Origin: a virus
Reading direction: 5' to 3' (one strand)
DNA: 64,000 nt
Virus record (IMG/VR): IMGVR_UViG_3300036985_006490
Span: 62,001 to 126,000 of that record
Shown: positions 1 through 64,000 of the stretch, piece by piece
Layout of the letters: each line of letters opens with the position of its first letter
How positions within the stretch are numbered: position 1 is the first letter of the stretch
The notes under the pieces: model-generated
The model's input: only the letters and a program-made list of their open reading frames with translations
The model's database searches: none
What the model was told of the DNA's origin: nothing
Program-made: the position numbers and the translations under genes

Positions 1-748
1 TTCTACCATCTGAAGACCTAAATAATCTTGGAATACCTCCAAAAAAAGTTTGACTTAAAAATCCAGGTTTAGACAATGCCGCGGCGTCAAATATTTTACT
101 TGTTTTAAGAAATTTTTGAATTACAGGAATATTTCTTTGAAGATTTGCCGGAGATGGGGCTTGTAATAATACTTTTAATCTACTTTGAAGCCCGACACTT
201 TTTTCACCAGCCCTTCCTAACAAAGTAATATAATCCATCAATGCGTTTTTCATACCTTTGAAAGGTCCTAAAGGTATCATGTCTAAAACTTTATTTACTT
301 TTTGTGCCCATCCATTTGCTCCTCCCGCAGCCTGTAAAAATTTTCCAACAGGTCCAGATTCTTTGGATAATACCCTAAGAGTGTCAAGTGCGGCATCGTA
401 TTGTTTACTCCCTTTCGCAGCGGTTTGTGCGGTTTTTAAAGCTGATTGTAATGCCTTTGTACTTTTTGATCCCAATTTTAACGCTCCCATTACTGGTTTT
501 GCCACCGCATCTCCAGCGTATGGAATGGCCGAAACTATACTTAAAACGCCAAATAACATATCCCCTTGGACAAAATAAGAAATACCATTTACTATGTCTA
601 CTATACCAGTTGGGTCAGCTAAACCTAATATTTCCATGGCAGTATTGTACCATTCCTCATTTAAAGTTTCTTGCTCTGTGTCTTCGGAAGGTCTATAAGT
701 TTCTTGAAGTCTGTTTAGTTGACTTTCAGTAATAATAATTTGAGACAT
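1..748 (-). CDS. Virion-type protein, 3' end outside window
   Basis: Open reading frame read from ATG at 748 to the window edge without a stop (249 codons visible), so the C-terminus is missing. The N-terminus reads MSQIIITESQLNRLQE; this ITESQL type of leader recurs in large marine and gut phage virion proteins as I recall them. Residues about 45-110 are Ala/Gly-rich and hydrophobic (segments around VQGDMLFGVLSIVSAIPYAG), followed by a Lys/Ala helical region. This looks like an internal or membrane-interacting virion protein, but no named family is recognised. A GATATTTATT element lies 12 bases upstream, as for other candidate virion genes here. Confidence 0.75.
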   Translation of the reverse strand, partial: MSQIIITESQLNRLQETYRPSEDTEQETLNEEWYNTAMEILGLADPTGIVDIVNGISYFVQGDMLFGVLSIVSAIPYAGDAVAKPVMGALKLGSKSTKALQSALKTAQTAAKGSKQYDAALDTLRVLSKESGPVGKFLQAAGGANGWAQKVNKVLDMIPLGPFKGMKNALMDYITLLGRAGEKSVGLQSRLKVLLQAPSPANLQRNIPVIQKFLKTSKIFDAAALSKPGFLSQTFFGGIPRLFRSSDGR

Positions 749-760
749 TTACAGTTTTTT

Positions 761-772
761 AAATAAATATCA
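761..772 (-). promoter_or_regulatory. Candidate late-promoter element TGATATTTATTT
   Basis: On the minus strand the sequence reads TGATATTTATTT, ending about 12 bases before the ATG at 748. Near-identical elements precede the genes starting at 4929, 12124 and 18136. Function as a promoter is inferred from recurrence and position only, and the region is very AT-rich. Confidence 0.4.
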
Positions 773-780
773 TTATAAAC

Positions 781-806
781 AAAAAAAAGGTCGTTAAGAC
801 CTTTTT
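781..806 (-). terminator. Rho-independent terminator after the 805-1665 methyltransferase
   Basis: Minus-strand hairpin AAAAGGTC / GACCTTTT with a 5-base loop, directly followed by a T run. It overlaps the stop codon of the methyltransferase gene and separates that operon from the next gene downstream. Confidence 0.8.
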
Positions 807-1665
807 AAGTTTTAGATTCAAAATCAAGAACTCCTTGTTTTTTTTGATTAATAAAATGTTGTACTCTTTTAGTCGCCACTTCACAATAATTCGAACTGAG
901 TTCGATTCCAATCCATCTGCGTCCTAAAATTTCTGCAGAAACCAAACTTGTTCCGCTTCCAGCGAAAGGATCCATAACAATATCATTTTTATACGTAAGA
1001 ATTTTTATCGCTTTAGTCGGGATATCCATTGAAAAAGTTGCCTTTGTTTGTTGTCTTGTATCCGCAAAATATTCCCATTGACCATACACCAAACTCATGA
1101 AGTCTTTCTTATCTTCATCTTGATACATGGTTTTCTTCTTTATTGTTCCGTCTTCTTGTTCAACATCAACAACTTCCCCAACCCACTGAGGTTCCCCTTT
1201 AACTTTCTTAATCCTATCTTTCTTATAAGCAAGGATTACACATTCTTTTGGATTGTAAATGTAAGGTGAAGATGGAGACATCCAAGAACCCCAAGCGGTG
1301 GTCTTGCTTCTGTGTGGTGCATTCTCATCAAGGTCAACAAGTCCATAAAATTTGAACCCAACCTTTTTCATAACAGACCAAAATTCTGACATGAACAATA
1401 CTCTACCACCTCTATCTTGGACGTTAATTTCATATGGAATATTGACCGCAATCCTCCCATCATCTTTAAGAACACGAAATGATTCACCCACCCATTCTTC
1501 TGTAAATTTCCAATATTCCTCCATCGATTGGTTATCGTCATGGTTATCGTAGTCAATACCGACATTATAAGGTGGAGAGGTAACAATTAAATCAATTATT
1601 GACTCAGGTAATTTACCCATCTCAACAACACAATCGCCATTTATAATCCTATTTGTTTCTAACAT
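805..1665 (-). CDS. DNA methyltransferase, beta-class amino-methyltransferase
   Basis: 286 residues. Catalytic motif IV TSPPYN lies near residue 30 and the SAM-binding motif DPFAGSG near residue 232, the order of beta-class N4-cytosine/N6-adenine methyltransferases. SPPY is more usual for N4-cytosine and DPPY for N6-adenine enzymes, so the methylated base is uncertain. It probably modifies phage DNA against host restriction. It overlaps the upstream nucleotidyltransferase gene by 7 bases and is the last gene before a terminator. It is one of three DNA methyltransferases in this window (with those at 12169 and 24963), and no restriction partner is adjacent to this one. Confidence 0.9.
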
Positions 1666-2066
1666 CGTAATTTACCTTCGTTTCTTAATTGTTCTCTAAT
1701 TTTGGTCGCAGAAATATCACTAACTTCTTGAGGTGGAATATGTTCTATAATATCATAACCAACACCTCTTCCGAAGTTTATCGATTCAATATCAGGTATT
1801 ATCATAACTTTCACCCTTTTGTCCACAATCAATTCCTCGAGTTCAAGGGAAATATTTTCATAAACTTGTTGTGCTGTAAATGGATTTTTATCATCAGGTT
1901 CGATATCCCTTACACAAATAAGAACATTTTTGCCATCGTTTAAGATTTCATCCACAATCCATCGGTGGCCCCCATGAAATGGCTGGAACCGCCCCACAAA
2001 CATAGAATACTGTTTCCCTCCAGTATTTTTCAATTTAGGGTCTCCTTCTACATGTATCTTTTTCAT
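1659..2066 (-). CDS. Nucleotidyltransferase (NadM/cytidylyltransferase-like)
   Basis: 135 residues. The [10 protein letters not shown] motif near residue 25 is the nucleotide-binding HxGH signature of the cytidylyltransferase-like superfamily, and ISATKIRE near the C-terminus is the second (ISxTxxR) signature. NMN adenylyltransferases of the NadM type share both, so NAD synthesis is possible; a sugar- or alcohol-phosphate nucleotidyltransferase is the alternative. The protein is shorter than cellular NadM (about 170 residues). It overlaps the APS-kinase-like gene upstream by 4 bases and the methyltransferase downstream, so the three are co-translated. Superfamily is secure; substrate is not. 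Confidence 0.85.
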
Positions 2067-2512
2067 TTTTGATTTGTTTTTATAAATTCAATTATCGTAT
2101 CAGCACAAACATCAATTGAAATATTTGTTGTGTTAATATCCAAGAAGTTTTCAGTTGGTTGCTGATACTCTTTAACGAAATAATCTTCTCTCCCCCTAAC
2201 TTCGGTGGTGTGTACATAAACTTCAATAAGATTATCCCCCATCTTTGATTTGAACTTATCTCTTTGGTCTTTATATGGAGACACCAAGGAAACAAATACG
2301 TGTTTACCTTTGTTATGAAGATATTCTGAAATTTGTTGTGCGAGTTCAATATTCTTTTTACGTCCAACTTCAGAATAATCCTTATTATCAAATAAATCCC
2401 TTAAATCATCTCCATCAATATGAAATACATCCGAACCCATGTTTAACATCATTTGTTTACATAGGGTTGTCTTACCTGAACCAGGTTGTCCTGTTAACCA
2501 AATTACTGACAT
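2063..2512 (-). CDS. Adenylylsulfate-kinase-like (CysC-type) P-loop kinase
   Basis: 149 residues. Walker A GQPGSGKTT lies at residues 8-16, HIDGDDLR at about 32-39 matches the DGDxxR substrate motif of APS kinases, and VSPYKDQRDK at about 78-87 matches the conserved SPY..RD. Family members phosphorylate adenylylsulfate at the 3' position; the phage substrate may differ because the C-terminal lid region is short. Pairing with the adjacent nucleotidyltransferase suggests a two-step activation pathway: one enzyme makes an adenylylated compound, the other phosphorylates a nucleotide-like product. That pairing is inference; the fold assignment is strong. Confidence 0.85.
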   Translation of the reverse strand: MSVIWLTGQPGSGKTTLCKQMMLNMGSDVFHIDGDDLRDLFDNKDYSEVGRKKNIELAQQISEYLHNKGKHVFVSLVSPYKDQRDKFKSKMGDNLIEVYVHTTEVRGREDYFVKEYQQPTENFLDINTTNISIDVCADTIIEFIKTNQK

Positions 2513-2733
2513 TTTTCTAAGTTTTTAATTTTACGATCCAAATAGAATGCCGCTTTCTTCAGGTCTTCAAGTTCCTTTGTTCGGTCTTTTACACCCGCTC
2601 TTGCAACATATTTTACCACGTTGAACAAATAAGCATCGTGGTCTAACCCCCAAGCTTCGCAAACCTTAATAACTTCGTACGGATTCTCTTCACCCCCATA
2701 ATGGTTCGGGTGATTTACCATTTCTTTATTCAT
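2503..2733 (-). CDS. DUF3310 family protein
   Basis: 76 residues from the ATG at 2733. The motif VNHPNHYG at the N-terminus followed by VVKYVARAG and LKKAAFYLDR is the classic DUF3310 pattern found in many tailed phages, where it sits with nucleotide-metabolism genes; its biochemical role is not established. A longer reading from 2820 is open, but the conserved domain begins immediately at MNKEMVNHP and the ATG overlaps the stop of a small upstream gene (ATGAATAA), which favours the short start. It overlaps the kinase gene by 10 bases. Confidence 0.9.
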   Translation of the reverse strand: MNKEMVNHPNHYGGEENPYEVIKVCEAWGLDHDAYLFNVVKYVARAGVKDRTKELEDLKKAAFYLDRKIKNLEKCQ

Positions 2734-2863
2734 TATTTTTTCCCCACTTTTTTCCAATGTATTCATTGTATCTATCATATTTTCTTGGACTATATAACAT
2801 CCAAACAAAATATATATCAATGAACCATTCTATCTTTTTGAGAATTTTTTTAATCTTTTCCAA
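2726..2863 (-). CDS. Small Trp/Tyr-rich protein, probable TTG start
   Basis: 45 codons from a TTG at 2863 to TAA at 2726. The product (ending SPRKYDRYNEYIGKKWGKNNE after a hydrophobic WFIDIYFVWMLY segment) has a composition typical of a real small membrane-associated protein rather than a shadow frame. It overlaps the end of the gene at 2850-3071 and its stop overlaps the DUF3310 start as ATGAATAA, consistent with coupling. No family recognised. The start is uncertain because no in-frame ATG lies between the upstream gene and the hydrophobic core. Confidence 0.5.
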   Translation of the reverse strand: MEKIKKILKKIEWFIDIYFVWMLYSPRKYDRYNEYIGKKWGKNNE

Positions 2864-3071
2864 AATATTGTTCGATAGTTTGAAGTCGTTCATCAGCATC
2901 TGCCAACATACGGAGAGCTTCTTCAGCATTCTCATAAAAATCTTTTGTTGAATGGTCACCAATACCTACTCCAGTATTACCCAACAAGTCCAAAGTTAAT
3001 AGCGCTTTTGCCTTATCTGCCTCTGCTGAGGTCTTTAACATTTTGATTAGATGTTTATTCATAACTTTCAT
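2850..3071 (-). CDS. Conserved T4-like phage small protein, unknown function
   Basis: 73 residues. Mostly helical, with the segments KAKALLTLDLLGNTGVGIGD and HSTKDFYENAEEALRMLADA. I recall closely similar proteins in T4-like cyanophages and marine phages, always without a function. An ATG start at 3071 is followed 3 codons later by another Met, so the start could shift slightly. It lies 2 bases downstream of the 60-residue gene at 3074-3256. Confidence 0.75.
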   Translation of the reverse strand: MKVMNKHLIKMLKTSAEADKAKALLTLDLLGNTGVGIGDHSTKDFYENAEEALRMLADADERLQTIEQYFGKD

Positions 3072-3073
3072 TT

Positions 3074-3256
3074 TTATTTAATTATATTCAGTATTTCTTT
3101 ATCGGGTTTTCCTTCGATGTGAAGATTATATATCAAGGAACAAGTGGTGTCTTGAAAAAGTAACATCTCACTTTTACCGTAATATTCTTTTAATTTACCT
3201 TCTTTGAGGGCTGAGACACATTGGTCAAGGGTCACCCATCTCTTGTTGAAACTCAT
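3074..3256 (-). CDS. Small conserved phage protein, unknown function
   Basis: 60 residues, MSFNKRWVTLDQCVSALKEG at the N-terminus and KPDKEILNII at the end, predicted helical with no Cys pair or signal peptide. The spacing on both sides (2 and 18 bases) and coding composition fit the run of minus-strand genes. No domain recognised. Confidence 0.7.
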   Translation of the reverse strand: MSFNKRWVTLDQCVSALKEGKLKEYYGKSEMLLFQDTTCSLIYNLHIEGKPDKEILNIIK

Positions 3257-3274
3257 TTTAAAAATATAAGAATT

Positions 3275-4054
3275 TTAGTTCGTAGAGTCAAAGTTGTTTG
3301 CCTTCTCAAAATTAACCACTTGAAAAATATAAGACATCACTTTTCTTTTGATGATAGGAACCATTGTTTCCTCAAAAGGAAAATTCTGTGAGCATTTGAT
3401 TTCAAATATGGGTAAATGCTTATAGAATTCTGTTTGATTCCATTTTGAATTAGTGTTAATAATTTCTGTCAGGGTTTTTTCATCAACACCACCATCAGAA
3501 ATTAACCCCAAGTATGTTCGATTTGTAGATTTGTCTTTCTTATCAGGTCTAATTTCATACTCCCAAACGTATAATTTTTCTTTAGATTTCTGATAGAAAA
3601 AAATATATCCTGATCCAGCGACTAAGTTGTTCTTGTTTTTCCTAAGATACAAGTCAATCGATTCGAAAGCGATATTCCATATTGATTTAGCAATGTTAAA
3701 GGCATCAAATAATTTTGGACCTGAGAATTTCAGAGTCTTATCTAATTCATCTTCTTCTTTATCACTTAATTTTCTTGGTTTTTTTGGAGTCAATTCCTTA
3801 ACCAATATTTCATCATCAAAAGATTCAAACTTTTTGTTGGTTAATAACAGTGTATTTTCCTTAGAAATTGATTGAATGTTTGCCAAGTGTAATGATAACT
3901 CCACAAAATTTGGGTATAGTTCAAACTTGTCAAAACTCTTATCACATTTCTGTAGATAGTCCAACAATGTGTATTTGTTGTATTCAAAATCCAATGGCTC
4001 TTTGTAAATCCATTCAGGATCTAATTGGAATGATATCTTTTTCTTTCTACCCAT
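3275..4054 (-). CDS. Hypothetical phage protein (MGRKKKISFQLDPEW family)
   Basis: 259 residues. Starts MGRKKKISFQLDPEW, then a helical region, an acidic/basic linker near residue 100 (PKKPRKLSDKEEDELD) and a C-terminal part rich in aromatic residues. I recall similar proteins in T4-like marine phages, none with an assigned role. No catalytic motif is visible. The basic N-terminus followed by an acidic middle could suit a nucleic-acid or scaffold partner, but that is a guess. Confidence 0.7.
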   Translation of the reverse strand: MGRKKKISFQLDPEWIYKEPLDFEYNKYTLLDYLQKCDKSFDKFELYPNFVELSLHLANIQSISKENTLLLTNKKFESFDDEILVKELTPKKPRKLSDKEEDELDKTLKFSGPKLFDAFNIAKSIWNIAFESIDLYLRKNKNNLVAGSGYIFFYQKSKEKLYVWEYEIRPDKKDKSTNRTYLGLISDGGVDEKTLTEIINTNSKWNQTEFYKHLPIFEIKCSQNFPFEETMVPIIKRKVMSYIFQVVNFEKANNFDSTN

Positions 4055-4080
4055 ACAAAAATTATAATGGTTAAATACTT

Positions 4081-4929
4081 TTAATCAATTCTCATGATGA
4101 AAAATAAATCTCCATCAACAAAAACCTCATCAGCACTACCATCATATCTATTAAGGGTATGTCCGTATCCGTCAGTATTTATAATTTCTTCGATGAATTT
4201 CTTTTTATTGATGTAGTTTGAAAAATCTAACCCAAAATCATCTATAAATTGCATAGGATTTCTTTTAACCTCACGTACATTATCGTCAATTACTTGACTA
4301 ACTAAGTCTTCAGGGTAGTCACCATCGGGGTCACCCTTTATCATTTCAATTTCCTCATCAAATTCTTCAACAATACCTTCCAACTCTTTGATTTTTCTAC
4401 GGTACCACTCATCGTTTTCTCCTCCCAAACCATTCAAAAATTGTTCAATGCTTCTATTAAGACGGTCTTTTCTCATTTCGAAAATATCAACTTGTTCTTT
4501 TTGCTTATTAGACAACATTCTTTTATCGTCATCTAAATAACTTTCAGGGTTACTATAAACATCATCTTCATAAAAATCTTTGGCATAATAAGATACTTCT
4601 TCTTCGTCAATAAATTCTTCCAAAAGTGACCTACTAAACCCTTCATATCCCATTTCATCTATCATTTCTTCAAGAGATTGTTTCGAGCTTGACATCATCT
4701 CATTGTCAGTACCAACAGTAAAAACTCCATCAACACCTTCTACCTCAAATTCATCTGTGTCATAATAAGAACCTCTATGCTCAATATCTGAAATAGAAAC
4801 TTCATCTGGATCTTCGCCATTCTCAATCAACCACTCATAAAGCACATTAGCCTTTACGTCAATCATGTCCACGGGGCCCTTAGTTGAATCTTGTTCTGGT
4901 AATATTCCTTTAATCATCGAAAATTTCAT
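4081..4929 (-). CDS. Acidic protein with head-targeting-like leader
   Basis: 282 residues, strongly acidic (runs such as EFDEEIEMIKGDPDGDYPED). The N-terminus MKFSMIKGILPEQ has the pattern Met-Lys-aromatic-hydrophobic ending in L-x-E at residue 12, similar to the capsid-targeting leaders of T4 internal proteins that the head protease cuts after (I/L)-x-E. A GATATTTATTAA element ends 11 bases upstream. No domain is recognised in the body. I infer an internal virion protein; an ordinary cytoplasmic acidic protein is the alternative. Confidence 0.65.
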   Translation of the reverse strand: MKFSMIKGILPEQDSTKGPVDMIDVKANVLYEWLIENGEDPDEVSISDIEHRGSYYDTDEFEVEGVDGVFTVGTDNEMMSSSKQSLEEMIDEMGYEGFSRSLLEEFIDEEEVSYYAKDFYEDDVYSNPESYLDDDKRMLSNKQKEQVDIFEMRKDRLNRSIEQFLNGLGGENDEWYRRKIKELEGIVEEFDEEIEMIKGDPDGDYPEDLVSQVIDDNVREVKRNPMQFIDDFGLDFSNYINKKKFIEEIINTDGYGHTLNRYDGSADEVFVDGDLFFIMRID

Positions 4930-4940
4930 CAGTTTTTTAT

Positions 4941-4952
4941 TTAATAAATATC
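4941..4952 (-). promoter_or_regulatory. Candidate late-promoter element GATATTTATTAA
   Basis: Minus-strand GATATTTATTAA preceded by ATAAA, 11 bases from the ATG at 4929. The 14-base string AAAGATATTTATTA occurs identically before the gene starting at 18136. Promoter role inferred. Confidence 0.45.
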
Positions 4953-5016
4953 TTTATGCAATATAATTAAAGTAAGGAACTATTTATAAACATAAACAAA
5001 TTAAATTATTATCACT

Positions 5017-5175
5017 ATGAGCTGCGGATGCAAAAATAACAATCAATCACAGGCACAAACTCAACAACAAGTTCAATCCTCTCAATTAGCGAAAGAACAA
5101 CAAACTGAGAGTGTTAAATCTGCTATCAAAAAAACTGTAGAGAAGTATTATAACGTAAATAAAACTTCTAAATAA
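5017..5175 (+). CDS. Small CGC-motif, Gln-rich protein
   Basis: 52 residues, MSCGCKNNN followed by a Gln-rich stretch and a helical Lys-rich C-terminus (KSAIKKTVEKYYNVNK). The two Cys at positions 3 and 5 are its only cysteines. It is the first of a short plus-strand group (5017-7039), lies 23 bases before a strong terminator, and is preceded by CTATTTATAAACA, which also precedes the gene starting at 39621. No family assigned. Confidence 0.65.
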   Translation: MSCGCKNNNQSQAQTQQQVQSSQLAKEQQTESVKSAIKKTVEKYYNVNKTSK

Positions 5176-5197
5176 GTTTAGGTAAAAGGGATATATG

Positions 5198-5226
5198 AAA
5201 GGGACAATTTTTTTGTCCCTTTTTAT
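5198..5226 (+). terminator. Rho-independent terminator after the 52-residue gene
   Basis: Perfect 10-base stem AAAGGGACAA / TTGTCCCTTT with a 5-T loop, followed by TTTTATATTTATT. It ends 10 bases before the ATG at 5237, so the next gene must have its own start or depend on readthrough. Confidence 0.85.
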
Positions 5227-5236
5227 ATTTATTGAT

Positions 5237-6235
5237 ATGGATTTTCAAGAACTTATAGATGATTTACACGATGGAGGAGATCTCGCCAAATCTTTTTTTG
5301 GAGATTTTCAAACATTTTTTGCCGTGTTGGCTAAAAGAGGTTATTTAGACCAAATAGATATTGAGGATTCGGAAATACAAAATGAATTATTACTTTTCCT
5401 GAAAAAATCTTATCCTCAACAATTCAATCAATTCATAATGGATAAGTTAACCGATTTGGAAATCGATGAAGATGGTAGAGTATTCTTAGACCTTTCGGAC
5501 CTATCAGACTTATCAGAATTGTTTTGTGATAGTCCAAGAAATGGTTTATCTAAATCCATGGTTGAACAAATTATGAATGGTGAATTTGATAATTGGTTTG
5601 AATACACAACAAACTCAGTTGAAGAAAAATATGATGATGTTATTTCTGAATTGAATCCAAAGAATCATAAAATATTGGCAGATTACATTGTTGACGCGTT
5701 ACAAAATATTCAAATTAATCCTGAAACTGAAGTACTTTCCGAAATTGCTGATGAACAGGGACATCCTGAATATGTAATAGTTGATTCATCCGTCGTAGAA
5801 ACAATTTTGGATGACAAAGAAACAATGTCTCGCCTATTAAACAACGAACTCGAAGACCTTGATACCAATTTGTACCACATATACCGTAATGCTTACTCAT
5901 CAGCATATGAAAGTGATGTAATTGATTTAATTTTCAGTGAATTACAGGAATATGTAGAGGGTAAAGGTCAATTTTACTCAATACCTCATAGATTCAAAAA
6001 AGACACTGTAACTCAAAGGTTTACAATACCAGTCGCTTCCAACTTTTATGAAATAATTGATGACTATTTACGAGATAATGTAAACACTGGTAGTAGAGGT
6101 TTATTAGAATACTATGCGTCATACATATCATTACTTGTAGATAACTTCGATTGTTTAACAGTACATGCCCCAGATTATCCTGATTACAGTGAAATCAAAA
6201 ATAATATCAATGAAATTTTCACAGATTATCTGTAA
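5237..6235 (+). CDS. Acidic hypothetical phage protein
   Basis: 332 residues from the ATG at 5237 (MDFQELIDDL). The frame is open further upstream, but that part would run through the terminator hairpin, so the internal ATG is preferred. The protein is acidic and helical, with a curious DLSDLSDLSEL repeat near residue 90. The upstream TATATTTATTGAT resembles the late-promoter element but leaves almost no leader. No domain recognised. It is divergent from the minus-strand gene at 4081-4929, which is similarly acidic. Confidence 0.7.
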   Translation: MDFQELIDDLHDGGDLAKSFFGDFQTFFAVLAKRGYLDQIDIEDSEIQNELLLFLKKSYPQQFNQFIMDKLTDLEIDEDGRVFLDLSDLSDLSELFCDSPRNGLSKSMVEQIMNGEFDNWFEYTTNSVEEKYDDVISELNPKNHKILADYIVDALQNIQINPETEVLSEIADEQGHPEYVIVDSSVVETILDDKETMSRLLNNELEDLDTNLYHIYRNAYSSAYESDVIDLIFSELQEYVEGKGQFYSIPHRFKKDTVTQRFTIPVASNFYEIIDDYLRDNVNTGSRGLLEYYASYISLLVDNFDCLTVHAPDYPDYSEIKNNINEIFTDYL

Positions 6236-6292
6236 AAATTCTATTCTTTTTGTTTTTTTATTTTCTTATCATTCAACAAATTAGAGAATTTA

Positions 6293-7039
6293 ATGATACT
6301 TAAAAAAACAAATAGTAGAGTCTACATTATAAATTTATTTTCAGACTTTTTACTAACAAAAATTCCTCACAGCGAAGAATCAATTTTTTCCGTAGTTGAT
6401 TGTAATAACTTTGTAATTATAAAGGGTAAAACTACTCATAAAGAAATTTTAGATATAAGTTCAATTACAAAAGAATTTAACGAAAAGTATGAACCATCTA
6501 AGCCAGTATCACATACAATAGATTTAATTGAGTATAATAGTAAGTTACCTAAAGTAAAAAACTTAGAATTCATTTTACATAAATCTGAAAATTGTTCTTA
6601 CCATAAAAATCAAGTTGAAAAATTTTTAATTAGTGAATCATCTGTTGATTATAAAGGTTTCCCTTCAGAACTTACTGATGAGGAATTAGTTATCACATCA
6701 GAATTTCCTCATGGTTATTCATTACATCAAGGGAGATTGATATATCTTTACGGTAAACATATTTTTTATAACATCACAACTAACTATACTGGATCATCCA
6801 TAATCTTTAATTTATCATTGGATAAAAATGAAGAAAATGAAAACATAATTTCCATTTTTAATGTTGATAAAAATTCTGAGGATGAGAAATTAAAATCAGC
6901 TATATTAGACGTATTTGATTTCGATGTGTCATCCATGTCCTCTGAAATGAAAAAAGTGGATTGGAGTATTGAACTCACAAATCCACTCGAAGATTATTCT
7001 TTTGTAAAAAAGAAAAATAAAGATTTTATTATTTTTTAA
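6293..7039 (+). CDS. Hypothetical phage protein next to the redox genes
   Basis: 248 residues. Starts MILKKTNSRVYIINLFSDF, with alternating beta-type segments and a central EFPHGYSLHQGRLIYLYGKH block. I recall proteins of this type in T4-like marine phages without a function. It has no signal peptide and few Cys. Its stop overlaps the end of the convergent glutaredoxin gene by 4 bases. Its composition is more AT-rich than the neighbouring minus-strand genes. Confidence 0.65.
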   Translation: MILKKTNSRVYIINLFSDFLLTKIPHSEESIFSVVDCNNFVIIKGKTTHKEILDISSITKEFNEKYEPSKPVSHTIDLIEYNSKLPKVKNLEFILHKSENCSYHKNQVEKFLISESSVDYKGFPSELTDEELVITSEFPHGYSLHQGRLIYLYGKHIFYNITTNYTGSSIIFNLSLDKNEENENIISIFNVDKNSEDEKLKSAILDVFDFDVSSMSSEMKKVDWSIELTNPLEDYSFVKKKNKDFIIF

Positions 7040-7335
7040 ATGATACCGACATTTTTTCGGTGTTCTTTAATTATTTGAATTGCCTCAGTCAACTCATTAT
7101 AATTTTTATCAGGAGTGTATAGAAAGGACTTATAATCCTTCCTATTTCCCTCAATAATAAGTAATGCTGGTATTAAATCATTGTCTGTTATTTCACTGAA
7201 TACATCATATTCATCTTTATATTCATCGATATCTCTATCGAAAAACTCTATACCTTCTTCAGTTAACATTTTTTTGAAGTCAACACAGAAAGGACATCCT
7301 TTCATGGTATAGACAATAACATTCAAATCTTTCAT
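7036..7335 (-). CDS. Glutaredoxin
   Basis: 99 residues. CPFC active site at about residues 15-18 (YTMKGCPFCVDF), a short thioredoxin fold, and the cis-proline region LIPALLII near residue 60. It would reduce disulfides, typically feeding ribonucleotide reductase in phages. It lies 5 bases downstream of the thioredoxin gene, so the two form a redox pair. The tail after residue 75 is longer than in minimal glutaredoxins. Confidence 0.9.
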   Translation of the reverse strand: MKDLNVIVYTMKGCPFCVDFKKMLTEEGIEFFDRDIDEYKDEYDVFSEITDNDLIPALLIIEGNRKDYKSFLYTPDKNYNELTEAIQIIKEHRKNVGII

Positions 7336-7340
7336 AATTA

Positions 7341-7658
7341 TTAATCTAATAATGTAAGAAGTTGATCTGGTGACATCACACCTGGTCTTGAAAAAGTTTC
7401 CTCACCATTCTCGAATATTTTAATCGTCGGAACACCCCTAACATTCCATTCCTTCATAAGGTCCATATCTTGTTCAATGTCAAATTTATAAACGCTATAT
7501 TTTGGTGTTCCTTTTTGTATTAAAGATTCATTAACTTTTTCAAGGTTACCCAACATTATTTTACACGGTCCACACCAAGTCGCAAATAGGTCAAGTACGA
7601 AGTTTTCCTTGTTGTTAATTTTTTGTTTTAGTTCTTCACTTGTTAGTTGTTTTGTCAT
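7341..7658 (-). CDS. Thioredoxin
   Basis: 105 residues, full family length. WCGPCK active site at about residues 28-33 and the cis-proline loop RGVPTIKIF near residue 76. It overlaps the upstream 114-residue gene by 23 bases. Its role is disulfide reduction for nucleotide reduction or, as in T7, possibly as a DNA polymerase processivity factor; nothing here decides between them. Confidence 0.95.
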   Translation of the reverse strand: MTKQLTSEELKQKINNKENFVLDLFATWCGPCKIMLGNLEKVNESLIQKGTPKYSVYKFDIEQDMDLMKEWNVRGVPTIKIFENGEETFSRPGVMSPDQLLTLLD

Positions 7659-7980
7659 TGTTAAATTGTTTTATAAGTTGTTTTAAAAAAATTGTTAATT
7701 CACTTTCTTGATTTTGTTTATAATAAACAACTAAATTCACATCGGTAGTATTCAATAATAAATACAAATAGAATCCTTGTTTTGTTTTGAAAATTATTTT
7801 TTCGAGTATAATTTTTCCTGAACCTGCGTCTACATCAATTAGTCCTTTACTCCAAACGACTTCGAAACTTCTACCATTCAAGAATTTGAAAATAGAATCG
7901 TCAGGAAAATTGATTTGGATCGATGACAAAACCCCTAAAGATTTTTCATTATTCTTTATAAATTTTGGTTTTTTTATCAT
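7636..7980 (-). CDS. Hypothetical protein upstream of thioredoxin
   Basis: 114 residues. Beta-rich pattern (SIQINFPDD, FEVVWSKGLIDVDAGSGKIIL) and a Gln/Asn/Lys-rich C-terminus. No domain recognised. The 23-base overlap with thioredoxin and the 5-base gap from the PcfJ-like gene place it in one transcript with both. Confidence 0.65.
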   Translation of the reverse strand: MIKKPKFIKNNEKSLGVLSSIQINFPDDSIFKFLNGRSFEVVWSKGLIDVDAGSGKIILEKIIFKTKQGFYLYLLLNTTDVNLVVYYKQNQESELTIFLKQLIKQFNNDKTTNK

Positions 7981-7985
7981 AGTAA

Positions 7986-9662
7986 TTAAAAGTCTAATGT
8001 ACGAGGTCCCTCGAGTATTTTATTATCCCAGTTCAAAAAACCATCCTCACCCCAATATGAGTCGGATTCAAAGAATGTTCCATTATAACACTTTTTGGTT
8101 ATTTTTACGGGTTCAAATCTGTCATCGTTTACGTAATATAACATTTTCAAATCCAATTTCAATAGCCAGTGTATCCATTCATCCGATAATTTCCCATTGT
8201 ATTTCCCCAAACTTTGTACTCTACGACACTTGGCCTTATCATCCTCTCGATATAACTGATATTCAATAGTTGCCCTATCTTCAGAATATCTTGAACCCTT
8301 TCTTAAAGATATAATTATATTTGACGGCTTTCCAATATAGGTTTTTACACAATTTGATTGGGCTGAACTCTCTTCATTATATGATATTGAATCATCCAAT
8401 AATACAGGATAATACTCTCCTAATGGTTGTTCCAAATGTTCGTAAGAATAGATAGGATAAATCCTTTCATAGTGACCATTTTTATAGAATGTTAATTTAT
8501 CCGACCAATCCAAATGTTCATTTCTGAAGACATCCACATCATTACTCATCCACCTCAAATCAGTTTCACCATACATTTTTAATTGGGTGTAAATTTCAAT
8601 GTGGTCGATGAATGTATAGGTGTCTAACATTTCCTCAAAATATACTTTCTTGAATAGATTGAATACTCTACGTAGTTCATCTTTACCAATTACATTTACA
8701 AACTCAGCGGGAATATTTCTATCATTGATTTTGAACTCAGAATTCAAAGTTTGTAAAATAAAATCATCATCCTGATTAATCCAATCATCACCGAATAATT
8801 TTCTTGCTATCAAGTACAAGTCCAAGTTAAGTCCTTTGCAACTATGAAGACATTTTTTTAATTTCTTTCCAGTCAATCCATTATGTATCATAAACGTATC
8901 CACCAATCGATTGTCATTCTTTTTGAGTATCTTTCTAAAGATCGGGCCAACTAATTTGGAAGAATACAAAAGGAAATTGTTTGGATACTTAATTCCTTTT
9001 TTGTCTAAATAAAACTTGAATAATCTTTTATCCAGACTAAACTCACTAAACGATCCTCTCCCATCAATCTCATTAACAAATTTTGATAATGCGTCCACAG
9101 CAACCTCTACAGAGTTATGCGAATATGACCATATCTTATCTCTTATAACATATCCAATATTTGATGCCGGTTCGTTTAAGAAATAATTTTTGTTAAGTTT
9201 TTTCCTTACTTTCTTTTTATTTTGATAATTGTGTAGAAATCCTGAATATACATCACCATTTTTGGTGTTAACGGTAATATAGTCCACGTTCCGAACAACT
9301 TTGAACCACTTGTTTCCAACTCTTCTTTCTCTGAACCCATTAAAGACCTTCATAGAGACCTTATCTCCATCACGTTCAACCACAACCATCAAATAAGATT
9401 TGAGTACTCTGGCTAAAGGATTTCCGTAGTGTAAAACAAAATCCTCCTCAACATTAGAAACAAAATTCTCTAAATAAACATCAGATTTTTTTGAATAGTT
9501 TACTTTATCATTTGCGTGAAGTAATTGATTCCAAATATCTGCCTCAGTTTCATCCTCAAAAAAATATTTGTTCTTTGAATGTGGAAATGTAATCGGGACG
9601 GTGTCATGAAACACGACCGTGGTGTAAGATTCATAATTAACTTTGAAAATTTCTTCTTTCAT
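7986..9662 (-). CDS. PcfJ-like domain protein
   Basis: 558 residues. The C-terminal quarter has the PcfJ-like pattern: QSNCVKTY (about residues 436-443), then IIISLRKGS, RATIEYQLY and VQSLGKYNGKLSDEW. In PcfJ proteins of conjugative plasmids and phages the same order CV..Y / S.R / ATIE / Q..G..N is conserved; the activity is unknown. The first 350 residues are helical and unfamiliar. It is the longest gene in its operon and lies downstream of a terminator for the DUF932 gene. The assignment rests on motif order, so it is moderate. Confidence 0.65.
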   Translation of the reverse strand: MKEEIFKVNYESYTTVVFHDTVPITFPHSKNKYFFEDETEADIWNQLLHANDKVNYSKKSDVYLENFVSNVEEDFVLHYGNPLARVLKSYLMVVVERDGDKVSMKVFNGFRERRVGNKWFKVVRNVDYITVNTKNGDVYSGFLHNYQNKKKVRKKLNKNYFLNEPASNIGYVIRDKIWSYSHNSVEVAVDALSKFVNEIDGRGSFSEFSLDKRLFKFYLDKKGIKYPNNFLLYSSKLVGPIFRKILKKNDNRLVDTFMIHNGLTGKKLKKCLHSCKGLNLDLYLIARKLFGDDWINQDDDFILQTLNSEFKINDRNIPAEFVNVIGKDELRRVFNLFKKVYFEEMLDTYTFIDHIEIYTQLKMYGETDLRWMSNDVDVFRNEHLDWSDKLTFYKNGHYERIYPIYSYEHLEQPLGEYYPVLLDDSISYNEESSAQSNCVKTYIGKPSNIIISLRKGSRYSEDRATIEYQLYREDDKAKCRRVQSLGKYNGKLSDEWIHWLLKLDLKMLYYVNDDRFEPVKITKKCYNGTFFESDSYWGEDGFLNWDNKILEGPRTLDF

Positions 9663-9673
9663 ATTTTAATTAT

Positions 9674-9705
9674 AATAAAAAAAATGGGGGATATAAACCC
9701 CCCAC
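9674..9705 (-). terminator. Rho-independent terminator after the DUF932 gene
   Basis: Minus-strand stem TGGGGG / CCCCCA with a loop of about 8 bases followed by TTTTTTTTATTAT. It ends the transcript of the 9710-10459 gene. Confidence 0.85.
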
Positions 9706-9709
9706 TTAA

Positions 9710-10459
9710 TTAACAATAAGACTCTGCCAACTCCCAAAGATTAGTATTAATCTTGTTGATGGATTGGAAGTTTTTCAATTCCTTCATTGAAGTAAATCTT
9801 CCTTTTTCGGATTGGTATCTCAAACCTCCTCGAACAAACTTCTCTTGGATTACGTTGAACGTAGTCCAAACTGAACTTCCCGAATCCTCATGTCTGATAG
9901 GGTGAAGGAAGTCCTCAAATTTGATTTTAGGAACTGATCCTTTTTCCCAACGGATTGAGGTGGCTTTGGTGACAAAGTCAACCACTTTTTCTTCATCCAA
10001 GAATGTGGTCTCCATTTTACCCACAGACCTTTGGATTACTGGCAGTCTTTCCGCAAATTGGTCTGTGATTTGTTTCACTGTTCCCATGTCAAACTTCATG
10101 TGTTTAACAGAAATTTTATCCGAAAGGGATGTTGGTACTGTTAAACCATTAGAACAAACTAATCGATGAAGTCCTGCACTTACTGAGAACGTACTCATTC
10201 CGTTGTGGGAATTTTTGATAATCGCCTCAACCAAAGAATCACCTACCTGTGGAAATTCCACATTACGTAGTCTTAACTCATGCTGAGCGTAAAATCCTCT
10301 ACCATTTTGGTTAGCGGAGAATACTTTCCATCCTTCATTCTCAAAGTTTTCGAGAATATCCATTGTCGGTACAAAAGTGTACTTGTTCGACATTTTTGGA
10401 GATGGAGAGGTGGTGAATACTGAGGGAGCGATTCTCTTGAGGTAGTCTGTCGTTATCAT
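9710..10459 (-). CDS. DUF932 (phage/plasmid-like protein)
   Basis: 249 residues. Family hallmarks: FVPTMDILENFENEGW near residue 27, YAQHELRLR near 53, HRLVCSNGLTV near 107 and the late block WTTFNVIQEKFVRGG near 198. DUF932 proteins are widespread in phages and plasmids with no settled function. The start at 10459 gives the normal family N-terminus. It is followed by a terminator, so it closes its transcription unit. Confidence 0.9.
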   Translation of the reverse strand: MITTDYLKRIAPSVFTTSPSPKMSNKYTFVPTMDILENFENEGWKVFSANQNGRGFYAQHELRLRNVEFPQVGDSLVEAIIKNSHNGMSTFSVSAGLHRLVCSNGLTVPTSLSDKISVKHMKFDMGTVKQITDQFAERLPVIQRSVGKMETTFLDEEKVVDFVTKATSIRWEKGSVPKIKFEDFLHPIRHEDSGSSVWTTFNVIQEKFVRGGLRYQSEKGRFTSMKELKNFQSINKINTNLWELAESYC

Positions 10460-10511
10460 GTCTTATTGATTTAGAATTCAAAGATATGATAAAAAATTTA
10501 ATTCACCAAAC

Positions 10512-10781
10512 TCAATTCAAAAAAAGATCTCCAAAAATAGTTTTTTGTGTTGCGTTAATTTTAGTTTCTTTAGGATGATTAATTTCTGAACACAAATGTA
10601 GTAATTGCGATTGAGTGAGGCTAACATCCTCGCCCTTTTCATAATTTTTAATCGCGGCTTCTTTGATTTTTATATAAAAAGATTCCTCCCTGTCTTTTGA
10701 CACCAAGTTCAATAAATCATTAGGATTTTCTCTGAAAAACTTAATGACATTGTTCATGTATATTTCTACATCAAGATTCAT
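10512..10781 (-). CDS. Hypothetical helical phage protein
   Basis: 89 residues, entirely helical by composition, with DLLNLVSKDREESFYIKIKE and the motif NYEKGEDVSLTQSQLLHLC. I recall similar short proteins in phages of Bacteroidetes without a function. It lies 17 bases downstream of the leucine-rich WCT protein gene. Confidence 0.65.
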   Translation of the reverse strand: MNLDVEIYMNNVIKFFRENPNDLLNLVSKDREESFYIKIKEAAIKNYEKGEDVSLTQSQLLHLCSEINHPKETKINATQKTIFGDLFLN

Positions 10782-10798
10782 AAAACATCATTTAAGAA

Positions 10799-12124
10799 TT
10801 AACCACCCAAATCCCACATACCAGGTTGCATCTCTTCACCCTTCTCAGTAATTGAACTTGGAATTTTCGCATTAGGACTTTCCTTAAGATTCAAGAACAT
10901 TAGACTTGGTAAATTAGCGATACATTCAGGTACCGTTGTCAACTCAGGATTTTTCATTACCGCCAAGAATTTCAATCTTGGTAAATCACAAACTGATTCT
11001 GGTATACTTTTGAATGAAACATTATCTGTAATAATATGAACCAAATTCTGAAATTTACCAATCTCTTGGGGAAGTTCTATTTTGACACTATCTTTACTGT
11101 CTCTATTTTGTATCGAGAAAGATTCTAATGTATCAGGTAAACTTCCAATCAAGTCATCCAATCCATATAAGGAAATAAATTTACCAACTGCACCAGAAGA
11201 TAAACCATCGACTTTGAACTCTTTCCCTGAAGTACCTGTAAGACCTTTTGCAAACTCAGGTTTGAAGAAATCTTTAAGTTCATTCATAGGTCCATTTAAT
11301 AACTGAACCAAATCCTGTTGACGATCATCCTTATCCATGAATTGATTGGATGGGAAGTGAAACTGATATCTATTTTTGGGTAGACCTGTGGTTGGACTAA
11401 CATCTGTGTCGTTTGGATTGAAGACAACATATAATGGTCCGTCTTTAATGTATCTTTCAAACCAACTAGCTCCTGGCGCCGATGTACACCATCTTGTTTC
11501 TACATTGTTACCACCATAAAAACATGCCGCTTCTTTTCCAACTTGTCCTTTATCTTCAATTTCCACAACTCTCCAATTAGGACCTTCAAATACCAATTTA
11601 GCACCAGGGTGAACTGGCGCAGATTTTCTTTCTGCCTTGGTTGTAGTTGCTAAGGTTAAATCAAAATCCTTAACCGCATCATATAATTGGTCAGCCGTCA
11701 ATTTATTAATGTCTCTCATTTCTTGAGGAAGACGGCCCTTAAATCTCTCAAACTTTTTAAGATCATCAGTTACTTTATATAAGTCTTCCAAGAAAACTTC
11801 TTTAGATCTCTTTACATCTCTTTCGTATGAATAATCACCAAAAGAACTTTCAGTCTTAGGCTGTAAATAATTTTTTATCAACCATGGTACATAACTACCA
11901 GCCTTGATTTTACCTAATTCTTCAGGAGTTGCAGTTTCAACATCTACGTTGTTCAATCTAGTTGTCGGGTCAGCCAAAACTAAATTCAAAAATTCTTTCT
12001 TGGAAAGTTTTGGTTTTGTCTTCTTCCCCTCTTTATCCTCACCAGGTTTGGTTAAAGCATTCAATAATACCTCAAATCTTGACTGTTCAACTATGATTGA
12101 TTTTAATAACGAAGTAAATTTCAT
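10799..12124 (-). CDS. WCT-domain protein with leucine-rich repeats and a head-targeting-like leader
   Basis: 441 residues. Residues 1-13 (MKFTSLLKSIIVE) look like a T4-type capsid-targeting leader ending in I-x-E. Residues 40-160 are helical. Residues 175-265 carry the motif TRWCTSAPGASWFERYIKDG (W212, C213, T214), shared with the protein at 33542. Residues about 340-430 hold leucine-rich repeats (LPQEIGKFQNL, SVCDLPRLKFL, CIANLPSLMFL). The architecture suggests a packaged, ejected effector in which the repeats bind a host partner and the conserved Cys domain acts; that is inference. An ATATTTATTAA element lies upstream. Confidence 0.75.
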   Translation of the reverse strand: MKFTSLLKSIIVEQSRFEVLLNALTKPGEDKEGKKTKPKLSKKEFLNLVLADPTTRLNNVDVETATPEELGKIKAGSYVPWLIKNYLQPKTESSFGDYSYERDVKRSKEVFLEDLYKVTDDLKKFERFKGRLPQEMRDINKLTADQLYDAVKDFDLTLATTTKAERKSAPVHPGAKLVFEGPNWRVVEIEDKGQVGKEAACFYGGNNVETRWCTSAPGASWFERYIKDGPLYVVFNPNDTDVSPTTGLPKNRYQFHFPSNQFMDKDDRQQDLVQLLNGPMNELKDFFKPEFAKGLTGTSGKEFKVDGLSSGAVGKFISLYGLDDLIGSLPDTLESFSIQNRDSKDSVKIELPQEIGKFQNLVHIITDNVSFKSIPESVCDLPRLKFLAVMKNPELTTVPECIANLPSLMFLNLKESPNAKIPSSITEKGEEMQPGMWDLGG

Positions 12125-12140
12125 CTATTTTTAATTTATT

Positions 12141-12152
12141 AATAAATATATT
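12141..12152 (-). promoter_or_regulatory. Candidate late-promoter element ATATATTTATT
   Basis: Minus-strand ATATATTTATTAATAAATT, about 16 bases from the ATG at 12124. It matches the element at 761, 4941 and 18151 except for the leading G. Inferred. Confidence 0.35.
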
Positions 12153-12168
12153 GTTATTACAAAAATAA

Positions 12169-13008
12169 TTAATAATTCAATATTAACAGCTCTTCTCCCA
12201 TATTTTGTTTTATACCCTTCTTAGCCGCGGCTGCCTTCGCAAATTCTTTTTTCTCCCATCGGAAACTATCTTCAGGAAACCATTTGTGTAACAACTCAAA
12301 ATCATAATAAGATAAACTAAATTTTCCTTGAACCTTGTTCAACACATTTGCCAATCTCTCATGGTCTTCCCTGTCGAAGTCGTGATTACTATAATAGTTT
12401 TCAGTCTTCCAATAAGGAGGATCCATATAGATGTAGGTTGTCGGAGAATCATACTTCTCAATCACATCTTGAAAGTCTAAATTTTCAACATGAGTGATTT
12501 TTGTGAAATGTTCAACCCAATTAGGTTTACTCAATTTATCTCTAAAAGCAAGATACTTTGACCTATACTTTCCTTTAAGGTCTATAAAGCTTGATGTCTC
12601 AGGTTTACTTCCACTAAATACTTGTGATAACACATAGACATACTTTGCTGCTGTAACATAGTCAGGATATTCAACCTTAAATCCCTCTCCAAATATTTCA
12701 CTTTGGAAACTTACAAATTTTTCTTTCAGCTCTTGTGAAGCATTATCCACACCGACTTGTTGGACTTCAATTTCATCCATTACACGTTGAAGTTCGGATG
12801 GGTTTTGAACACACTTGAATAAATTGTAATTTAATGGATTAAAGTCATTGTAAACGACTTTCTTAAGGTTTGGATACTTCTCCAAGTCCATATTAAAAAA
12901 ACACCAGAACATACCTGAAAATGGTTCTACGTACGTTTCCATGTCTGTGGGATAAAATGGAACAATCCATTTACCTATTTTTGATTTACCTCCAATATAA
13001 CTTATCAT
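12169..13008 (-). CDS. Dam-type N6-adenine DNA methyltransferase (D12 class)
   Basis: 279 residues. N-terminal IGGKSKIGKWI and SAM-binding motif YVEPFSGM (about residues 25-32), then catalytic DPPYW near residue 196. This order is the D12/alpha class to which Dam belongs, methylating adenine in short sites such as GATC. The target site cannot be read from sequence. The protein is about the length of Dam. Downstream of the start region it stands alone with no nuclease partner, so protection of phage DNA or regulation is likely. Confidence 0.9.
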   Translation of the reverse strand: MISYIGGKSKIGKWIVPFYPTDMETYVEPFSGMFWCFFNMDLEKYPNLKKVVYNDFNPLNYNLFKCVQNPSELQRVMDEIEVQQVGVDNASQELKEKFVSFQSEIFGEGFKVEYPDYVTAAKYVYVLSQVFSGSKPETSSFIDLKGKYRSKYLAFRDKLSKPNWVEHFTKITHVENLDFQDVIEKYDSPTTYIYMDPPYWKTENYYSNHDFDREDHERLANVLNKVQGKFSLSYYDFELLHKWFPEDSFRWEKKEFAKAAAAKKGIKQNMGEELLILNY

Positions 13009-13043
13009 GAAACAATGATAATAAAAAAATTCAACAAAGGCAA

Positions 13044-13217
13044 TTACTTATAACAATTTTTGTATGGACGACATGAAGCTTTCTGAGTGAATCCCATTTC
13101 ATCACACGGAGTAGATTCACAATAGGATTTACTATACTTACGAGGTTTTTTATATTTCCCCTGTTCCTTTTCATCAAGGTACATATAAAGAATTCTACGA
13201 ATTTGTTCACTTAACAT
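13044..13217 (-). CDS. Small Cys-rich basic protein
   Basis: 57 residues, not captured by a longer reading frame. The C-terminal half holds four cysteines (YCESTPCDEMGFTQKASC...NCYK) with spacing C-x5-C-x10-C-x5-C, plausible for metal binding. The N-terminus MLSEQIRRIL and the PRKYSKSY stretch are basic. I recall the SYC..TPC..MGFTQKASC motif in several marine phage proteins without a function. Its start lies 10 bases from the divergent gene at 13228. Confidence 0.65.
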   Translation of the reverse strand: MLSEQIRRILYMYLDEKEQGKYKKPRKYSKSYCESTPCDEMGFTQKASCRPYKNCYK

Positions 13218-13227
13218 ACTTATAATT

Positions 13228-13368
13228 ATGGCCGAATGTAAAAAATGTAATCAAAAACCAACCAGCAAGACCCAATATTTTACAATTATCGTTGGAGTTT
13301 ATCTATTAGTTTCCTCAGTTTACGGTACAATTAAAATATTAGAATCTATTTTTGAATTATTTAAGTAG
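13228..13368 (+). CDS. Small membrane protein with CxxC start
   Basis: 46 residues: [11 protein letters not shown], then one transmembrane segment ([18 protein letters not shown]) and a short amphipathic tail. CKKC near the N-terminus could bind metal. Plus strand, starting 10 bases from the divergent Cys-rich gene and overlapping the end of dnaJ by 8 bases. Function unknown; holin-like size but isolated from the lysis genes. Confidence 0.6.
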
Positions 13369-14278
13369 TCTTCTCAAATTTGACGTTCAATTTTAGATAC
13401 ATGTCACCACCATTATAACCCTTCCCTCTTAATCTCAAAGGTTTAGACGAATCAAATATCTTTGGTGAATCTATTCTTAACTCGCCATCGGGATGTGGAA
13501 TATTATATTTATCTTTTTTCAGGTCTTCTAAATTAAAAAACAAATTGTAAATTAAATCATTATTGAATTTCTCGAACCCATCTTTTGGTACAAGCTCAAT
13601 TTGAATCACTAAATCCCCATACTCCCCATTCTTAAAATCACCCGCTCTTTCTACTTTTAGATACTGTCCACTATCAACACCTTTGGGTATCATAATCCTT
13701 AAGTCCGCGGCGTTCTGTTTGGTACCTCTACCATCACACCCATAACATCTATGAACCAAAGTATATCCTCGACCTCCACACGTTGGACATGCTGACCTAA
13801 TTTGTTGGCTCATGAATCCAGTTCCCATAGTTTTAATAAAAACCCCTTGCCCATTACAAGAACCGCAGACTTGTTGTTCACCACCTGACCCACTACATAC
13901 ATTACAATGAGTATCTTTCATGTATTGGATAGTCTTCTCATCACCTTTGTAGGATTCAATAGGACTAATTTGTACCTTTACAATCTTATCGGGGGCACTT
14001 TTCCTTTTGGGTTGTTGAACCCCTCCACCACCAAACATTTGTGAGAACATTTGTTCATAAGCAGTACCTTGGAACGGGTTACTACCTCTGTTATCATATT
14101 GAGATCGTTTTTCAGGGTTACTAAGGGTCTCATAAGCCTCAGCAATTTCTTTGAACATCTCCTCCCCTTGAGGGTTTTTATCTGGATGGTATTGAGATGC
14201 GAGTTTCCTATAGGACTTTTTTATTTCGTCCTGAGAGGCTTTCTCTTCAACTTCTAAAATTTTATAGTAATCTTTCAT
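13361..14278 (-). CDS. dnaJ: DnaJ co-chaperone
   Basis: 305 residues. J domain with HPD ([10 protein letters not shown]) near residue 31, a short Gly-rich linker (FGGGG near 83), and four zinc motifs [24 protein letters not shown] and CYGCDGRG, then a C-terminal peptide-binding domain. Cellular DnaJ is about 370 residues; here the G/F region and C-terminus are shortened. It would stimulate host DnaK, probably for virion protein folding or replication complex remodelling. The start at 14278 lies 2 bases from a divergent ATG. Confidence 0.95.
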
Positions 14279-14280
14279 AT

Positions 14281-14925
14281 ATGGAGAACTACATGGTAGT
14301 CTTATTTAAGAATAAAAAAAAGAAAAAAATTATAAATAAATTTATAACATTCTCCCGTGCTAAACAATTTTATGATAAATTAATCAAAGAATCAAACGAA
14401 GTATTGTTTGATGTTAAAGTTGAAGGTGGTAAAGAATGTAGGTATGAATTGGGTATTATAGAAATGAGTGCAAAACAACTAATACCAGTTTATATGACCG
14501 ATGAGTTTGGAAGAAATATTAAAGTTAAATTGGATGAAGATGGAATGACTCTGTTCAAGATTGATTCATATAAAAAAGAAGAAACCATTTATGATATTAA
14601 AGAACAGAAAAAGATTACAACACAAACTTTAATTAAAAAATATTTGAAGGGTGATGGTCTAAAAATGATTTCAGTCCTTAATAATAAAATTGTCCTTCAA
14701 GAAGATGAAAAGATTCACCTCTTTACATTAAAGTCAGAGAGTGAATCTTCAAGGTTTGCTGATAGTTTGTCCTCACATTTTTTCAAAATAAAAAGAGGAG
14801 ATTGTTTGTTTGTCAAAGACTATTCAATAGCGCAAAGGAAATCTTTATATCAGTTGTTAGAGTCTTCAGGTATTGACAAAAAAATCCTTTATAGAAAATT
14901 TACGACGTTACCTCCGTCAAAATAA
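14281..14925 (+). CDS. Hypothetical phage protein, divergent from dnaJ
   Basis: 214 residues from ATG at 14281 ([16 protein letters not shown]); a second in-frame ATG at 14293 is equally possible. Basic N-terminus followed by mixed alpha/beta segments such as [21 protein letters not shown] and [18 protein letters not shown] recall similar proteins in T4-like marine phages, function unknown. The promoter must lie inside dnaJ. The 3' end overlaps the convergent gene at 14900 by 26 bases. Confidence 0.65.
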
Positions 14926-15130
14926 AATGAAAATCCGTACCTGAAATATCAATGGAGAATTGTTTGTGATGTCTATCCACTTCTCTGAAGTGGTTAATGA
15001 CACTATTGTATTCTCCTTTTGGTAACTCAAAAACAATTGTCGCCTTACCACTGAAAATAGTTTGACAGGATTCAGCAATTAACGCCAACTTTTCTAATTC
15101 CCCAAAATTAATATCTTTATCTTCTGCCAT
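14900..15130 (-). CDS. Hypothetical small protein
   Basis: 76 residues. Predicted alpha-beta: GELEKLALIAESCQTIFSGKATIVFELP then [17 protein letters not shown]. No domain recognised. Overlaps the convergent plus-strand gene at its end and the upstream 64-residue gene by 37 bases. Confidence 0.65.
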   Translation of the reverse strand: MAEDKDINFGELEKLALIAESCQTIFSGKATIVFELPKGEYNSVINHFREVDRHHKQFSIDISGTDFHFILTEVTS

Positions 15131-15288
15131 AATGTTAGTTTTTTAGGTATTACAAATAATTCTTCTTTTTTGATATTTCGGATCTCTTCGATATATTTTC
15201 TTTTTGTATTTTCGATGTCCTTACTATCTTTTAGTTTTTCACTTTCCAACCAATTCAGTATCGATTGGTCCCTGTTCGTCTTGCTCAT
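15094..15288 (-). CDS. Small basic protein overlapping both neighbours
   Basis: 64 residues: MSKTNRDQSILNWLESEKL, a charged helix, and a C-terminal LTLWQKIKILILGN amphipathic segment that could touch membrane. It overlaps the upstream gene by 50 bases and the downstream gene by 37, unusually long even here. The reading is protein-like (amphipathic Trp/Leu C-terminus), so I keep it. Confidence 0.55.
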   Translation of the reverse strand: MSKTNRDQSILNWLESEKLKDSKDIENTKRKYIEEIRNIKKEELFVIPKKLTLWQKIKILILGN

Positions 15289-15712
15289 AGTCTAAATCAT
15301 TATCAGTATCATCTAAATCAACATTTAACTCAGGTGTTTCATCCTCTTCTTCAAAATAAAAATTTAGATTTTTGAGTTTATCTAAATCAGTTTTTTCAAA
15401 AGTGCTCTTCAATTGTTCTACGGTTTCTTTGAACAGTCTTTCCTTTAATTCTTTTTCTTTATTCAGTTTAATGATTTTAGCGATTTTGGCTAAACTTTTA
15501 GAAACTTCTGAATCATCGATTGGTGAAACAAATGAAATACCTTTTAAATTTTGATTTTCAGCCTCGAACCCAACAATTTGACCTTCCTCAACAAGATTTC
15601 TGGGAAGTGACCATTTACTGGGGAAAACCATATCAAAACTGAGATAGTTTTTTAGTTTCCTAATTGAATGTATATACTCGACAAATGGACTTAATTCTGT
15701 GTAAAAACTCAT
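15239..15712 (-). CDS. Hypothetical protein with acidic C-terminus
   Basis: 157 residues. N-terminus MSFYTELSPFVEYIHSIRKLKNYLSFDMVFPSKWSLP, a Lys/Glu helical middle, and a highly acidic tail (VDLDDTDNDLDYEQDEQ). Possibly a phage scaffold or replication accessory; nothing decides. It overlaps the membrane protein gene upstream by 4 bases. Confidence 0.65.
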   Translation of the reverse strand: MSFYTELSPFVEYIHSIRKLKNYLSFDMVFPSKWSLPRNLVEEGQIVGFEAENQNLKGISFVSPIDDSEVSKSLAKIAKIIKLNKEKELKERLFKETVEQLKSTFEKTDLDKLKNLNFYFEEEDETPELNVDLDDTDNDLDYEQDEQGPIDTELVGK

Positions 15713-15897
15713 GATACGTATATGTAGGTGATGATATAGCTTATTGATAAACCTAAAATTATAAGTTCCCTGTTAGTATAAACCAATGGTTTTGGATTCT
15801 TTTCTAACAGGGCCCTCACAATTTTTAGTCCGTGTCTTAATGACACTAATATTGTTAACACAAATATAAACAAATATATTGTATTAATATTATGCAT
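15709..15897 (-). CDS. Two-helix membrane protein
   Basis: 62 residues from the ATG at 15897 (MHNINTIYLFIF), chosen because it overlaps the stop of the Hc1-like gene as ATGCATAA. Two hydrophobic segments (IYLFIFVLTILVSL and ELIILGLSISYIITYIYV) flank a basic loop. Size and topology fit a small inner-membrane protein; no family assigned. Confidence 0.6.
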   Translation of the reverse strand: MHNINTIYLFIFVLTILVSLRHGLKIVRALLEKNPKPLVYTNRELIILGLSISYIITYIYVS

Positions 15898-16072
15898 TTT
15901 TATCTGCTTTGCTGTGTTCAAGAACTTCAGTTCTAAATTCTTGAAGTAATGATTTTAATTCTTGTGCAGATTTTCTTGCACGGGTACCCGCACTTTTATT
16001 ACCTTTATAGAATTTAGTTGCATCAACTGATAATAACTCAGTAAGTTCTTTAATTTTTTCTAATGTTTCCAT
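15890..16072 (-). CDS. Histone H1-like (Hc1-type) DNA-associated protein
   Basis: 60 residues. The central block KGNKSAGTRARKSAQELKSLLQEFR closely follows the Bacteroidetes histone-H1-like family pattern GNKAAGTRARK..L..L...LR. Those proteins are small, Lys/Ala-rich and bind DNA in the nucleoid. Here fewer Lys/Ala residues are present and the tail is acidic (EHSKADKNA), so binding may be altered. The gene points to gene exchange with a Bacteroidetes host. It could compact phage DNA or compete with host nucleoid proteins (inference). Confidence 0.75.
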   Translation of the reverse strand: METLEKIKELTELLSVDATKFYKGNKSAGTRARKSAQELKSLLQEFRTEVLEHSKADKNA

Positions 16073-16153
16073 TTCTAATTTAATTAATGTTTATTGTTTA
16101 TGTTCATAAAAATAACTTTTTTTACTCCTGTGTAAATAGAGTATGGTTTTTTT

Positions 16154-16630
16154 CTACTTAACATTTTTTTCCATCATCTTATAAATCTCAGTAATCATGT
16201 CTAAATCTGATTTACTAAATGGTTTAGATATGTTGAATATCTCATTAAGAAATACTGGCACAGAGTCTTTAACATTCTTCTGAGTTTGATGGTAAAATGT
16301 GTCCATATAAAATGACTTCAAATAGTTTTTGTGCTCCCCATCTATTGTGATAGTAATATTTTCTTTCTGAAAATTTTCAACCATCTTGCCCCAACACCAA
16401 TCGAAGTGAGATTTTTTATCATCGGGAGACATAACTATTTTAGTTTCGGGTGAATCCCCATTTGAATCACCCATGTAGGTGTCAGTAATAACATAGTGTA
16501 ATGATTTGAATATATCTCCGTATAATTCAATTTTCTCATAAATCATGTTGTGTACATTGAACCATGTAACCACCTCATCATTCGGAAGTGGTTTGGCTAT
16601 CCAATTAAAAAAATTCTCCATAGAGTTCAT
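16154..16630 (-). CDS. Conserved phage protein with start codon inside a hairpin
   Basis: 158 residues, MNSMENFFNWIAKPLPNDEV. The body is alpha-helical with DTYMGDSNGDSPETK and a WCWGKM motif. I recall similar proteins starting MEQFFNWIAKP in T4-like phages, without a function. The ATG at 16630 sits in the loop of a perfect 12-base inverted repeat and a second in-frame ATG (4th codon) lies in its 3' arm, so initiation may be controlled by RNA structure. Confidence 0.75.
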   Translation of the reverse strand: MNSMENFFNWIAKPLPNDEVVTWFNVHNMIYEKIELYGDIFKSLHYVITDTYMGDSNGDSPETKIVMSPDDKKSHFDWCWGKMVENFQKENITITIDGEHKNYLKSFYMDTFYHQTQKNVKDSVPVFLNEIFNISKPFSKSDLDMITEIYKMMEKNVK

Positions 16631-16641
16631 CTATGGAGAAT
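16613..16641. repeat. Perfect 12-bp inverted repeat over a start codon
   Basis: ATTCTCCATAGA (16613-16624) and TCTATGGAGAAT (16630-16641) are exact inverted copies separated by GTTCA. On the minus-strand mRNA the first ATG of the 16154-16630 gene spans the loop edge and the second lies in the stem. It may be a translational switch or a protein-binding operator; no T run follows, so it is not a terminator. Confidence 0.7.
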
Positions 16642-16669
16642 ATAATATAAATCTAATAAATGTGAATTT

Positions 16670-18136
16670 TTATTGTGTTTTTCTGTTGTAACCAATAAGA
16701 TTTTTCATCTTATTCATTTCTTCAGAGATAACTTTTGACTTTTTATCTTCAGTTGATTCTAAGGTGTTAAGTATTTTAGTTGCCTTATTAATTGAACTTG
16801 ATTTGTCAGCTCCTTGTTTAGACTTTAAAGAACCTTTTGATTTACCTTCACCTTCAACCTCAACAGGTTGTGATTGTCTCTTATAAGATGCTTTCATTTG
16901 TTCAGCGCCATATAAGTTTTCATCGTAATTCTTTTTAAATCTTTCTCCAACTTCTCCACTTCTTTTTGATACATTACCTAAAGCTTTACCATCTTTATCT
17001 GTAACTGCATTTCCTGTAGTTACATCACCTTTTAATTGCTTGTCAATTCTCTTATCATCAGGTTTGATTTCATCATAAACTAAGTTTGTCATACCAGGGT
17101 AAGCAAACGCCTCAATGTATTCTTCAACTGCGTCAGATGGATGGTATTTCATTTCGTTGTGTTCTTTTTCCATATCATAATTACTTTGAGGGAAGTCGTC
17201 AGGATTTTCATCATATCCGTTACTACCTGAGAACATATCCTTCATATAATCCTTCATTTTCTCAACAACCTCTTTTGCGTAATCATCATTTTCTTTCTTA
17301 TTCTTACCAAGAACATCTTGAGTCTTCTTAAGACCTACAGGACTTTTTTTGCTAATGTTTTCTTTCTCAGCAATATCCTTAACTTTTTGTTCCAAAACAA
17401 TTTGTTCAATCATATCAATTAGTTCGTCCTCAGTAAGTCTCAAAGATGACTTTCTACTTTCTTTCCGTACATTATATGTTTTTCCATTAACCTTAAAGGT
17501 TTTATCTCCATCCTCCCTTGCGTCATCTAAAGCTCCTGAAAATGCATTTCCTTCTTCAGTCTCAGCTTCTTCCATATCTCTTGGAGTTCTAACTCTAAAT
17601 GGTTTCCCGAACCTTTCTTTATACATGTCAAAGAATTTTCTACCCTCTTTACCTGGTGCGAATAATCTTTGCTTCCCTCCATACTTAGAATCAAATGAAT
17701 CGAAATCGTCAAACTCTTCTTCATCATAGTCAAAGTCAAAATCTCCAGTATATTGTCTTTCGTCTTCGTCATAAAATCCGTGGTCATCATCAAATGAACC
17801 CATCATTTTTGGTTTACGAGTTACATGAAAGTTATCTCTACCCATTTCCATTTCTTCATCTTCAGAATCATCCCCATCAACATCGAAGTAAAACTCATCA
17901 ACTTCTTTTTTATTTGTTTTCTTATCTCTAAGTTTTTTGAAATCCGCCGCTGTGATTTTACCTTTTGGTTCGGCAACATCAATCTTTTTTTGACCACCTT
18001 TAAGTTGTTCTCCAACTTCAATTTCAGTCCACTCTCCTTCTTCTAACTGTTCAGAAATTTGTTTTGCTTTATTTTCAATTTCCTCGTTTAATATTTTGGA
18101 AACTAATTTGTCTATGTCAATTTTGAAATTACTCAT
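16670..18136 (-). CDS. Acidic virion-type protein
   Basis: 488 residues, very acidic in the first 200 (DVDGDDSEDEEMEM, DFDFDYDEEEFDDFDSFDS). N-terminal segment KLVSKILNEE has a potential (I/L)-x-E head-protease site; an internal RLTEDELIDMIEQIVLEQK near residue 235 has the same style as the ITESQL leader, and the C-terminus VISEEMNKMKNLIGYNRKTQ is conserved-looking. I infer a packaged or scaffold protein. The AAAGATATTTATTA element lies 14 bases upstream. Confidence 0.7.
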   Translation of the reverse strand: MSNFKIDIDKLVSKILNEEIENKAKQISEQLEEGEWTEIEVGEQLKGGQKKIDVAEPKGKITAADFKKLRDKKTNKKEVDEFYFDVDGDDSEDEEMEMGRDNFHVTRKPKMMGSFDDDHGFYDEDERQYTGDFDFDYDEEEFDDFDSFDSKYGGKQRLFAPGKEGRKFFDMYKERFGKPFRVRTPRDMEEAETEEGNAFSGALDDAREDGDKTFKVNGKTYNVRKESRKSSLRLTEDELIDMIEQIVLEQKVKDIAEKENISKKSPVGLKKTQDVLGKNKKENDDYAKEVVEKMKDYMKDMFSGSNGYDENPDDFPQSNYDMEKEHNEMKYHPSDAVEEYIEAFAYPGMTNLVYDEIKPDDKRIDKQLKGDVTTGNAVTDKDGKALGNVSKRSGEVGERFKKNYDENLYGAEQMKASYKRQSQPVEVEGEGKSKGSLKSKQGADKSSSINKATKILNTLESTEDKKSKVISEEMNKMKNLIGYNRKTQ

Positions 18137-18150
18137 TGTTTTTATTTTTT

Positions 18151-18163
18151 ATAATAAATATCT
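18151..18163 (-). promoter_or_regulatory. Candidate late-promoter element GATATTTATTAT
   Basis: Minus-strand AAAGATATTTATTATAAAA, 14 bases from the ATG at 18136; the same 14-base core AAAGATATTTATTA precedes the gene at 4929. Overlaps the stop region of no gene apart from the final bases before 18164. Confidence 0.45.
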
Positions 18164-18925
18164 TTATTTGTTCCTTTTATTCTTCATTTGGTATTCATGT
18201 TCCAAAATAGTTATAATAAGAGATTCATCAATATTCAATTTACTTGCGACATTCTTTATTGCTTCTTTAACTGATTCATTTTTACTTAATTTCAAATTTG
18301 TGATATCACCCTGATTACAATATGGGAATGTTGTACATTTCTTCTTAATCTTTACAAATGACCCTCCTTTATATTGTGTTTTTCGACTTGGGCCCCAATC
18401 TTTCTTCTTAGTTGATTTAGCCCACATTGCAGGTGATTCATATCCTCCTGATGAACCTGTTGTTGTTGCCTCTTTTGCTTCAACCTTTTCGACTTCACTC
18501 TCTCCCAATTTTGGTGTCTCACTTCTACTTCTTTTCCAAAAAGCGTCGTCTCCTCCGAATACAGGCCCTGAATAAGCTCCTGAAGAACCTGAACCAGTCG
18601 CCTCTTTGGGCTCTGATTTTTTACTTTGTTTGAAACTACATTTCTTCAAAAAATCTACGTGGTCAAAATCAACTTTTTCCCTCTTCAATTTTTTAACCAT
18701 ATTTTGTGCAACTTCTTTTCTATTAGAAGTATCTTTAATTTGCTTGATAATTTCAATTATTCCATCAACCATTTCTTTATCATCTTGGTTGGAACTATCT
18801 TCAAGTTTTTCTTCTTTGAATCCTTGTTTGTATTTCATATGGTCTCCTAACGTTGATTGGTTTAAGTTTATGTGAGAAAACGCTTTATCTAAATTTTTTT
18901 TAAACAATTCTCCAGAACTTTCCAT
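18164..18925 (-). CDS. Protein with tandem EATGxGSSGxY repeats
   Basis: 253 residues. Helical first half, then two copies of a KEAT-x-x-GSSG-x-Y-x-x-P motif (KEATGSGSSGAYSGP and KEATTTGSSGGYESP), each followed by aromatic/basic residues, then KKKDWGPSRK and KKKCTTFPYCNQGDI, a conserved Cys pair region. I recall this module in virion proteins of large uncultured marine phages; function unknown. Probably a packaged or tail protein. It sits 27 bases downstream of the 488-residue protein. Confidence 0.7.
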   Translation of the reverse strand: MESSGELFKKNLDKAFSHINLNQSTLGDHMKYKQGFKEEKLEDSSNQDDKEMVDGIIEIIKQIKDTSNRKEVAQNMVKKLKREKVDFDHVDFLKKCSFKQSKKSEPKEATGSGSSGAYSGPVFGGDDAFWKRSRSETPKLGESEVEKVEAKEATTTGSSGGYESPAMWAKSTKKKDWGPSRKTQYKGGSFVKIKKKCTTFPYCNQGDITNLKLSKNESVKEAIKNVASKLNIDESLIITILEHEYQMKNKRNK

Positions 18926-18927
18926 AA

Positions 18928-19173
18928 TTATGCGTTTTTAAGTCTTGGTTCCCAATAACTTCTATTCACCCACATGAACTGATAGAATTCTCGGAACATT
19001 CTTATTGTAATTTCTTTTACTTCACCTTCGAGTTTACCTCGTTTCATTTCTTTTTGAATCCTGTCCATCAACTGGTCTTCAAATTGTTTGACGGTGTTGT
19101 TATTCATAAAGGATTTTATTTCTTTACGAATCATAACTTCTATTTCTTTTGATTCTGAACTTGTAAGTGCCAT
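18928..19173 (-). CDS. Conserved small helical phage protein
   Basis: 81 residues from the ATG at 19173 (MALTSSESKEIE), which overlaps the stop of the upstream gene as TAATG; a longer frame from 19233 is open but lies inside that gene. The pattern IEVMIRKEIKSFM ... EFYQFMWVNRSYWEPRLKNA is familiar from T4-like marine phages, with no assigned function. The Trp/Tyr-rich end suggests a protein-protein contact. Start choice is well supported by coupling. Confidence 0.8.
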   Translation of the reverse strand: MALTSSESKEIEVMIRKEIKSFMNNNTVKQFEDQLMDRIQKEMKRGKLEGEVKEITIRMFREFYQFMWVNRSYWEPRLKNA

Positions 19174-19598
19174 TAGTATATAATTAGTAATGATGTAGTT
19201 AATCCCAATCCTATAAACGCACCGGATCTCCACAAGAAAGTTTTGGTCCGTTGACCTTTTAATTCTTTATGTAAAGCATCAGTTAATTGTTTGGATATTT
19301 GAAGTTGTTCGTCTTTCTTTGATATAATGAATTGATTGTTCTCATCTTTTTTTGTGAGAATTGTAATAATATTGTCTTTCTGAATTTCTCTTTCCTCAAC
19401 TTTTTCAAGTTTGAATTTTATCAAACCTATTTCTTCCTTAAGCCCATCATACTTCAATAAGTCTTGGTAAACTAATCTCGCAGTTTTAACACTTAATACT
19501 ACCTTTGTAGAATCAATTTCTTTAGTTGGGATAACGTTCTGTGAAAATCCTTTCAAGCTCAACATTACCAATAAACCCAACATTAATAACTTTTTCAT
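19173..19598 (-). CDS. Secreted coiled-coil protein with C-terminal membrane helix, spanin-like
   Basis: 141 residues. Signal peptide MKKLLMLGLLVMLSLKGFSQ with the Bacteroidetes-style FSQ cleavage site and no lipobox Cys; a long coiled coil (about residues 40-115); C-terminal hydrophobic helix GAFIGLGLTTSLLIIY. It overlaps the next upstream gene by 77 bases in another frame. Signal peptide plus coiled coil plus C-terminal anchor resembles a single-chain spanin joining inner and outer membranes, but the lipid anchor is missing. Candidate lysis protein. Confidence 0.65.
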   Translation of the reverse strand: MKKLLMLGLLVMLSLKGFSQNVIPTKEIDSTKVVLSVKTARLVYQDLLKYDGLKEEIGLIKFKLEKVEEREIQKDNIITILTKKDENNQFIISKKDEQLQISKQLTDALHKELKGQRTKTFLWRSGAFIGLGLTTSLLIIY

Positions 19599-19872
19599 TA
19601 GTTTGTTCTTTTACCGTTTCTATATTATTATCGATTTCATAAATCTCTTTGGTAATAGAGTTTACAGACTCTTTTATTACCAAAACTTTTTCATCCATCT
19701 CTTTGTTAATTAATTGTGCAGAATCCACTTCAACTTGAATATTCTCAATTTTTTCTTTATAGGACTTCACATCAGTTTTAATCCCATTTGTATTCAAAAT
19801 ATTCCATAACACTAACACTATTACTATCGCTAATAATATAGTTTGTCTATTATTGATTATTTTTTCTCTCAT
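19522..19872 (-). CDS. Inner-membrane-anchored coiled-coil protein, i-spanin-like
   Basis: 116 residues. N-terminal transmembrane helix (ILLAIVIVLVLWNIL) after a short basic tail, then a coiled coil rich in heptads (VKSYKEKIENIQVEVDSAQLI). This is the topology of Rz-type inner-membrane spanins. The 77-base out-of-frame overlap with the secreted coiled-coil gene mirrors Rz/Rz1 overlap. The amidase gene is two genes upstream. No sequence match to a named spanin can be claimed. Confidence 0.6.
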   Translation of the reverse strand: MREKIINNRQTILLAIVIVLVLWNILNTNGIKTDVKSYKEKIENIQVEVDSAQLINKEMDEKVLVIKESVNSITKEIYEIDNNIETVKEQTNEKVINVGFIGNVELERIFTERYPN

Positions 19873-20444
19873 TATACTGGTGACTCCATAGTCTTTTTTC
19901 TACTAGCCAAAACTCTACCCCACTTAGACTTAAATTTTTGGTAAAATTGTTGTAACTTATTTATCAAATCAAGGAATTCACTATCAACCTTAATCATTTC
20001 ACCGTTGATATAAATTCCACTGTCTTCTCCGATAGTAAAAATAAATTCAAGGTCTTGGTCAATAAGTTTTCCAGACCACTCAACACTATTTTTGTATACA
20101 TTGAGGGTTTCGAAGTCAACCAAGTCAGAAACTTCTTCAACGAATTCATCCATGGTTTCTTGGAAAGCAATTTTCTCATCAGTTGTGATGTCCAAATCAC
20201 TTCTATCTTTACCATGAAGTTTCAAGATACCACCTGAAATTCTATATTTTTGGGATTTATCCTTCGGTGTTGGTTCTTCACCACTTTCAACCTCAGTCTC
20301 GGCTGTATCATACTCAGCATCTTGAGCTATTCTACTTTCAAGATCCTTAGCAACATTTATTTGTCCCTCTTGCTCAAAGAGTAATTTGGACTTCTTTAAT
20401 AGAGATTTAATCTCGTCGTACCTTTCGTTATGCAAATTGCTCAT
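19872..20444 (-). CDS. Hypothetical acidic protein inside the lysis region
   Basis: 190 residues. Acidic linker near residue 50 (TEVESGEEPTPKDKSQ), then a beta-rich domain (YRISGGILKLHGKDRSDLDI, FIFTIGEDSGIYINGEM). It overlaps the amidase gene by 17 bases and touches the spanin-like gene by 1. No known domain; could be a structural or lysis-regulating protein. Confidence 0.65.
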   Translation of the reverse strand: MSNLHNERYDEIKSLLKKSKLLFEQEGQINVAKDLESRIAQDAEYDTAETEVESGEEPTPKDKSQKYRISGGILKLHGKDRSDLDITTDEKIAFQETMDEFVEEVSDLVDFETLNVYKNSVEWSGKLIDQDLEFIFTIGEDSGIYINGEMIKVDSEFLDLINKLQQFYQKFKSKWGRVLASRKKTMESPV

Positions 20445-21033
20445 TTTCTAAAAATTTAATAAAGGTTTCAAAATTGAATGATGGGTTTAGGTCAGTATAA
20501 TTGGAATCGTAATTACTTCTTGAACAAATCCCTTCGAAGTTTTCTATACCATCCACCTTTGTGTTATGACCTACACACGTCTTTTCAATTTGAAGAGTTT
20601 CTGTTAAGTGTTTACACAATTCAGCACTCATTTTGATTTGCTGAGGTGTGTAAGGTTGCCAGAAATAGAAATCTCTCCATTTTTTTTCGTAAACCTGTTC
20701 ATTATAAATACTTCCTTTCCAGTTAATATAATGGTTGGTTAATGGTTTCTTTTCCAACCACCCTAAATTCTCCAACATGACAAATATTGAAAGTTTATTT
20801 GTGATATGGTCATCAAAGAAATTGCCATATCCTTGGTCCGATAACAACTGTAAAACTTTACCCTCTCGGGTCACAACATAGTTAGGTATTTTGTCATACT
20901 TGGAATTATACCTAAATTTAAGGGAAGCCAAGTATTCCTCGACTTCCCTTGAAGTATGACACAAAATTATTTGTGTCTTTTTTTTGTACTTACCTACTGA
21001 TTTGAAATTTCCGTGTTTTTCAAAATTAACCAT
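20428..21033 (-). CDS. Amidase-2-fold endolysin (N-acetylmuramoyl-L-alanine amidase)
   Basis: 201 residues, no signal peptide. The PGRP/amidase-2 pattern is present: IILCHTSR (H26, first zinc ligand), NYVVTREGKVLQLL, LENLGWL, YTPQQIKMSAELC and CVGHNTKVDGI (H155). The third ligand is unclear, with C170 and D181 as candidates in ICSRSNYDSNYTDLNPSF. It would cut the amide bond between muramic acid and the stem peptide. It lies between a multi-helix membrane protein (possible holin) and two spanin-like genes, a sensible lysis cassette. Confidence 0.75.
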   Translation of the reverse strand: MVNFEKHGNFKSVGKYKKKTQIILCHTSREVEEYLASLKFRYNSKYDKIPNYVVTREGKVLQLLSDQGYGNFFDDHITNKLSIFVMLENLGWLEKKPLTNHYINWKGSIYNEQVYEKKWRDFYFWQPYTPQQIKMSAELCKHLTETLQIEKTCVGHNTKVDGIENFEGICSRSNYDSNYTDLNPSFNFETFIKFLENEQFA

Positions 21034-21781
21034 GACTTCTTACGTAACTGAGTCTTTTAATTTCGGAATCATATAACGGTGACTCATCTTCGAAAAATTC
21101 GGATTCATCTTCCATTTGTTCGGTGATTTCTGTACCTTCAAGTTCTAGTGAACCAAATTTTTGTTCGTTCAGTTTTCTTAATTCATCTTCCAACTTTTCC
21201 AATTCTTCTTTAGTTGGTGTATATTTTTCTTGATTAATCTGTGCTTCCATCTTGCCAGCCTGAATACTCAACTGGTCAATATCTATAACCTGAGGTTGTG
21301 GTGTCGGAACTTTTTTCTTCTCCTCTTCTTCAAATTTTACTAACATGTGTAAGAATGAAAGAGAAATTATTGGTAACATTCCACCAGAAAACAAAGATAA
21401 AAATCTCTTATGACCAACATAATCACCTGATTCAACTCCCAAGTATGAAACCAATGGGTCAACTAAATCAACCCAATCCTTAAACGCTGGTGAATTAATA
21501 TCAATGTATTGATAAGCAAAGAAGATATTTCCAATGAATTGTATAAGAGTTACAATACCAAATGGGAAATATACCTTAGAACCCATCTGAGCTGATATTG
21601 CAGCAAGTGCTGACAAAGCAGCAATTTCAATACCAACAGACAAATATATTGACCAACTAACAGGATTTGACAATCCATACCAAGAAGTAACGTGAGATAT
21701 GGAAACAAATGCCACAGTTAAAATTGGAACAAGGAATGAAATATAAATTATTGCTTTGAAATTCCTTTGTATCCAATTCAT
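21026..21781 (-). CDS. Four-helix membrane protein with acidic tail, possible holin
   Basis: 251 residues. Four hydrophobic segments in the first 150 residues (IIYISFLVPILTVAFVSI, WSIYLSVGIEIAALSALAAI, FGIVTLIQFIGNIFFAYQYI, MLPIISLSFLHMLVKF) then a charged coiled-coil tail with PTPQPQ. I recall this MNWI..NFK membrane family in large marine phages. Overlaps the amidase by 8 bases and the small membrane gene upstream by 4. Holin function is inferred from position; it is longer than most holins. Confidence 0.65.
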   Translation of the reverse strand: MNWIQRNFKAIIYISFLVPILTVAFVSISHVTSWYGLSNPVSWSIYLSVGIEIAALSALAAISAQMGSKVYFPFGIVTLIQFIGNIFFAYQYIDINSPAFKDWVDLVDPLVSYLGVESGDYVGHKRFLSLFSGGMLPIISLSFLHMLVKFEEEEKKKVPTPQPQVIDIDQLSIQAGKMEAQINQEKYTPTKEELEKLEDELRKLNEQKFGSLELEGTEITEQMEDESEFFEDESPLYDSEIKRLSYVRSHG

Positions 21782-22065
21782 TTCCTCTGTAATTTAAGTT
21801 TTTTTATCTCCTCTTCAATTTCACTTTGTCTTCTAACATCGAATAATTTTCTGTCAGTTGCCTGAATCATTCTTTTCTCGGCTTCTAATCCTGAAATTTG
21901 TAATTCAACATTTAATTCTTGTTTGGTGTATGTCGAGTCTTTGATTGCGGTTACCTCCTGTCTCACTTTGGTTAATTCTCTTGAATCACCGCAGGACTTA
22001 AATAACGTAAGTAATGCAATTACCAAAACGATTATCACGAAGTTGTTTTCTATAAATTTTTTCAT
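21778..22065 (-). CDS. Small membrane-anchored coiled-coil protein
   Basis: 95 residues. N-terminal hydrophobic helix NFVIIVLVIALLTLFKSCGDS, where the Cys could be a lipid anchor or simply membrane-flanking, then a charged coiled coil ending KKLKLQRK. Topology is again i-spanin-like, giving three anchored coiled-coil proteins in the lysis region. Overlaps the membrane protein downstream by 4 bases. Preceded by the sigma-gene terminator. Confidence 0.6.
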   Translation of the reverse strand: MKKFIENNFVIIVLVIALLTLFKSCGDSRELTKVRQEVTAIKDSTYTKQELNVELQISGLEAEKRMIQATDRKLFDVRRQSEIEEEIKKLKLQRK

Positions 22066-22090
22066 ATAAATTTTATTTTAATTTATCCTT

Positions 22091-22124
22091 AAAATATAAA
22101 AGGTGTATTAAATAAATACACCCT
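22091..22124 (-). terminator. Rho-independent terminator after the sigma factor gene
   Basis: Minus-strand stem GGTGTATT / AATACACC with a 5-base loop followed by TTTTATATTTT. Separates the sigma factor from the lysis genes. Confidence 0.8.
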
Positions 22125-22134
22125 TTATTACATT

Positions 22135-22932
22135 TTACAAATAATCAAACAAAGAAGCTGTCTCGTTTCTCAATTTTCTCAAGGCTTTTTCTTTGATTTG
22201 TCTTACTCTTTCCTTAGTCAAATCAAAGTCACTACCGATGTCCTCAAGGGTTCTGGTTGAACCAGATAACCCAAAATAATCTTCAATGATAACCTTTTCC
22301 CTCTCATCCAAGACATTCAACATATTCAAAAGTTTTTCTTTCAGGGTGTCTTCTGTAGATAAATTTTTATCCGCAGAATCTGCATTAGGGTTAACCAAAA
22401 TGTCCAACAATGTATCACCTTCTTCATTAAGTGGCTTATCCAAATTAATTGTATAAGGTAAGGTCACCATTTTATCTGGTAATGCAACTCCAGCCCTTTC
22501 AAGTTCCTTCTTAGCCTTATGAAGTTCTTGAACAACGTTTACTGGTAGACGAATGGTACGAGCATTCTCATTTAATGATTGTAAGATAGATTGTCTAACC
22601 CACCAAACCGCATAAGAAATAAATCTTAATCTTTTTGTCCAATCGAAGTTTTCAATCGCTTTCATTAACCCAAGGTTACCTTCAGCAATCAAGTCAGACA
22701 AATCCAAACCTTGATTCTGATATTGTTTGGAAACCGTAATAACGAAACGAAGGTTACCAACAAGCAATTCTTTTTCAATTTCTTTCCGTTCTTCTTCAGT
22801 AAGAACACCTGAAAGCATTCTCTCAGCAAGTTCACGCTCCCTCTCAGGAGTCATGACCTTAATCTTTCGAATGTCTTTCAGATAATGACTAATCTCTTCT
22901 TGATTGATTGGAATTGAGGATTTCTCTTTCAT
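22135..22932 (-). CDS. RpoD-like sigma factor of the short Bacteroidetes type
   Basis: 265 residues. Region 1.2 (ISHYLKDIRKIKVMTPERERELA), region 2 with NLRFVITVSKQYQNQGLDLSDLIAEGNLGL and the -10 recognition helix FISYAVWWVRQSI, a shortened region 3, and region 4 with TLEDIGSDFDLTKERVRQIKEKALRKLR. Bacteroidetes primary sigma factors are similarly short (about 287 residues) and this one keeps nearly their full layout. It probably redirects host RNA polymerase to phage promoters, in the role T4 gp55 plays. Followed by its own terminator and preceded by a 1-base gap. Confidence 0.9.
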   Translation of the reverse strand: MKEKSSIPINQEEISHYLKDIRKIKVMTPERERELAERMLSGVLTEEERKEIEKELLVGNLRFVITVSKQYQNQGLDLSDLIAEGNLGLMKAIENFDWTKRLRFISYAVWWVRQSILQSLNENARTIRLPVNVVQELHKAKKELERAGVALPDKMVTLPYTINLDKPLNEEGDTLLDILVNPNADSADKNLSTEDTLKEKLLNMLNVLDEREKVIIEDYFGLSGSTRTLEDIGSDFDLTKERVRQIKEKALRKLRNETASLFDYL

Positions 22933-22933
22933 A

Positions 22934-23506
22934 TTAGTTATTGCTGTAGTTTTGAAGTAGAGTTAATTCGTGTTTGGTAAGGGAGTCCATTCCTAAAACA
23001 TTAATCTTATCCAAGATGGTATCCAAAGTTGTTTTGGTTGCAGGAGTACCCATCCATTGTGAAATCTTAGCCTTAATCTCTGAATGTAATTCGTTTGGAA
23101 GAATTACTTCGTTTGAAAAACTGATGTCAATATCGTCCTCATCATAGTCATCATACAAATCAGTATTCTCAACAACACCTTTCATGTCGATTGAATAGTC
23201 ATTATTTTGACCAGGATTATCCAAATCAAATAAATGACCAGATTTTTCGTAAGGGACGTGAACTGACACTTTGTCAGATACTTCTGTCAAAATTAGTATT
23301 TCACTATCAACATGGATAAGTCCAGTGATATATTCAAAGATTTCGTCTTTGGGAACCTCTGTTGCGAAGTGCATCATTATAATTCCTCCTCCGAATTGAT
23401 ACTTCATGTTTGGTGAATCCACCAATGGTGCGACTTCCATTACTAGTTGATTACAACTTTCGTCTGTAATAAAATTCCCGATGACTGTGGCTAAGTAGTT
23501 TTTCAT
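22934..23506 (-). CDS. Hypothetical protein with DUF6576-like C-terminus
   Basis: 190 residues. Acidic middle (YDDYDEDDIDIS). The last 35 residues (TTLDTILDKINVLGMDSLTKHELTLLQNYS) follow the pattern ILDKI...G..SLT..E...L...S seen at the C-terminus of Bacteroidetes rhomboid-type proteins (DUF6576). Function unknown; the tail again points to Bacteroidetes. It sits 1 base upstream of the sigma gene, so they are co-transcribed and it might modulate sigma activity (guess). Confidence 0.65.
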   Translation of the reverse strand: MKNYLATVIGNFITDESCNQLVMEVAPLVDSPNMKYQFGGGIIMMHFATEVPKDEIFEYITGLIHVDSEILILTEVSDKVSVHVPYEKSGHLFDLDNPGQNNDYSIDMKGVVENTDLYDDYDEDDIDISFSNEVILPNELHSEIKAKISQWMGTPATKTTLDTILDKINVLGMDSLTKHELTLLQNYSNN

Positions 23507-23578
23507 ATTTTACGTTTAATTTTTACAAAGATACTGATTTAATATTACTAACAAAATAAACTCTTCCTTTAGTTCCTG

Positions 23579-24052
23579 TCAACTCAACATCAGGTCTGAT
23601 AAACCATCTATCTGAATCTTACATGCCAGATAACTTTCATAATTCAGATATGTTGGATTTTGCTTGGCAATTACCGTCACCTTACTATGCTCACCCTTAG
23701 ATAGTTTGACAGTTGAACAATACTTCTTTAATAGTGAAATGAATTTATCCATAGTCATGTTTTCATCCTTATCCAACTCAGAGAATATAAACCTCATCGC
23801 TTTACTCCTCTGAATGTAGTGGTCGTCCACAAGTTGGGTTAATGGTAAGTCTTTTGCATCCTCAGACATAAGGCCTGTTTTGAAATACTTACAGTTGGTG
23901 ACATCCCAAACTGGATTTCTGTTTCTAACGAAAAACTGTTTGGACTTGGTTTCATCATCCTTGAGACTTCTGTACCTTGGTAACAACGCCTTGAAGTCCT
24001 CCAAGGTTTCCTCGATGTTGGATAATTGATTATGATTTAATTTTCCCTTCAT
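23579..24052 (-). CDS. Hypothetical phage protein
   Basis: 157 residues from the ATG at 24052 (MKGKLNHNQLSNIEET); the frame continues 12 codons upstream only to a TTG. Helical, with the distinctive block FFVRNRNPVWDVTNCKYFKTGLM and DDHYIQRSKAMRFIF. I recall this block in other T4-like marine phages without a function. No catalytic signature certain. Confidence 0.65.
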   Translation of the reverse strand: MKGKLNHNQLSNIEETLEDFKALLPRYRSLKDDETKSKQFFVRNRNPVWDVTNCKYFKTGLMSEDAKDLPLTQLVDDHYIQRSKAMRFIFSELDKDENMTMDKFISLLKKYCSTVKLSKGEHSKVTVIAKQNPTYLNYESYLACKIQIDGLSDLMLS

Positions 24053-24098
24053 AGAGACAATGATAATAAAATTTTGTAATACTTCCAAATTAAAACCC

Positions 24099-24116
24099 CC
24101 ACCGTTGAAGGTGGTA
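24099..24116 (-). terminator. Weak hairpin after the GIY-YIG-type gene
   Basis: Minus-strand stem CCACC / GGTGG with a 6-base loop, followed by GGGTTTTAATTT. The short stem and weak T run make it a tentative terminator for the gene ending at 24121. Confidence 0.4.
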
Positions 24117-24120
24117 TGAT

Positions 24121-24864
24121 TTAACTAATTGTTTCAAGAAAAACTTCCATATTTGGAATATTATTCTTCATTATGTGTCTGTTGAGGATTTTTGCTTTCT
24201 CAGCGTTACTAATTCCTGTCCAAATCTTATATCCATTTACGTCTCGGACACTTGATTCTCTGTATGAATTCGGAAATAACTCTTTGAGAGTTTCGTTATC
24301 TGTTGCAATTATGTCAACATCTTCGTCCAATTTCTCCCAACCAACAACATCCGCAATTTTTGATAACCCTAATGCAAAGGTATCTGATGCAACATCTTGA
24401 GTCAGGTTTTCACCATTTTGTTTCAAAGTCAATTTTGTTTTTGCTCTCTTTAAAGCTTGAACCAATTCTTGTTTTTCATTTACAGAAGTTTCTTTATCTG
24501 AAGAAATTTTACTAATTACATTAATCTCAGTGGTATTCGGAATAAACTTGACTACTTTGTCAATACGAGAATTTAAAATATCAGTGTCATCTACATCAAA
24601 CCACTCTGTGGTAATATTTCTACGATCAACATACTGTTTCTGTATACGATAATCTTCAAAACAAGTATGAAGAATTTGTTCTAACATTGATTGATTTTCG
24701 GTTTCAAATACTCTAACAAAAAGAATATCTACAGGTAAATGAGTAGAATTCAACTGTGTTTCTCTTATCTTGTATTGGATACTTTTTCCAATCTTATGGA
24801 AAGCACCTAAAAAATTTCCACTATAATCAATCAATCGTGCAACGTAAACGAATCCTTTGTCCAT
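24121..24864 (-). CDS. T5orf172/MUG113-type GIY-YIG domain protein
   Basis: 247 residues. N-terminal domain MDKGFVYVARLID ... FHKIGKS ... RETQLNSTHLPV ... MLEQILHTCFEDY follows the T5orf172 pattern, a GIY-YIG-superfamily variant with (G)FVYV / KIGKS / R..L..... P and a conserved E on the following helix. Phage members are often putative endonucleases. The C-terminal half (GYKIWTGISNAEKAKILNRH) is unfamiliar and could bind DNA. It might be a free-standing nuclease; adjacent R-M genes lie just upstream. Confidence 0.7.
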   Translation of the reverse strand: MDKGFVYVARLIDYSGNFLGAFHKIGKSIQYKIRETQLNSTHLPVDILFVRVFETENQSMLEQILHTCFEDYRIQKQYVDRRNITTEWFDVDDTDILNSRIDKVVKFIPNTTEINVISKISSDKETSVNEKQELVQALKRAKTKLTLKQNGENLTQDVASDTFALGLSKIADVVGWEKLDEDVDIIATDNETLKELFPNSYRESSVRDVNGYKIWTGISNAEKAKILNRHIMKNNIPNMEVFLETIS

Positions 24865-24920
24865 GGTATTTTTTATTTTTTAAAATTGTGAAGAACAAAG
24901 ATACACATTAATTTAAAAAA

Positions 24921-24957
24921 AAATAAAAAAATCCCATTTTTTTTTAAGAATGGGATT
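24921..24957 (-). terminator. Strong rho-independent terminator after the R-M operon
   Basis: Minus-strand stem AATCCCATT / AATGGGATT followed by TTTTTTATTTTTTTT, 6 bases downstream of the methyltransferase stop. Ends the gp46/R-M transcript. Confidence 0.9.
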
Positions 24958-24962
24958 GGGTA

Positions 24963-25826
24963 TTATACTTTACTTATCCATGAATTGCCTAACTTGACAT
25001 AATCATAGTTTAACTCAAATCCAACAAAATCACACCCTAAAGATTTTGCCACAACTAATTCACTACCCGAACCAGCAAATGGAACTATAACTTTAGGCTT
25101 AGAATCTTTTGGAATTGACGATAAAAATAATTTACGAGTAAGTTCAAATGGTTTTTGTGTTGGATGTTTAAATGTATTGTGGTCTTCATGCCCCCCCTTT
25201 TCTTTTGGATGAAATGCCTCTTCACAATCGTGGCAATAAAACCATCTTTCAACGCTACCAGAACCTCCAGCTAAAGCAGGTACTTTGAAAACGTCTCTCG
25301 GAAGAGCCCCATTCTCATTTGCATTGTATATTGTCTCTTTTTCTCCATCTCCAAATCTTCCTTTGGTTGCTTTGCGAACTTTCCCCGCAGCATTTTTTAA
25401 AAATGAATCAGTGTATTCTTCTCTTACATCATCAAGATTGAAATTTTTCTTATTACCCTTCCAAACATGAATAATTGATTCATGACTTCTCTGCCAGTCT
25501 TTTAGGCTAGGAACTGTTTTATTAGTATAATGCCACACTAACCACTTTTTGTTGTTATGAGGAATTTCAACAAATATATGAGCAAGAATTTCACTGAATC
25601 CGTAAATAAACATTGACCCTCCCTCAGTTAGAGTTCTATAACCTTCACTAATCCACTCTTGAGACCATTTAAAATAATCCCCCATATCTTGTTTATCAGA
25701 GTCATTACCAAAATCCTTACCGATGTTGTATGGAGGGTCTGCAACAATGGTATGAATACTATTATTAGGAATTTTTTTCATCCCCTCAATACAATCAATA
25801 CGTAATATTTTATTTTCCAAGTTCAT
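24963..25826 (-). CDS. DNA methyltransferase of a phage restriction-modification pair
   Basis: 287 residues from the ATG at 25826 (MNLENKILRIDC); a longer frame is open but its first 20 residues overlap the nuclease gene. Catalytic DPPYN near residue 31, HPTQKP near 228, and SAM motif PFAGSG near 256: beta-class, probably N6-adenine. Between them lies an inserted zinc-type cluster, WFYCHDCEEAFHPKEKGGHEDH. Overlap of 17 bases with a TaqI-family endonuclease gene makes a complete type II pair; the cognate site is not readable. Followed by a strong terminator. Confidence 0.9.
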   Translation of the reverse strand: MNLENKILRIDCIEGMKKIPNNSIHTIVADPPYNIGKDFGNDSDKQDMGDYFKWSQEWISEGYRTLTEGGSMFIYGFSEILAHIFVEIPHNNKKWLVWHYTNKTVPSLKDWQRSHESIIHVWKGNKKNFNLDDVREEYTDSFLKNAAGKVRKATKGRFGDGEKETIYNANENGALPRDVFKVPALAGGSGSVERWFYCHDCEEAFHPKEKGGHEDHNTFKHPTQKPFELTRKLFLSSIPKDSKPKVIVPFAGSGSELVVAKSLGCDFVGFELNYDYVKLGNSWISKV

Positions 25827-26544
25827 CGAATACTTTTTTATTAAATATAATAAAACCATTGTTAAGAATATCAAGACGTGTGTCATTTCTGAAATCTAAG
25901 TAAGGTTTTCTGTAATCCCCATTTTTCTTTTTTGGATTTTTAATCACACCCTGTGGAGGAACCCAATAAGTAATCGGGACTACACCTACAGATTCCTCTC
26001 GTTTCATTTTAATAATATCTTTTCTGTTCGAGAATTTCTTGACACCATAGTCACAAATATCCATGACTCTAACGTCTACTCCCTGTCTATCAAGTTCGGG
26101 GTTAATGATAATTTTATTATTGGGATAATATTCTTCACAAACAAACCCAAATTGTATCTGAGTCAAAATTGAAGTCCAAGTTCTATATTGTCTTGCAATC
26201 CACCCTTCTTTGAATGCAAGATATGCTGAATCTGCATACTCCGAGAAATTATTTCTTTTATTATTGTAAGCAATCAAATTACTTTCAATTTTGGATATTA
26301 CCCAAAATATGAATTCTTCGAAAGGTAGAAAACTTCTTTCAACCCAATATTTTTCATAAATAAATTCTAAAATTTGAATATTTGGGGGTAAATCTTCCTC
26401 AACAGATTTGTTAGCTGCAAATTTTTTTCTATAATAATCCAAATTTATTGTTTCCAAAAACTGAATAAATTCTGTGATTGATTTTTGTGTCATTGTTTTA
26501 GTTTTTTTATAAGAATCCGCAATTTTTTTTTGTCTATCCATCAT
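25810..26544 (-). CDS. TaqI-family type II restriction endonuclease
   Basis: 244 residues. The pattern YRKKF...VEEDLPP...LEFIYEKYWVE...FEEF followed by WIARQYRTWTSILTQIQFGFVCEE matches the TaqI restriction-endonuclease family as I recall it. Downstream, ELDRQGVDVRVMD then DIIKMKRE fit the catalytic D...(E/Q)xK strands. It would cut DNA at the site its adjacent methyltransferase protects; TaqI itself cuts TCGA but this specificity is unknown. Starts with ATGA overlap at the gp46 stop, so it is translated with gp46. MM at the start leaves two adjacent start choices. Confidence 0.7.
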   Translation of the reverse strand: MMDRQKKIADSYKKTKTMTQKSITEFIQFLETINLDYYRKKFAANKSVEEDLPPNIQILEFIYEKYWVERSFLPFEEFIFWVISKIESNLIAYNNKRNNFSEYADSAYLAFKEGWIARQYRTWTSILTQIQFGFVCEEYYPNNKIIINPELDRQGVDVRVMDICDYGVKKFSNRKDIIKMKREESVGVVPITYWVPPQGVIKNPKKKNGDYRKPYLDFRNDTRLDILNNGFIIFNKKVFDELGK

Positions 26545-28922
26545 TGTGAGACTTTTGAAATGTTGTCAGTTTTTGTAATCTTAACTTTATTATCCGCAAA
26601 GTTGGATATGAGTTCATTATGAGATATCAAGAATATTTTTTCAAAATAATCTTTCAATTTTTTAAAAAACTCACCTATAAGCTCCATATTGTCATTAGAA
26701 ATCTTACCCCACGTTTCATCGTAGACGGATATATTTGGTTTTGGAAGTGAACATACTTTAGCAAGTACCGCTCTGATTGCCAACGCTCCGACTGTCTTCT
26801 CATATCCTGAACCTGCGGTCATTGGTTTTTCAATCCCTGTTCCGTTGTCAATCATGATGAAGTCAACCTCGTTCTTGTCATTGATACGAATCTCCAAGTT
26901 AAAGAAACATGAATCCTGAAGTAATCTCTGAAGCTCAGAGTTTATTAAAGGTAACATAGTTCTCATAATTATTTTCGATATCCCATTCTTACCATAGACT
27001 TCTACATAGATTTTGTAAATCTTCTCTCTTTCGAACTCTTCGGCAATTTTCGAGATAAGGTCTTTATTCTTTTCGATTCTTGATTCAATAGTTTCAATAC
27101 GAGTTGAGTTTGTATTTTGAACCTTCTCATACCCCCTCTTCTCATTAATCAATTCGTCAATACGTAATCCCGCCTTTAACAACTGAGCATCAATCTCATT
27201 GTTCTTCTTGATTTTGTCTTGGACTTCCTCATATCTTTTGAGTTTATCTTTGACTTGTTCCAATTTGAGTTGAGTGGATTCTAAAGATAACTCATATTTT
27301 TCTTTTATGAGTTTGTTTCTTTCATATTCATCAAAGTCTTTCTTGAGTTGTGTAAAGGATTGTTCTTTCTTTTCGTACCCATCAATTTCTTCTTTGAAGT
27401 CCTGAACAAGTCTTTTGAATGAATCGAGTTGTTTAATTTTCTCGTTGGTTAATTTAGCTTCCATCAATTTGATACCACAATGGTCACATTGAATTCCGTC
27501 ACCATACTTTTCGATAAGGTCTTGAATTTCCTCAACTTTATTCTCGCAAGTAACAAGTTCAGCGAATCTTGATTTGATAACCTCTTTTACGTTATCATGT
27601 TTGTCCTCATGATAAAATTCTTTGGGCTCAACTATCTTAATACTCTTGATGTCCTGTTCGGTCTTTTGTCTCGAGTCCTCTAAGTTGCTTATTGAAGATT
27701 GTAATAACAATGGATTTAAGACAATAAGTTCTCTGTCCAAATCAGTAAATTTAGATTTCAACAAATTATCTTTATAGTCTTGTCCTTTCTGAAGTCTTTT
27801 ATCGACATCTGAGATGTTTTTGGACATCTCGATAATCTCATCCTTCATTTCAACAATCTCCTCACCAGAGGTCTCATTATCCTGTTTAAGAGACTCTGTG
27901 TTATACACATTAGAAATCATTCCTTTGGAGAACTCTGAATAAAGTTCTTTACCAGTCTCCTCCTTTTTCTTAAGGAATTCTAACCCCAAGAATCGAGTCA
28001 ATACCTGTCCACGAGCAGTTGGTTTTGCGTCCAACAAGTCCTCAAGATTGGATGCAGTTGTAACAATGGTCATCAAAAAGTCTTCCATACTTCCGATGGA
28101 TTTCTTCATGAAGTTTTCTGTCTCACGTCTTTGTTCGCCAGTGAAGTTTTGAAGTTGACCATCAGCAAGTTTCTTAAAGAACTCAAGTTCGGTCTTAATG
28201 TTCCATTCACCCGCCTTAGACTTCTTTCTTTCAATCTGACGAACAATCACATAATCTTCACCATCAATGGTGATGTCACCCTTAACACTAACTTTGTTTA
28301 CATCAGTAAACCTGTTGAAGATTTCTTCAGCCTTTTGAGTTTTGGTTGTTGTGTTGAAGAACAAAAACAATAAAAGGTCAACGGTTAATACCGTCTTCCC
28401 TCCAAAGTTTGGTGGATCTGATTCAACTACCGTAATTCCGTTACACTTGTCAAAATCAATTACTTGATTCTGTCCATAAGATAAGAAGTTATCGAACTCA
28501 ATTTTTTTGATATACCATCTTTTGAATGGAGTGATTTCAACTTCGTTTGCCAACATTCTGTTTTCAACCGCAAGGTCGATGTTCATTAGTTGGTCGAAAT
28601 ATTGTTCTTGACCTTTGGATTCCAAATAGGTTTTTACCAACTCTGTTTGATAATTCTTATCCATGATGTTCACTGAAACATCAATGGTCTGCATGGAATC
28701 TTCATCCGATGTCTTCACTTTGGTGATTACATTAATGTTTGTTGAAGAATACTTTTTTATAAAGTACTGCTTCACAGACTTAATTCTTTCCTGAGTAAAG
28801 TTTTCGGGTGTGTCTTCCCAAATTACCTGAATGTAAGGATTTTCTAATGTAGATGTATCTAAATTAGTTGGCATATTTGAATAGTTGTAAGTTGGATATG
28901 GATTGAATAAATCCCATTTCAT
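26541..28922 (-). CDS. 46: gp46-like recombination ATPase (SbcC/Rad50 type)
   Basis: 793 residues from the ATG at 28922; an upstream TTG gives a longer frame but belongs to a duplicated segment. N-terminal 115 residues are unusual, then ATPase head (IKKIEFDNFLSYGQNQVIDF) with a variant P-loop SDPPNFGGKTVL, long coiled coils around a zinc hook CDHCG (about residue 485), and Walker B NISVYDETWG with ISHNE. With gp47 it forms the exonuclease complex for recombination-dependent replication and host DNA degradation. Usually adjacent to gp47, but here five genes and a radical-SAM cassette intervene. Confidence 0.9.
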   Translation of the reverse strand: MKWDLFNPYPTYNYSNMPTNLDTSTLENPYIQVIWEDTPENFTQERIKSVKQYFIKKYSSTNINVITKVKTSDEDSMQTIDVSVNIMDKNYQTELVKTYLESKGQEQYFDQLMNIDLAVENRMLANEVEITPFKRWYIKKIEFDNFLSYGQNQVIDFDKCNGITVVESDPPNFGGKTVLTVDLLLFLFFNTTTKTQKAEEIFNRFTDVNKVSVKGDITIDGEDYVIVRQIERKKSKAGEWNIKTELEFFKKLADGQLQNFTGEQRRETENFMKKSIGSMEDFLMTIVTTASNLEDLLDAKPTARGQVLTRFLGLEFLKKKEETGKELYSEFSKGMISNVYNTESLKQDNETSGEEIVEMKDEIIEMSKNISDVDKRLQKGQDYKDNLLKSKFTDLDRELIVLNPLLLQSSISNLEDSRQKTEQDIKSIKIVEPKEFYHEDKHDNVKEVIKSRFAELVTCENKVEEIQDLIEKYGDGIQCDHCGIKLMEAKLTNEKIKQLDSFKRLVQDFKEEIDGYEKKEQSFTQLKKDFDEYERNKLIKEKYELSLESTQLKLEQVKDKLKRYEEVQDKIKKNNEIDAQLLKAGLRIDELINEKRGYEKVQNTNSTRIETIESRIEKNKDLISKIAEEFEREKIYKIYVEVYGKNGISKIIMRTMLPLINSELQRLLQDSCFFNLEIRINDKNEVDFIMIDNGTGIEKPMTAGSGYEKTVGALAIRAVLAKVCSLPKPNISVYDETWGKISNDNMELIGEFFKKLKDYFEKIFLISHNELISNFADNKVKITKTDNISKVSQ

Positions 28923-28960
28923 TTTATTGGTTTGTTTCAGAAGTTCTGTTTTGTTCTGCA
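28822..28960 (-). repeat. Direct repeat copy A (5' end of gp46)
   Basis: About 139 bases covering the first 34 codons of gp46 and 38 bases upstream. A diverged copy lies at 30382-30520 in the same orientation, 1560 bases away; the encoded peptides match at 28 of 34 residues. The radical-SAM gene sits between them. Confidence 0.85.
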
Positions 28961-29022
28961 ATTTTAAATCCTACCCAAATATCTTTGAGGAATTGTTTAA
29001 CTTTATTTAATATACTTTTCAT
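28924..29022 (-). CDS. Short peptide gene between radical SAM and gp46
   Basis: 32 residues, MKSILNKVKQFLKDIWVGFKIAEQNRTSETNQ broken here only by its stop: the first 20 are amphipathic, the last part (AEQNRTSETNQ) corresponds to the end of the 62-residue protein at 30484 (ESEQDGISDSQQ) in the duplicated copy. ATG overlaps the radical-SAM stop as ATGA and the stop is 1 base before gp46. Possibly a leader peptide or a duplication relic. Confidence 0.5.
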   Translation of the reverse strand: MKSILNKVKQFLKDIWVGFKIAEQNRTSETNQ

Positions 29023-30356
29023 TTTAAATTATTTAATTGGGGAAATGTTAATAGTAAGTTTTTATTTCTTCTAATGTCATATTGTGTGTAAAAAGATTTA
29101 AAATTATTCAATCCTTCTTCTTTATTAATACCATATTTTTCAATATCTATTTCTCTTAAATAACTAACTAAACGCAACATATCATTTTTCTCCCACTCCA
29201 TAAAATAGTTCTTTCCTCCGTTCCAATTCTTAATAACCCAATTCTCAATATCATCAGACATTTTAAATCTCATTGATTGTGGTAAAACTAAAACAGATTG
29301 AAATGATGGATGTCTTAAAATATTAAAAGAACAACCTGGCGATATCCTATTGTATTTATTTTTTAATTCTAACATCTTATCCATAAACTCTAACAATGAA
29401 AATAAACATAGTGCATTTATTGTCATCATCATTGAAATAGAAAATGTTTTTCCGTTTTTAAAAAAGTTTTCCAAATTTCTTAACCATTTATCCCAAATTA
29501 ATCCATCTCTAATGTATTCAGCATGTGAACCAAAACTTTCATTAGATGTATATAAATTAAAATTATTAAAATGATGTGTGGATTCAATTAATTTATTTGT
29601 TATAGTTTCACTTTGCCCTAAATTAGAATTCATTGCAAAATTGATATTTGGTTTATTTATTACCCACCAATCAATTAAATCCCAAAAATGTTTTGTTGTT
29701 GTTGGTTCTCCTCCAGTTATCCTAAATTCTTGTAATGAATATTGTAATTCACTTTCCCACCATTTCCAAAATGAACTTAAATATATATCCTTAATCTCCG
29801 ATTCACCAAACTTCATCATTGAATTATTATCGTGGTCTCCATTTATTTTATAAATTCCATTTTCTTTCACGTCTTTTTGCCATGTTGTTGAAAATGTTGG
29901 ATTACAATATGAACAAGCAAAATTGCAATTACTATCAAATGAAATTTCTAATGTTTTTAATGGAACATTTGATTCCCATCCAAATTCTTTTTTACATTTA
30001 TCAATCTCTTCATCAGTGTATATTGCAGTTTTATAAACTCTATCAGAAATATTATCAGATGAAATATTTTCTATATTCCAACAATACTCACATTCTTTAC
30101 ATTTAATTCCCTCCAACATTTCTTTTCTTCTAAGTTTTTTAAAGTTGGTATTATGAAGTGCCGATGGGTTATTTATAAGCTCTTCTTCAGGTATTATATG
30201 ATTAGCTGGGTGATGGCACGATGATGTTTTTCCTTCATTTAACCAAATAGTTGCGTTGTACCATTTTGCAGCACAAAAAGAAGTTGACACAGGGTCATTT
30301 ACTCTTTTTTTATATTCTAAAAAACTTTCATCTTCTTTTTTATTAAAATTTGCCAT
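29019..30356 (-). CDS. Radical SAM protein inserted at the gp46 5' end
   Basis: 445 residues. Radical-SAM cluster motif CNFACSYC (C144, C148, C151) and the SAM-binding GGEP near residue 216. The N-terminal part holds further cysteines (C28, C47, C86, C89, C92) suitable for an auxiliary Fe-S cluster, the twitch-type layout I recall for phage radical-SAM proteins. Base composition is more AT-rich than gp46, and it lies between two copies of the gp46 5' end, so it is probably a late arrival. Substrate unknown; peptide or nucleoside modification are both possible. Confidence 0.85.
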   Translation of the reverse strand: MANFNKKEDESFLEYKKRVNDPVSTSFCAAKWYNATIWLNEGKTSSCHHPANHIIPEEELINNPSALHNTNFKKLRRKEMLEGIKCKECEYCWNIENISSDNISDRVYKTAIYTDEEIDKCKKEFGWESNVPLKTLEISFDSNCNFACSYCNPTFSTTWQKDVKENGIYKINGDHDNNSMMKFGESEIKDIYLSSFWKWWESELQYSLQEFRITGGEPTTTKHFWDLIDWWVINKPNINFAMNSNLGQSETITNKLIESTHHFNNFNLYTSNESFGSHAEYIRDGLIWDKWLRNLENFFKNGKTFSISMMMTINALCLFSLLEFMDKMLELKNKYNRISPGCSFNILRHPSFQSVLVLPQSMRFKMSDDIENWVIKNWNGGKNYFMEWEKNDMLRLVSYLREIDIEKYGINKEEGLNNFKSFYTQYDIRRNKNLLLTFPQLNNLK

Positions 30357-30364
30357 TATTACTT

Positions 30365-30481
30365 TTAAAGAATGTTAATGATTACCTGTATATAAGGATT
30401 TTCCAAAATAGATACATCTATATTATTTGGCATATTTGTGTAGTTGTAAATCGGATATGGATTAAACAAATCCCATTTCAT
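30365..30481 (-). pseudogene. Truncated duplicate of the gp46 N-terminus
   Basis: 38 codons, MKWDLFNPYPIYNYTNMPNN onward, matching gp46 residues 1-34 at 28 positions and then ending INIL-stop. It lies 8 bases upstream of the radical-SAM start. It is where the ancestral gp46 start probably was, next to the 62-residue gene. Translation of a 38-residue peptide is possible. Confidence 0.75.
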
Positions 30482-30520
30482 TTTTATTGTTGTGAATCAG
30501 AAATTCCGTCTTGTTCAGAT
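30382..30520 (-). repeat. Direct repeat copy B (truncated gp46 5' end)
   Basis: Second copy of the segment at 28822-28960, extending upstream through the last 12 codons of the 62-residue gene. Most codon differences from copy A are silent or conservative, so the copies have been apart for some time or came from a related phage. Confidence 0.85.
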
Positions 30521-30672
30521 TCTTGTTTTTTCTTGAATTCTTCCATTTGAAGTTTCATAGTCTCAGAAAATAATTTCTGAATAGTAGATTGTTGTGTCTT
30601 AATATTTTGGTTTCTGTTTTCAACCCTTTTTCTGTGTGCTTTAGCTCCACCTCTTACTTTAGATTTTCCCAT
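30484..30672 (-). CDS. Small basic-then-acidic protein
   Basis: 62 residues: basic N-terminus MGKSKVRGGAKAHRKRVENR, Gln/Glu-rich helix and acidic tail ESEQDGISDSQQ. The N-terminus is suited to nucleic-acid binding. The final codons are part of the duplicated segment around the radical-SAM cassette. No family assigned. Confidence 0.65.
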   Translation of the reverse strand: MGKSKVRGGAKAHRKRVENRNQNIKTQQSTIQKLFSETMKLQMEEFKKKQESEQDGISDSQQ

Positions 30673-30688
30673 TTTTTTGTTGTTTAAT

Positions 30689-31039
30689 TTATTCTGATTT
30701 TGGTCGGTTTACTTCAAACCATTCTACGATTGCATTTATTGCCCATACGGCTCCTGAGGCAAACATTCCATCAAAAAACCAAGAGTACCATAATGATTCC
30801 CCAATGATTATATTCCAAGGAGAATATACAAAAATTCCAATAAAGAATCCAACCCAAGTTGATGTACACATCATACATCTTAGCATATCCGATAAGAATA
30901 TCCAAAAATCTTGGAAAATTGAGTCAACATCTGCCGCCCATCTGTTTATTGCATTTCTTGGTCTATTGAAAATACTACCATAAACGAGGATGTTGCTCAT
31001 ACCATAAGCCATTATCATCCATATTAATATTTGTACCAT
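30689..31039 (-). CDS. DUF1360-like membrane protein
   Basis: 116 residues with about three hydrophobic segments (VQILIWMIMAYGMSNILVYG, TSTWVGFFIGIFVY, GMFASGAVWAINAIV). The block LRCMMCTSTWVGF matches the C-x-x-C...W motif of DUF1360, a membrane family of unknown role found in phages and Bacillus. Lies 16 bases upstream of the 62-residue gene. Assignment moderate. Confidence 0.65.
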   Translation of the reverse strand: MVQILIWMIMAYGMSNILVYGSIFNRPRNAINRWAADVDSIFQDFWIFLSDMLRCMMCTSTWVGFFIGIFVYSPWNIIIGESLWYSWFFDGMFASGAVWAINAIVEWFEVNRPKSE

Positions 31040-31049
31040 AATTTTTTAA

Positions 31050-31778
31050 TTATAAAATTTTTTTTTTAATTTTTTTCACGTTGTAAGAATTTTCGTCTAT
31101 ATCCAAGTTTAATTTTTTTGCAAAGTATTTGAATAATTCTAAATTTCCAAAAGCCCCCAAATGCCCATCTATATATCTACCTTCACTTTCCTTGGTGATA
31201 GATGAAAAATTGTAATTATCAAAATCCAATAATTCAATCGAGTCAATTTTTTCAGCAACTTCACCTCTCCATGTTACACATAATGGTTCATATTTTTTGA
31301 AAAAAGAAGGAAAAATGTTAATAAATTTTTTTTCAAAATGATAATCCATGTCACTCATCCAATATTCATATTTTTCAACATATTGTTGTTTGAATAAGTT
31401 CAAATATTTCTTAGCTAAAACCATTTCAGGTAATGGACTTCCACTTGCAAACGTATATCTTCTATTTCCATGTGTCCATGTATATCTTTCAGATCCAGTA
31501 AAAATTATTATGATACGGTCACCTTCAGCATATTCCGGTAGATTACTTAGTTGCCAAATAATTTCTTGATTTGAAACCCCTCCTAACGCGTAAGAAACAA
31601 CTTCAAAAAAAGTTTCCATGTAATCAATCCAGTGACCAAAATTATCATAGTAGTTCACGTAGGACTCGACATGATTTAATCCAAAAAACGGTTTGGTTAT
31701 AGAATAAAATTCATTAGGTTTTTTTGTAAAATAATTGAAACCCCAACTGTCTCCGAATACAAATAACCTATTTTTCAC
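31050..31778 (-). CDS. SGNH-hydrolase-like protein, GTG start
   Basis: 242 residues from GTG at 31778; no in-frame ATG precedes it. Block I FVFGDSWGF (Ser at residue 11), block with GGVSNQEI (Gly/Asn), and C-terminal DGHLGAFGN supplying the Asp-x-His pair, so the SGNH catalytic set looks complete. Such enzymes remove or transfer acyl groups on carbohydrates. It sits between gp46 and gp47 type genes; two further SGNH-type proteins lie at 53689 and 55650 in the modification cluster. Confidence 0.75.
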   Translation of the reverse strand: MKNRLFVFGDSWGFNYFTKKPNEFYSITKPFFGLNHVESYVNYYDNFGHWIDYMETFFEVVSYALGGVSNQEIIWQLSNLPEYAEGDRIIIIFTGSERYTWTHGNRRYTFASGSPLPEMVLAKKYLNLFKQQYVEKYEYWMSDMDYHFEKKFINIFPSFFKKYEPLCVTWRGEVAEKIDSIELLDFDNYNFSSITKESEGRYIDGHLGAFGNLELFKYFAKKLNLDIDENSYNVKKIKKKIL

Positions 31779-31784
31779 AATGTA

Positions 31785-32552
31785 TCATTTATAAAGTTTA
31801 TCATCTAAGTTCGAACCTCTCAGGAACATTGCCTTCTTTTCTTCTTGAAATTTTTGGATATCTTGAATAGTTTGTTCGTACTCTCTAATTTTTTTATCTT
31901 TTTCGATGTTATCTTGTTTGAGTTTTTGAACTGTTGATTGAAGTGCCTCTAACTTTGGTTTCAAACTACTGTCACCTTCCTTCTCAATAACTATCTCTTT
32001 AATCACTTCAACTTCTCGAATAATCTCTTTGACTTCAGGTCCCTTTGTTTCGAGTTGTTGTATTTTCAACAACAATTCCTTTTTCTCATTGTGGAAATTA
32101 TTTTCCAATTCTTGTGTTTTAGTGGAAAATATTTGTCTTTGTTCTTCGAATTCTTGTTCTTTTTGAAAAATTTTTGAGTTCATTTCCTCTTGGTCCGTGA
32201 CATATACAATCTTCTCCACAGAGACTTCTTTGATAACCTCAACAACCTTTTCTACAATTCTATCAACAGTAACCTCTTTGATTACTTCAATTGGTTTTTC
32301 AACTTCAACGTATTCAATCTTCACCACTTCCTTAATAACCTCCACAGGAATCTCCACCCGTTTTTCAACAATAACCTCCTTTTCCACCTGTTTTTCACGG
32401 ATCCCACCCGTATTTAACAGACCATACCTCTCAATGTTGAATCCTTCAAGGTAAGACTTCTTAATGACTTCACTAATTCTTAAGTCATTAAGATTACAAT
32501 AAGATATGAGATCTTTGTTCTCGGTGGAAGAAATGTTAAGTTTGTATTCCAT
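31785..32552 (-). CDS. Coiled-coil protein with EVIKEV repeats
   Basis: 255 residues. Residues about 50-130 consist of short Val/Glu/Lys repeats (VEVIKEV, IEVIKEV, VEVIKEVSVEK, EVEVIKEI later), followed by a long charged coiled coil to residue 240. Similar VEVIKEV arrays occur in various phage and cell-surface proteins. Direct contact with gp47 (1-base gap) suggests a role in the recombination operon or as a spacer; function unknown. Confidence 0.75.
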   Translation of the reverse strand: MEYKLNISSTENKDLISYCNLNDLRISEVIKKSYLEGFNIERYGLLNTGGIREKQVEKEVIVEKRVEIPVEVIKEVVKIEYVEVEKPIEVIKEVTVDRIVEKVVEVIKEVSVEKIVYVTDQEEMNSKIFQKEQEFEEQRQIFSTKTQELENNFHNEKKELLLKIQQLETKGPEVKEIIREVEVIKEIVIEKEGDSSLKPKLEALQSTVQKLKQDNIEKDKKIREYEQTIQDIQKFQEEKKAMFLRGSNLDDKLYK

Positions 32553-33332
32553 TTAGTAGTTTACAAGTTTCTCGGTTCCGTCGACCAAGTTGTCTATGGA
32601 GTTTATGTAAAATGATAGGAAAGGTTTTGGGTTCGGAAGGTCAACAAAGTCATACTGGTCTTTCTCAATGTCATAAACACCATAACCATGTTTTGTTACT
32701 CTCTCCCCAAAATTCTGTTGGATAGTTGACCCAACCATATACGCTTTTTTTCCACCAGGTATGTCGAACACTTGTCTCTTATGGATGTCACCACAAAGTA
32801 CCAAGTCACACCCCTTGAACTTACTAACATCAAATCCATCCTCGAACTTATATCCAATATCGGTATAAAGACCAGTGACAGGTCCGTGAAATAAACCAAT
32901 GTTCTTGTTCTTGGACTTCTGAATATCAGGTTGAATGTTGTGTTCCATCAAAGAATACACACACCAATTAATATTCTCATCCTCATACACCCCACGGTTC
33001 TTATAATAAACTATGTTATCATTCTTCAAGGAATCGATAATCGGAGTCAGAGCATCCAAACGAGTATTGTTATTCTCAAGGAAGTCGTGGTTACCAATAA
33101 TTACAATAGTCTTTGTAATTTTTGCACACTCAGTCAATATCCAAGCAACAAACTCCACCAACTCTGGTGTCATCTGATTTTTGGAATGTACCAAATCTCC
33201 AGTGAAAACTATTCTATCAGGTTGTAATGTTTTCCATTCTTTCAACGCAGACTCAAGGATTCCACGATATAAATCATGGTCCTTGAATAGTCTTACGTGT
33301 AAGTCAGAAAAATGAACTAATCTGTTAATCAT
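32553..33332 (-). CDS. 47: gp47-like nuclease (SbcD/Mre11 type)
   Basis: 259 residues. Metallophosphoesterase motifs: FSDLHVR (about 8-14), FTGDLVH (about 43-49), IIGNHDF (about 78-84), LFHGPV and LCGDIHKRQ. These five blocks build the two-metal site of SbcD/Mre11 nucleases. Works with gp46. Shorter than T4 gp47 (about 339 residues), with the capping domain reduced. Overlaps the zinc-ribbon gene by 8 bases. Confidence 0.9.
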   Translation of the reverse strand: MINRLVHFSDLHVRLFKDHDLYRGILESALKEWKTLQPDRIVFTGDLVHSKNQMTPELVEFVAWILTECAKITKTIVIIGNHDFLENNNTRLDALTPIIDSLKNDNIVYYKNRGVYEDENINWCVYSLMEHNIQPDIQKSKNKNIGLFHGPVTGLYTDIGYKFEDGFDVSKFKGCDLVLCGDIHKRQVFDIPGGKKAYMVGSTIQQNFGERVTKHGYGVYDIEKDQYDFVDLPNPKPFLSFYINSIDNLVDGTEKLVNY

Positions 33333-33561
33333 TAATTATTACTTTCGGTTCGTCTTCGAAGGGATTGAACCCTTTGTTTATGTGTCCACAAGAATCACAC
33401 TTGTAGATTGGAAATGGTACAGTTGTGTCTTCGGATGAACCAGTCATCAACTTTGGAACTAACTTCAGGTAAGTAACTTCTCTGAAATAAACTCCTCCAC
33501 AATTATCGCACTTGATTGTCGGTACGTCTCTTAAATTAATTTTAGGTTTTTCTAACTCCAT
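33325..33561 (-). CDS. Small zinc-ribbon protein
   Basis: 78 residues. Two CxxC pairs, KCDNCGG near residue 19 and KCDSCGH near residue 55, form a zinc ribbon separated by a 32-residue beta loop. Such phage proteins may bind DNA or partner proteins. Overlaps gp47 by 8 bases and the WCT protein gene by 20. Confidence 0.75.
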   Translation of the reverse strand: MELEKPKINLRDVPTIKCDNCGGVYFREVTYLKLVPKLMTGSSEDTTVPFPIYKCDSCGHINKGFNPFEDEPKVIIND

Positions 33562-34423
33562 ATTTTGTATTGCTTAATGTTTCTATAAATGATTCTACTT
33601 TTGTTTGTGCCTTATTAATATAAGATAAATCCCCACCTTCATCAAGTCTAGACAAGTGTAACTCGAACTTTGTAAAATCAAGTTTACTGATTGTATTGAC
33701 AAATGCGTTGACGAAATCTCTACTCAGTTTACACTCTCTAGTTTTAATAAAGTGATATCTAAAGGTTGTGAAGATTTGAAATAACTTTTCAAGTTCCCAT
33801 TCACTAGCAATTAAGTGACTCTCATGAGCATACTTATCCTTCACATCATATATCTTAATACTTTCGTTCAACCCTCCTTGAGCAAACTCAAGGTACAAAG
33901 CAACTTTCCTGTAGTTCTCAGTCTTCGTTTCTGTTTTATCAATCAGATATGCAAGAAATCCGTCTCGAGTGTAGTTCTTAAAAATTGATTCGTTGTTTTT
34001 AGTTGTAGTACACCATTTTGTGTTTGTCCCATACTTCATGGAACCTTTATGGGTTTTAGGTTGGAGTAAAATGAACTCTTCCGTCTCAAGGAGAACATTG
34101 ATATGGTCTTCCTTTACGAAATATTTTTCTTCTCTTACTTGTTCCGCATTTTCAATAACATCAATTAATTTTTGATAATTACCATATTCTTTGGAATAAA
34201 TGTCTTTGTTTTCGATGTATGGAATCAACTCATTAAACTTAATGACATCTTTAATGATATTACCAGTCGTTCTGTAAGGTCCAAGAATTTTTCTATCCTC
34301 CCAAGTCTTCAACATGAAGTCCAAATACTTTTTGGTTGGCGTAATATCTGCCTCAACAAATTTGGTGAAACTTGCGTTGGAAACCTCAGGATATCTTTTT
34401 TTCAAATCATCTACCTTTGACAT
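33542..34423 (-). CDS. WCT-domain protein without leader or repeats
   Basis: 293 residues from the ATG at 34423 (MSKVDDLKKRYPEV); a GTG 9 codons upstream is the alternative. The domain at about residues 118-190 carries TKWCTTTKNNESIFKNYTRDG (W137, C138, T139), the same motif and spacing as in the leucine-rich protein at 10799, and the helical N-terminal half also resembles it. Enzymatic role unknown; the invariant Cys suggests catalysis. This copy has no head-targeting-like leader, so it probably acts in the infected cell. Confidence 0.7.
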   Translation of the reverse strand: MSKVDDLKKRYPEVSNASFTKFVEADITPTKKYLDFMLKTWEDRKILGPYRTTGNIIKDVIKFNELIPYIENKDIYSKEYGNYQKLIDVIENAEQVREEKYFVKEDHINVLLETEEFILLQPKTHKGSMKYGTNTKWCTTTKNNESIFKNYTRDGFLAYLIDKTETKTENYRKVALYLEFAQGGLNESIKIYDVKDKYAHESHLIASEWELEKLFQIFTTFRYHFIKTRECKLSRDFVNAFVNTISKLDFTKFELHLSRLDEGGDLSYINKAQTKVESFIETLSNTKYGVRKT

Positions 34424-34477
34424 ATCGGCGTTACAATTAATGTTATACACAATAATACAAAAAATTTTTCACTTATC

Positions 34478-34503
34478 AAAAAAATAACCACCCTTCGGTG
34501 GTC
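34478..34503 (-). terminator. Rho-independent terminator after the RecB-like nuclease
   Basis: Minus-strand stem ACCACC / GGTGGT closed by a GAAG loop, followed by TATTTTTTTGAT. It overlaps the stop codon of the nuclease gene. An upstream operon (primase, nuclease) therefore ends here. Confidence 0.85.
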
Positions 34504-35347
34504 ATTTCTTTATATACTTTTTCACATCCATTTCAAGGACAGTATCGATAACTTCTTTGGGAACTCTGTATTCTTCAAAAAATGTATCCTCTTGTAAATG
34601 AGATATGATACATCCATAAAGTTTGATATTTTCATATTTTGAGCCTTCTAACATTTTTAGTAATAACTTACCATAAAGTGGTAGTTGAAGATAATAGTGT
34701 CCAAGTGCCGTGTTAGGATATTTTTCGAATGGTTCATACATTCTGTCGGTAAAACTTGTCTCTTGGAAATTCTTTTTCTTATTTGTTTTCCAATCGGTAA
34801 TCAATATCCCAAACTCATTCCCACTCTTATTCATTGTTAACCAAACCTTATCAGGTTGTCCAACATATCCAAGTTCAGGGTCACCAAGTACCATTTCAGT
34901 GTCAAGTAATTCAACATTTCTTGACTCCATGAGTTCGAGATATCTCTTACCAGCAAAAATCATGTTGTCACTTTTCATTAACTGAGTAACGTCACAATCG
35001 AATATTGGTTGACGAACCTCTTTGTAGTTCCCATTATTTTCAATCAAAGTCTTTTCCAAAATATAATGGACCCGACTTCCCAAGTTAGTTGAGTAAGTTC
35101 CAGCCGCAGCCCACTCTTCTTTCAATCGTTCGGCCTCCTGAGGATTTCCACCCGCCTTTTTCAAGGCAACTTCCTCAAGTGGAAACTCTCGGTAAAAACT
35201 TTTCAGGACTTTGGATACTGAAGGGTAGTCTTGTCTACCACCCATAGTGTAAATGTGATTGTCTTCTTCAAAGACCAACCCCAAACTTTTTTGTCTCTCA
35301 GAAACAATTTCACGTATCTCCGAGACAACACTTTTCAAATCTATCAT
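34502..35347 (-). CDS. RecB-like PD-(D/E)XK nuclease
   Basis: 281 residues. RecB/Cas4-type blocks: GSRVHYILE near residue 87 (helix His), GYVGQPDKVW near 157 (Asp), ILITDWKTNK near 176 (D-x-K), and YYLQLPLYGKLL near 212 (Q-x-x-x-Y). These make a complete two-metal exonuclease site. Likely a recombination or host-DNA-degradation exonuclease in the replication region. It lies 1 base downstream of the primase gene and ends in a terminator. Confidence 0.85.
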   Translation of the reverse strand: MIDLKSVVSEIREIVSERQKSLGLVFEEDNHIYTMGGRQDYPSVSKVLKSFYREFPLEEVALKKAGGNPQEAERLKEEWAAAGTYSTNLGSRVHYILEKTLIENNGNYKEVRQPIFDCDVTQLMKSDNMIFAGKRYLELMESRNVELLDTEMVLGDPELGYVGQPDKVWLTMNKSGNEFGILITDWKTNKKKNFQETSFTDRMYEPFEKYPNTALGHYYLQLPLYGKLLLKMLEGSKYENIKLYGCIISHLQEDTFFEEYRVPKEVIDTVLEMDVKKYIKK

Positions 35348-35348
35348 T

Positions 35349-36263
35349 TTATCTTATTTCGTAATAATACTCATCAATTTGTCCCCGTAGGTCACAAATG
35401 TCTTTATCTATAGGTAACTTGACTATCTTCACCTTGTTGTATAACCTACCACCATTCAGTTCATGATATACTCGGAGTCCATCTTGAAACGCGTCACCAT
35501 CACAACATATGATGACTTGACCGTTAGCTTTGGTATATAAAGTTTCAAACAACAACTTACTCATCTTCTTTCCCAACATCACAATCGAATTGTTTAGGAA
35601 GAATGAATCAAATGCTCCTTCACACAAATATACATCCTTATCCCAGTCTATCAAACTTTCATTGAAAATAATCTCATCTTTGGGTACGGATGGATTTTTG
35701 TATTTCATTTTCTTAGGTACCCAAGATCTGGCAACAAAATAATTCAGTACACCTTCCTTGTTGAAGGATGGTACAATAATTCTGTAAGCAAAATCTCCTG
35801 ATACTGTATATCCTATCTTATACCTCTCAATCATCTCATCAGTAATACCTCTTGATTGGAGGTATCGATAGGCTTCCATGTGTGGAATGAATCTTGAGTT
35901 GGAATCTTGAAATGTGGTGTAACCTTCAGGGAGTCTGAGTTTTGTACGTTTGATGTCTTCCTGTTTGAGTTCCTCAGGTTTGATTAAGTTGTAAACTTTC
36001 TTTTGACTTTTGGTAGCATACTGATCGAATAGTTTCCCTAATGGTCCGTGAGTCCCGTAGGTTTCACTACAAGCCCAACACTTATAAACGTGTTTGCCAT
36101 AGTTAATCTCCAAGTTACCTTTACCATCACCATCATCCAAACCTTTTTCTTCAGCACAGACAGGACAGTCAAAAGATATTTGACCTTTTGATTCATAGTG
36201 TTGTTTATAATCACCAAGAAACTCTGTGAGTAATTCTACTAATACATCAACCTCGTCTGTCAT
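35349..36263 (-). CDS. DNA primase (DnaG/gp61 type)
   Basis: 304 residues. N-terminal zinc-binding domain with CPVC near residue 34 and CWAC near 57 (CHC2-type), followed by the primase core and TOPRIM (VYLCEGAFDSFF near 215, IICCDGDAFQDG near 250). Makes RNA primers for lagging-strand synthesis. A helicase-binding C-terminal domain is missing, as in T4 gp61. Upstream of the nuclease gene by 1 base. Confidence 0.85.
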   Translation of the reverse strand: MTDEVDVLVELLTEFLGDYKQHYESKGQISFDCPVCAEEKGLDDGDGKGNLEINYGKHVYKCWACSETYGTHGPLGKLFDQYATKSQKKVYNLIKPEELKQEDIKRTKLRLPEGYTTFQDSNSRFIPHMEAYRYLQSRGITDEMIERYKIGYTVSGDFAYRIIVPSFNKEGVLNYFVARSWVPKKMKYKNPSVPKDEIIFNESLIDWDKDVYLCEGAFDSFFLNNSIVMLGKKMSKLLFETLYTKANGQVIICCDGDAFQDGLRVYHELNGGRLYNKVKIVKLPIDKDICDLRGQIDEYYYEIR

Positions 36264-36280
36264 TCTACAAATATAATCAA

Positions 36281-36448
36281 TTATTCCTCATTATCATCAG
36301 GATAGGGATTCAATCCAACAATGTTTTTTCTCCACCACTTCATAACAGGGTGAGTTTCATCAAGATACCTCTCAATAAAATAATAAGCAATCGCGAAGAC
36401 GGTTGTTATAGTCAAACAAACGAAATAGAATAGAATTAACCAATCCAT
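36281..36448 (-). CDS. Small single-pass membrane protein
   Basis: 55 residues: MDWLILFYFVCLTITTVFAIAYYF transmembrane segment interrupted here by nothing charged, then a cytoplasmic tail ERYLDETHPVMKWWRKNIVGLNPYPDDNEE-type sequence rich in Trp. It overlaps the upstream gene by 13 bases. No family assigned; coding is convincing from the composition and spacing. Confidence 0.65.
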   Translation of the reverse strand: MDWLILFYFVCLTITTVFAIAYYFIERYLDETHPVMKWWRKNIVGLNPYPDDNEE

Positions 36449-36801
36449 TTTACGTTTTTTATATCTGCGACGTAGTTCAATTGAATACTAAAAATCAACA
36501 GATGTGATTGTAGATGGTTGAAAAAGAATTTTCGTAAAACTCCATTGAGTTTTAACTTGGAAATACGTTTAATGTCTTCGGTATACTTTTGGTGGTCGAA
36601 CCACATCAAATTTCCTCCATATTTAACGTAAATTTTACCTACGAAAGTAACATCAACTTCTTCTTGGAAGTCATACTGACGATAGTGAGTAATCTGAATT
36701 GTCCCTTCGACTTTATCATCCTTGACATTCAAAGTGCCGTACTTTTTGACAACTCGTCTGAGTGCTTTTGCTTCGGGGGTTTTTACTACGTATCCTTTCA
36801 T
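36436..36801 (-). CDS. Hypothetical protein
   Basis: 121 residues, basic. MKGYVVKTPEAKALRRVVKKYG, then beta-rich VEGTIQITHYRQYDF and VDVTFVGKIYVKYGGNLMWFDHQKY. No domain recognised; the beta pattern might be a small nucleic-acid-binding fold. Lies between the resolvase gene and the small membrane protein. Confidence 0.65.
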   Translation of the reverse strand: MKGYVVKTPEAKALRRVVKKYGTLNVKDDKVEGTIQITHYRQYDFQEEVDVTFVGKIYVKYGGNLMWFDHQKYTEDIKRISKLKLNGVLRKFFFNHLQSHLLIFSIQLNYVADIKNVKWIG

Positions 36802-36829
36802 GATGCTAAGATACTATAAAAAAATTAAT

Positions 36830-37432
36830 CTACCAAATTTCTTTTACCTTCATAAAACCAAGTGCAGCACAATAGGCGTCAGTCTGATCGAAATTCTCTT
36901 TTTTGAGTGTATTGTTCTTTGTGTATTGCCAAGTAATTTGTGGTTCTCTTTTTGCAACTAACTCCCATATAACCACTTTCTTATCAATATCTTTTGGCAT
37001 CCCTCCAAACAAAACATATTTGTCTTTATCATTGGGTTGAACTAAATGAGGGAACGCAAATTTTCTTGAATTGTATGTTGAAATAAACTCAGGAACGACT
37101 CCCAACACATCATAAACTTCTTTACAAATTAATGTATTGAATCTCATCAGAGTACTGACAGTATAAACGTTATTGGAGTTCAATAAAGGTTCCTCAATAA
37201 CAACATACTGAATACCAAGTTCTTTATATGATAGTAGTTTTTCTCTGAAGATTTGTCCTTTTAATAACAACTCCTCAATTTTATTTTCTACCTTTGGTTT
37301 TGGAACTGGTGAAATGTGAGTTAATTCCAATAAGTTTCCAGTTTCAATGTCGAATAACGACCAACCAATTGTCTTTGTTGACACATCTAATCCCAATACT
37401 TTGGGAGAATCTTTCTTAATGTTTTGTGGCAT
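36830..37432 (-). CDS. RuvC-fold Holliday junction resolvase-like protein
   Basis: 200 residues. RNase H-fold acidic residues in the RuvC order: VLGLDVSTKTIGWSLFD (Asp near 16), YVVIEEPLL (Glu near 78), and FDQTDAYCAALGF at the C-terminus (Asp near 183). The third motif D-x-x-D-A-x-x-x-A is typical of RuvC-type nucleases. Likely resolves branched replication DNA, as T4 endonuclease VII does by another fold. The adjacent structural gene lies 2 bases upstream. Confidence 0.8.
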   Translation of the reverse strand: MPQNIKKDSPKVLGLDVSTKTIGWSLFDIETGNLLELTHISPVPKPKVENKIEELLLKGQIFREKLLSYKELGIQYVVIEEPLLNSNNVYTVSTLMRFNTLICKEVYDVLGVVPEFISTYNSRKFAFPHLVQPNDKDKYVLFGGMPKDIDKKVVIWELVAKREPQITWQYTKNNTLKKENFDQTDAYCAALGFMKVKEIW

Positions 37433-37434
37433 AA

Positions 37435-39621
37435 TTAAAAATCTAGCTTCACTACAAATTGTTGAATACCCTGTCTTAATTCAGGAGATTGTAGCTTAGA
37501 TATAACAATAAGATCATTATTCTGATCGTAAAGTCCAATTTCAGTAATATATGGTTTTGTACCTGCCGACCATGTAGGATTGGAAGTATTTGTAAACTGA
37601 TTTCGATTTAAGTTAATCAAATATTTCATTTCATAAATTGTTGCAGAAATGTCAGTTTCAAAGTTTCCATAAAAATAATACTCATCACCGAAGTTCAGAA
37701 CATCGGTCTGTCCATTCAATGGAATATCTAAATAATTTTGTAGTTGGTATGCCGCTGCGTTGGTGTAATCATCAAGTCCTATTTGGAATGTTGTTCCTGT
37801 CAATGATGTTTGAGTTATGTATCCATTAGATAATGTCATTGCTGAGGTTACATCTATCTGTCTCCAAGCAGTTGGTGAAGGTCTTGTATCACCTGTCACC
37901 ATTTGACAAATAATCTTCATGGAGGTGGCGGTGTATCCTGTAAATTCATTAACACCCAAGAATCCAAACTCTCCTCCGAATCTTACCGCAACGTTTTGAG
38001 TGTTTGCAGTTACGGAACTATTTGGTTGTATTACAGAATAATAATTACAGTGAAGTGAACTTGTAACACCAGTTTGTGATTCAAATAAATAACTTACCCA
38101 AAATCTTTGGTCAGGATTCGACATCAATCCTGTAGAATTATTTCCAGTGTCACAAATGTTTGGAGTCAACAAACTCAACTTCGGTGCTGGTAAAGTAAAG
38201 TTTCTATTTGATTTGTATGAAAGAGCCGCAATTACTTCTTCATCATCAACCACAATAATTTCTTGGTCAGGAAATACTTTACCAATTCTATTCAAATTAC
38301 CATTACTATCCGCGTTGGTGTCCCACAAATGATAGTATCTTATACCAGGGTCATTCATGTCAATATTTTCCGTTGACTTAATATAATATGGTATACATAA
38401 ATTATATCCTGAAGGGTCAATATAAAAATTTTGTCCTATTGTGGTTCCTGTTGATTTATGCCACATCAAAGTCGGCATACTCAATTTGAAATGTCTTGCT
38501 AATCCAATATCATCTGTCGGATTTTGTGGGTCAAATGGTTGAGTTGAGAATTTTTCTCCATAGACATGGTCAATATCTTGATTGGTATAATGGATAATAG
38601 CAATGGCTTTTTGGTCTTGAGGTCTTACAACAATTTTCTCATCGAAGGAATTATAATAAAATACTTGGCTCGTATCAGTTTGTCCTGATGGTTCATTGTA
38701 TCCCAAATATTCTTTGGTACCTATGTACGACACTGATCCAAACTTGGTATAATCTTCGTATGAACTACTGAATAATCCTGCAGGACTCTCAGTCCAAGGA
38801 ATATTCATGTTCCAAATTGGAGTATTCTCTCTGTTGGTCACATCACAAGGAGACTCAAAGTTTAGAGTATCTGTTTGCCAATAAGGTGCAGGTGTAACAA
38901 AATCATATAATTCTGTCATACCTGATGGATATACATACAATCTGGCATAATTTGTTTCAATAGGTAGGTTATCAAATGTTGGTAACGATCTATCTAATGT
39001 TAATGTGAATGTACTTCCTGTCGTTCCTGTGACAGGGCTCATATTTTGAATCTTATATGTAAGAATTTGGTTTGTAGTAAAATCACCACATCCACCATTC
39101 CCATCATAGACTATAGTAACAAAATCATTAATCGATGGTGTTCCTGTAGTTGTTACGTCGCACACATTTAAGTCAAACTCAATATCAATATCTGTTTGTC
39201 CTGTTAAGGTTGACATATCAACCCAAAAATTAGATGTTATTGTGTAAGCTGAAGTAGTTTGAATTTCGGTGGTTCCCGTAGTAAAAAACCCTTTTACACC
39301 AGCCGAGTTATATATTTGTTGGAAATTACTATCCATAAAAGGAATTCCGTAAGTGTTACCTGATGAACTTTGTACGTAATATGGATATTTTATATTTTGT
39401 TTGTTTGATTGTGGTGAACCTGTATCATTTTGTGCGTTGAACGCTGGCATCAAAATATTATTATTGGTCTGATTATAATTCGGTACTGCAGTATAACTCA
39501 CTTCACTATCCCCAATTTGGAAATAAGAGATATTGAAGGTACCTTGAGAAAGGTTTCTCCGTCCAACATCAGTTAATCTGGTGTTAATAAGTCCTGCAGT
39601 ATTTTTAATAATATAAGCCAT
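37435..39621 (-). CDS. Large virion structural protein (tail or baseplate)
   Basis: 728 residues, Thr/Ser/Asn-rich and beta-rich. N-terminus MAYIIKNTAGLINTRLTDVGRR followed by FNISYFQIGDSEVSY, a leader I recall in virion proteins of large marine T4-like phages. Contains no enzyme motif. Late-type composition and location at the head of the fibre block suggest a baseplate or proximal fibre component. Upstream CTATTTATAAACA matches the sequence before the gene at 5017. Confidence 0.7.
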   Translation of the reverse strand: MAYIIKNTAGLINTRLTDVGRRNLSQGTFNISYFQIGDSEVSYTAVPNYNQTNNNILMPAFNAQNDTGSPQSNKQNIKYPYYVQSSSGNTYGIPFMDSNFQQIYNSAGVKGFFTTGTTEIQTTSAYTITSNFWVDMSTLTGQTDIDIEFDLNVCDVTTTGTPSINDFVTIVYDGNGGCGDFTTNQILTYKIQNMSPVTGTTGSTFTLTLDRSLPTFDNLPIETNYARLYVYPSGMTELYDFVTPAPYWQTDTLNFESPCDVTNRENTPIWNMNIPWTESPAGLFSSSYEDYTKFGSVSYIGTKEYLGYNEPSGQTDTSQVFYYNSFDEKIVVRPQDQKAIAIIHYTNQDIDHVYGEKFSTQPFDPQNPTDDIGLARHFKLSMPTLMWHKSTGTTIGQNFYIDPSGYNLCIPYYIKSTENIDMNDPGIRYYHLWDTNADSNGNLNRIGKVFPDQEIIVVDDEEVIAALSYKSNRNFTLPAPKLSLLTPNICDTGNNSTGLMSNPDQRFWVSYLFESQTGVTSSLHCNYYSVIQPNSSVTANTQNVAVRFGGEFGFLGVNEFTGYTATSMKIICQMVTGDTRPSPTAWRQIDVTSAMTLSNGYITQTSLTGTTFQIGLDDYTNAAAYQLQNYLDIPLNGQTDVLNFGDEYYFYGNFETDISATIYEMKYLINLNRNQFTNTSNPTWSAGTKPYITEIGLYDQNNDLIVISKLQSPELRQGIQQFVVKLDF

Positions 39622-39651
39622 TGTTTATAAATAGTTGTTCTGTTTTTTTTA

Positions 39652-42144
39652 TTATTGTGGGTTGAAGTCACAATCTACTACAAGAGTAAGACAAGTAACA
39701 TTCGATAGATTATTTGCGTCCCTTATTCCAACATACGAAGTTCCACTAGGTACGTAAAGATAATCTTTGGAAGTTCCATTTAAGAAATTGAATGTCCCAT
39801 TCAACGCATCATTACAATTTGTGTAATATGTGTCAGTGATATCATATTGTCCTGAACCACCAGCAAAATCTGCAAGTACTACCGTCGCAACTCCACCGAA
39901 TCCACAAAGTATTGTTGATGTCGCATATAAAGGTTTTGAAGGAATATTACCAGTCGAATTGAATGTGACACTGTTTGAGTTGATTGTATTAGATGTCGAA
40001 TCAGCAATTACTTGACAACATCTACATCCGTTAATACTTTGTTGAGTAAATTGTGCTGTAATTTGTTGTGTTAAGTTAGTCAAACAATTACTTTGAGCTC
40101 CTGATTGTCCTGCCGTGATTGACAACACCGATGTATTTTCAATAAATACAGGAGAGTTGTTTCCAATTTGTAATTGGTAGGTATCTGCTTCGGTAACGGC
40201 TGTGAATGTTTCAGGACTACAATTAGGTCTACTACCTGTTTGAACGATTGTCTGAGTTGTTGTTGGAGTTTTGGTGACTCCATTCTCAGTTATGGAGAAC
40301 GTGTCGGTAATTAATCCTGTTCCAGGTCCATTATAAGTTTTAATTGATGATAGTGTCAAATTGAATGGTATGGTAAGCCCTGGCGGCAATGGTGGAGTAC
40401 TCACAATCTGATAGAATGTTGTACGAGAATTATAATTACTCAAAGTAATATCTTGAGTAGCCAATGTATTAGCACTTAGGGATAACTGATAAGTAACAGG
40501 TTGTTGATTAAACCCAACTGTAGCACTTTCGATGTCGGTGTTACCTGCAGAATCTGTCACGGTTATTGTATATGTTCCGGCACATAGGTCTTCGAATATA
40601 TTAGTTGACTGATAAGTTGAACCTCCGTTAATTGAGAATAGATATGGAGGATATCCATATTGTGCGTTCACAATTATATCACCGTCACAATTTGCAACAC
40701 TATCACATGAGTTATTATTTACCGACAATGCTACTTGTACAGGTATTACAGATGGACAAACACCTTGAGTCATAGTTACACTATATGTATTAACTCCGCC
40801 AGCAATAACCCATCCTGATAACGGAACCGAAGCAGTTGACGTACTTATGAATATACCACCTCCGACTGGATTGAATGGTATTGTCGGATTCGATCCAGTG
40901 ACTTCCCATCTAACAACTGTAGAGTTCCAAACAATATTATATTGTCCGTCTGAAGTTGACCATGTTGTTCTTCCATTTCTCAATCCATTACAGTTAAATT
41001 GTAGTGGGCCATAAGCGGTTGATGTACTTAAAGCAATTAAACACAATTGAGGACAAACTCCTGATGGAGTAACCGTTGGAGTTAATGTTGGGCTCGGAGT
41101 GATAGTCTGTGTTGGAGGAAATAAACTACAAATAGTTGAAGCAGTATAATCTCCATAATAATCCACAACTGTTACTTGGTAGGAACCCTGAGGAATTCCA
41201 ATCAAAGTTTGAGTTCTTTGCCCTCCTTCCCAATAAATAGAATAAGGACTTGTACCACCAGTAATTCTTAAAGACAAGATACCATCCAATGAACTTGATG
41301 AACTCGGCATTGATATTGGAAAACAAGTTACACCCATATCAAAAAGGGTGAATACATCACAATTGTTTCTTAATGAAAGTACTTGACTATTTGTTGGTGT
41401 CTGTGTAGGTGTTTTAGTTACCGATGGAGTTAAAGAACTTGTCGGAGTAATAGTTGGAGTTGTTGTATTAGTTGGTGTTGTAGTCGGAGTTTTAGTCGGT
41501 GTTGGAGTAGGACAACTCACTGATGCAGTTACATTCAACTTAACCACACCATTAGATGGCTTGGTATAATCCATAGTTATGGATATACCACTCTCAGTTC
41601 CTTGTTGGAAATTACCACAACAATCGGTATAAAAATAACTTGAATTTGGATTAACTAAGGTATATGCTTGCCCACATAAAATTGGTGTGGTTGATGGCGT
41701 AACATTCGGAGTTCTTGTTTGAGTTGGTGTATTAGTTGGCGAAGATGTAATCGCTGGAGTTGGTTTTGGTGTTCGGGTTGGCGTTGGTGTTGCAGTTTGA
41801 GTCTGTGTATTACTTGGAGTGTTTGTAGGTGTTGTGGTTGGTTCAGGTGTAACTGCGGGATAACAACTATTGTTGTCTGTACATATATTCTCAGTATCAG
41901 TTACGGTAATTCCCTCAATTAATAGCGTATCACCGAAGAAACCATATTTAAAAGTTGGTGAACCTAAAATAGATGAACAAATATAAAAAGCAAACGAACT
42001 TCCAAGATTGGTATTTGGTAAGTTTAAGGCAATTGCACTATCTGCTTGACCATCACAATCGGTATATACGACATATAAATCTTGGCCTCCACTGGTGGCT
42101 AAATCGTAAGGGACTTCAATGTAATAACAAGTACAGGTCGACAT
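39652..42144 (-). CDS. Fibre protein with Thr-Pro tracts and SprB repeats
   Basis: 830 residues. Three Thr/Pro tracts (about residues 97-155, 210-255 and a short one near 345), of the form TPTPTxTP, separate beta domains. About residues 290-340 (GGTSPYSIYWEGG...PQGSYQVTVVDYYG) and 470-545 (DGDIIVNAQYGYPPYLFSINGG...LCAGTYTITVTDSAGN) are SprB-type repeats, otherwise found in Bacteroidetes gliding adhesins. Many Cys. Probably a host-binding fibre; the Thr tracts are plausible O-glycan sites. Starts MSTCTCYYIEVPY without a signal peptide. Confidence 0.75.
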   Translation of the reverse strand: MSTCTCYYIEVPYDLATSGGQDLYVVYTDCDGQADSAIALNLPNTNLGSSFAFYICSSILGSPTFKYGFFGDTLLIEGITVTDTENICTDNNSCYPAVTPEPTTTPTNTPSNTQTQTATPTPTRTPKPTPAITSSPTNTPTQTRTPNVTPSTTPILCGQAYTLVNPNSSYFYTDCCGNFQQGTESGISITMDYTKPSNGVVKLNVTASVSCPTPTPTKTPTTTPTNTTTPTITPTSSLTPSVTKTPTQTPTNSQVLSLRNNCDVFTLFDMGVTCFPISMPSSSSSLDGILSLRITGGTSPYSIYWEGGQRTQTLIGIPQGSYQVTVVDYYGDYTASTICSLFPPTQTITPSPTLTPTVTPSGVCPQLCLIALSTSTAYGPLQFNCNGLRNGRTTWSTSDGQYNIVWNSTVVRWEVTGSNPTIPFNPVGGGIFISTSTASVPLSGWVIAGGVNTYSVTMTQGVCPSVIPVQVALSVNNNSCDSVANCDGDIIVNAQYGYPPYLFSINGGSTYQSTNIFEDLCAGTYTITVTDSAGNTDIESATVGFNQQPVTYQLSLSANTLATQDITLSNYNSRTTFYQIVSTPPLPPGLTIPFNLTLSSIKTYNGPGTGLITDTFSITENGVTKTPTTTQTIVQTGSRPNCSPETFTAVTEADTYQLQIGNNSPVFIENTSVLSITAGQSGAQSNCLTNLTQQITAQFTQQSINGCRCCQVIADSTSNTINSNSVTFNSTGNIPSKPLYATSTILCGFGGVATVVLADFAGGSGQYDITDTYYTNCNDALNGTFNFLNGTSKDYLYVPSGTSYVGIRDANNLSNVTCLTLVVDCDFNPQ

Positions 42145-42207
42145 CTATTAATTTATTATATCCTATAATTATAAGAACTCACAATATTTTGTATATATTT
42201 GTGAAGT

Positions 42208-42855
42208 TTATGGACATGCAACAAAACTGGTTATTGTTCCATCTCCATCTACCTGAACAGCATAATTGTTTCCTCCAAAGGTAAATTTAGTAAATCGATT
42301 ATTTCCGTTGTATGGGTTGAATAATGTTACACCAAAAGCGGTTTGATATATCTTTACTCCAACTACAGGGATAGTATTCGCTTGGTTAATATATGTGTAA
42401 TAATTTGCAAGTGTAAGTGTATCACTACAGGTATTAGCTGAAGTCGAAAATGTATTTTGTCCAATTAAATGAAGGGAGAACGCAGGTGTCACAGATGGAG
42501 TTGGTGTGAATGTTGGAGTTGTTGTTGGAGTACTTGCTTGTGTAGAACTTACTGTCGGAGTATTTGTTTGAGTCTGAGTCGGAGTCGAAGTGTTTGTTGG
42601 AGTTTGAGTTGTCGAAGGGGTTATACTTGGTGTTGGAGTTGGTGTAATAGGTATTATTTCACCATCAATACAACCATTAACATCTTCAATTTTAATTACA
42701 ATATTACTATCATCATAGGGAGGAGGAACTGAAAATGTATATGGAAAAACTGAAACGGTTGAAACGTATACACAGTTCGCGCTAAATGAATCACAGTAGA
42801 ATATTTCAACTGGAGTATTTGCGGTTACCGATGTAATTGTTACTTGTTGACTCAT
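42208..42855 (-). CDS. Fibre-like protein with one Thr-Pro tract
   Basis: 215 residues. N-terminal 70 residues (MSQQVTITSVTANTPVEIFYC...VPPPYDDSNIVIKIEDVNGC) match the small protein at 42852 in pattern, then a TPTPTPSITPSTTQTP tract of about 60 residues, then a C-terminal beta domain. Overlaps the paralogue by 4 bases (ATGA). Likely a short fibre or fibre tip subunit. Confidence 0.7.
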   Translation of the reverse strand: MSQQVTITSVTANTPVEIFYCDSFSANCVYVSTVSVFPYTFSVPPPYDDSNIVIKIEDVNGCIDGEIIPITPTPTPSITPSTTQTPTNTSTPTQTQTNTPTVSSTQASTPTTTPTFTPTPSVTPAFSLHLIGQNTFSTSANTCSDTLTLANYYTYINQANTIPVVGVKIYQTAFGVTLFNPYNGNNRFTKFTFGGNNYAVQVDGDGTITSFVACP

Positions 42856-43076
42856 GATACTACAGCGCTAGTTCCTGAAATTATGCAATTGTTTGCATCA
42901 ATCGCCTTCACCATATAGTTTGGAGATACATCATATGGTGAAGGGATATCAAATATATATGGAAATGTTGAACCTATCGTTGATATATAAAAGCAACCTG
43001 ACCCATCAACTTGACAGACATAAATATCATAAGGTGTTACTCCTGAAATATTATTTATTGTAACTTGTACTCCCAT
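42852..43076 (-). CDS. Small fibre-domain protein
   Basis: 74 residues: MGVQVTINNISGVTPYDIYVC...GCFYISTIGSTFPYIFDIPSPYDVSPNYMVKAIDANNC. This is a stand-alone copy of the N-terminal domain of the 215-residue neighbour, without the Thr-Pro tract. A tandem duplication of the domain followed by acquisition of the tract in one copy is the simple reading. Confidence 0.7.
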   Translation of the reverse strand: MGVQVTINNISGVTPYDIYVCQVDGSGCFYISTIGSTFPYIFDIPSPYDVSPNYMVKAIDANNCIISGTSAVVS

Positions 43077-43088
43077 TTCTTTATTTAT

Positions 43089-46010
43089 TTAACATTGTGT
43101 TGATGATAATCCGATTACTCCACCCGATCCATTAAGGTCCCAATTGGCTCCTTGATGGTATACATATATCTCGCTAACCACATTCTGTAATGTAGAATCT
43201 GTGTATAATACACATCCAACATTAATCGTCTCACAATTTGAATATAATGTTTTCGGATTGATAATAGCGTCGGAACAAGCGTCAAAAATACTTATATCAC
43301 TCACACCACTATCTCCGAAAGCACCGATGTTTCCAGTTGCACAGGTCTCACAATTAGAATAAGTTTGAGTTGAAACACCTATAAAATAATTACCTCCAAA
43401 GTTTATTGGTGTAACTTTTGGTGGAGCAATATAAGATGTATTAAATCGACCGACATAATACCAACAATTTCCATCGTTATCTTTGAATGTTTCATTTACC
43501 GCAATTGTAAACGACACTGGTTGAGTTTGAATAACTTGAGTTATCGTTCCTCTTCCTCCACCGATACGGTTACAAGACTCATATACATATAGGAAATTAG
43601 GAGTTGCCGATGGCGACGCGGTTATTGATGGTGTTGGCGTGTTTGTAGCGGTTGGAGTTCTAGTTTGAGTCGGTGTTGGTGGAGGTGTAGTACCTACCGC
43701 AGAGGTTATAGATGGTGTTGGAGTTTGTGTTCTAGTAACACTTGGTGTAATTCCTGCAGTTGATGTAGGAGTGTTTGTCGGTGTTGATGTCGTAGTTGGT
43801 GTTGGAGTCGGTATTGTACTACAGTATTCACAAGAAGAATAGATTTGTACAATAGATCCAAGTGTGCTATTTGACGACAAATTATTATCATCTCTAGAAT
43901 AAATCACACAACGATTCACCCCGTTAACTTGAACAAACATTGTCATACCAATCACCACAGGTGTTCCCAAGAAAGACAAGGAATCGGTGGTATAGAATTC
44001 TTCACCACTACCACAATCGGTCAATACCTTAGCAGATACACAACTAAATGTCTCATCCAACATTTCAAAAGTAACACTACCTTCAATGGACACGGTTCTT
44101 GTAAGTGTAACTGAAGGTGTCAATGTCACAGTTGGAGTTGTTGAAGTGAATCCACTTAAACTAAAATTAATACCCACACCAGAACAGAAGTTACCCGAAG
44201 GAGTTGGTGTAGGAGTTACTCCTATTGAATCTATGATGAAATTAACATCATCACAAGCAATACTCGGAGTTGGCGTTGGTAATGGTTCCCAATCACAATC
44301 GAAATACGCATTGAAATTAAATATTGAACAGTCAACACCAGTTGGCGTTGGAGTTGGGCAAATTCCGCCTTCAAAATCATTTGCCGAAATATCAGGACAC
44401 TGTGAATTACAAGGATTGGAACCTCTTAATAAACAAGTTCCTCCCAATGTATCACTCAAACACCAAAAACTTCCAGTATGATAAATGACCGCAGAAGTTA
44501 TTCCATCTCCCGAATAATAAATTCTTGAGTTGTAAGTTCCAGCCGATTCATAGTTTCCATTGTACCCTGAGAAAGATGGTAATGTGGTATAGAAACAGAA
44601 GTCAGTAAATGCACATGCCGATGGTGACGGTGATACTGTCGGAGTATTCGTCGGTGTAGATTGTGGTGTATTGGTCGGAGTTGACGTAGGTACACAAAAA
44701 GAACAATCATCAAAATCAGGATCACCAAAATCAGGTCCACCTGGCCCTGAGAATTCAACGAAACTATAACACTCCCCATTATAAAGATAAGCCGCTCCAA
44801 CAAATGCAGTATCTTCATTTACATTGGCATATAATACACTTCCGTCGGAACACTTATAAAGTAATGCTGCTGTTAGAGCAGTTCTTGGACACGAAGAATC
44901 CGCACATGTTGGAACCTGTGTGAATGTAACTCCAACAGAATTGTATAAAGTCCCACTAGTAAACCCACTTACAATTGTTGCACATCCTTCGAATTCAATA
45001 CTATTAGTAATACAATATACATCACCAATTACAGTAGGAATACTTGGTCCTCCAAATCTGAATATGTTTGAACCATTTGTACAATCTTGAAATTGTATAA
45101 CAATACTATTTGTTGGTGACGGTGTTTGTGTCGTTGTTGGAGTTTGTGTTGCGGTATTAGTTGGAGTTTGAGTCTGTGTTGCAGTATTTGTAGGAGTTTG
45201 AGTCTGTGTTGCAGTGTTAGTAGGAGTTTGAGTCTGTGTTGCAGTGTTAGTAGGAGTTTGAGTCTGTGTTGCAGTGTTAGTAGGAGTTTGAGTCGTAGTA
45301 TTCGTTGGCGTGGCAGTATTCGTTGCCGTTTGTGTTGGAGTTTCAGTAGGAGTTTGAGTCGTAGTATTTGTTGGCGTGGCAGTATTCGTTGCCGTTTGTG
45401 TAGGAGTCTGAGTTGAGGTTTCTGTAGGAGTCTGAGTTTGTGTAGGAGTTGTGGTTGGAGTAGGCGTTGCAGTATTCGTTGCCGTTGTCGTAGGAGTTTG
45501 TGTTGGAGTCTCAGTAGGCGTTTCTGTAGGAGTAGGTGTTTGTGTTTCAGTAGCAGTTGGAGTCAATCCTGGAGGTGCCGTTATACTTGGTGTCGGAGTT
45601 TGGGTTGGAGTTTCTGTTGGAGTCTGTGTTGGTGTTGAAGTATTTGTTGGTGTTGGAGTGGGAGTTATCACCGTACAACATTCACTAATACTTCCCGTTA
45701 CAGGTACTACATCAGCATAGTCAAATGTTGGACTTGATATTTCGCCACAAGTAGGTGGTGCGACACACTGGATATCACTTGTAGCAATCAATACACTACC
45801 AATCTGTCCTGAAGATATAAATGTATTTCCTGTTGAACTATCACTATAATGTGCAATTACATTTATATCAAATGGAGCAGCTATTTGAGTTCCTCCACAA
45901 CCATCAAAGAATTGGATATTCCAATCTGTTGTACTTGCGAAATAACCAGGACAATCAAAACATTCATTAGGAATACTTGTCGTACCTGTTATTGTATAAC
46001 AATTAGCCAT
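43089..46010 (-). CDS. Large mucin-like Thr-Pro-rich fibre protein
   Basis: 973 residues. After a 115-residue Cys-containing head domain comes a tract of about 185 residues made of TPTxTATQTQ-like units, then beta/Cys domains separated by further TPTPT spacers (near residues 450, 580, 640, 760 and 800). No signal peptide; starts [24 protein letters not shown]. The layout of Cys-rich globules joined by stiff Thr-Pro spacers resembles mucins. The tract is encoded by tandem DNA repeats and so may vary in length. Probably an extended host-binding fibre and, by inference, a glycosylation substrate. Confidence 0.75.
45151..45300. repeat. Five tandem 30-bp units in the mucin-like gene
   Basis: Units begin at 45151, 45181, 45211, 45241 and 45271; the third and fourth are identical and others differ at a few bases. 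Each encodes a 10-residue [10 protein letters not shown]-type unit, so copy-number change keeps the frame. Confidence 0.9.
45295..45420. repeat. Two 66-bp units in the mucin-like gene
   Basis: GTAGTATTCGTTGGCGTGGC (from 45295) recurs with few changes from 45361; the repeat length of 66 bases equals 22 codons. It adjoins the 30-bp array, so the tract grew by repeats of more than one size. Confidence 0.75.
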
Positions 46011-46158
46011 CTGTTTCCCCTCTATAAAAATTTATTGATATTATATCCATGTAATTATTGTTCCTATATAAATAACCAGATATTAGGTTTTATACATCCA
46101 ATAATATAGTTTTGTTGAAAACTAAATAAAGTAGTACCTCGATAATATTTATATGTGT
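46011..46158. promoter_or_regulatory. Divergent intergenic region between fibre and glycan operons
   Basis: 148 bases with no gene. Reads TATAAAAATTTATTGATATTATATCC toward the fibre gene and GATAATATTTATATG toward the plus-strand gene at 46159, both AT-rich and promoter-like. The fibre genes (minus) and glycan genes (plus) start from here, the main strand switch of the window. No hairpin seen. Confidence 0.45.
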
Positions 46159-46329
46159 ATGAAACTTCTAAACACAATTCAAAATATTATCAAAGAGGCT
46201 GAAGAACAATATAACAATGCTTGTGATTCATGTGTCCCTGTTGAAGAATTGGACAGGCTTGAAAAACATTACAAAGATTCCCTCAAACTACTGAAGTTAT
46301 ATCAGTCTGAAGAAAAAAAGAAACGTTAA
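46159..46329 (+). CDS. Small coiled-coil protein with head-targeting-like leader
   Basis: 56 residues from ATG at 46159 (a Met two codons earlier at 46153 is also possible). N-terminus MKLLNTIQNIIKEAEEQ again ends a hydrophobic segment with I-x-E. The rest is a charged coiled coil with a CDSC pair (residues 22-25). It opens the plus-strand operon. Function unknown; the leader suggests packaging. Confidence 0.6.
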   Translation: MKLLNTIQNIIKEAEEQYNNACDSCVPVEELDRLEKHYKDSLKLLKLYQSEEKKKR

Positions 46330-46369
46330 TAATAGATTTTTTATATCATCTTTCATATATTTCTCCAAT

Positions 46370-47308
46370 ATGAAAGAGCCATTGTTGGATTTACATTTAT
46401 CTAAAGGACTTGGAGACACTATTTGTTCAACCCCATCACTTCGTAAATTATTTTTTGCCTACGGAAAAAAAATATCAGTTCTAACAGACCATCCATACAT
46501 TTTCAAAAACAATAAGTATGTGGACAAAATTTTTAATACCACAGAAACTTCAAGAGAAAGTTTGGCAGAACAATATGAATTGTTAGTGAGTTTTGCTCCA
46601 AATTTGGAAAACAAATACAATTTAGGGTTACGCCATAATACAATGGACATCCGACAATTCCACTCATCAGGTTTGGGGTTCACTCTATTACCTGATGAAT
46701 GTCATACAGAATTTGTACCTGATGAATGGGATTCAATCGAAAATTTACCTGACAAATTTATTTTAATTCATCCCGTACAAAGTTGGGCAGCAAGAACTTG
46801 GGATAAAGACAAATGGAAATTACTAACCAACATGTTGAATGATAATGGTATTGCGGTCATTTCAGTTGGAAAATCTTCAAGTGAGATAGGGTTTCATATG
46901 GTACAAAAACCAGTCTTTGATTTCCCCATTAAATTAGGTTTGAACTTAATGAATCAAACGACCATATCACAAACTTGGTGGTTAATACAAAAAAGTTTGG
47001 CATTTGTAACCATGGATTCTGGGCTGTTACATTTAGCGGGTACGACAGATGCACAAATCATTCAACTTGGTAGTTCGATAAATTGGAGATTGAGGGCTCC
47101 GTACAGAAACGGTCGACAAGATTACAAGTATCACTACGTTGATGGTGAATGTAAAATTGCTTGCGCTTCCGACATGAGATATGGAGTTAGAGAGTGGAAT
47201 TCAATCAGAGGTATTCCTCCTTTGGTAGGTTGTTTAGAGGGGAAATCAGAATTTGTTTGTCACCCAAACGTAAATCAAATTTTTAATAAAATAATTGAAA
47301 TAATATAA
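46370..47308 (+). CDS. GT9-type glycosyltransferase
   Basis: 312 residues. N-terminal SKGLGDTICSTPSLRKLF is the GLGD motif of ADP-heptose:LPS heptosyltransferases (GT9), and HPVQSWAARTWDKDKW with TMDSGLLHLAGTTDAQIIQL match the donor-binding C-terminal half. It would transfer a heptose or similar sugar from a nucleotide carrier. First enzyme of the plus-strand glycan operon, 3 bases before the methyltransferase. Confidence 0.8.
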   Translation: MKEPLLDLHLSKGLGDTICSTPSLRKLFFAYGKKISVLTDHPYIFKNNKYVDKIFNTTETSRESLAEQYELLVSFAPNLENKYNLGLRHNTMDIRQFHSSGLGFTLLPDECHTEFVPDEWDSIENLPDKFILIHPVQSWAARTWDKDKWKLLTNMLNDNGIAVISVGKSSSEIGFHMVQKPVFDFPIKLGLNLMNQTTISQTWWLIQKSLAFVTMDSGLLHLAGTTDAQIIQLGSSINWRLRAPYRNGRQDYKYHYVDGECKIACASDMRYGVREWNSIRGIPPLVGCLEGKSEFVCHPNVNQIFNKIIEII

Positions 47309-47311
47309 ATA

Positions 47312-47929
47312 ATGAAAAATAAAGACAAATCAAGAATCGATTTAATAGTTGAGATTGGGAAAGAATTCCCTAACGGAAGAGGTGTTGAAGTCGGAACATT
47401 TAAAGGTGAATTTTCTAAAAAGATTATGGAAAATTGGGACGGAACATTATATATGGTTGATGTTTGGAGACCACTATCAAATGAAGAATACTTAGATTCA
47501 AGTAATCATGGTAATCATGAAAATAATATTTATGCCGAGGCAATGAATAGCATCAAAGGATTCGAAGATAGAGCGGTTATGGTTAGGGCTTCATCTGAAA
47601 TTGCGTCCAGTATTTTTGAGGATAATTCATTGGATTTTGTGTACATAGACGCGAATCATGCATATGACTATGTGGTTCAAGACATAGATTTGTGGTATCC
47701 GAAAGTTAAAAACGGTGGTTACTTGTGTGGACACGATTATATTAATTTAAATTGGTATAATGACCCTAATTTTTGTAAAAATGGAAAAGACAAACACATT
47801 TATTCTAACTCTAATTTTTACCACGGAGTATTTGGAGTTAATCCTGCCGTCGATGAATTTTGTGAAAAAAACGGATATAATCCTCAAATCACAAATGAGT
47901 GGTTTGGAACATGGTGGTTAAAAAAATGA
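47312..47929 (+). CDS. Class I SAM methyltransferase (Methyltransf_24 type)
   Basis: 205 residues. SAM-binding motif GVEVGTFKGEFS near residue 27, LYMVDVW near 50, then SLDFVYIDANHAYDYV near 108 and NGGYLCGHDY near 138. The D-x-N-H and GHDY pattern is common in sugar or cell-surface O-methyltransferases. Probably methylates a glycan made by this operon. Its stop overlaps the next start as ATGA. Confidence 0.75.
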   Translation: MKNKDKSRIDLIVEIGKEFPNGRGVEVGTFKGEFSKKIMENWDGTLYMVDVWRPLSNEEYLDSSNHGNHENNIYAEAMNSIKGFEDRAVMVRASSEIASSIFEDNSLDFVYIDANHAYDYVVQDIDLWYPKVKNGGYLCGHDYINLNWYNDPNFCKNGKDKHIYSNSNFYHGVFGVNPAVDEFCEKNGYNPQITNEWFGTWWLKK

Positions 47930-48702
47930 AAAGTAAAAATATTATAGTAGTACAAAACGTATTTGATGACTTATCTAAAACATCACAAAGTATTGAATCG
48001 ATAAGATTTGCTGCTCACAGATGGGAATGTGATTTTTATGAAATGTCATATTTCAAAAATCCTGATTCTCCTTGTATTTTATTATGGGATAGGATTTGGG
48101 CTATGGAAAATTTTAAAAATTTTGATAAAGTTTTAATTGTTGATCCAGATGTTATAATTAATGAAGAGGCTCCGAATATTTTCGATATGATGGAACCAAC
48201 AACTGATTTATGTGTTGTCCATAATATAAATAGAGACAGAGTAAGTACTCCATATCTTGAAGATATATCAGTTAAGATATCAAAATTACACAACTCAATC
48301 GATATATTTCAAAGAAAAATAAATAGTTTCTCAGAAAATACTTATCTTGAAAATTATTTTAATATGGGTGTTTTTCTTTATAGGCCCAAATCACTTTTCC
48401 CTATAATACAGGAAATGAAAGAATTGATGTTTAACGATGAAGAACTAATGAAGTATCTTAGTTACAAAGAATGTGGAGATTGGTTTCCTTCTCAAAATTT
48501 TACAAGTGCATATTTAACACACTCTAATCTTAATATAAAATTTCTATCAAAAGAATGGAATTGGTTGGCTCCTGATATACACACAGAGTGTAATGAAGAA
48601 TATTTTTGGGGTAAAATGAAACCAAATATATATCATTTTACTGGAACAGATCTATCAAAAGAAAGACTAAAAACTTATACAAATTGGAAAAAAAATGGCT
48701 AA
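47926..48702 (+). CDS. GT8-like glycosyltransferase
   Basis: 258 residues from the ATG at 47926, which overlaps the previous stop (ATGA). A DxD-type motif VLIVDPDVII lies near residue 70 and FNMGVFLYRP near 150 corresponds to the conserved NxG region of GT-A family 8 enzymes. The C-terminal PNIYHFTGTD supplies a possible donor-site His. Donor and acceptor unknown. Overlaps the aminotransferase gene by 8 bases. Confidence 0.65.
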   Translation: MKSKNIIVVQNVFDDLSKTSQSIESIRFAAHRWECDFYEMSYFKNPDSPCILLWDRIWAMENFKNFDKVLIVDPDVIINEEAPNIFDMMEPTTDLCVVHNINRDRVSTPYLEDISVKISKLHNSIDIFQRKINSFSENTYLENYFNMGVFLYRPKSLFPIIQEMKELMFNDEELMKYLSYKECGDWFPSQNFTSAYLTHSNLNIKFLSKEWNWLAPDIHTECNEEYFWGKMKPNIYHFTGTDLSKERLKTYTNWKKNG

Positions 48703-49336
48703 TGGAATTTACAAAATAACTGAGGATTTTGAAAAATCACTCTCGGACTACACTGGGTCTCCGTATGTTGTGACTTTAGATAATATGAGTAACGGACTAT
48801 TCCTTGCTTTATATTATGAACATAAAATTAAAGACAGAACTGAAAAGATAATTACCATTCCATCACGAACTTACCCATCAGTTCCTTGCGAAATTATTCA
48901 TACGGGATTGAAAGTTGGGTTTGAACCCGTGGAAGGTAGAACTATAAAAGGAGCATACCAACTCAAAGGTTCTAACGTTTGGGATTCTGCTCTAAGATTT
49001 ACCGCAGATATGTACATTCCAAATACTCACATGTGTATATCATTTACAGGCCCTTATAAACATTTCAAATTATCAAAAGGTGGAGCAATATTAACTGATG
49101 AATATGAGGCATACCTTTGGTTCAAAAGAGCAAGGTACAGTGGCAGAAGAGAAACTTCATACCATGATGACCATTTTGATATGCTGGGTTGGAACTTTTA
49201 TATGATGCCAGAGTTAGCGGCTAGAGGAATGCTACTAATGAACCAATTTTATAATTTGGATGGAACAAAAAAGTATAACTTAGATTTAGAATTACCATAT
49301 CCTGATTTATCAAAATACGAAATATATCAAAAATGA
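48695..49336 (+). CDS. DegT/DnrJ-type sugar aminotransferase-like protein, short form
   Basis: 213 residues. The PLP-fold pattern of DegT/DnrJ/EryC1 enzymes is present: YTGSPYVVTLDNMSNGLFLAL, IPSRTYPSVPCEIIHTG, the VWDSALRF Asp, and SFTGPYKHFKLSKGGAIL with the candidate PLP lysine. Full enzymes are about 370-400 residues; the C-terminal small domain is absent. Either a minimal enzyme or an inactive relative. It pairs with the PglD-like acyltransferase, implying an amino-sugar that is then N-acylated. Confidence 0.7.
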   Translation: MANGIYKITEDFEKSLSDYTGSPYVVTLDNMSNGLFLALYYEHKIKDRTEKIITIPSRTYPSVPCEIIHTGLKVGFEPVEGRTIKGAYQLKGSNVWDSALRFTADMYIPNTHMCISFTGPYKHFKLSKGGAILTDEYEAYLWFKRARYSGRRETSYHDDHFDMLGWNFYMMPELAARGMLLMNQFYNLDGTKKYNLDLELPYPDLSKYEIYQK

Positions 49337-49905
49337 AAAAAGCATTGATTGGATTCGGAGGTCATGCACGGGAAGTGATGGCACAGATGGGTAAAAATTT
49401 AGTTTGTTTTGTAGATGATGAATTTGTAGTAGAAGGAACAAAACCAATTTCGGAATTTAATCCCAAAAAATATAAGGTGATGATAGCAATTGCGAACCCT
49501 CAAATTAGGAAACAAATATTATCAAAATTACCAAAAAATACAAAGTTTTTCAGTTGGATTCACCCAACGTCTTTAATACTTAATAATGTTAAAATTGGAG
49601 AGGGAAGTTTCGTTGGAGCTTACTCCATAATTACTACTAATATAAAAATTGGGAATCACTGTATCCTAAACAGAATGAATCAAATTGGACATGATTGTGT
49701 AATTGGTGATTTTTTCAGTGCTATGCCAGGTTCAATTGTTTCCGGAAATGTCAATATACAAGATTCCGTATATCTCGGGAATAATTCATGTATTAAAGAA
49801 AATATTACAATACACAATGACACTACAATTGGTATGAACGCTTCGGTAGTCAAAAATATAATTGAGTCTGGAATCTATGTGGGAGTACCATCAAAAAAAA
49901 TATAA
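49333..49905 (+). CDS. PglD/NeuD-type sugar acyltransferase
   Basis: 190 residues. N-terminal Rossmann-like domain with KKALIGFGGHAREVM (the G-x-G-G-H motif of PglD/NeuD), then left-handed beta-helix hexapeptides (VKIGEGSFVGAYSIITTNIKIG) with the catalytic His in NQIGHDCVIGDF. Family members N-acetylate amino-sugars such as UDP-QuiNAc4N. Overlaps the aminotransferase by 4 bases, so the two steps are coupled. Confidence 0.85.
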   Translation: MKKALIGFGGHAREVMAQMGKNLVCFVDDEFVVEGTKPISEFNPKKYKVMIAIANPQIRKQILSKLPKNTKFFSWIHPTSLILNNVKIGEGSFVGAYSIITTNIKIGNHCILNRMNQIGHDCVIGDFFSAMPGSIVSGNVNIQDSVYLGNNSCIKENITIHNDTTIGMNASVVKNIIESGIYVGVPSKKI

Positions 49906-49923
49906 ATAACATAACGCGTATAC

Positions 49924-52900
49924 ATGAGATCATTTATTACTCACACAACCGAAAATTACGAACATATAACATTAAACTTAGTTAAGAGTATCAACAAATA
50001 TTCTGATTATAAAATTATTGTTTACACAATAGATTATGATGGTTCCGATAATCTACAAAAAGAAACTACATGTATAAGATTAGATTTGAACCTTCCGAGT
50101 TTGGATGATTCAAGTTTTATTTTAGACACAAATGGTAATTCATATGTTAATAGACCAAAAATTAGAACTTACTTAACTTTAGGTGCTAAAATTGACGCAA
50201 TGTTACATGCCACATCCATTATTGATGAATGGGTTTACATTGACTCAGATAGTATTGTAAATAAGAATGTTGATGAGTTATTCGATCACTGTAATAAAAT
50301 TACAGAGTTCCCATTAGCAACTTTAGGACCTTATGAATATGTTTTAATAACTACCCCTGATGGAAAATTATTAGGAAATCCATATTGGAAAGAAAACAAT
50401 ACAGTCGATAATGAAAATACTTTAGAATGGCCCTTAATGAAATTTATGGGTATAAATCCGAATCAAAGAAGTCATTATCGAACGACAAATATTTTAGTTG
50501 GAAACTCTAAAACAAAAGATTTTTTGAAAATATGGAAAGAAACTAAAGACATTTTACCAAAATTAGTTTCATTAGAAACTATCGCCCCTTACCATGAAGA
50601 AACATTATACAACGTATTAATTTGGAAAATTAATCCAAATCATGAAGGCTTGCCTATTTCATATATAAATGTTAATAGTGCCGACAGATTAAACCATTTT
50701 TTCAAATTTGTGCCAATAAAAAAAACAACAATTGACCACTTTTATGTCATACCTGAAAACAAAAATGATATTAAGGTTTTTCACGGAGAAAAACGTCAAT
50801 CAGAGATTGATAAAATGTTTGAAATAATTGATAATTCCAAAAATACTAAAGTTTTATTTTTAGCCCCTCACCTATCAACAGGTGGAATGCCATCTTACTT
50901 ATTAAAACGAATAGAAAGTCTCATTCAATATACATCAGATGTTGAAATATTTGTTGCAGAGTTTTGTGAATATTCAAATTTATATACAGTTCAAAGAAAC
51001 AGAATTAAAGAATTGATACCAGAACAAAGATTTTGGACTATTAATACTCTATCAAACCATACTGTTGAAAATTCAATGAAAGTTATAGACATTATTAAAA
51101 GTAATTCTATTGATATTGTACACGTTGACGAAATGATTGAAGGTTTTGATTCATTTAATAAAGTACCAAATGAGTTAAAAAATGCCCTCTACAACAATGA
51201 TAGAACTTGGAGAGTTGTAGAAACCTGTCATAATATTTGGTTCGACCCAAACACGTTAAAACAATTTCATCCTGATGCATATGCTTTATGTACCCCATAC
51301 CACTTGGAGAACACATTCAAAGAAATGCCATCCCACAAAGAGGTTTTCGAGTTCCCAATTGAAAACAATTTCAGGTCTCGTGAGGAACAAATCAAATCTC
51401 AAGAAATACTGGGATTAGATAGTACAAAAATTCACATAATCAATGTTGGTTTATGGACCTCAGGTAAAAATCAAGGTGAGGGGATTGAAATTGCAAGACA
51501 TTTTCAAGATAGAAACGTTGAATTTCATTTCGTAGGAAATCAAGCTTCAAACTTTGAAAGTTATTGGGGCCCTTTGATGTTAAACTTACCATCCAACGTT
51601 CGCGTTTGGGGAGAAAGGAATGACGTAGAAACCTTTATGAAAGCGTCCGACATTTTAATGTTTAATTCGACTTGGGAATGTAATCCATTGGTGATACGTG
51701 AAGCAGCATCACTGGGTCTAAAGATTATTACCAGAGATTTACCACAATATGTTGGAATGTTTAAGGGACTAATTACACCTCTTTCTGATGAAATTTCCAA
51801 CAATGTTGGTTTGTTACGTAAATTAATTTCTTCAACACGTGATTACCAAATACTGAATGGCATGACAGAAGAATTCACAGAAAAACATTATAATCTATAT
51901 AAATTCTTGTTAACACAAGAACCAATAAAAAACTTAAAAAATAATTCTAAAGTACATGTTAAACAATTTTTTGTAAACGAACCGTTTTTAGAAATTACAG
52001 GTGAAAGTGATAGTGAATATGATATTAAGTTTTTTGACGAATCAGGAATTTGCCATTACGATAATAAAATTAAATCAAACCATTGGATTAAATTAAATCG
52101 AAAATATTTTACCAAATGGAATACCAAAATTTTAGAAGATGGTGTTTTGATATATGACAAAACTCTTGATTATAAAGGTAAACGAGTTTTCATAAACTTT
52201 GATAGTCGTTCTTTGGGAGATACTATATCATGGATACCTTATGTTCTTGAATTCAAGAATGTTCATCAATGTGATGTGATTGTATCAACCCATTTGAATC
52301 ATCTTTTCCGTGATGTATATTCAGAATTAGAATTCGTGGAACCAGGAAATGTTATTCATAATATTCACGGACAATATAATATTGGTTGGTTTTATGATGT
52401 AAATAAAGAACCAGTCTTGCCAAACACAATTCCGTTACAACAAGCCGCAACAAATATTTTAGGATTACCATATACTGAAATAAAACCAAGAATTTCATAT
52501 AAAATTTATGACAGACCTTATAAAGAAAAGTATATAACAATTGCAACCAACTCGACCGCAGGATGTAAGTTTTGGACAAAAGAGGGATGGCAAGAACTTA
52601 TTAATCATATTAGCTCTTTAGGTTACAAAGTTGTTAATGTGTCCAAAGAAAATAACCCATTCAATAATTGTGAAAAATTAAAAAACACTGAAATGGATTA
52701 CACAATGAATGTCATTCATCACAGTGAATTCTTTGTAGGATTGTCAAGTGGATTGTCTTGGTTATCTTGGGCAATGGGGAAACACGTTGTAATGATTAGT
52801 AACTTTACAGAATCAAATCACGAATTTACTTCCAATTGTACAAGAATTACAAACCCAAATGTTTGTAATGGATGCTGGAACAGTCCTATTCATAGATTCG

Positions 52901-53016
52901 ATAAAGGGGATTGGAATTGGTGTCCTGTTCATAAAGGCACTTCTCAACAATTTGAATGTCATACATCAATAACATCAGAAATGGTAATAAATAAAATACA
53001 AACCTTATTAAAATGA
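49924..53016 (+). CDS. Three-part glycosyltransferase with TibC-like iron finger
   Basis: 1030 residues. N-terminal GT-A-like domain with WVYIDSDSIV (DSD at 108-110). Central GT-B domain (about 305-640) with LAPHLSTGGMPSYLLKRI, INVGLWTSGKNQGEGIEIAR and ECNPLVIREAASLG. C-terminal domain (about 745-1030) with FDSRSLGDTISWIPY, GLSSGLSWLSWAMGKHVVMI and a Cys set NVCNGCWNSP...WCPVHKG...QFEC (C981, C984, C1000, C1012). The last domain matches bacterial autotransporter O-heptosyltransferases (TibC/Aah), whose four cysteines bind iron. Three activities in one chain suggest stepwise building of a glycan on a protein. Substrate inferred as the neighbouring Thr-rich fibres. Confidence 0.8.
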   Translation: MRSFITHTTENYEHITLNLVKSINKYSDYKIIVYTIDYDGSDNLQKETTCIRLDLNLPSLDDSSFILDTNGNSYVNRPKIRTYLTLGAKIDAMLHATSIIDEWVYIDSDSIVNKNVDELFDHCNKITEFPLATLGPYEYVLITTPDGKLLGNPYWKENNTVDNENTLEWPLMKFMGINPNQRSHYRTTNILVGNSKTKDFLKIWKETKDILPKLVSLETIAPYHEETLYNVLIWKINPNHEGLPISYINVNSADRLNHFFKFVPIKKTTIDHFYVIPENKNDIKVFHGEKRQSEIDKMFEIIDNSKNTKVLFLAPHLSTGGMPSYLLKRIESLIQYTSDVEIFVAEFCEYSNLYTVQRNRIKELIPEQRFWTINTLSNHTVENSMKVIDIIKSNSIDIVHVDEMIEGFDSFNKVPNELKNALYNNDRTWRVVETCHNIWFDPNTLKQFHPDAYALCTPYHLENTFKEMPSHKEVFEFPIENNFRSREEQIKSQEILGLDSTKIHIINVGLWTSGKNQGEGIEIARHFQDRNVEFHFVGNQASNFESYWGPLMLNLPSNVRVWGERNDVETFMKASDILMFNSTWECNPLVIREAASLGLKIITRDLPQYVGMFKGLITPLSDEISNNVGLLRKLISSTRDYQILNGMTEEFTEKHYNLYKFLLTQEPIKNLKNNSKVHVKQFFVNEPFLEITGESDSEYDIKFFDESGICHYDNKIKSNHWIKLNRKYFTKWNTKILEDGVLIYDKTLDYKGKRVFINFDSRSLGDTISWIPYVLEFKNVHQCDVIVSTHLNHLFRDVYSELEFVEPGNVIHNIHGQYNIGWFYDVNKEPVLPNTIPLQQAATNILGLPYTEIKPRISYKIYDRPYKEKYITIATNSTAGCKFWTKEGWQELINHISSLGYKVVNVSKENNPFNNCEKLKNTEMDYTMNVIHHSEFFVGLSSGLSWLSWAMGKHVVMISNFTESNHEFTSNCTRITNPNVCNGCWNSPIHRFDKGDWNWCPVHKGTSQQFECHTSITSEMVINKIQTLLK

Positions 53017-53696
53017 ACTTAGACCAATTTGTTTGGGAACCAAAATGTTATGATGGATTCCGAGAAACCGTAGAAAAAGAAATATTTGTTGATAAAATAT
53101 ATGAAAGACACGTTCAGGTAGAAGAAGGTGATGTGGTTTTCGACATCGGGGCAAGTTTGGGTCCATTTACCTTTTCAATCTTAGATAAAAATCCCTCACA
53201 AGTTTTTGTATTCGAACCAAGTTACGAGGAATTCAAAACATTAGTCCTAAACACAAGACACGGAAATGTTACTCATATAAACAAGGGTATTGGTAATACT
53301 GTGGGTGAGTTTGATTTTACAGGTGTATTTGACGTATCAGGCGACCATAAGTTATATTCCACAACTTTTAGTAAGATAATAAATGATTACAACATTCAAA
53401 AAATTGATTTCTTGAAAACTGATTGTGAAGGTGGTGAATATGATATTTTTACTTTGGAAAATTTGTTTTGGATAAAAAACAATGTTCGAAAGATTTCAGG
53501 AGAATGGCATTTAAGAACTCCTGAATTGAAAGAAAAATTTAGAATATTCAGAGACGTTTATTTAAGAGTCTTCACAGATTTCAGAGTTTTTTCTTTTGAT
53601 GGTATTGACATTACTTGGTCTATTTGGAATGATGATTTCATTCCATATTACAAAGAAGTTATGATATACATTGATAATAGAGATACGTTTAAATAA
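53013..53696 (+). CDS. FkbM-type methyltransferase
   Basis: 227 residues. SAM motif VVFDIGASLGPFTFSIL near residue 42, VFVFEPSYEEF near 68 and IDFLKTDCEGGEYDIF near 132 follow the FkbM pattern, which methylates sugars or natural products. Overlaps the large glycosyltransferase by 4 bases. Last gene of the plus-strand operon, ending convergent with the SGNH gene (8-base overlap). Confidence 0.85.
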   Translation: MNLDQFVWEPKCYDGFRETVEKEIFVDKIYERHVQVEEGDVVFDIGASLGPFTFSILDKNPSQVFVFEPSYEEFKTLVLNTRHGNVTHINKGIGNTVGEFDFTGVFDVSGDHKLYSTTFSKIINDYNIQKIDFLKTDCEGGEYDIFTLENLFWIKNNVRKISGEWHLRTPELKEKFRIFRDVYLRVFTDFRVFSFDGIDITWSIWNDDFIPYYKEVMIYIDNRDTFK

Positions 53697-54534
53697 TTTT
53701 TTTGTAATTGATTTTTAAGTCTTCCTCATTTAACATCGAGGGAATATAATTACTGAATTTTTGTGAAATATGATTTATTAGGTTTTTTGCATATCTTCTA
53801 TTGTGATTTGGTCCAGGATGCGCTCCATCCGATCCAAAGTCACTGAAACTACTGTAATCCCCGTCAAACCTGTTAAATTCTTGGTAATCTTTGGGAATGT
53901 TCAACCATCCATTCCATATCCAATTACATTTCTTCGTCTCCAAAAAATACTTTATCAGAAGATGATTTTTATACCAATTCATAAAATCTTCATAATCATT
54001 TTGTATTGCAGTTAAATTATTTTGTAATTCCCGACCGTCTTCAGTCTCCTCAGTATATCCCCATTGTGAAGTTATCATGAATGGCTCTAAACCTCCGTCT
54101 TTGGTATAGAGTTCCCTTCTATGAGGTTGAGTATACATAATTAAAACTAAGTCAGGTTTTATAAAATCATAATAAGTTATTAGGCACCTTGCGATAAAAT
54201 CATTACTTCGTCCTCCCACACCAAAGTTATGGTCAACTCCATTTTTAATTAATTTAGAAAATTGTGCAGGCCATGTTTCATCATTATTAACTCCAACACC
54301 TTCAGTATTAGAGTCCCCAATAGACATTATCTTAAACCCATCTTTATGTATTGAATCTCCTCTGAACCCTAATTCATTATAAGTATATGTACATAACCGG
54401 GTTTTATCTGAACCTGATGTGTGATATGACTGATTAACCTTTTCAGATAAATTCCATTTGTAACTTGATATTTCAAATCCTTTTGGAGTCCAATATTTAA
54501 TATTATCAACCGACTTAAAAAATATTTCATCCAT
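53689..54534 (-). CDS. SGNH/GDSL hydrolase-like protein
   Basis: 281 residues. Block I IMSIGDSNTEGVGV (Ser near 75), HNFGVGGRSNDFIA (Gly/Asn), and DGAHPGPNHNRR near the C-terminus (Asp-x-x-His). All catalytic residues present. It could deacylate or transfer acyl groups on the glycan or on cell-wall sugars. 8-base overlap with the convergent FkbM gene; 1-base overlap with the radical-SAM gene. Confidence 0.8.
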   Translation of the reverse strand: MDEIFFKSVDNIKYWTPKGFEISSYKWNLSEKVNQSYHTSGSDKTRLCTYTYNELGFRGDSIHKDGFKIMSIGDSNTEGVGVNNDETWPAQFSKLIKNGVDHNFGVGGRSNDFIARCLITYYDFIKPDLVLIMYTQPHRRELYTKDGGLEPFMITSQWGYTEETEDGRELQNNLTAIQNDYEDFMNWYKNHLLIKYFLETKKCNWIWNGWLNIPKDYQEFNRFDGDYSSFSDFGSDGAHPGPNHNRRYAKNLINHISQKFSNYIPSMLNEEDLKINYKKII

Positions 54535-55610
54535 TATATTAGATTTTGTTTTTTTGAAATAAATTCTTGTAAATTATGCCAACATTGCTCCGAAGGAATA
54601 AATGAATTAACTTCCCGAACAAAGTCATCATAATCGGGGTGTGAAACATCCCAAACTTTTTCTGTTTCAAACTCTTCATGAGTAAATGTTCCCCAGTTAT
54701 TAATTTTTCCATAAAAAACATTAACTTTTTTTCCAAAAATTGACAACATTAAATCATAAAACATTTTCATTTCTTTATAATTTTTTTGTTGTACTACAAA
54801 AGAAGTTTTAATATTCTTCAAACCCCTTATAGTGTTAATGAATTTTAGATTTTCAATTAATTCATCCCAATTCCCACCAACTCTCACTTTATTTTCATAT
54901 GTATCTTTAATTGCGGCATCGATACTAATTTCACATGTTTTCACATATTTGTGAACTTTGGTCATTGATTCCCACATTTTTCTATCCCATCTTGTAGCAT
55001 TGGTATGAAGATGTATATGGGTTAAACTTGGCCATTTGTTCGAATCAAAGTTTCTGAGAAAATCTCTAAACCCAACAGAAAGGAAAGGATCCCCAGTTCC
55101 AGTAATGTATAGTCTTTTTGTTGTTTGTCCATATTGTGATTCAATCTCATCGATAGTTTTTTTCACTCTTTCAATTCCCTTGGAATTTTCTACTATCAAG
55201 TTTATACGACAGGATGGGCATTTGAGATTACAAGTTCTGTCGAATGAAAATTGTATTGTGGATGGTGGAGTCACAATTCCCTTTTTGAATGAATCTATCT
55301 TTGATTCCAAGTCCTTTGGTAGTCTATTTTTGTGATATAATACACTTGTGTTTCCAATTTCACCAAAATTTTCAAGTTGATGTAAAAAGGGACATTGAGA
55401 TTTATCACAGTGTCTAAAAGAACCATCTATTACAGATTCTCGTATTTCGTTTGCTTCAGATGACTCCCAAGCATCTTTTGGAGATGTATGTTGTGGTAAA
55501 TGTTTTTTCAACCAAGATGCACAACACAAAAATCTATCCTTTTCATGAATTTCAAGAGCGGCAAAAGGTACTCCACAAACATAATCTTTTAAATCTATCT
55601 CAGTATTCAT
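54534..55610 (-). CDS. Radical SAM protein of the modification cluster
   Basis: 358 residues. Cluster motif CNLKCPSC (C127, C131, C134) with GTGDPF (SAM-site glycine motif variant) near residue 165. An N-terminal Cys set (C12, C29, C30, C68, C73) may bind an auxiliary cluster. The N-terminal extension and layout resemble the radical-SAM protein at 29019 but the two are not close copies. Probably a peptide- or sugar-modifying enzyme; target unknown. Confidence 0.8.
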   Translation of the reverse strand: MNTEIDLKDYVCGVPFAALEIHEKDRFLCCASWLKKHLPQHTSPKDAWESSEANEIRESVIDGSFRHCDKSQCPFLHQLENFGEIGNTSVLYHKNRLPKDLESKIDSFKKGIVTPPSTIQFSFDRTCNLKCPSCRINLIVENSKGIERVKKTIDEIESQYGQTTKRLYITGTGDPFLSVGFRDFLRNFDSNKWPSLTHIHLHTNATRWDRKMWESMTKVHKYVKTCEISIDAAIKDTYENKVRVGGNWDELIENLKFINTIRGLKNIKTSFVVQQKNYKEMKMFYDLMLSIFGKKVNVFYGKINNWGTFTHEEFETEKVWDVSHPDYDDFVREVNSFIPSEQCWHNLQEFISKKQNLI

Positions 55611-55649
55611 TTATCTAAAATTATAAGACAATTTTTAGTTTTATCACCA

Positions 55650-56474
55650 TTATATGGAAGATTTGATTTTTTCTAAATGATTGAAAATTGGATAACCATC
55701 CCAAGTAGATTCGAACGTATTCGGCTTTGTCTTTGATATTAGATTTGGTTCATTCAATTCAATCCAATTGAATATTTGGTTTGAGATATATTCATAACCT
55801 AACTCATTTGGATGTTCACATATCAGTGATTTCATATTCGGATTATTAATGAAATTAGGAAAAATAGACTTTGTAAACTTCATTAAGTTTTTTGTGTTAT
55901 GTAATTTTTCAAAAAGTACGTTGTGATTGTAATCTACTGGTATGTAAAAAAATTTGTATTTTTTCGTTTGACAATGTTCTTCCATTATTTTTAGGTAAAA
56001 AATTTGTTCTAAAAATGGGTCTAAATCTATGTTATCAATAAATTTGATGTATTCCCTTCCAATATCATAACTGTGAACATTGTAAATATTTTTTTCCATA
56101 CTCGGATTTATGTTCAGTACTGAACACTCCCTATAAAAAGAAAACCTGCTTGGAATTGGTAATAACCAAATTAATAAAACATCGAATTCTTCTGATAAGT
56201 TTTTATCATAATATTTTTCGAACCACACTTTCAGATTTCCCGAAGTCGATGATCCACCAAATCCTAAATTTATTAGACAATCATAATTTATTTGTTTTTG
56301 AAGATTTGTCGGCCAAGAATATTTATGAAATCTTTCTTTACTTGGAAAATAAACTTCTTCAGTATTTTTATACTTGATTTTATTCTCAACTTTGTATGAA
56401 ACTACCTCAGGGGCATAACAACCAACACCTTCGGTAAATGAACATCCAATTGTTATTAAAAGTTTTTTTTTCAT
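55650..56474 (-). CDS. SGNH-like protein with GCSFTEG block I
   Basis: 274 residues. TIGCSFTEGVG near residue 8 replaces GDSNTEG, keeping the Ser; LGFGGSSTSGN supplies the oxyanion Gly/Asn, and ICEHPNELGYE contributes the C-terminal His with Glu instead of Asp before it. Family members of this GCSFT type are common in phage glycan clusters. Activity likely acyl-transfer or hydrolysis. Confidence 0.7.
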   Translation of the reverse strand: MKKKLLITIGCSFTEGVGCYAPEVVSYKVENKIKYKNTEEVYFPSKERFHKYSWPTNLQKQINYDCLINLGFGGSSTSGNLKVWFEKYYDKNLSEEFDVLLIWLLPIPSRFSFYRECSVLNINPSMEKNIYNVHSYDIGREYIKFIDNIDLDPFLEQIFYLKIMEEHCQTKKYKFFYIPVDYNHNVLFEKLHNTKNLMKFTKSIFPNFINNPNMKSLICEHPNELGYEYISNQIFNWIELNEPNLISKTKPNTFESTWDGYPIFNHLEKIKSSI

Positions 56475-56491
56475 ACTAAATCATAACTTTA

Positions 56492-56986
56492 TTAGATGAG
56501 TTTGTTATTTTCTTTTGAAACAACATCTTCATGATTAATAAACATAATAACACTCCTACGAGTTCCCTTGGTGATTTTTTTCACCTCATGGTCATACTTG
56601 GATTCGAATACATACGGTACTCCAATTTCTTTTTCAATAAAATAATATGGGTCATAAACAATATAGTCTCCACCCTCATAATTATCATTCAAATGAAATC
56701 CTGTAACCAAGTATCTATTTTTACCATAAACATAATTATTATCAGTATGGCGTAGAAAATAGTCATTTTCTTTATACCTCATAATCACAAATTTTTGGTC
56801 ATAAGAATTTAAACTCAAATTTAATTTTGATTCGACCCATTTCAATAATTTTATTTTAACAGGAATTACTAAGTCAGATTCAATTATTTTAGCGTCATAA
56901 CTCCTATCCCGTTTGACAAAATATTCTAAATCATGATAAAGCGTTTCTATCGATTCGATTTCATCTTGAGTAATTAATTTCATCAT
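56492..56986 (-). CDS. 2OG-Fe(II) oxygenase (prolyl-hydroxylase type)
   Basis: 164 residues. Iron ligands HTD (H80, D82) and DHEVKK (H133) with the 2-oxoglutarate-binding Arg in KGTRRSVIMFI (R143 or R144). The VTGFHLNDNYEGGDYIVY core is standard. Prolyl- or asparaginyl-type hydroxylases of this size act on peptides; a Pro-rich fibre tract would be an obvious target but this is inference. Confidence 0.85.
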   Translation of the reverse strand: MMKLITQDEIESIETLYHDLEYFVKRDRSYDAKIIESDLVIPVKIKLLKWVESKLNLSLNSYDQKFVIMRYKENDYFLRHTDNNYVYGKNRYLVTGFHLNDNYEGGDYIVYDPYYFIEKEIGVPYVFESKYDHEVKKITKGTRRSVIMFINHEDVVSKENNKLI

Positions 56987-56994
56987 TATACCGA

Positions 56995-57441
56995 TTATAT
57001 TAAACTATTTTTTTTTATTGAAAGTGGATTATTATGCATAAACCCAACTAAGGTATATCTGTCTCCAATACAATCATTTACTTTATGTTGTTCATCACCA
57101 GAAAAATAAATCATATCTCCCGTTTTAGGTTTGTATTCTTTGCAACCAAAAATTACTTCACCTCCAATAAAATCCTCATTTAAAAAAATTATAAATGACC
57201 ATGGGTTAACATGTCCATGAAATGTCTCTATCTGTTTAATAGTTTCATTAACCATTTGAACTCGAATTTTTTTGAAAAAAAAATTTGAAAATTTTTGTAT
57301 AGTTAAATCTCTATTTATTAAATCTATATAGTAAAATTTATATACATTATCTCCATAATAATTCATTTTTTCATTATTAAACATATCAATGAAATATAAA
57401 ACTTCTTTTTCTTCCAAGAATGATTTCACATATTTTATCAT
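56995..57441 (-). CDS. 2OG-Fe(II) oxygenase-fold protein, HxH variant
   Basis: 148 residues from the ATG at 57441 (MIKYVKSFLEEKE); the longer frame overlaps the upstream gene. Core WSFIIFLNEDFIGGEVIFG with HGH (H75, H77) where HxD is usual, GDEQHKV (H119) and GDRYTLVGF (R128). The HxH variant is known in some families of this fold, so activity is plausible. Paralogous to the genes on either side. Confidence 0.7.
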   Translation of the reverse strand: MIKYVKSFLEEKEVLYFIDMFNNEKMNYYGDNVYKFYYIDLINRDLTIQKFSNFFFKKIRVQMVNETIKQIETFHGHVNPWSFIIFLNEDFIGGEVIFGCKEYKPKTGDMIYFSGDEQHKVNDCIGDRYTLVGFMHNNPLSIKKNSLI

Positions 57442-57451
57442 AAGTTTATGT

Positions 57452-57961
57452 CTAAAATGGTTTATTAACGCAAATTTGACCAAAATGTGAGAATAGTAAA
57501 TAGCATTCTCCCTCCTCGATTTTACTTACTTGTTGGTTTGTAGATCTTCCATGAATTACTCCATACCCTGTAGTCATCTTGTTACGAACATTATTGAAAT
57601 AAAAATTTCCTCCTATAAAATCTTCATTTAAAAAAACAACAACAGTGAACGTCGTATGTCTATATAAACTTTTTTGATTACTATAATTAAAAGTATGGGT
57701 TGGTAATCTATATCCTTTTGATAATTTTATAATTCTGTTTTCAATTATTTCATTTACTGAAATCTTTTTGTTTTCATAAAGAATATTTTTCAATTTTGTA
57801 TCTAACCAATTGTATTTAATAAATTTCTGATAGTATTTGAAATCTTGGTCATACAGTTGCCATTCAGATTCGTTTGAAAGGAGTAAACTACATTCTTCCT
57901 TTGAAAAAAATTGATACATTTTATATGATATTATTGGTATATTTAACTTGGTTTTCCACAT
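57452..57961 (-). CDS. Degenerate 2OG-Fe(II) oxygenase-fold protein
   Basis: 169 residues. Keeps the structural core FTVVVFLNEDFIGGNFYFNN, almost identical in pattern to the neighbour at 56995, but has HTF for HxD (H89 only), Gln where the distal His should be (TNQQVSKIEEG), and Cys in place of the 2-oxoglutarate Arg. Iron binding is therefore unlikely; possibly a structural partner or pseudoenzyme of the neighbour. Overlaps the next gene upstream by 41 bases. Confidence 0.7.
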   Translation of the reverse strand: MWKTKLNIPIISYKMYQFFSKEECSLLLSNESEWQLYDQDFKYYQKFIKYNWLDTKLKNILYENKKISVNEIIENRIIKLSKGYRLPTHTFNYSNQKSLYRHTTFTVVVFLNEDFIGGNFYFNNVRNKMTTGYGVIHGRSTNQQVSKIEEGECYLLFSHFGQICVNKPF

Positions 57962-58520
57962 CTAAACAAAAATTTCCAGCATACACGATTCTATCTAATT
58001 CAGATTTTGGGGTAGGGATTGCCGTATGTCTTATATTTGCCGGAAATATAAAAAAATCTCCTTCTTGTGGTAAAAATTTATGTCTTATTTTGTCTTCAGT
58101 TTCGAAAACAATATGCCCCTCATCTCCTTTAATATCTTTTGGTGTTTGTAAGTAATATGTGAACGTAAAGTCCGTCGTAATATTTGACCGACCAGGTGGA
58201 TGAACTAAAAGATGTTGGTGTAACCATTCCATATCAAACCCTTTGGTCTGAGTATATATCCAAAAATGTTCCGCATAATTAATAAACTTTCTATTTGAGA
58301 TTTCTTCTACGTATTTTTTAATTTTTTTATTAATTTGTAGAAAACATTTAGTGTTTATTTCCATCCAAATTGAATTCTCTTTTGTTTGAGTTTTGGTATA
58401 GATTACTGATGAATCATTTAACTTTGCATATTTAAGACAATCATCTTTTATATTCATAAATTTATCATCATGACCTTTATGAATAGTAAATGTCGTAGAC
58501 AACTTCAATTCTTGAATCAT
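57921..58520 (-). CDS. 2OG-Fe(II) oxygenase, PF13759-type with HxH
   Basis: 199 residues. LHQHLLVHPPGRS (H101, H103), a YYLQTPKDIKGDEGHIVFE strand pair, PQEGDFFIFPANIRHTAI (H165) and DRIVYAGNF (R177). This is the putative-oxygenase family in which HxH replaces HxD and FP..IRH precedes the distal His. Fourth member of the oxygenase run. The product and substrate are unknown. Confidence 0.75.
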   Translation of the reverse strand: MIQELKLSTTFTIHKGHDDKFMNIKDDCLKYAKLNDSSVIYTKTQTKENSIWMEINTKCFLQINKKIKKYVEEISNRKFINYAEHFWIYTQTKGFDMEWLHQHLLVHPPGRSNITTDFTFTYYLQTPKDIKGDEGHIVFETEDKIRHKFLPQEGDFFIFPANIRHTAIPTPKSELDRIVYAGNFCLDVENQVKYTNNII

Positions 58521-58954
58521 ATGATTTTTTTATCAATTTTTTCGTATCTCTGATAGTTACTGAGTATTTCCTCTCCCTTTTTAATATCTCTTATTGATTT
58601 CATACTATTTTTATCAATATTACTTTTAGTTTCATAATAACCACTGTTCACAAAATAATATGGGTTAGTATAAATCCAATGACAACTGTTAGTTAATTTT
58701 ACATAAATGCTAGTGTCTTTTGGGAAATCTGAGGAAAATAAAAATAAATCTTGAATGTGTTGACGTAATTCCTCATTCAATTCACTTAATTGGTCTTGAG
58801 TTATGGGGTAGAATCCTGTTTTACCCTCCCACAATTGAAACAAAAGTGTGTCTTTAACGATATCTTTTATCGCAAAAACTCCTATTCCTGAAATATTACT
58901 TGGTTTCAACTTTACAAAAACACAATTTTTTATGTAATTGTACGCATCCATCAT
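58517..58954 (-). CDS. SET-domain methyltransferase-like protein
   Basis: 145 residues. SGIGVFAIKDI (residues 22-32), SNSCHWIYTNPYYFVNSG with SNID (residues 90-114, a variant of the NHSxxPN knot) and SIRDIKKGEEILSNY (residues 120-134) are the SET core motifs in order. SET enzymes methylate lysine; a phage version may act on virion or host protein. It lacks pre- and post-SET Cys clusters. Overlaps neighbours by 4 bases on both sides. Confidence 0.75.
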   Translation of the reverse strand: MMDAYNYIKNCVFVKLKPSNISGIGVFAIKDIVKDTLLFQLWEGKTGFYPITQDQLSELNEELRQHIQDLFLFSSDFPKDTSIYVKLTNSCHWIYTNPYYFVNSGYYETKSNIDKNSMKSIRDIKKGEEILSNYQRYEKIDKKII

Positions 58955-59103
58955 AAATGTTTATTCATAAACAATTCAAAAAATTTACCAATTACAGTTT
59001 CGACTCTTTCTTTTTCTGTAGTTGATAATTGTTCGGTTGTTCTGTTTTTAATTTGATTTAAGGACTTTTTTTTGTATAACTGAGGGTGTTTAGATATATC
59101 CAT
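58951..59103 (-). CDS. Small basic helical protein
   Basis: 50 residues, MDISKHPQLYKKKSLNQIKN then a Glu/Thr helix ending FFELFMNKHL. Its stop overlaps the SET gene start as ATGA, and it lies 10 bases downstream of the Hint-protein stop. No family recognised; coding is supported by coupling. Confidence 0.6.
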   Translation of the reverse strand: MDISKHPQLYKKKSLNQIKNRTTEQLSTTEKERVETVIGKFFELFMNKHL

Positions 59104-59113
59104 GTTTGTAAAT

Positions 59114-61846
59114 TTATTTGTTATGTACTAATACTCCATTCGCATAAAAATTTTGATTGTCAGCAACTGAAATAATATGCGTTTGTGTGTTTATTCTTTC
59201 CAATTCTGTTATAGAAACAATCTCCAAGATTTCTCTGTTAGGTTTGGTTAATTTGTCCCCAATATTTATTTGTGTTACTTCCAAAGGAATATCATATCTT
59301 TCATTAGTCCACTTTGGTTTATAAGACGCAAGTTTTAATCCATTAACATAAAATGGGTGGTCAAATGTTGAAATGATTTCTGTATCATCAGAAAGTATGT
59401 ATTTAACTAAATCATCATGTATGGGTGAGTTTACTTCTGTAACTTCTCTTTCCTCCACAACATTTATAATTTCATTGTAAGACAATACTAAATCCCCCAC
59501 GTTAATCTCTTCAATATTTTTTTCTATTCCATTTCCCATCAAAACTTTAGTACCGCTTATAAAACAAGCTTTATTGTGGGTTAAAATACCATTAGCAAAA
59601 AAGTTATGATTATTGGTTACTTCGAAAATATAAGTTTGTGTTGGTTTGAATTCTAGTTCTTCAATTTTAGTAATTCTTGTATTCAATCCGTCAATTAAGT
59701 TAACATTATCTCCTACTTCTATTTGTGTGACATTATTATTAAAATTGTACCTATCGTTGGTCAATAAAGGTCTATATGACGACAAATTAAACCCATTTAT
59801 AAAAAATGGGTGGTCAAAAGTACAAACAATTTCAGTACCATTTTCAAAAGAATACTTAACCAAATCATCATGAATCGGTGTAATTATATTTGTTACGGTT
59901 TGATTTTCTTTTAATCCTGTTTCTAAATTAACTGAAACTACTATATCACCATTCGCAATATCTTCAATTGGTTTTGTAGTTCCGTCTGCCATTTCAATCA
60001 TTGTACCTTTTACAAAACATGCTCGATTATGTACCAAAACGTCATTAGCAAAATAATTATGATTAATTTCAACTTCAGACAAATTGTATACTTTAGTCTC
60101 TTCATTAACTACGGTAATTTTATCCAAAATAACATTTTTGTTCATTAATTTCACAGAATCTCCGATTTCAATTTTTTGTACTGGTTCACCTATTGTGTAT
60201 AATGTATTTGATAATAAATTGTCATAAGATGACCAACCCTTACCATTAACGAAGATTGGGTGGTCAGTTGTCGATTTGAGAGTACCCCCATTATCAAACT
60301 CATAAACTACAATTTTATCTATTTTTTTGGAAAATACATTTAATACTTTACTAACCTTTGTCTCATTACTATTGAAGTTGAATGACAATATAGAATCTCC
60401 AATTACAACATCTTCAATATTTTTTGTTGTACCATCTTCCATTTGAATTTTGGTACCTGCAACAAAACAAGGAGAGTTATATGATACAATACTATTGAAC
60501 GCCGTAGAACCATTTATTATATACGTATCGGTATCTTCAACATCAAGTTCAACGAATGCCAACCCAGTCTCGGGTGAAACATAGAAGTTTAATTCGTCAA
60601 CTTTAATCAAGTTACCTTCCAAATCATATACGTAATCAGTTACTGCGTTTATTTCAGAAATAAATTTAATACTACTTTTATCAGATATAGAATCATAAAT
60701 CAAATATTTTTTGTTAATACCTGAAAATAGCGAATCATTATCTATCACCATTTCCATCATTGCCCCATATTTGAGTTGTTTAACATCTTTGAAGACAACC
60801 TCGGAATTACTAATATAAGATCCATCAGGAAACTCACCTCCATCATAACTCCAAGTTAAAGCATTCAAATCAGTTTCAGCTTGAGGGGATCCATTAACTT
60901 TATAAGACTTTATGGTTTCACCAACTTGAATTTCGGACACTTCTTTCCAAGTTTCATCATTCATCAAAACTTCATGGGTAGACAAAATTCCACCCGAATC
61001 GTTTTTGATAAAATTTGTTGTGAATTCATAGTAATGATGGTCTTTAACTTTATTACCTTCCAATTCTATCGATTCAGGTAATTCAAATATAGAACTGATT
61101 TTATAAGAATGCAGTATCATTATATCCAAATTTCCCCCATAAACTATCCCAAAAACTCTTATTGATGTAATATGATTATCCTCATCTACACTTGATGGGT
61201 GAATGTGATATTGTTCAATTAATTTATTTTCATCAGAATTTTCAGATAAGAAATCATTCCAACAATTTTCAGATGTTCCTCCAGTTAAATTAATTTTGAA
61301 AAAATCAATTGGATTAAAAGATTCATATACATCCTTTATAGTTGCATCTGGTATGTTACCTGTATTTATTTCTTTTGTCAATGTATCATAAGTACCTACT
61401 GATGAAGAATGGTAATATCCAACACAATTATCAGTTATAAAGCTATCGGTGAACAAATTATAAACATTCAATCTATTTTTACAATACACACTGTCAAATA
61501 TTGCGGTTTCGTCGTAGGCTAATCTTAACACAAATTTATCGGCAGCATCCGCAACTGATGTTGGATAAATTGAATTAATATTCTCGTCATGTAAGTTGAT
61601 GACGATTGATGGTAGATTATTATTAACTTCTTCAACAAGTCTATTAACAAAATCTATGTGTAAAAATGGTTTATAGATAATGTCTAAAGTTGTGATGTTG
61701 TTTGACGATAATACTGATAAAAATCCACTAAAGTCAAAATTCACCAATTCCTGGTCGATAAACCCAGTATCCGTATTTAACTCTAATAATCTTAAATCAC
61801 CATTTGAGTCTTTTACAAAGTCTGCCGAAAATAACGTTCCTTTCAT
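59114..61846 (-). CDS. Protein with three tandem Hint (intein-like) domains
   Basis: 910 residues. Residues 1-280 hold an unfamiliar domain beginning MKGTLFSADF with LLELNTDTGF (resembling an ATP-grasp-type E-x-N site, low confidence). Residues 286-450 look like a degenerate Hint unit with Ser for Cys. Three intact units follow back-to-back: 460-609, 610-760, 761-910. Each starts CF(V/I).GT, has (S/C)T.DHP near position 67-72 and ends in VHN or THN; the residue after Asn is Arg or Lys, not Cys/Ser/Thr. No extein separates them. Expected chemistry is self-cleavage at both ends rather than clean splicing. A GATATTTAA element lies upstream. Confidence 0.85.
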   Translation of the reverse strand: MKGTLFSADFVKDSNGDLRLLELNTDTGFIDQELVNFDFSGFLSVLSSNNITTLDIIYKPFLHIDFVNRLVEEVNNNLPSIVINLHDENINSIYPTSVADAADKFVLRLAYDETAIFDSVYCKNRLNVYNLFTDSFITDNCVGYYHSSSVGTYDTLTKEINTGNIPDATIKDVYESFNPIDFFKINLTGGTSENCWNDFLSENSDENKLIEQYHIHPSSVDEDNHITSIRVFGIVYGGNLDIMILHSYKISSIFELPESIELEGNKVKDHHYYEFTTNFIKNDSGGILSTHEVLMNDETWKEVSEIQVGETIKSYKVNGSPQAETDLNALTWSYDGGEFPDGSYISNSEVVFKDVKQLKYGAMMEMVIDNDSLFSGINKKYLIYDSISDKSSIKFISEINAVTDYVYDLEGNLIKVDELNFYVSPETGLAFVELDVEDTDTYIINGSTAFNSIVSYNSPCFVAGTKIQMEDGTTKNIEDVVIGDSILSFNFNSNETKVSKVLNVFSKKIDKIVVYEFDNGGTLKSTTDHPIFVNGKGWSSYDNLLSNTLYTIGEPVQKIEIGDSVKLMNKNVILDKITVVNEETKVYNLSEVEINHNYFANDVLVHNRACFVKGTMIEMADGTTKPIEDIANGDIVVSVNLETGLKENQTVTNIITPIHDDLVKYSFENGTEIVCTFDHPFFINGFNLSSYRPLLTNDRYNFNNNVTQIEVGDNVNLIDGLNTRITKIEELEFKPTQTYIFEVTNNHNFFANGILTHNKACFISGTKVLMGNGIEKNIEEINVGDLVLSYNEIINVVEEREVTEVNSPIHDDLVKYILSDDTEIISTFDHPFYVNGLKLASYKPKWTNERYDIPLEVTQINIGDKLTKPNREILEIVSITELERINTQTHIISVADNQNFYANGVLVHNK

Positions 61847-61866
61847 AATATGTTGTTAGTTATATA

Positions 61867-61875
61867 TTAAATATC
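61867..61875 (-). promoter_or_regulatory. Weak GATATTTAA element before the Hint gene
   Basis: Minus-strand GATATTTAATATATA, 20 bases from the ATG at 61846. Related to the GATATTTATT elements but with a changed final base, so low confidence. Confidence 0.25.
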
Positions 61876-61939
61876 TTGTAGAGGTTTAATTTTTTTTATA
61901 TTTCTATCCCTTGTATTCAACCTCAACCAAATTAAAATT

Positions 61940-62482
61940 TTACAAAAGGGTTTTAGGACTTGAACTAGTTGTTCTTGAGATACAGATATGCGTAAGTTCT
62001 AAACTTTGTGATAAACTTAGTTGAAAATCAATTATATGGTATACTTCAGAAAAATTAATTTTATTGAATTGAACTCTTTTATTATGCTCCAAAGTATTCG
62101 GATATAGATTAATAATTCTTACTTTTTTATCAAGATTCGAATTAATTAACTCGAGTGAAGATTTTTGTAAACTTAATTTATTTTCTCTATAATCATCAAA
62201 ACTACCATTATTGAAGATGGCCGAAGTTAGAACGTTAAAAATAGTTTTATCCTGATATTTCCACAAGTCAAAAAGTTCTTCAAATATTTTTTGTTGGTAA
62301 ATCGGATGATATGTATTATTAATAAACACATCCAAATCTAAAACTTCATTTAGAATGTCTGTGTATCGTTTAAGGTCATACCCATTACTTCTTGAAAAAC
62401 CAAAAACTTCATGGTTTTTTTTCAAAAAATCATAAAGACCTCTACCCAAAGAATCACTGTGTCCTGTTATTCCTATCTTCAT
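61940..62482 (-). CDS. Short-chain dehydrogenase/reductase-like protein
   Basis: 180 residues. Nucleotide-binding GITGHSDSLGRGLYDF at the N-terminus (variant of TGxxxGxG), VFINNTYHP (NNA-like), LTSAIFN (catalytic Ser) and YRENKLSLQ (YxxxK). Shorter than typical SDR proteins (about 250), lacking part of the C-terminal substrate lobe. Would reduce or epimerise a sugar or peptide carbonyl. Overlaps the oxygenase gene by 4 bases. Confidence 0.7.
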   Translation of the reverse strand: MKIGITGHSDSLGRGLYDFLKKNHEVFGFSRSNGYDLKRYTDILNEVLDLDVFINNTYHPIYQQKIFEELFDLWKYQDKTIFNVLTSAIFNNGSFDDYRENKLSLQKSSLELINSNLDKKVRIINLYPNTLEHNKRVQFNKINFSEVYHIIDFQLSLSQSLELTHICISRTTSSSPKTLL

Positions 62483-62991
62483 ATTAAACTAACACTACTT
62501 TTCATATTTTCCTTATATAAAAATATTATTAATGAATACCGAATACCACTTTCAATTTTTGTAACCTCATGTTCTCTTGTATTTTTGAAAGAATAAATTG
62601 TACCAGCTATTTTAGGAATAATTTGTGTAGGTTTATATAATACAAAATCACCTCCCACATAGTCATCATTCAAACAAACTCCAACATTCAATGTTTGATT
62701 AGGATAGTATATGTCACTATGTCTTTCAAATTCATTTCCGGCTATGTATTTGTGTAAATGTATTACTTCAAAGGGTTTGGTTATTTCGATATTTTGGTCT
62801 ATTAACAAATACTCAGTAATTTTATCAAAAATCCATTTTACCGACTCATTTCGATAAATATTATAATAAGTATACGATATTTTTTCCCTCGGTCTTTCAA
62901 CGGTTTTACTATTCACATCTCTGTGAGTACCCTCTATTTCTAAGGTTAAATTTATAATCTTATCACACTCTTCTTTAGAAAAACAAACCAT
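62479..62991 (-). CDS. 2OG-Fe(II) oxygenase (prolyl-hydroxylase type)
   Basis: 170 residues. RHSDIYYP (H91, D93), TREHEVTKIESG (H141) and RYSLIIFLY (R151) complete the metal and 2-oxoglutarate sites; VGVCLNDDYVGGDFVLYKP is the core strand pair. Same type as 56492 but a different sequence. Fifth oxygenase-fold gene in the cluster, next to the carbamoyltransferase. Confidence 0.85.
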   Translation of the reverse strand: MVCFSKEECDKIINLTLEIEGTHRDVNSKTVERPREKISYTYYNIYRNESVKWIFDKITEYLLIDQNIEITKPFEVIHLHKYIAGNEFERHSDIYYPNQTLNVGVCLNDDYVGGDFVLYKPTQIIPKIAGTIYSFKNTREHEVTKIESGIRYSLIIFLYKENMKSSVSLI

Positions 62992-62993
62992 AT

Positions 62994-63110
62994 TTAATGA
63001 TTGTAAATAAAAGGATCTCTTTTCTTTAATTCTTCAATTTTCTTTTTTAATTCTTTTTTTCTTTTTCTTTCCTTAATTTTTTTAAGGAACCAATCAATAA
63101 TTTTTTTCAT
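62994..63110 (-). CDS. Tiny Lys-rich helical protein
   Basis: 38 residues, MKKIIDWFLKKIKERKRKKE then LKKKIEELKKRDPFIYNH. Basic amphipathic helix. The ATG overlaps the carbamoyltransferase stop as ATGA and its stop is 2 bases from the oxygenase start, so it sits exactly in the gap. Function unknown; membrane- or nucleic-acid-associating peptide possible. Confidence 0.6.
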   Translation of the reverse strand: MKKIIDWFLKKIKERKRKKELKKKIEELKKRDPFIYNH

Positions 63111-64000
63111 AGTATTTTGTGTATTATATAATTATCTAAAACTAACAAGTCTAAATCAGTATCCTTAAAAGTTTCTATCGCGTCAAACGGAGTTAGTACC
63201 ATTGTTTTATCTTTAACGTTGAATGATGTATTCAATATAATTGGATACCCACTTAATTTTTCAAACTCAATTAATAAGTCGTGAATTACTGTATTTTCAT
63301 ACACAGTCTGAATTCTTGATGTTCCATCCACGTGAACAACCGCAGATAATTTATCTGCAAATTCTTCCCTTACTTTAACAATTTGATTCATGTATGGTAT
63401 ATCATCAATCGTATGAAAAAATTCATTTTGTTTTTCTTTAATGACCATAGGCGCGAAAGGACGAAACCCCTCTCTTTTCTTAATCAATCTATTAATTCTG
63501 GATTTCATATCGGGTACAGTAGGGTCGGCTAAAATAGACCTGTGTCCTAATGCTCTCGCTCCGAATTCGATTCTATCTCTATACCACCCAACTACTTTAC
63601 CTTCATGGATTTTTTTGGCTACGTATTTTATTAATGTATTGTAATCGTGAATTTCAAAAAAGTTCAAATTTTTAATGTGACCCATATAAAATTCAACATC
63701 ATACTTTGGCCCCAAAAAAGGATTCTTAGTTACTCTTTTGTTTAATTTTTTATTTTGTACAAGATAATGAATACAAGCACCAACACAGGACCCTGCATCT
63801 GATGGAGCAACTGGTATCCAAATTTTTTCAAAATCAGAATTGGATACTATCTTCCCATTCGCAGTACCATTGTATGCCGAACCACCTCCTAAGCAAAGAT
63901 TATTACTACCAAGATTTTTCAAACTTTTAATAATATCAAACAAAACTTCTTCGTATCTTAATTGAACTGCAGCCGCTAAATTTTGATGAATTGTAGTAAT
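63107..64000 (-). CDS. Carbamoyltransferase (NodU/CmcH/TobZ type), 5' end outside window
   Basis: 298 codons visible, open to the window edge. The visible part includes LCLGGGSAYNGTANGKI, WIPVAPSDAGSCVGACIHY, GWYRDRIEFGARALGHRSILADP and FRPFAPMV, then the end-domain PIILNTSFNVKDKTMV. These are the YrdC-like and kinase-like halves of the carbamoyltransferase family, which moves a carbamoyl group from carbamoyl phosphate via an adenylate to a sugar or alcohol. Its target is probably a sugar of the fibre glycan or a modified base. Catalytic His block is upstream of the window. Confidence 0.85.
   Translation of the reverse strand: MTTIHQNLAAAVQLRYEEVLFDIIKSLKNLGSNNLCLGGGSAYNGTANGKIVSNSDFEKIWIPVAPSDAGSCVGACIHYLVQNKKLNKRVTKNPFLGPKYDVEFYMGHIKNLNFFEIHDYNTLIKYVAKKIHEGKVVGWYRDRIEFGARALGHRSILADPTVPDMKSRINRLIKKREGFRPFAPMVIKEKQNEFFHTIDDIPYMNQIVKVREEFADKLSAVVHVDGTSRIQTVYENTVIHDLLIEFEKLSGYPIILNTSFNVKDKTMVLTPFDAIETFKDTDLDLLVLDNYIIHKIL

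What the first reader, a model, noticed from the sequence alone, without database searches (positions are those of the whole stretch)
59114..61846. Three back-to-back Hint domains, plus a possible dead fourth, in one phage protein
Residues 460-609, 610-760 and 761-910 each carry an N-terminal Cys with an (A/K/S)GT block, a (T/F)DHP block and a C-terminal (V/T)HN. They directly abut, with only an Ala between them and no extein. A fourth unit (286-450) looks degenerate with Ser for Cys. Residue +1 after each Asn is Arg or Lys, so normal splicing is unlikely; staged self-cleavage releasing 150-residue pieces or cross-linking of the upstream domain is possible. Tandem Hint arrays in phage virion-type proteins are, to my knowledge, undescribed.
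Basis: partly seen in the sequence, partly recalled or inferred. Interest (0 to 1): 0.85.

Follow-up and report, generated by a model that had tools for sequence, protein, structure and literature searches.

The report
Phage ligase with tandem self-cleaving domains
A large, uncultivated virus of bacteria encodes a protein that joins an ATP-powered ligase-like domain to a row of three intact (plus one altered) self-cutting 'Hint' domains, next to genes for oxygenase enzymes; the arrangement is conserved across dozens of aquatic viruses and looks like an undescribed self-processing enzyme system.

Summary
Residues 460-609, 610-760 and 761-910 are three intact Hint domains (Pfam hits in three stretches; model matches Tetrahymena BIL2, TM to target 0.85-0.89). 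The 'dead' fourth (U0) is also a Hint: it lacks Cys1 but is under purifying selection and keeps its terminal Asn. It is no one-off: 77 distinct viral proteins share N-domain - U0 - one to three Hints. All 160 downstream units begin with Cys; 128 end HN and 25 SD; Asn-to-Cys spacing is 1-11 residues. Units cluster largely by array position, so the array is old. Corrections: the spacer is two residues (Arg/Lys-Ala); nothing supports a virion protein. The N-domain model matches circularly permuted ATP-grasp ligases (YgiC/YjfC, homoglutathione synthetase; Foldseek E about 1e-5), with D9, E22-x-N24 and K171 invariant. The gene leads a conserved cassette: a 2OG-Fe(II) oxygenase lies within three genes downstream in 64 of 66 loci. 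Best reading: a self-processing phage ligase whose tandem A-type BIL-like domains cut the chain into ligase-U0 plus free Hints, possibly with amine attachment. The array, the ligase fusion and the cassette appear undescribed; the chemistry is inferred, not shown.

The parts
59114..61846 (-). whole gene, 910 aa: ATP-grasp-like N-domain, altered Hint U0, intact Hints U1-U3
60992..61846 (-). N-domain, residues 1-285, resembling circularly permuted ATP-grasp ligases; D9, E22, N24, K171 invariant in 31 sequences
60476..60991 (-). U0, residues 286-457: altered Hint without Cys1 or block-B His, terminal Asn kept
60026..60469 (-). U1, intact Hint, Cys460 to Asn607; followed by Arg-Ala
59573..60019 (-). 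U2, intact Hint, Cys610 to Asn758; followed by Lys-Ala
59120..59566 (-). U3, intact Hint, Cys761 to Asn909; followed by Lys910 and stop
58517..58954 (-). SET-domain protein, next gene downstream
   Evidence: Pfam SET 9.6e-07; only SET gene found in the record
57921..58520 (-). 2OG-Fe(II) oxygenase
57452..57961 (-). 2OG-Fe(II) oxygenase relative (no Pfam hit; found with the family's own profile)
56995..57483 (-). 2OG-Fe(II) oxygenase relative
56492..56986 (-). 2OG-Fe(II) oxygenase
62479..62991 (-). 2OG-Fe(II) oxygenase upstream of the array gene
61940..62482 (-). SDR-like gene directly upstream, conserved there in several relatives (cluster c16); SDR assignment by eye

Best explanation
A phage-encoded self-processing ligase. 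SHOWN by sequence or modelling: an N-domain resembling circularly permuted, glutathione-synthetase/YgiC-type ATP-grasp ligases is fused to an altered Hint (U0) and a tandem array of intact A-type BIL-like Hints that keep the residues for both self-cleavage reactions. INFERRED from known Hint chemistry: each intact Hint activates its N-terminal junction by an N-S acyl shift at Cys1, helped by the block-B His, and its C-terminal junction by Asn (or Asp) cyclisation. The chain is cut stepwise into ligase-U0 plus separate units of about 148 residues; the one- or two-residue spacers are freed or transferred. INFERRED, weaker: the thioester at the U0-U1 junction is where an amine is attached to ligase-U0, by aminolysis as in BIL2 (the +1 Lys is a candidate) or by the ATP-grasp domain, and the co-encoded 2OG oxygenases and SET protein modify the same product or partner.
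For: Cys1 and block-B His invariant in 142 aligned units; all 160 units in 77 proteins begin with Cys, 153 end HN or SD. Fold and sequence closest to BIL2 and C. thermocellum BIL. A-type BILs cleave or splice without a +1 nucleophile (PMC5874633); BIL2 forms a Lys isopeptide (PMC8616854). U1 +1 is Lys or Arg in 69 of 76. N-domain: top 14 PDB folds are YgiC, YjfC and (homo)glutathione synthetases, E from 1.1e-5; D9, E22, N24, K171 invariant. All domains under purifying selection. Oxygenase within three genes downstream in 64 of 66 loci, same strand. No protein found through the N-domain lacked a downstream Hint.
Against: No activity shown. TM scores of the N-domain matches are low (0.3-0.4) and the profile-to-PDB hits are not significant. 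Pro at -1 before U1 (here and in 23 of 81 U1 cases counted) is usually poor for N-terminal cleavage (general knowledge). The last unit keeps HN although only one Lys follows, so C-terminal cleavage there would release almost nothing.
Confidence: 0.5

Rival explanations
1. Hedgehog-like conjugation: only the U0-U1 junction matters. The thioester at Cys460 hands the whole ligase-U0 to an external nucleophile; further Hints are spares or regulators.
For: U1 is the only unit present in every member and keeps Cys1, block-B His and HN in 68 of 68; 12 members have a single Hint.
Against: U2 and U3 also keep Cys1 and block-B His in all aligned cases and form position-specific clades, so they are not mere spares. 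No sterol-recognition-like region follows.
Confidence: 0.2
2. True protein splicing: each Hint excises itself and joins the short spacers onto the ligase-U0, adding a short basic tail.
For: Both splice ends keep their residues; 12 inner junctions of relatives have Ser or Thr at +1; A-type BILs sometimes splice without it.
Against: In this protein +1 is Arg or Lys, there is no real C-extein, and no Hint-free form of the protein was found.
Confidence: 0.12
3. Non-catalytic: the Hint fold serves as a beta-rich binding or spacer module.
For: U0 shows that a Hint can be kept without Cys1 and block-B His.
Against: Catalytic residues are the most conserved positions of the intact units.
Confidence: 0.12
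4. Toxin-release Hint (PT-HINT) or an assembly artefact of repeats.
For: PT-HINT hits above cut-off; DNA repeats.
Against: No further domain follows the array in the 77 proteins, whose tails after the last unit are short. Arrays recur in many independent contigs with diverged units.
Confidence: 0.02

Closest known systems
A-type bacterial intein-like (BIL) domains: BIL2 of Tetrahymena BUBL1 (PDB 6tmm, 6y75) and C. thermocellum BIL (2lwy)
   Same: Hint fold, Cys1, block-B His, terminal His-Asn, no Cys/Ser/Thr at +1 in this protein. BIL2 likewise sits in a chain with other functional domains and uses Lys.
   Different: Here two to four Hints abut with 1-11 residue spacers, at the C-terminus, behind an ATP-grasp-like domain, in viruses. 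BUBL Hints are separated by ubiquitin-like domains.
Circularly permuted ATP-grasp ligases: E. coli YgiC/YjfC, (homo)glutathione synthetase
   Same: Fold match and order of elements; D and E-x-N near the N-terminal hairpin.
   Different: Only about 285 residues; no conserved Gly-rich loop seen in the alignment; fused to Hints.
Inteins of phage DNA-metabolism proteins (e.g. Vibrio phage helicase inteins)
   Same: Same fold; found by the same searches.
   Different: Those interrupt an enzyme; these form the C-terminal half of the protein and no Hint-free allele was found.
Hint proteins of phage NCTB (LT598654.1)
   Same: Hints in phage proteins and a separate small 'intein domain protein'.
   Different: Single, diverged Hints in tail-region proteins; no match to the N-domain profile.

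Membership tests
A-type BIL domain | Hint fold with Cys1 and block-B His | tested here: met
A-type BIL domain | Conserved C-terminal His-Asn | tested here: met
   three of three units here; 128 of 160 units in the family, 25 more end SD
A-type BIL domain | No Cys/Ser/Thr nucleophile at +1 | tested here: met
   Arg, Lys, Lys in this protein; some relatives have Ser or Thr
A-type BIL domain | Self-cleavage or splicing activity | not testable with these tools
   needs expressed protein
Intein | Real C-extein with Cys/Ser/Thr at +1 | tested here: not met
   Arg/Lys at +1; last unit followed by one residue
Intein | Homing endonuclease or intein-free alleles of the host gene | tested here: not met
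   units of about 150 aa leave no room; every protein found via the N-domain carries at least one Hint
Hedgehog Hog domain | Sterol-recognition region after the Hint | tested here: not met
   protein ends one residue after the last Hint
Pretoxin-Hint (polymorphic toxin) | C-terminal toxin domain after the Hint | tested here: not met
   none in this protein; only short tails in relatives
Glutathione-synthetase-type ATP-grasp | Circularly permuted ATP-grasp fold | tested here: met
   Foldseek E 1.1e-5, probability 1.00, but TM only 0.3-0.4
Glutathione-synthetase-type ATP-grasp | Metal-binding Asp and E-x-N, ATP-binding Lys | tested here: inconclusive
   D9, E22, N24, K171 invariant; their equivalence to the known residues is by motif and order, not by superposition
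Glutathione-synthetase-type ATP-grasp | Conserved glycine-rich ATP loop | tested here: not met
   none conserved in A3 by inspection; so ATP-grasp-like, not filed as a GSH-synthetase family member

The most novel reading that the evidence does not exclude
A viral assembly system in which a ligase, a self-cleaving tandem Hint scaffold and a bank of oxygenases together build or attach a modified peptide or amine: enzyme, scaffold and release device on one chain, with array length changed by recombination.
Probability: 0.15. Interest if true: 0.92.

Novelty: new variant of a known kind. Interest (0 to 1): 0.74.

Why it matters
Tandem, abutting Hint domains fused to a ligase-like domain would be a natural system for serial protein self-cleavage and possibly ATP-independent conjugation. 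It would extend intein-driven conjugation, known from Tetrahymena BUBL, to phages; give a functional lead for part of the many 2OG-Fe(II) oxygenases of aquatic phages; and supply naturally tandem Hints for protein engineering. It is directly testable with one recombinant protein.

Tried and rejected
Virion-protein reading: not supported (N-domain fold, gene context). Chance or artefact: rejected by 77 relatives. N-domain in Pfam: none. De-permuted N-domain profile against the PDB: no hit. N-domain against BFVD: nothing significant. N-domain plus U0 in 50,697 phage records: no match. Bacterial genomes: three matches through the Hint part only, without the N-domain. LR756508.1 looked like a tandem-Hint case; its first two Hints lie 13 residues apart in a 1387-aa ORF with Ser or Thr at +1, so they are likely true inteins. 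The whole genome was not available as a file, so I read the rest of the record as overlapping pieces, each searched separately. Literature: no paper held uses the tandem-Hint terms I tried; Iyer et al. 2009 on amidoligases is not held. A first regular-expression count of Hints failed and was replaced by profile searches.

Full report
OBSERVATION. The ORF 59114-61846 (minus strand, 910 aa) is intact. It lies in a 162,812-base virus record; the window is bases 62001-126000 of it. Pfam Hint-type models hit in three stretches. The DNA repeats with 450-453 bp spacing and only 61-71% identity between copies over a 95-nt block, so the copies are well diverged.

FOLD. AlphaFold2 on a 38-sequence alignment gives mean pLDDT 77.6, pTM 0.48; the arrangement of the domains relative to each other is therefore not reliable, the single domains are. 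The best Foldseek matches are BIL2 of Tetrahymena BUBL1 (E 3.5e-11, TM to target 0.85-0.89) and the C. thermocellum BIL, then mini-inteins and Hedgehog. Sequence search agrees.

FOURTH UNIT. A profile built only from intact units finds U0 at about 37-48 bits over nearly its whole length in many relatives; in the window protein itself it reaches only about 14 bits over 31 residues. It lacks Cys1 (Gly286 here) and the block-B His. Its terminal Asn is invariant. dN/dS is about 0.04-0.11 in U0 and 0.04-0.28 over all domains where it could be computed; dS is high or saturated for several pairs, so the values are rough. U0 is altered but maintained, not decaying.

FAMILY. IMG/VR scans gave relatives from many contigs. 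In 77 distinct proteins there are 1 (12), 2 (47) or 3 (18) Hints after U0; all 160 begin with Cys; 128 end HN and 25 SD; seven are truncated or of another Hint type; Asn-to-Cys spacing counts 1-11 residues. In the 142 aligned units Cys1 and the block-B His are invariant. The +1 residue of U1 is Lys or Arg in 69 of 76. The tree groups units mostly by array position across viruses, with exceptions such as the single Hints of L113 and L117, which group with U2. L007 has lost a unit through a U2/U3 fusion (read; tree). Uneven dS between domains of close relatives points to module exchange. N-domain plus U0 has no match in 50,697 phage records; the bacterial-genome scan gave three Hint-only matches. 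These scans use short conserved patterns and are not exhaustive.

N-DOMAIN. No Pfam family. Ten columns are invariant in 31 diverse sequences, among them D9, E22, N24 and K171. The profile's weak PDB hits are mostly ATP-grasp enzymes at their E-x-N region (E 0.03-1.2). The domain model (pTM 0.73) finds YgiC, YjfC, homoglutathione synthetase and other eukaryotic-type glutathione synthetases as its top 14 hits (E from 1.1e-5). Glutathione synthetase of this type is the known gene-permutation case (reference in PMC2845819), which would explain why E-x-N lies at the N-terminus. In the known ATP-grasp template the Lys, Asp and E-x-N follow in the other order (PMC4431377). TM scores are low (0.3-0.4) and a de-permuted profile found nothing, so I treat the assignment as likely, not proven.

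CONTEXT. In 64 of 66 loci a 2OG-Fe(II) oxygenase lies within three genes downstream; the next gene is an oxygenase (46) or SET protein (17) in 63 of 68, always on the same strand; upstream genes are rarely oxygenases. In this record all five 2OG genes and the only SET gene found lie within 6.5 kb (window 56492-62991). Radical SAM, weak GDSL-lipase-like and carbamoyltransferase genes are near. Several contigs overlap in origin, so the locus counts are of distinct proteins, not of independent lineages.

MECHANISM. Shown: residues and predicted folds. Inferred from known Hint chemistry: N-S acyl shift at each Cys1, Asn/Asp cyclisation at each end, stepwise cutting. A-type BILs do this without a +1 nucleophile (PMC5874633), and BIL2 can form a Lys isopeptide (PMC8616854). 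Weaker inference: amine attachment at the U0-U1 junction, by aminolysis or by the ATP-grasp domain, with the oxygenases and SET protein acting on the same product. A structural relative of this ATP-grasp group works in a pathway with a 2OG oxygenase in E-64 biosynthesis, and YgiC/YjfC are peptide-spermidine ligases (PMC12568646).

VERDICT. Real, conserved and, as far as the held literature shows, undescribed. The components are known kinds; the tandem array, its fusion to a ligase-like domain and the oxygenase cassette are new together: a new variant of a known kind.

Noticed in passing
window 59567-60019 (U2) and whole protein: The Hints score best of all Pfam models against AXH (ataxin-1/HBP1 module; 128.8 bits over three stretches), and U2 alone matches ataxin-1 AXH chains at E about 1e-5. 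This suggests AXH and Hint are related; the paper search gave no paper naming both AXH and intein.
   Followed up: partly
L092 10724-11221: A separate 166-aa gene that is almost only a Hint (Cys1, DHP, HN-K), about 2.4 kb downstream of that virus's two-Hint protein; it groups with the U2/U3 units.
   Followed up: partly
L088, L089, L091, L093, L166: In these the last unit is a different Hint type that keeps Cys1 and a block-B-like His but lacks the terminal HN (ends ...EHNFIVEDFxVSGLGDN...), suggesting module exchange.
   Followed up: no
L007 8001-10283: Its second Hint starts like U2 and continues like U3 of the window protein: unit loss by in-frame recombination between repeats.
   Followed up: partly
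L197 (LT598654.1, phage NCTB): Three neighbouring Hint-bearing genes in the tail-fibre region: a tail protein, a small 'intein domain protein' and a 1304-aa protein with a C-terminal Hint.
   Followed up: partly
L082, record bases 161132-162811: A frame with long collagen-like GTSGTSGSSG repeats at the record's end; a possible target for hydroxylating oxygenases, untested.
   Followed up: no
window 805-1665 and 24963-25886: Two separate genes match the same DNA methyltransferase family phrog_67; a third methyltransferase (phrog_56) is at 12169-13008.
   Followed up: no
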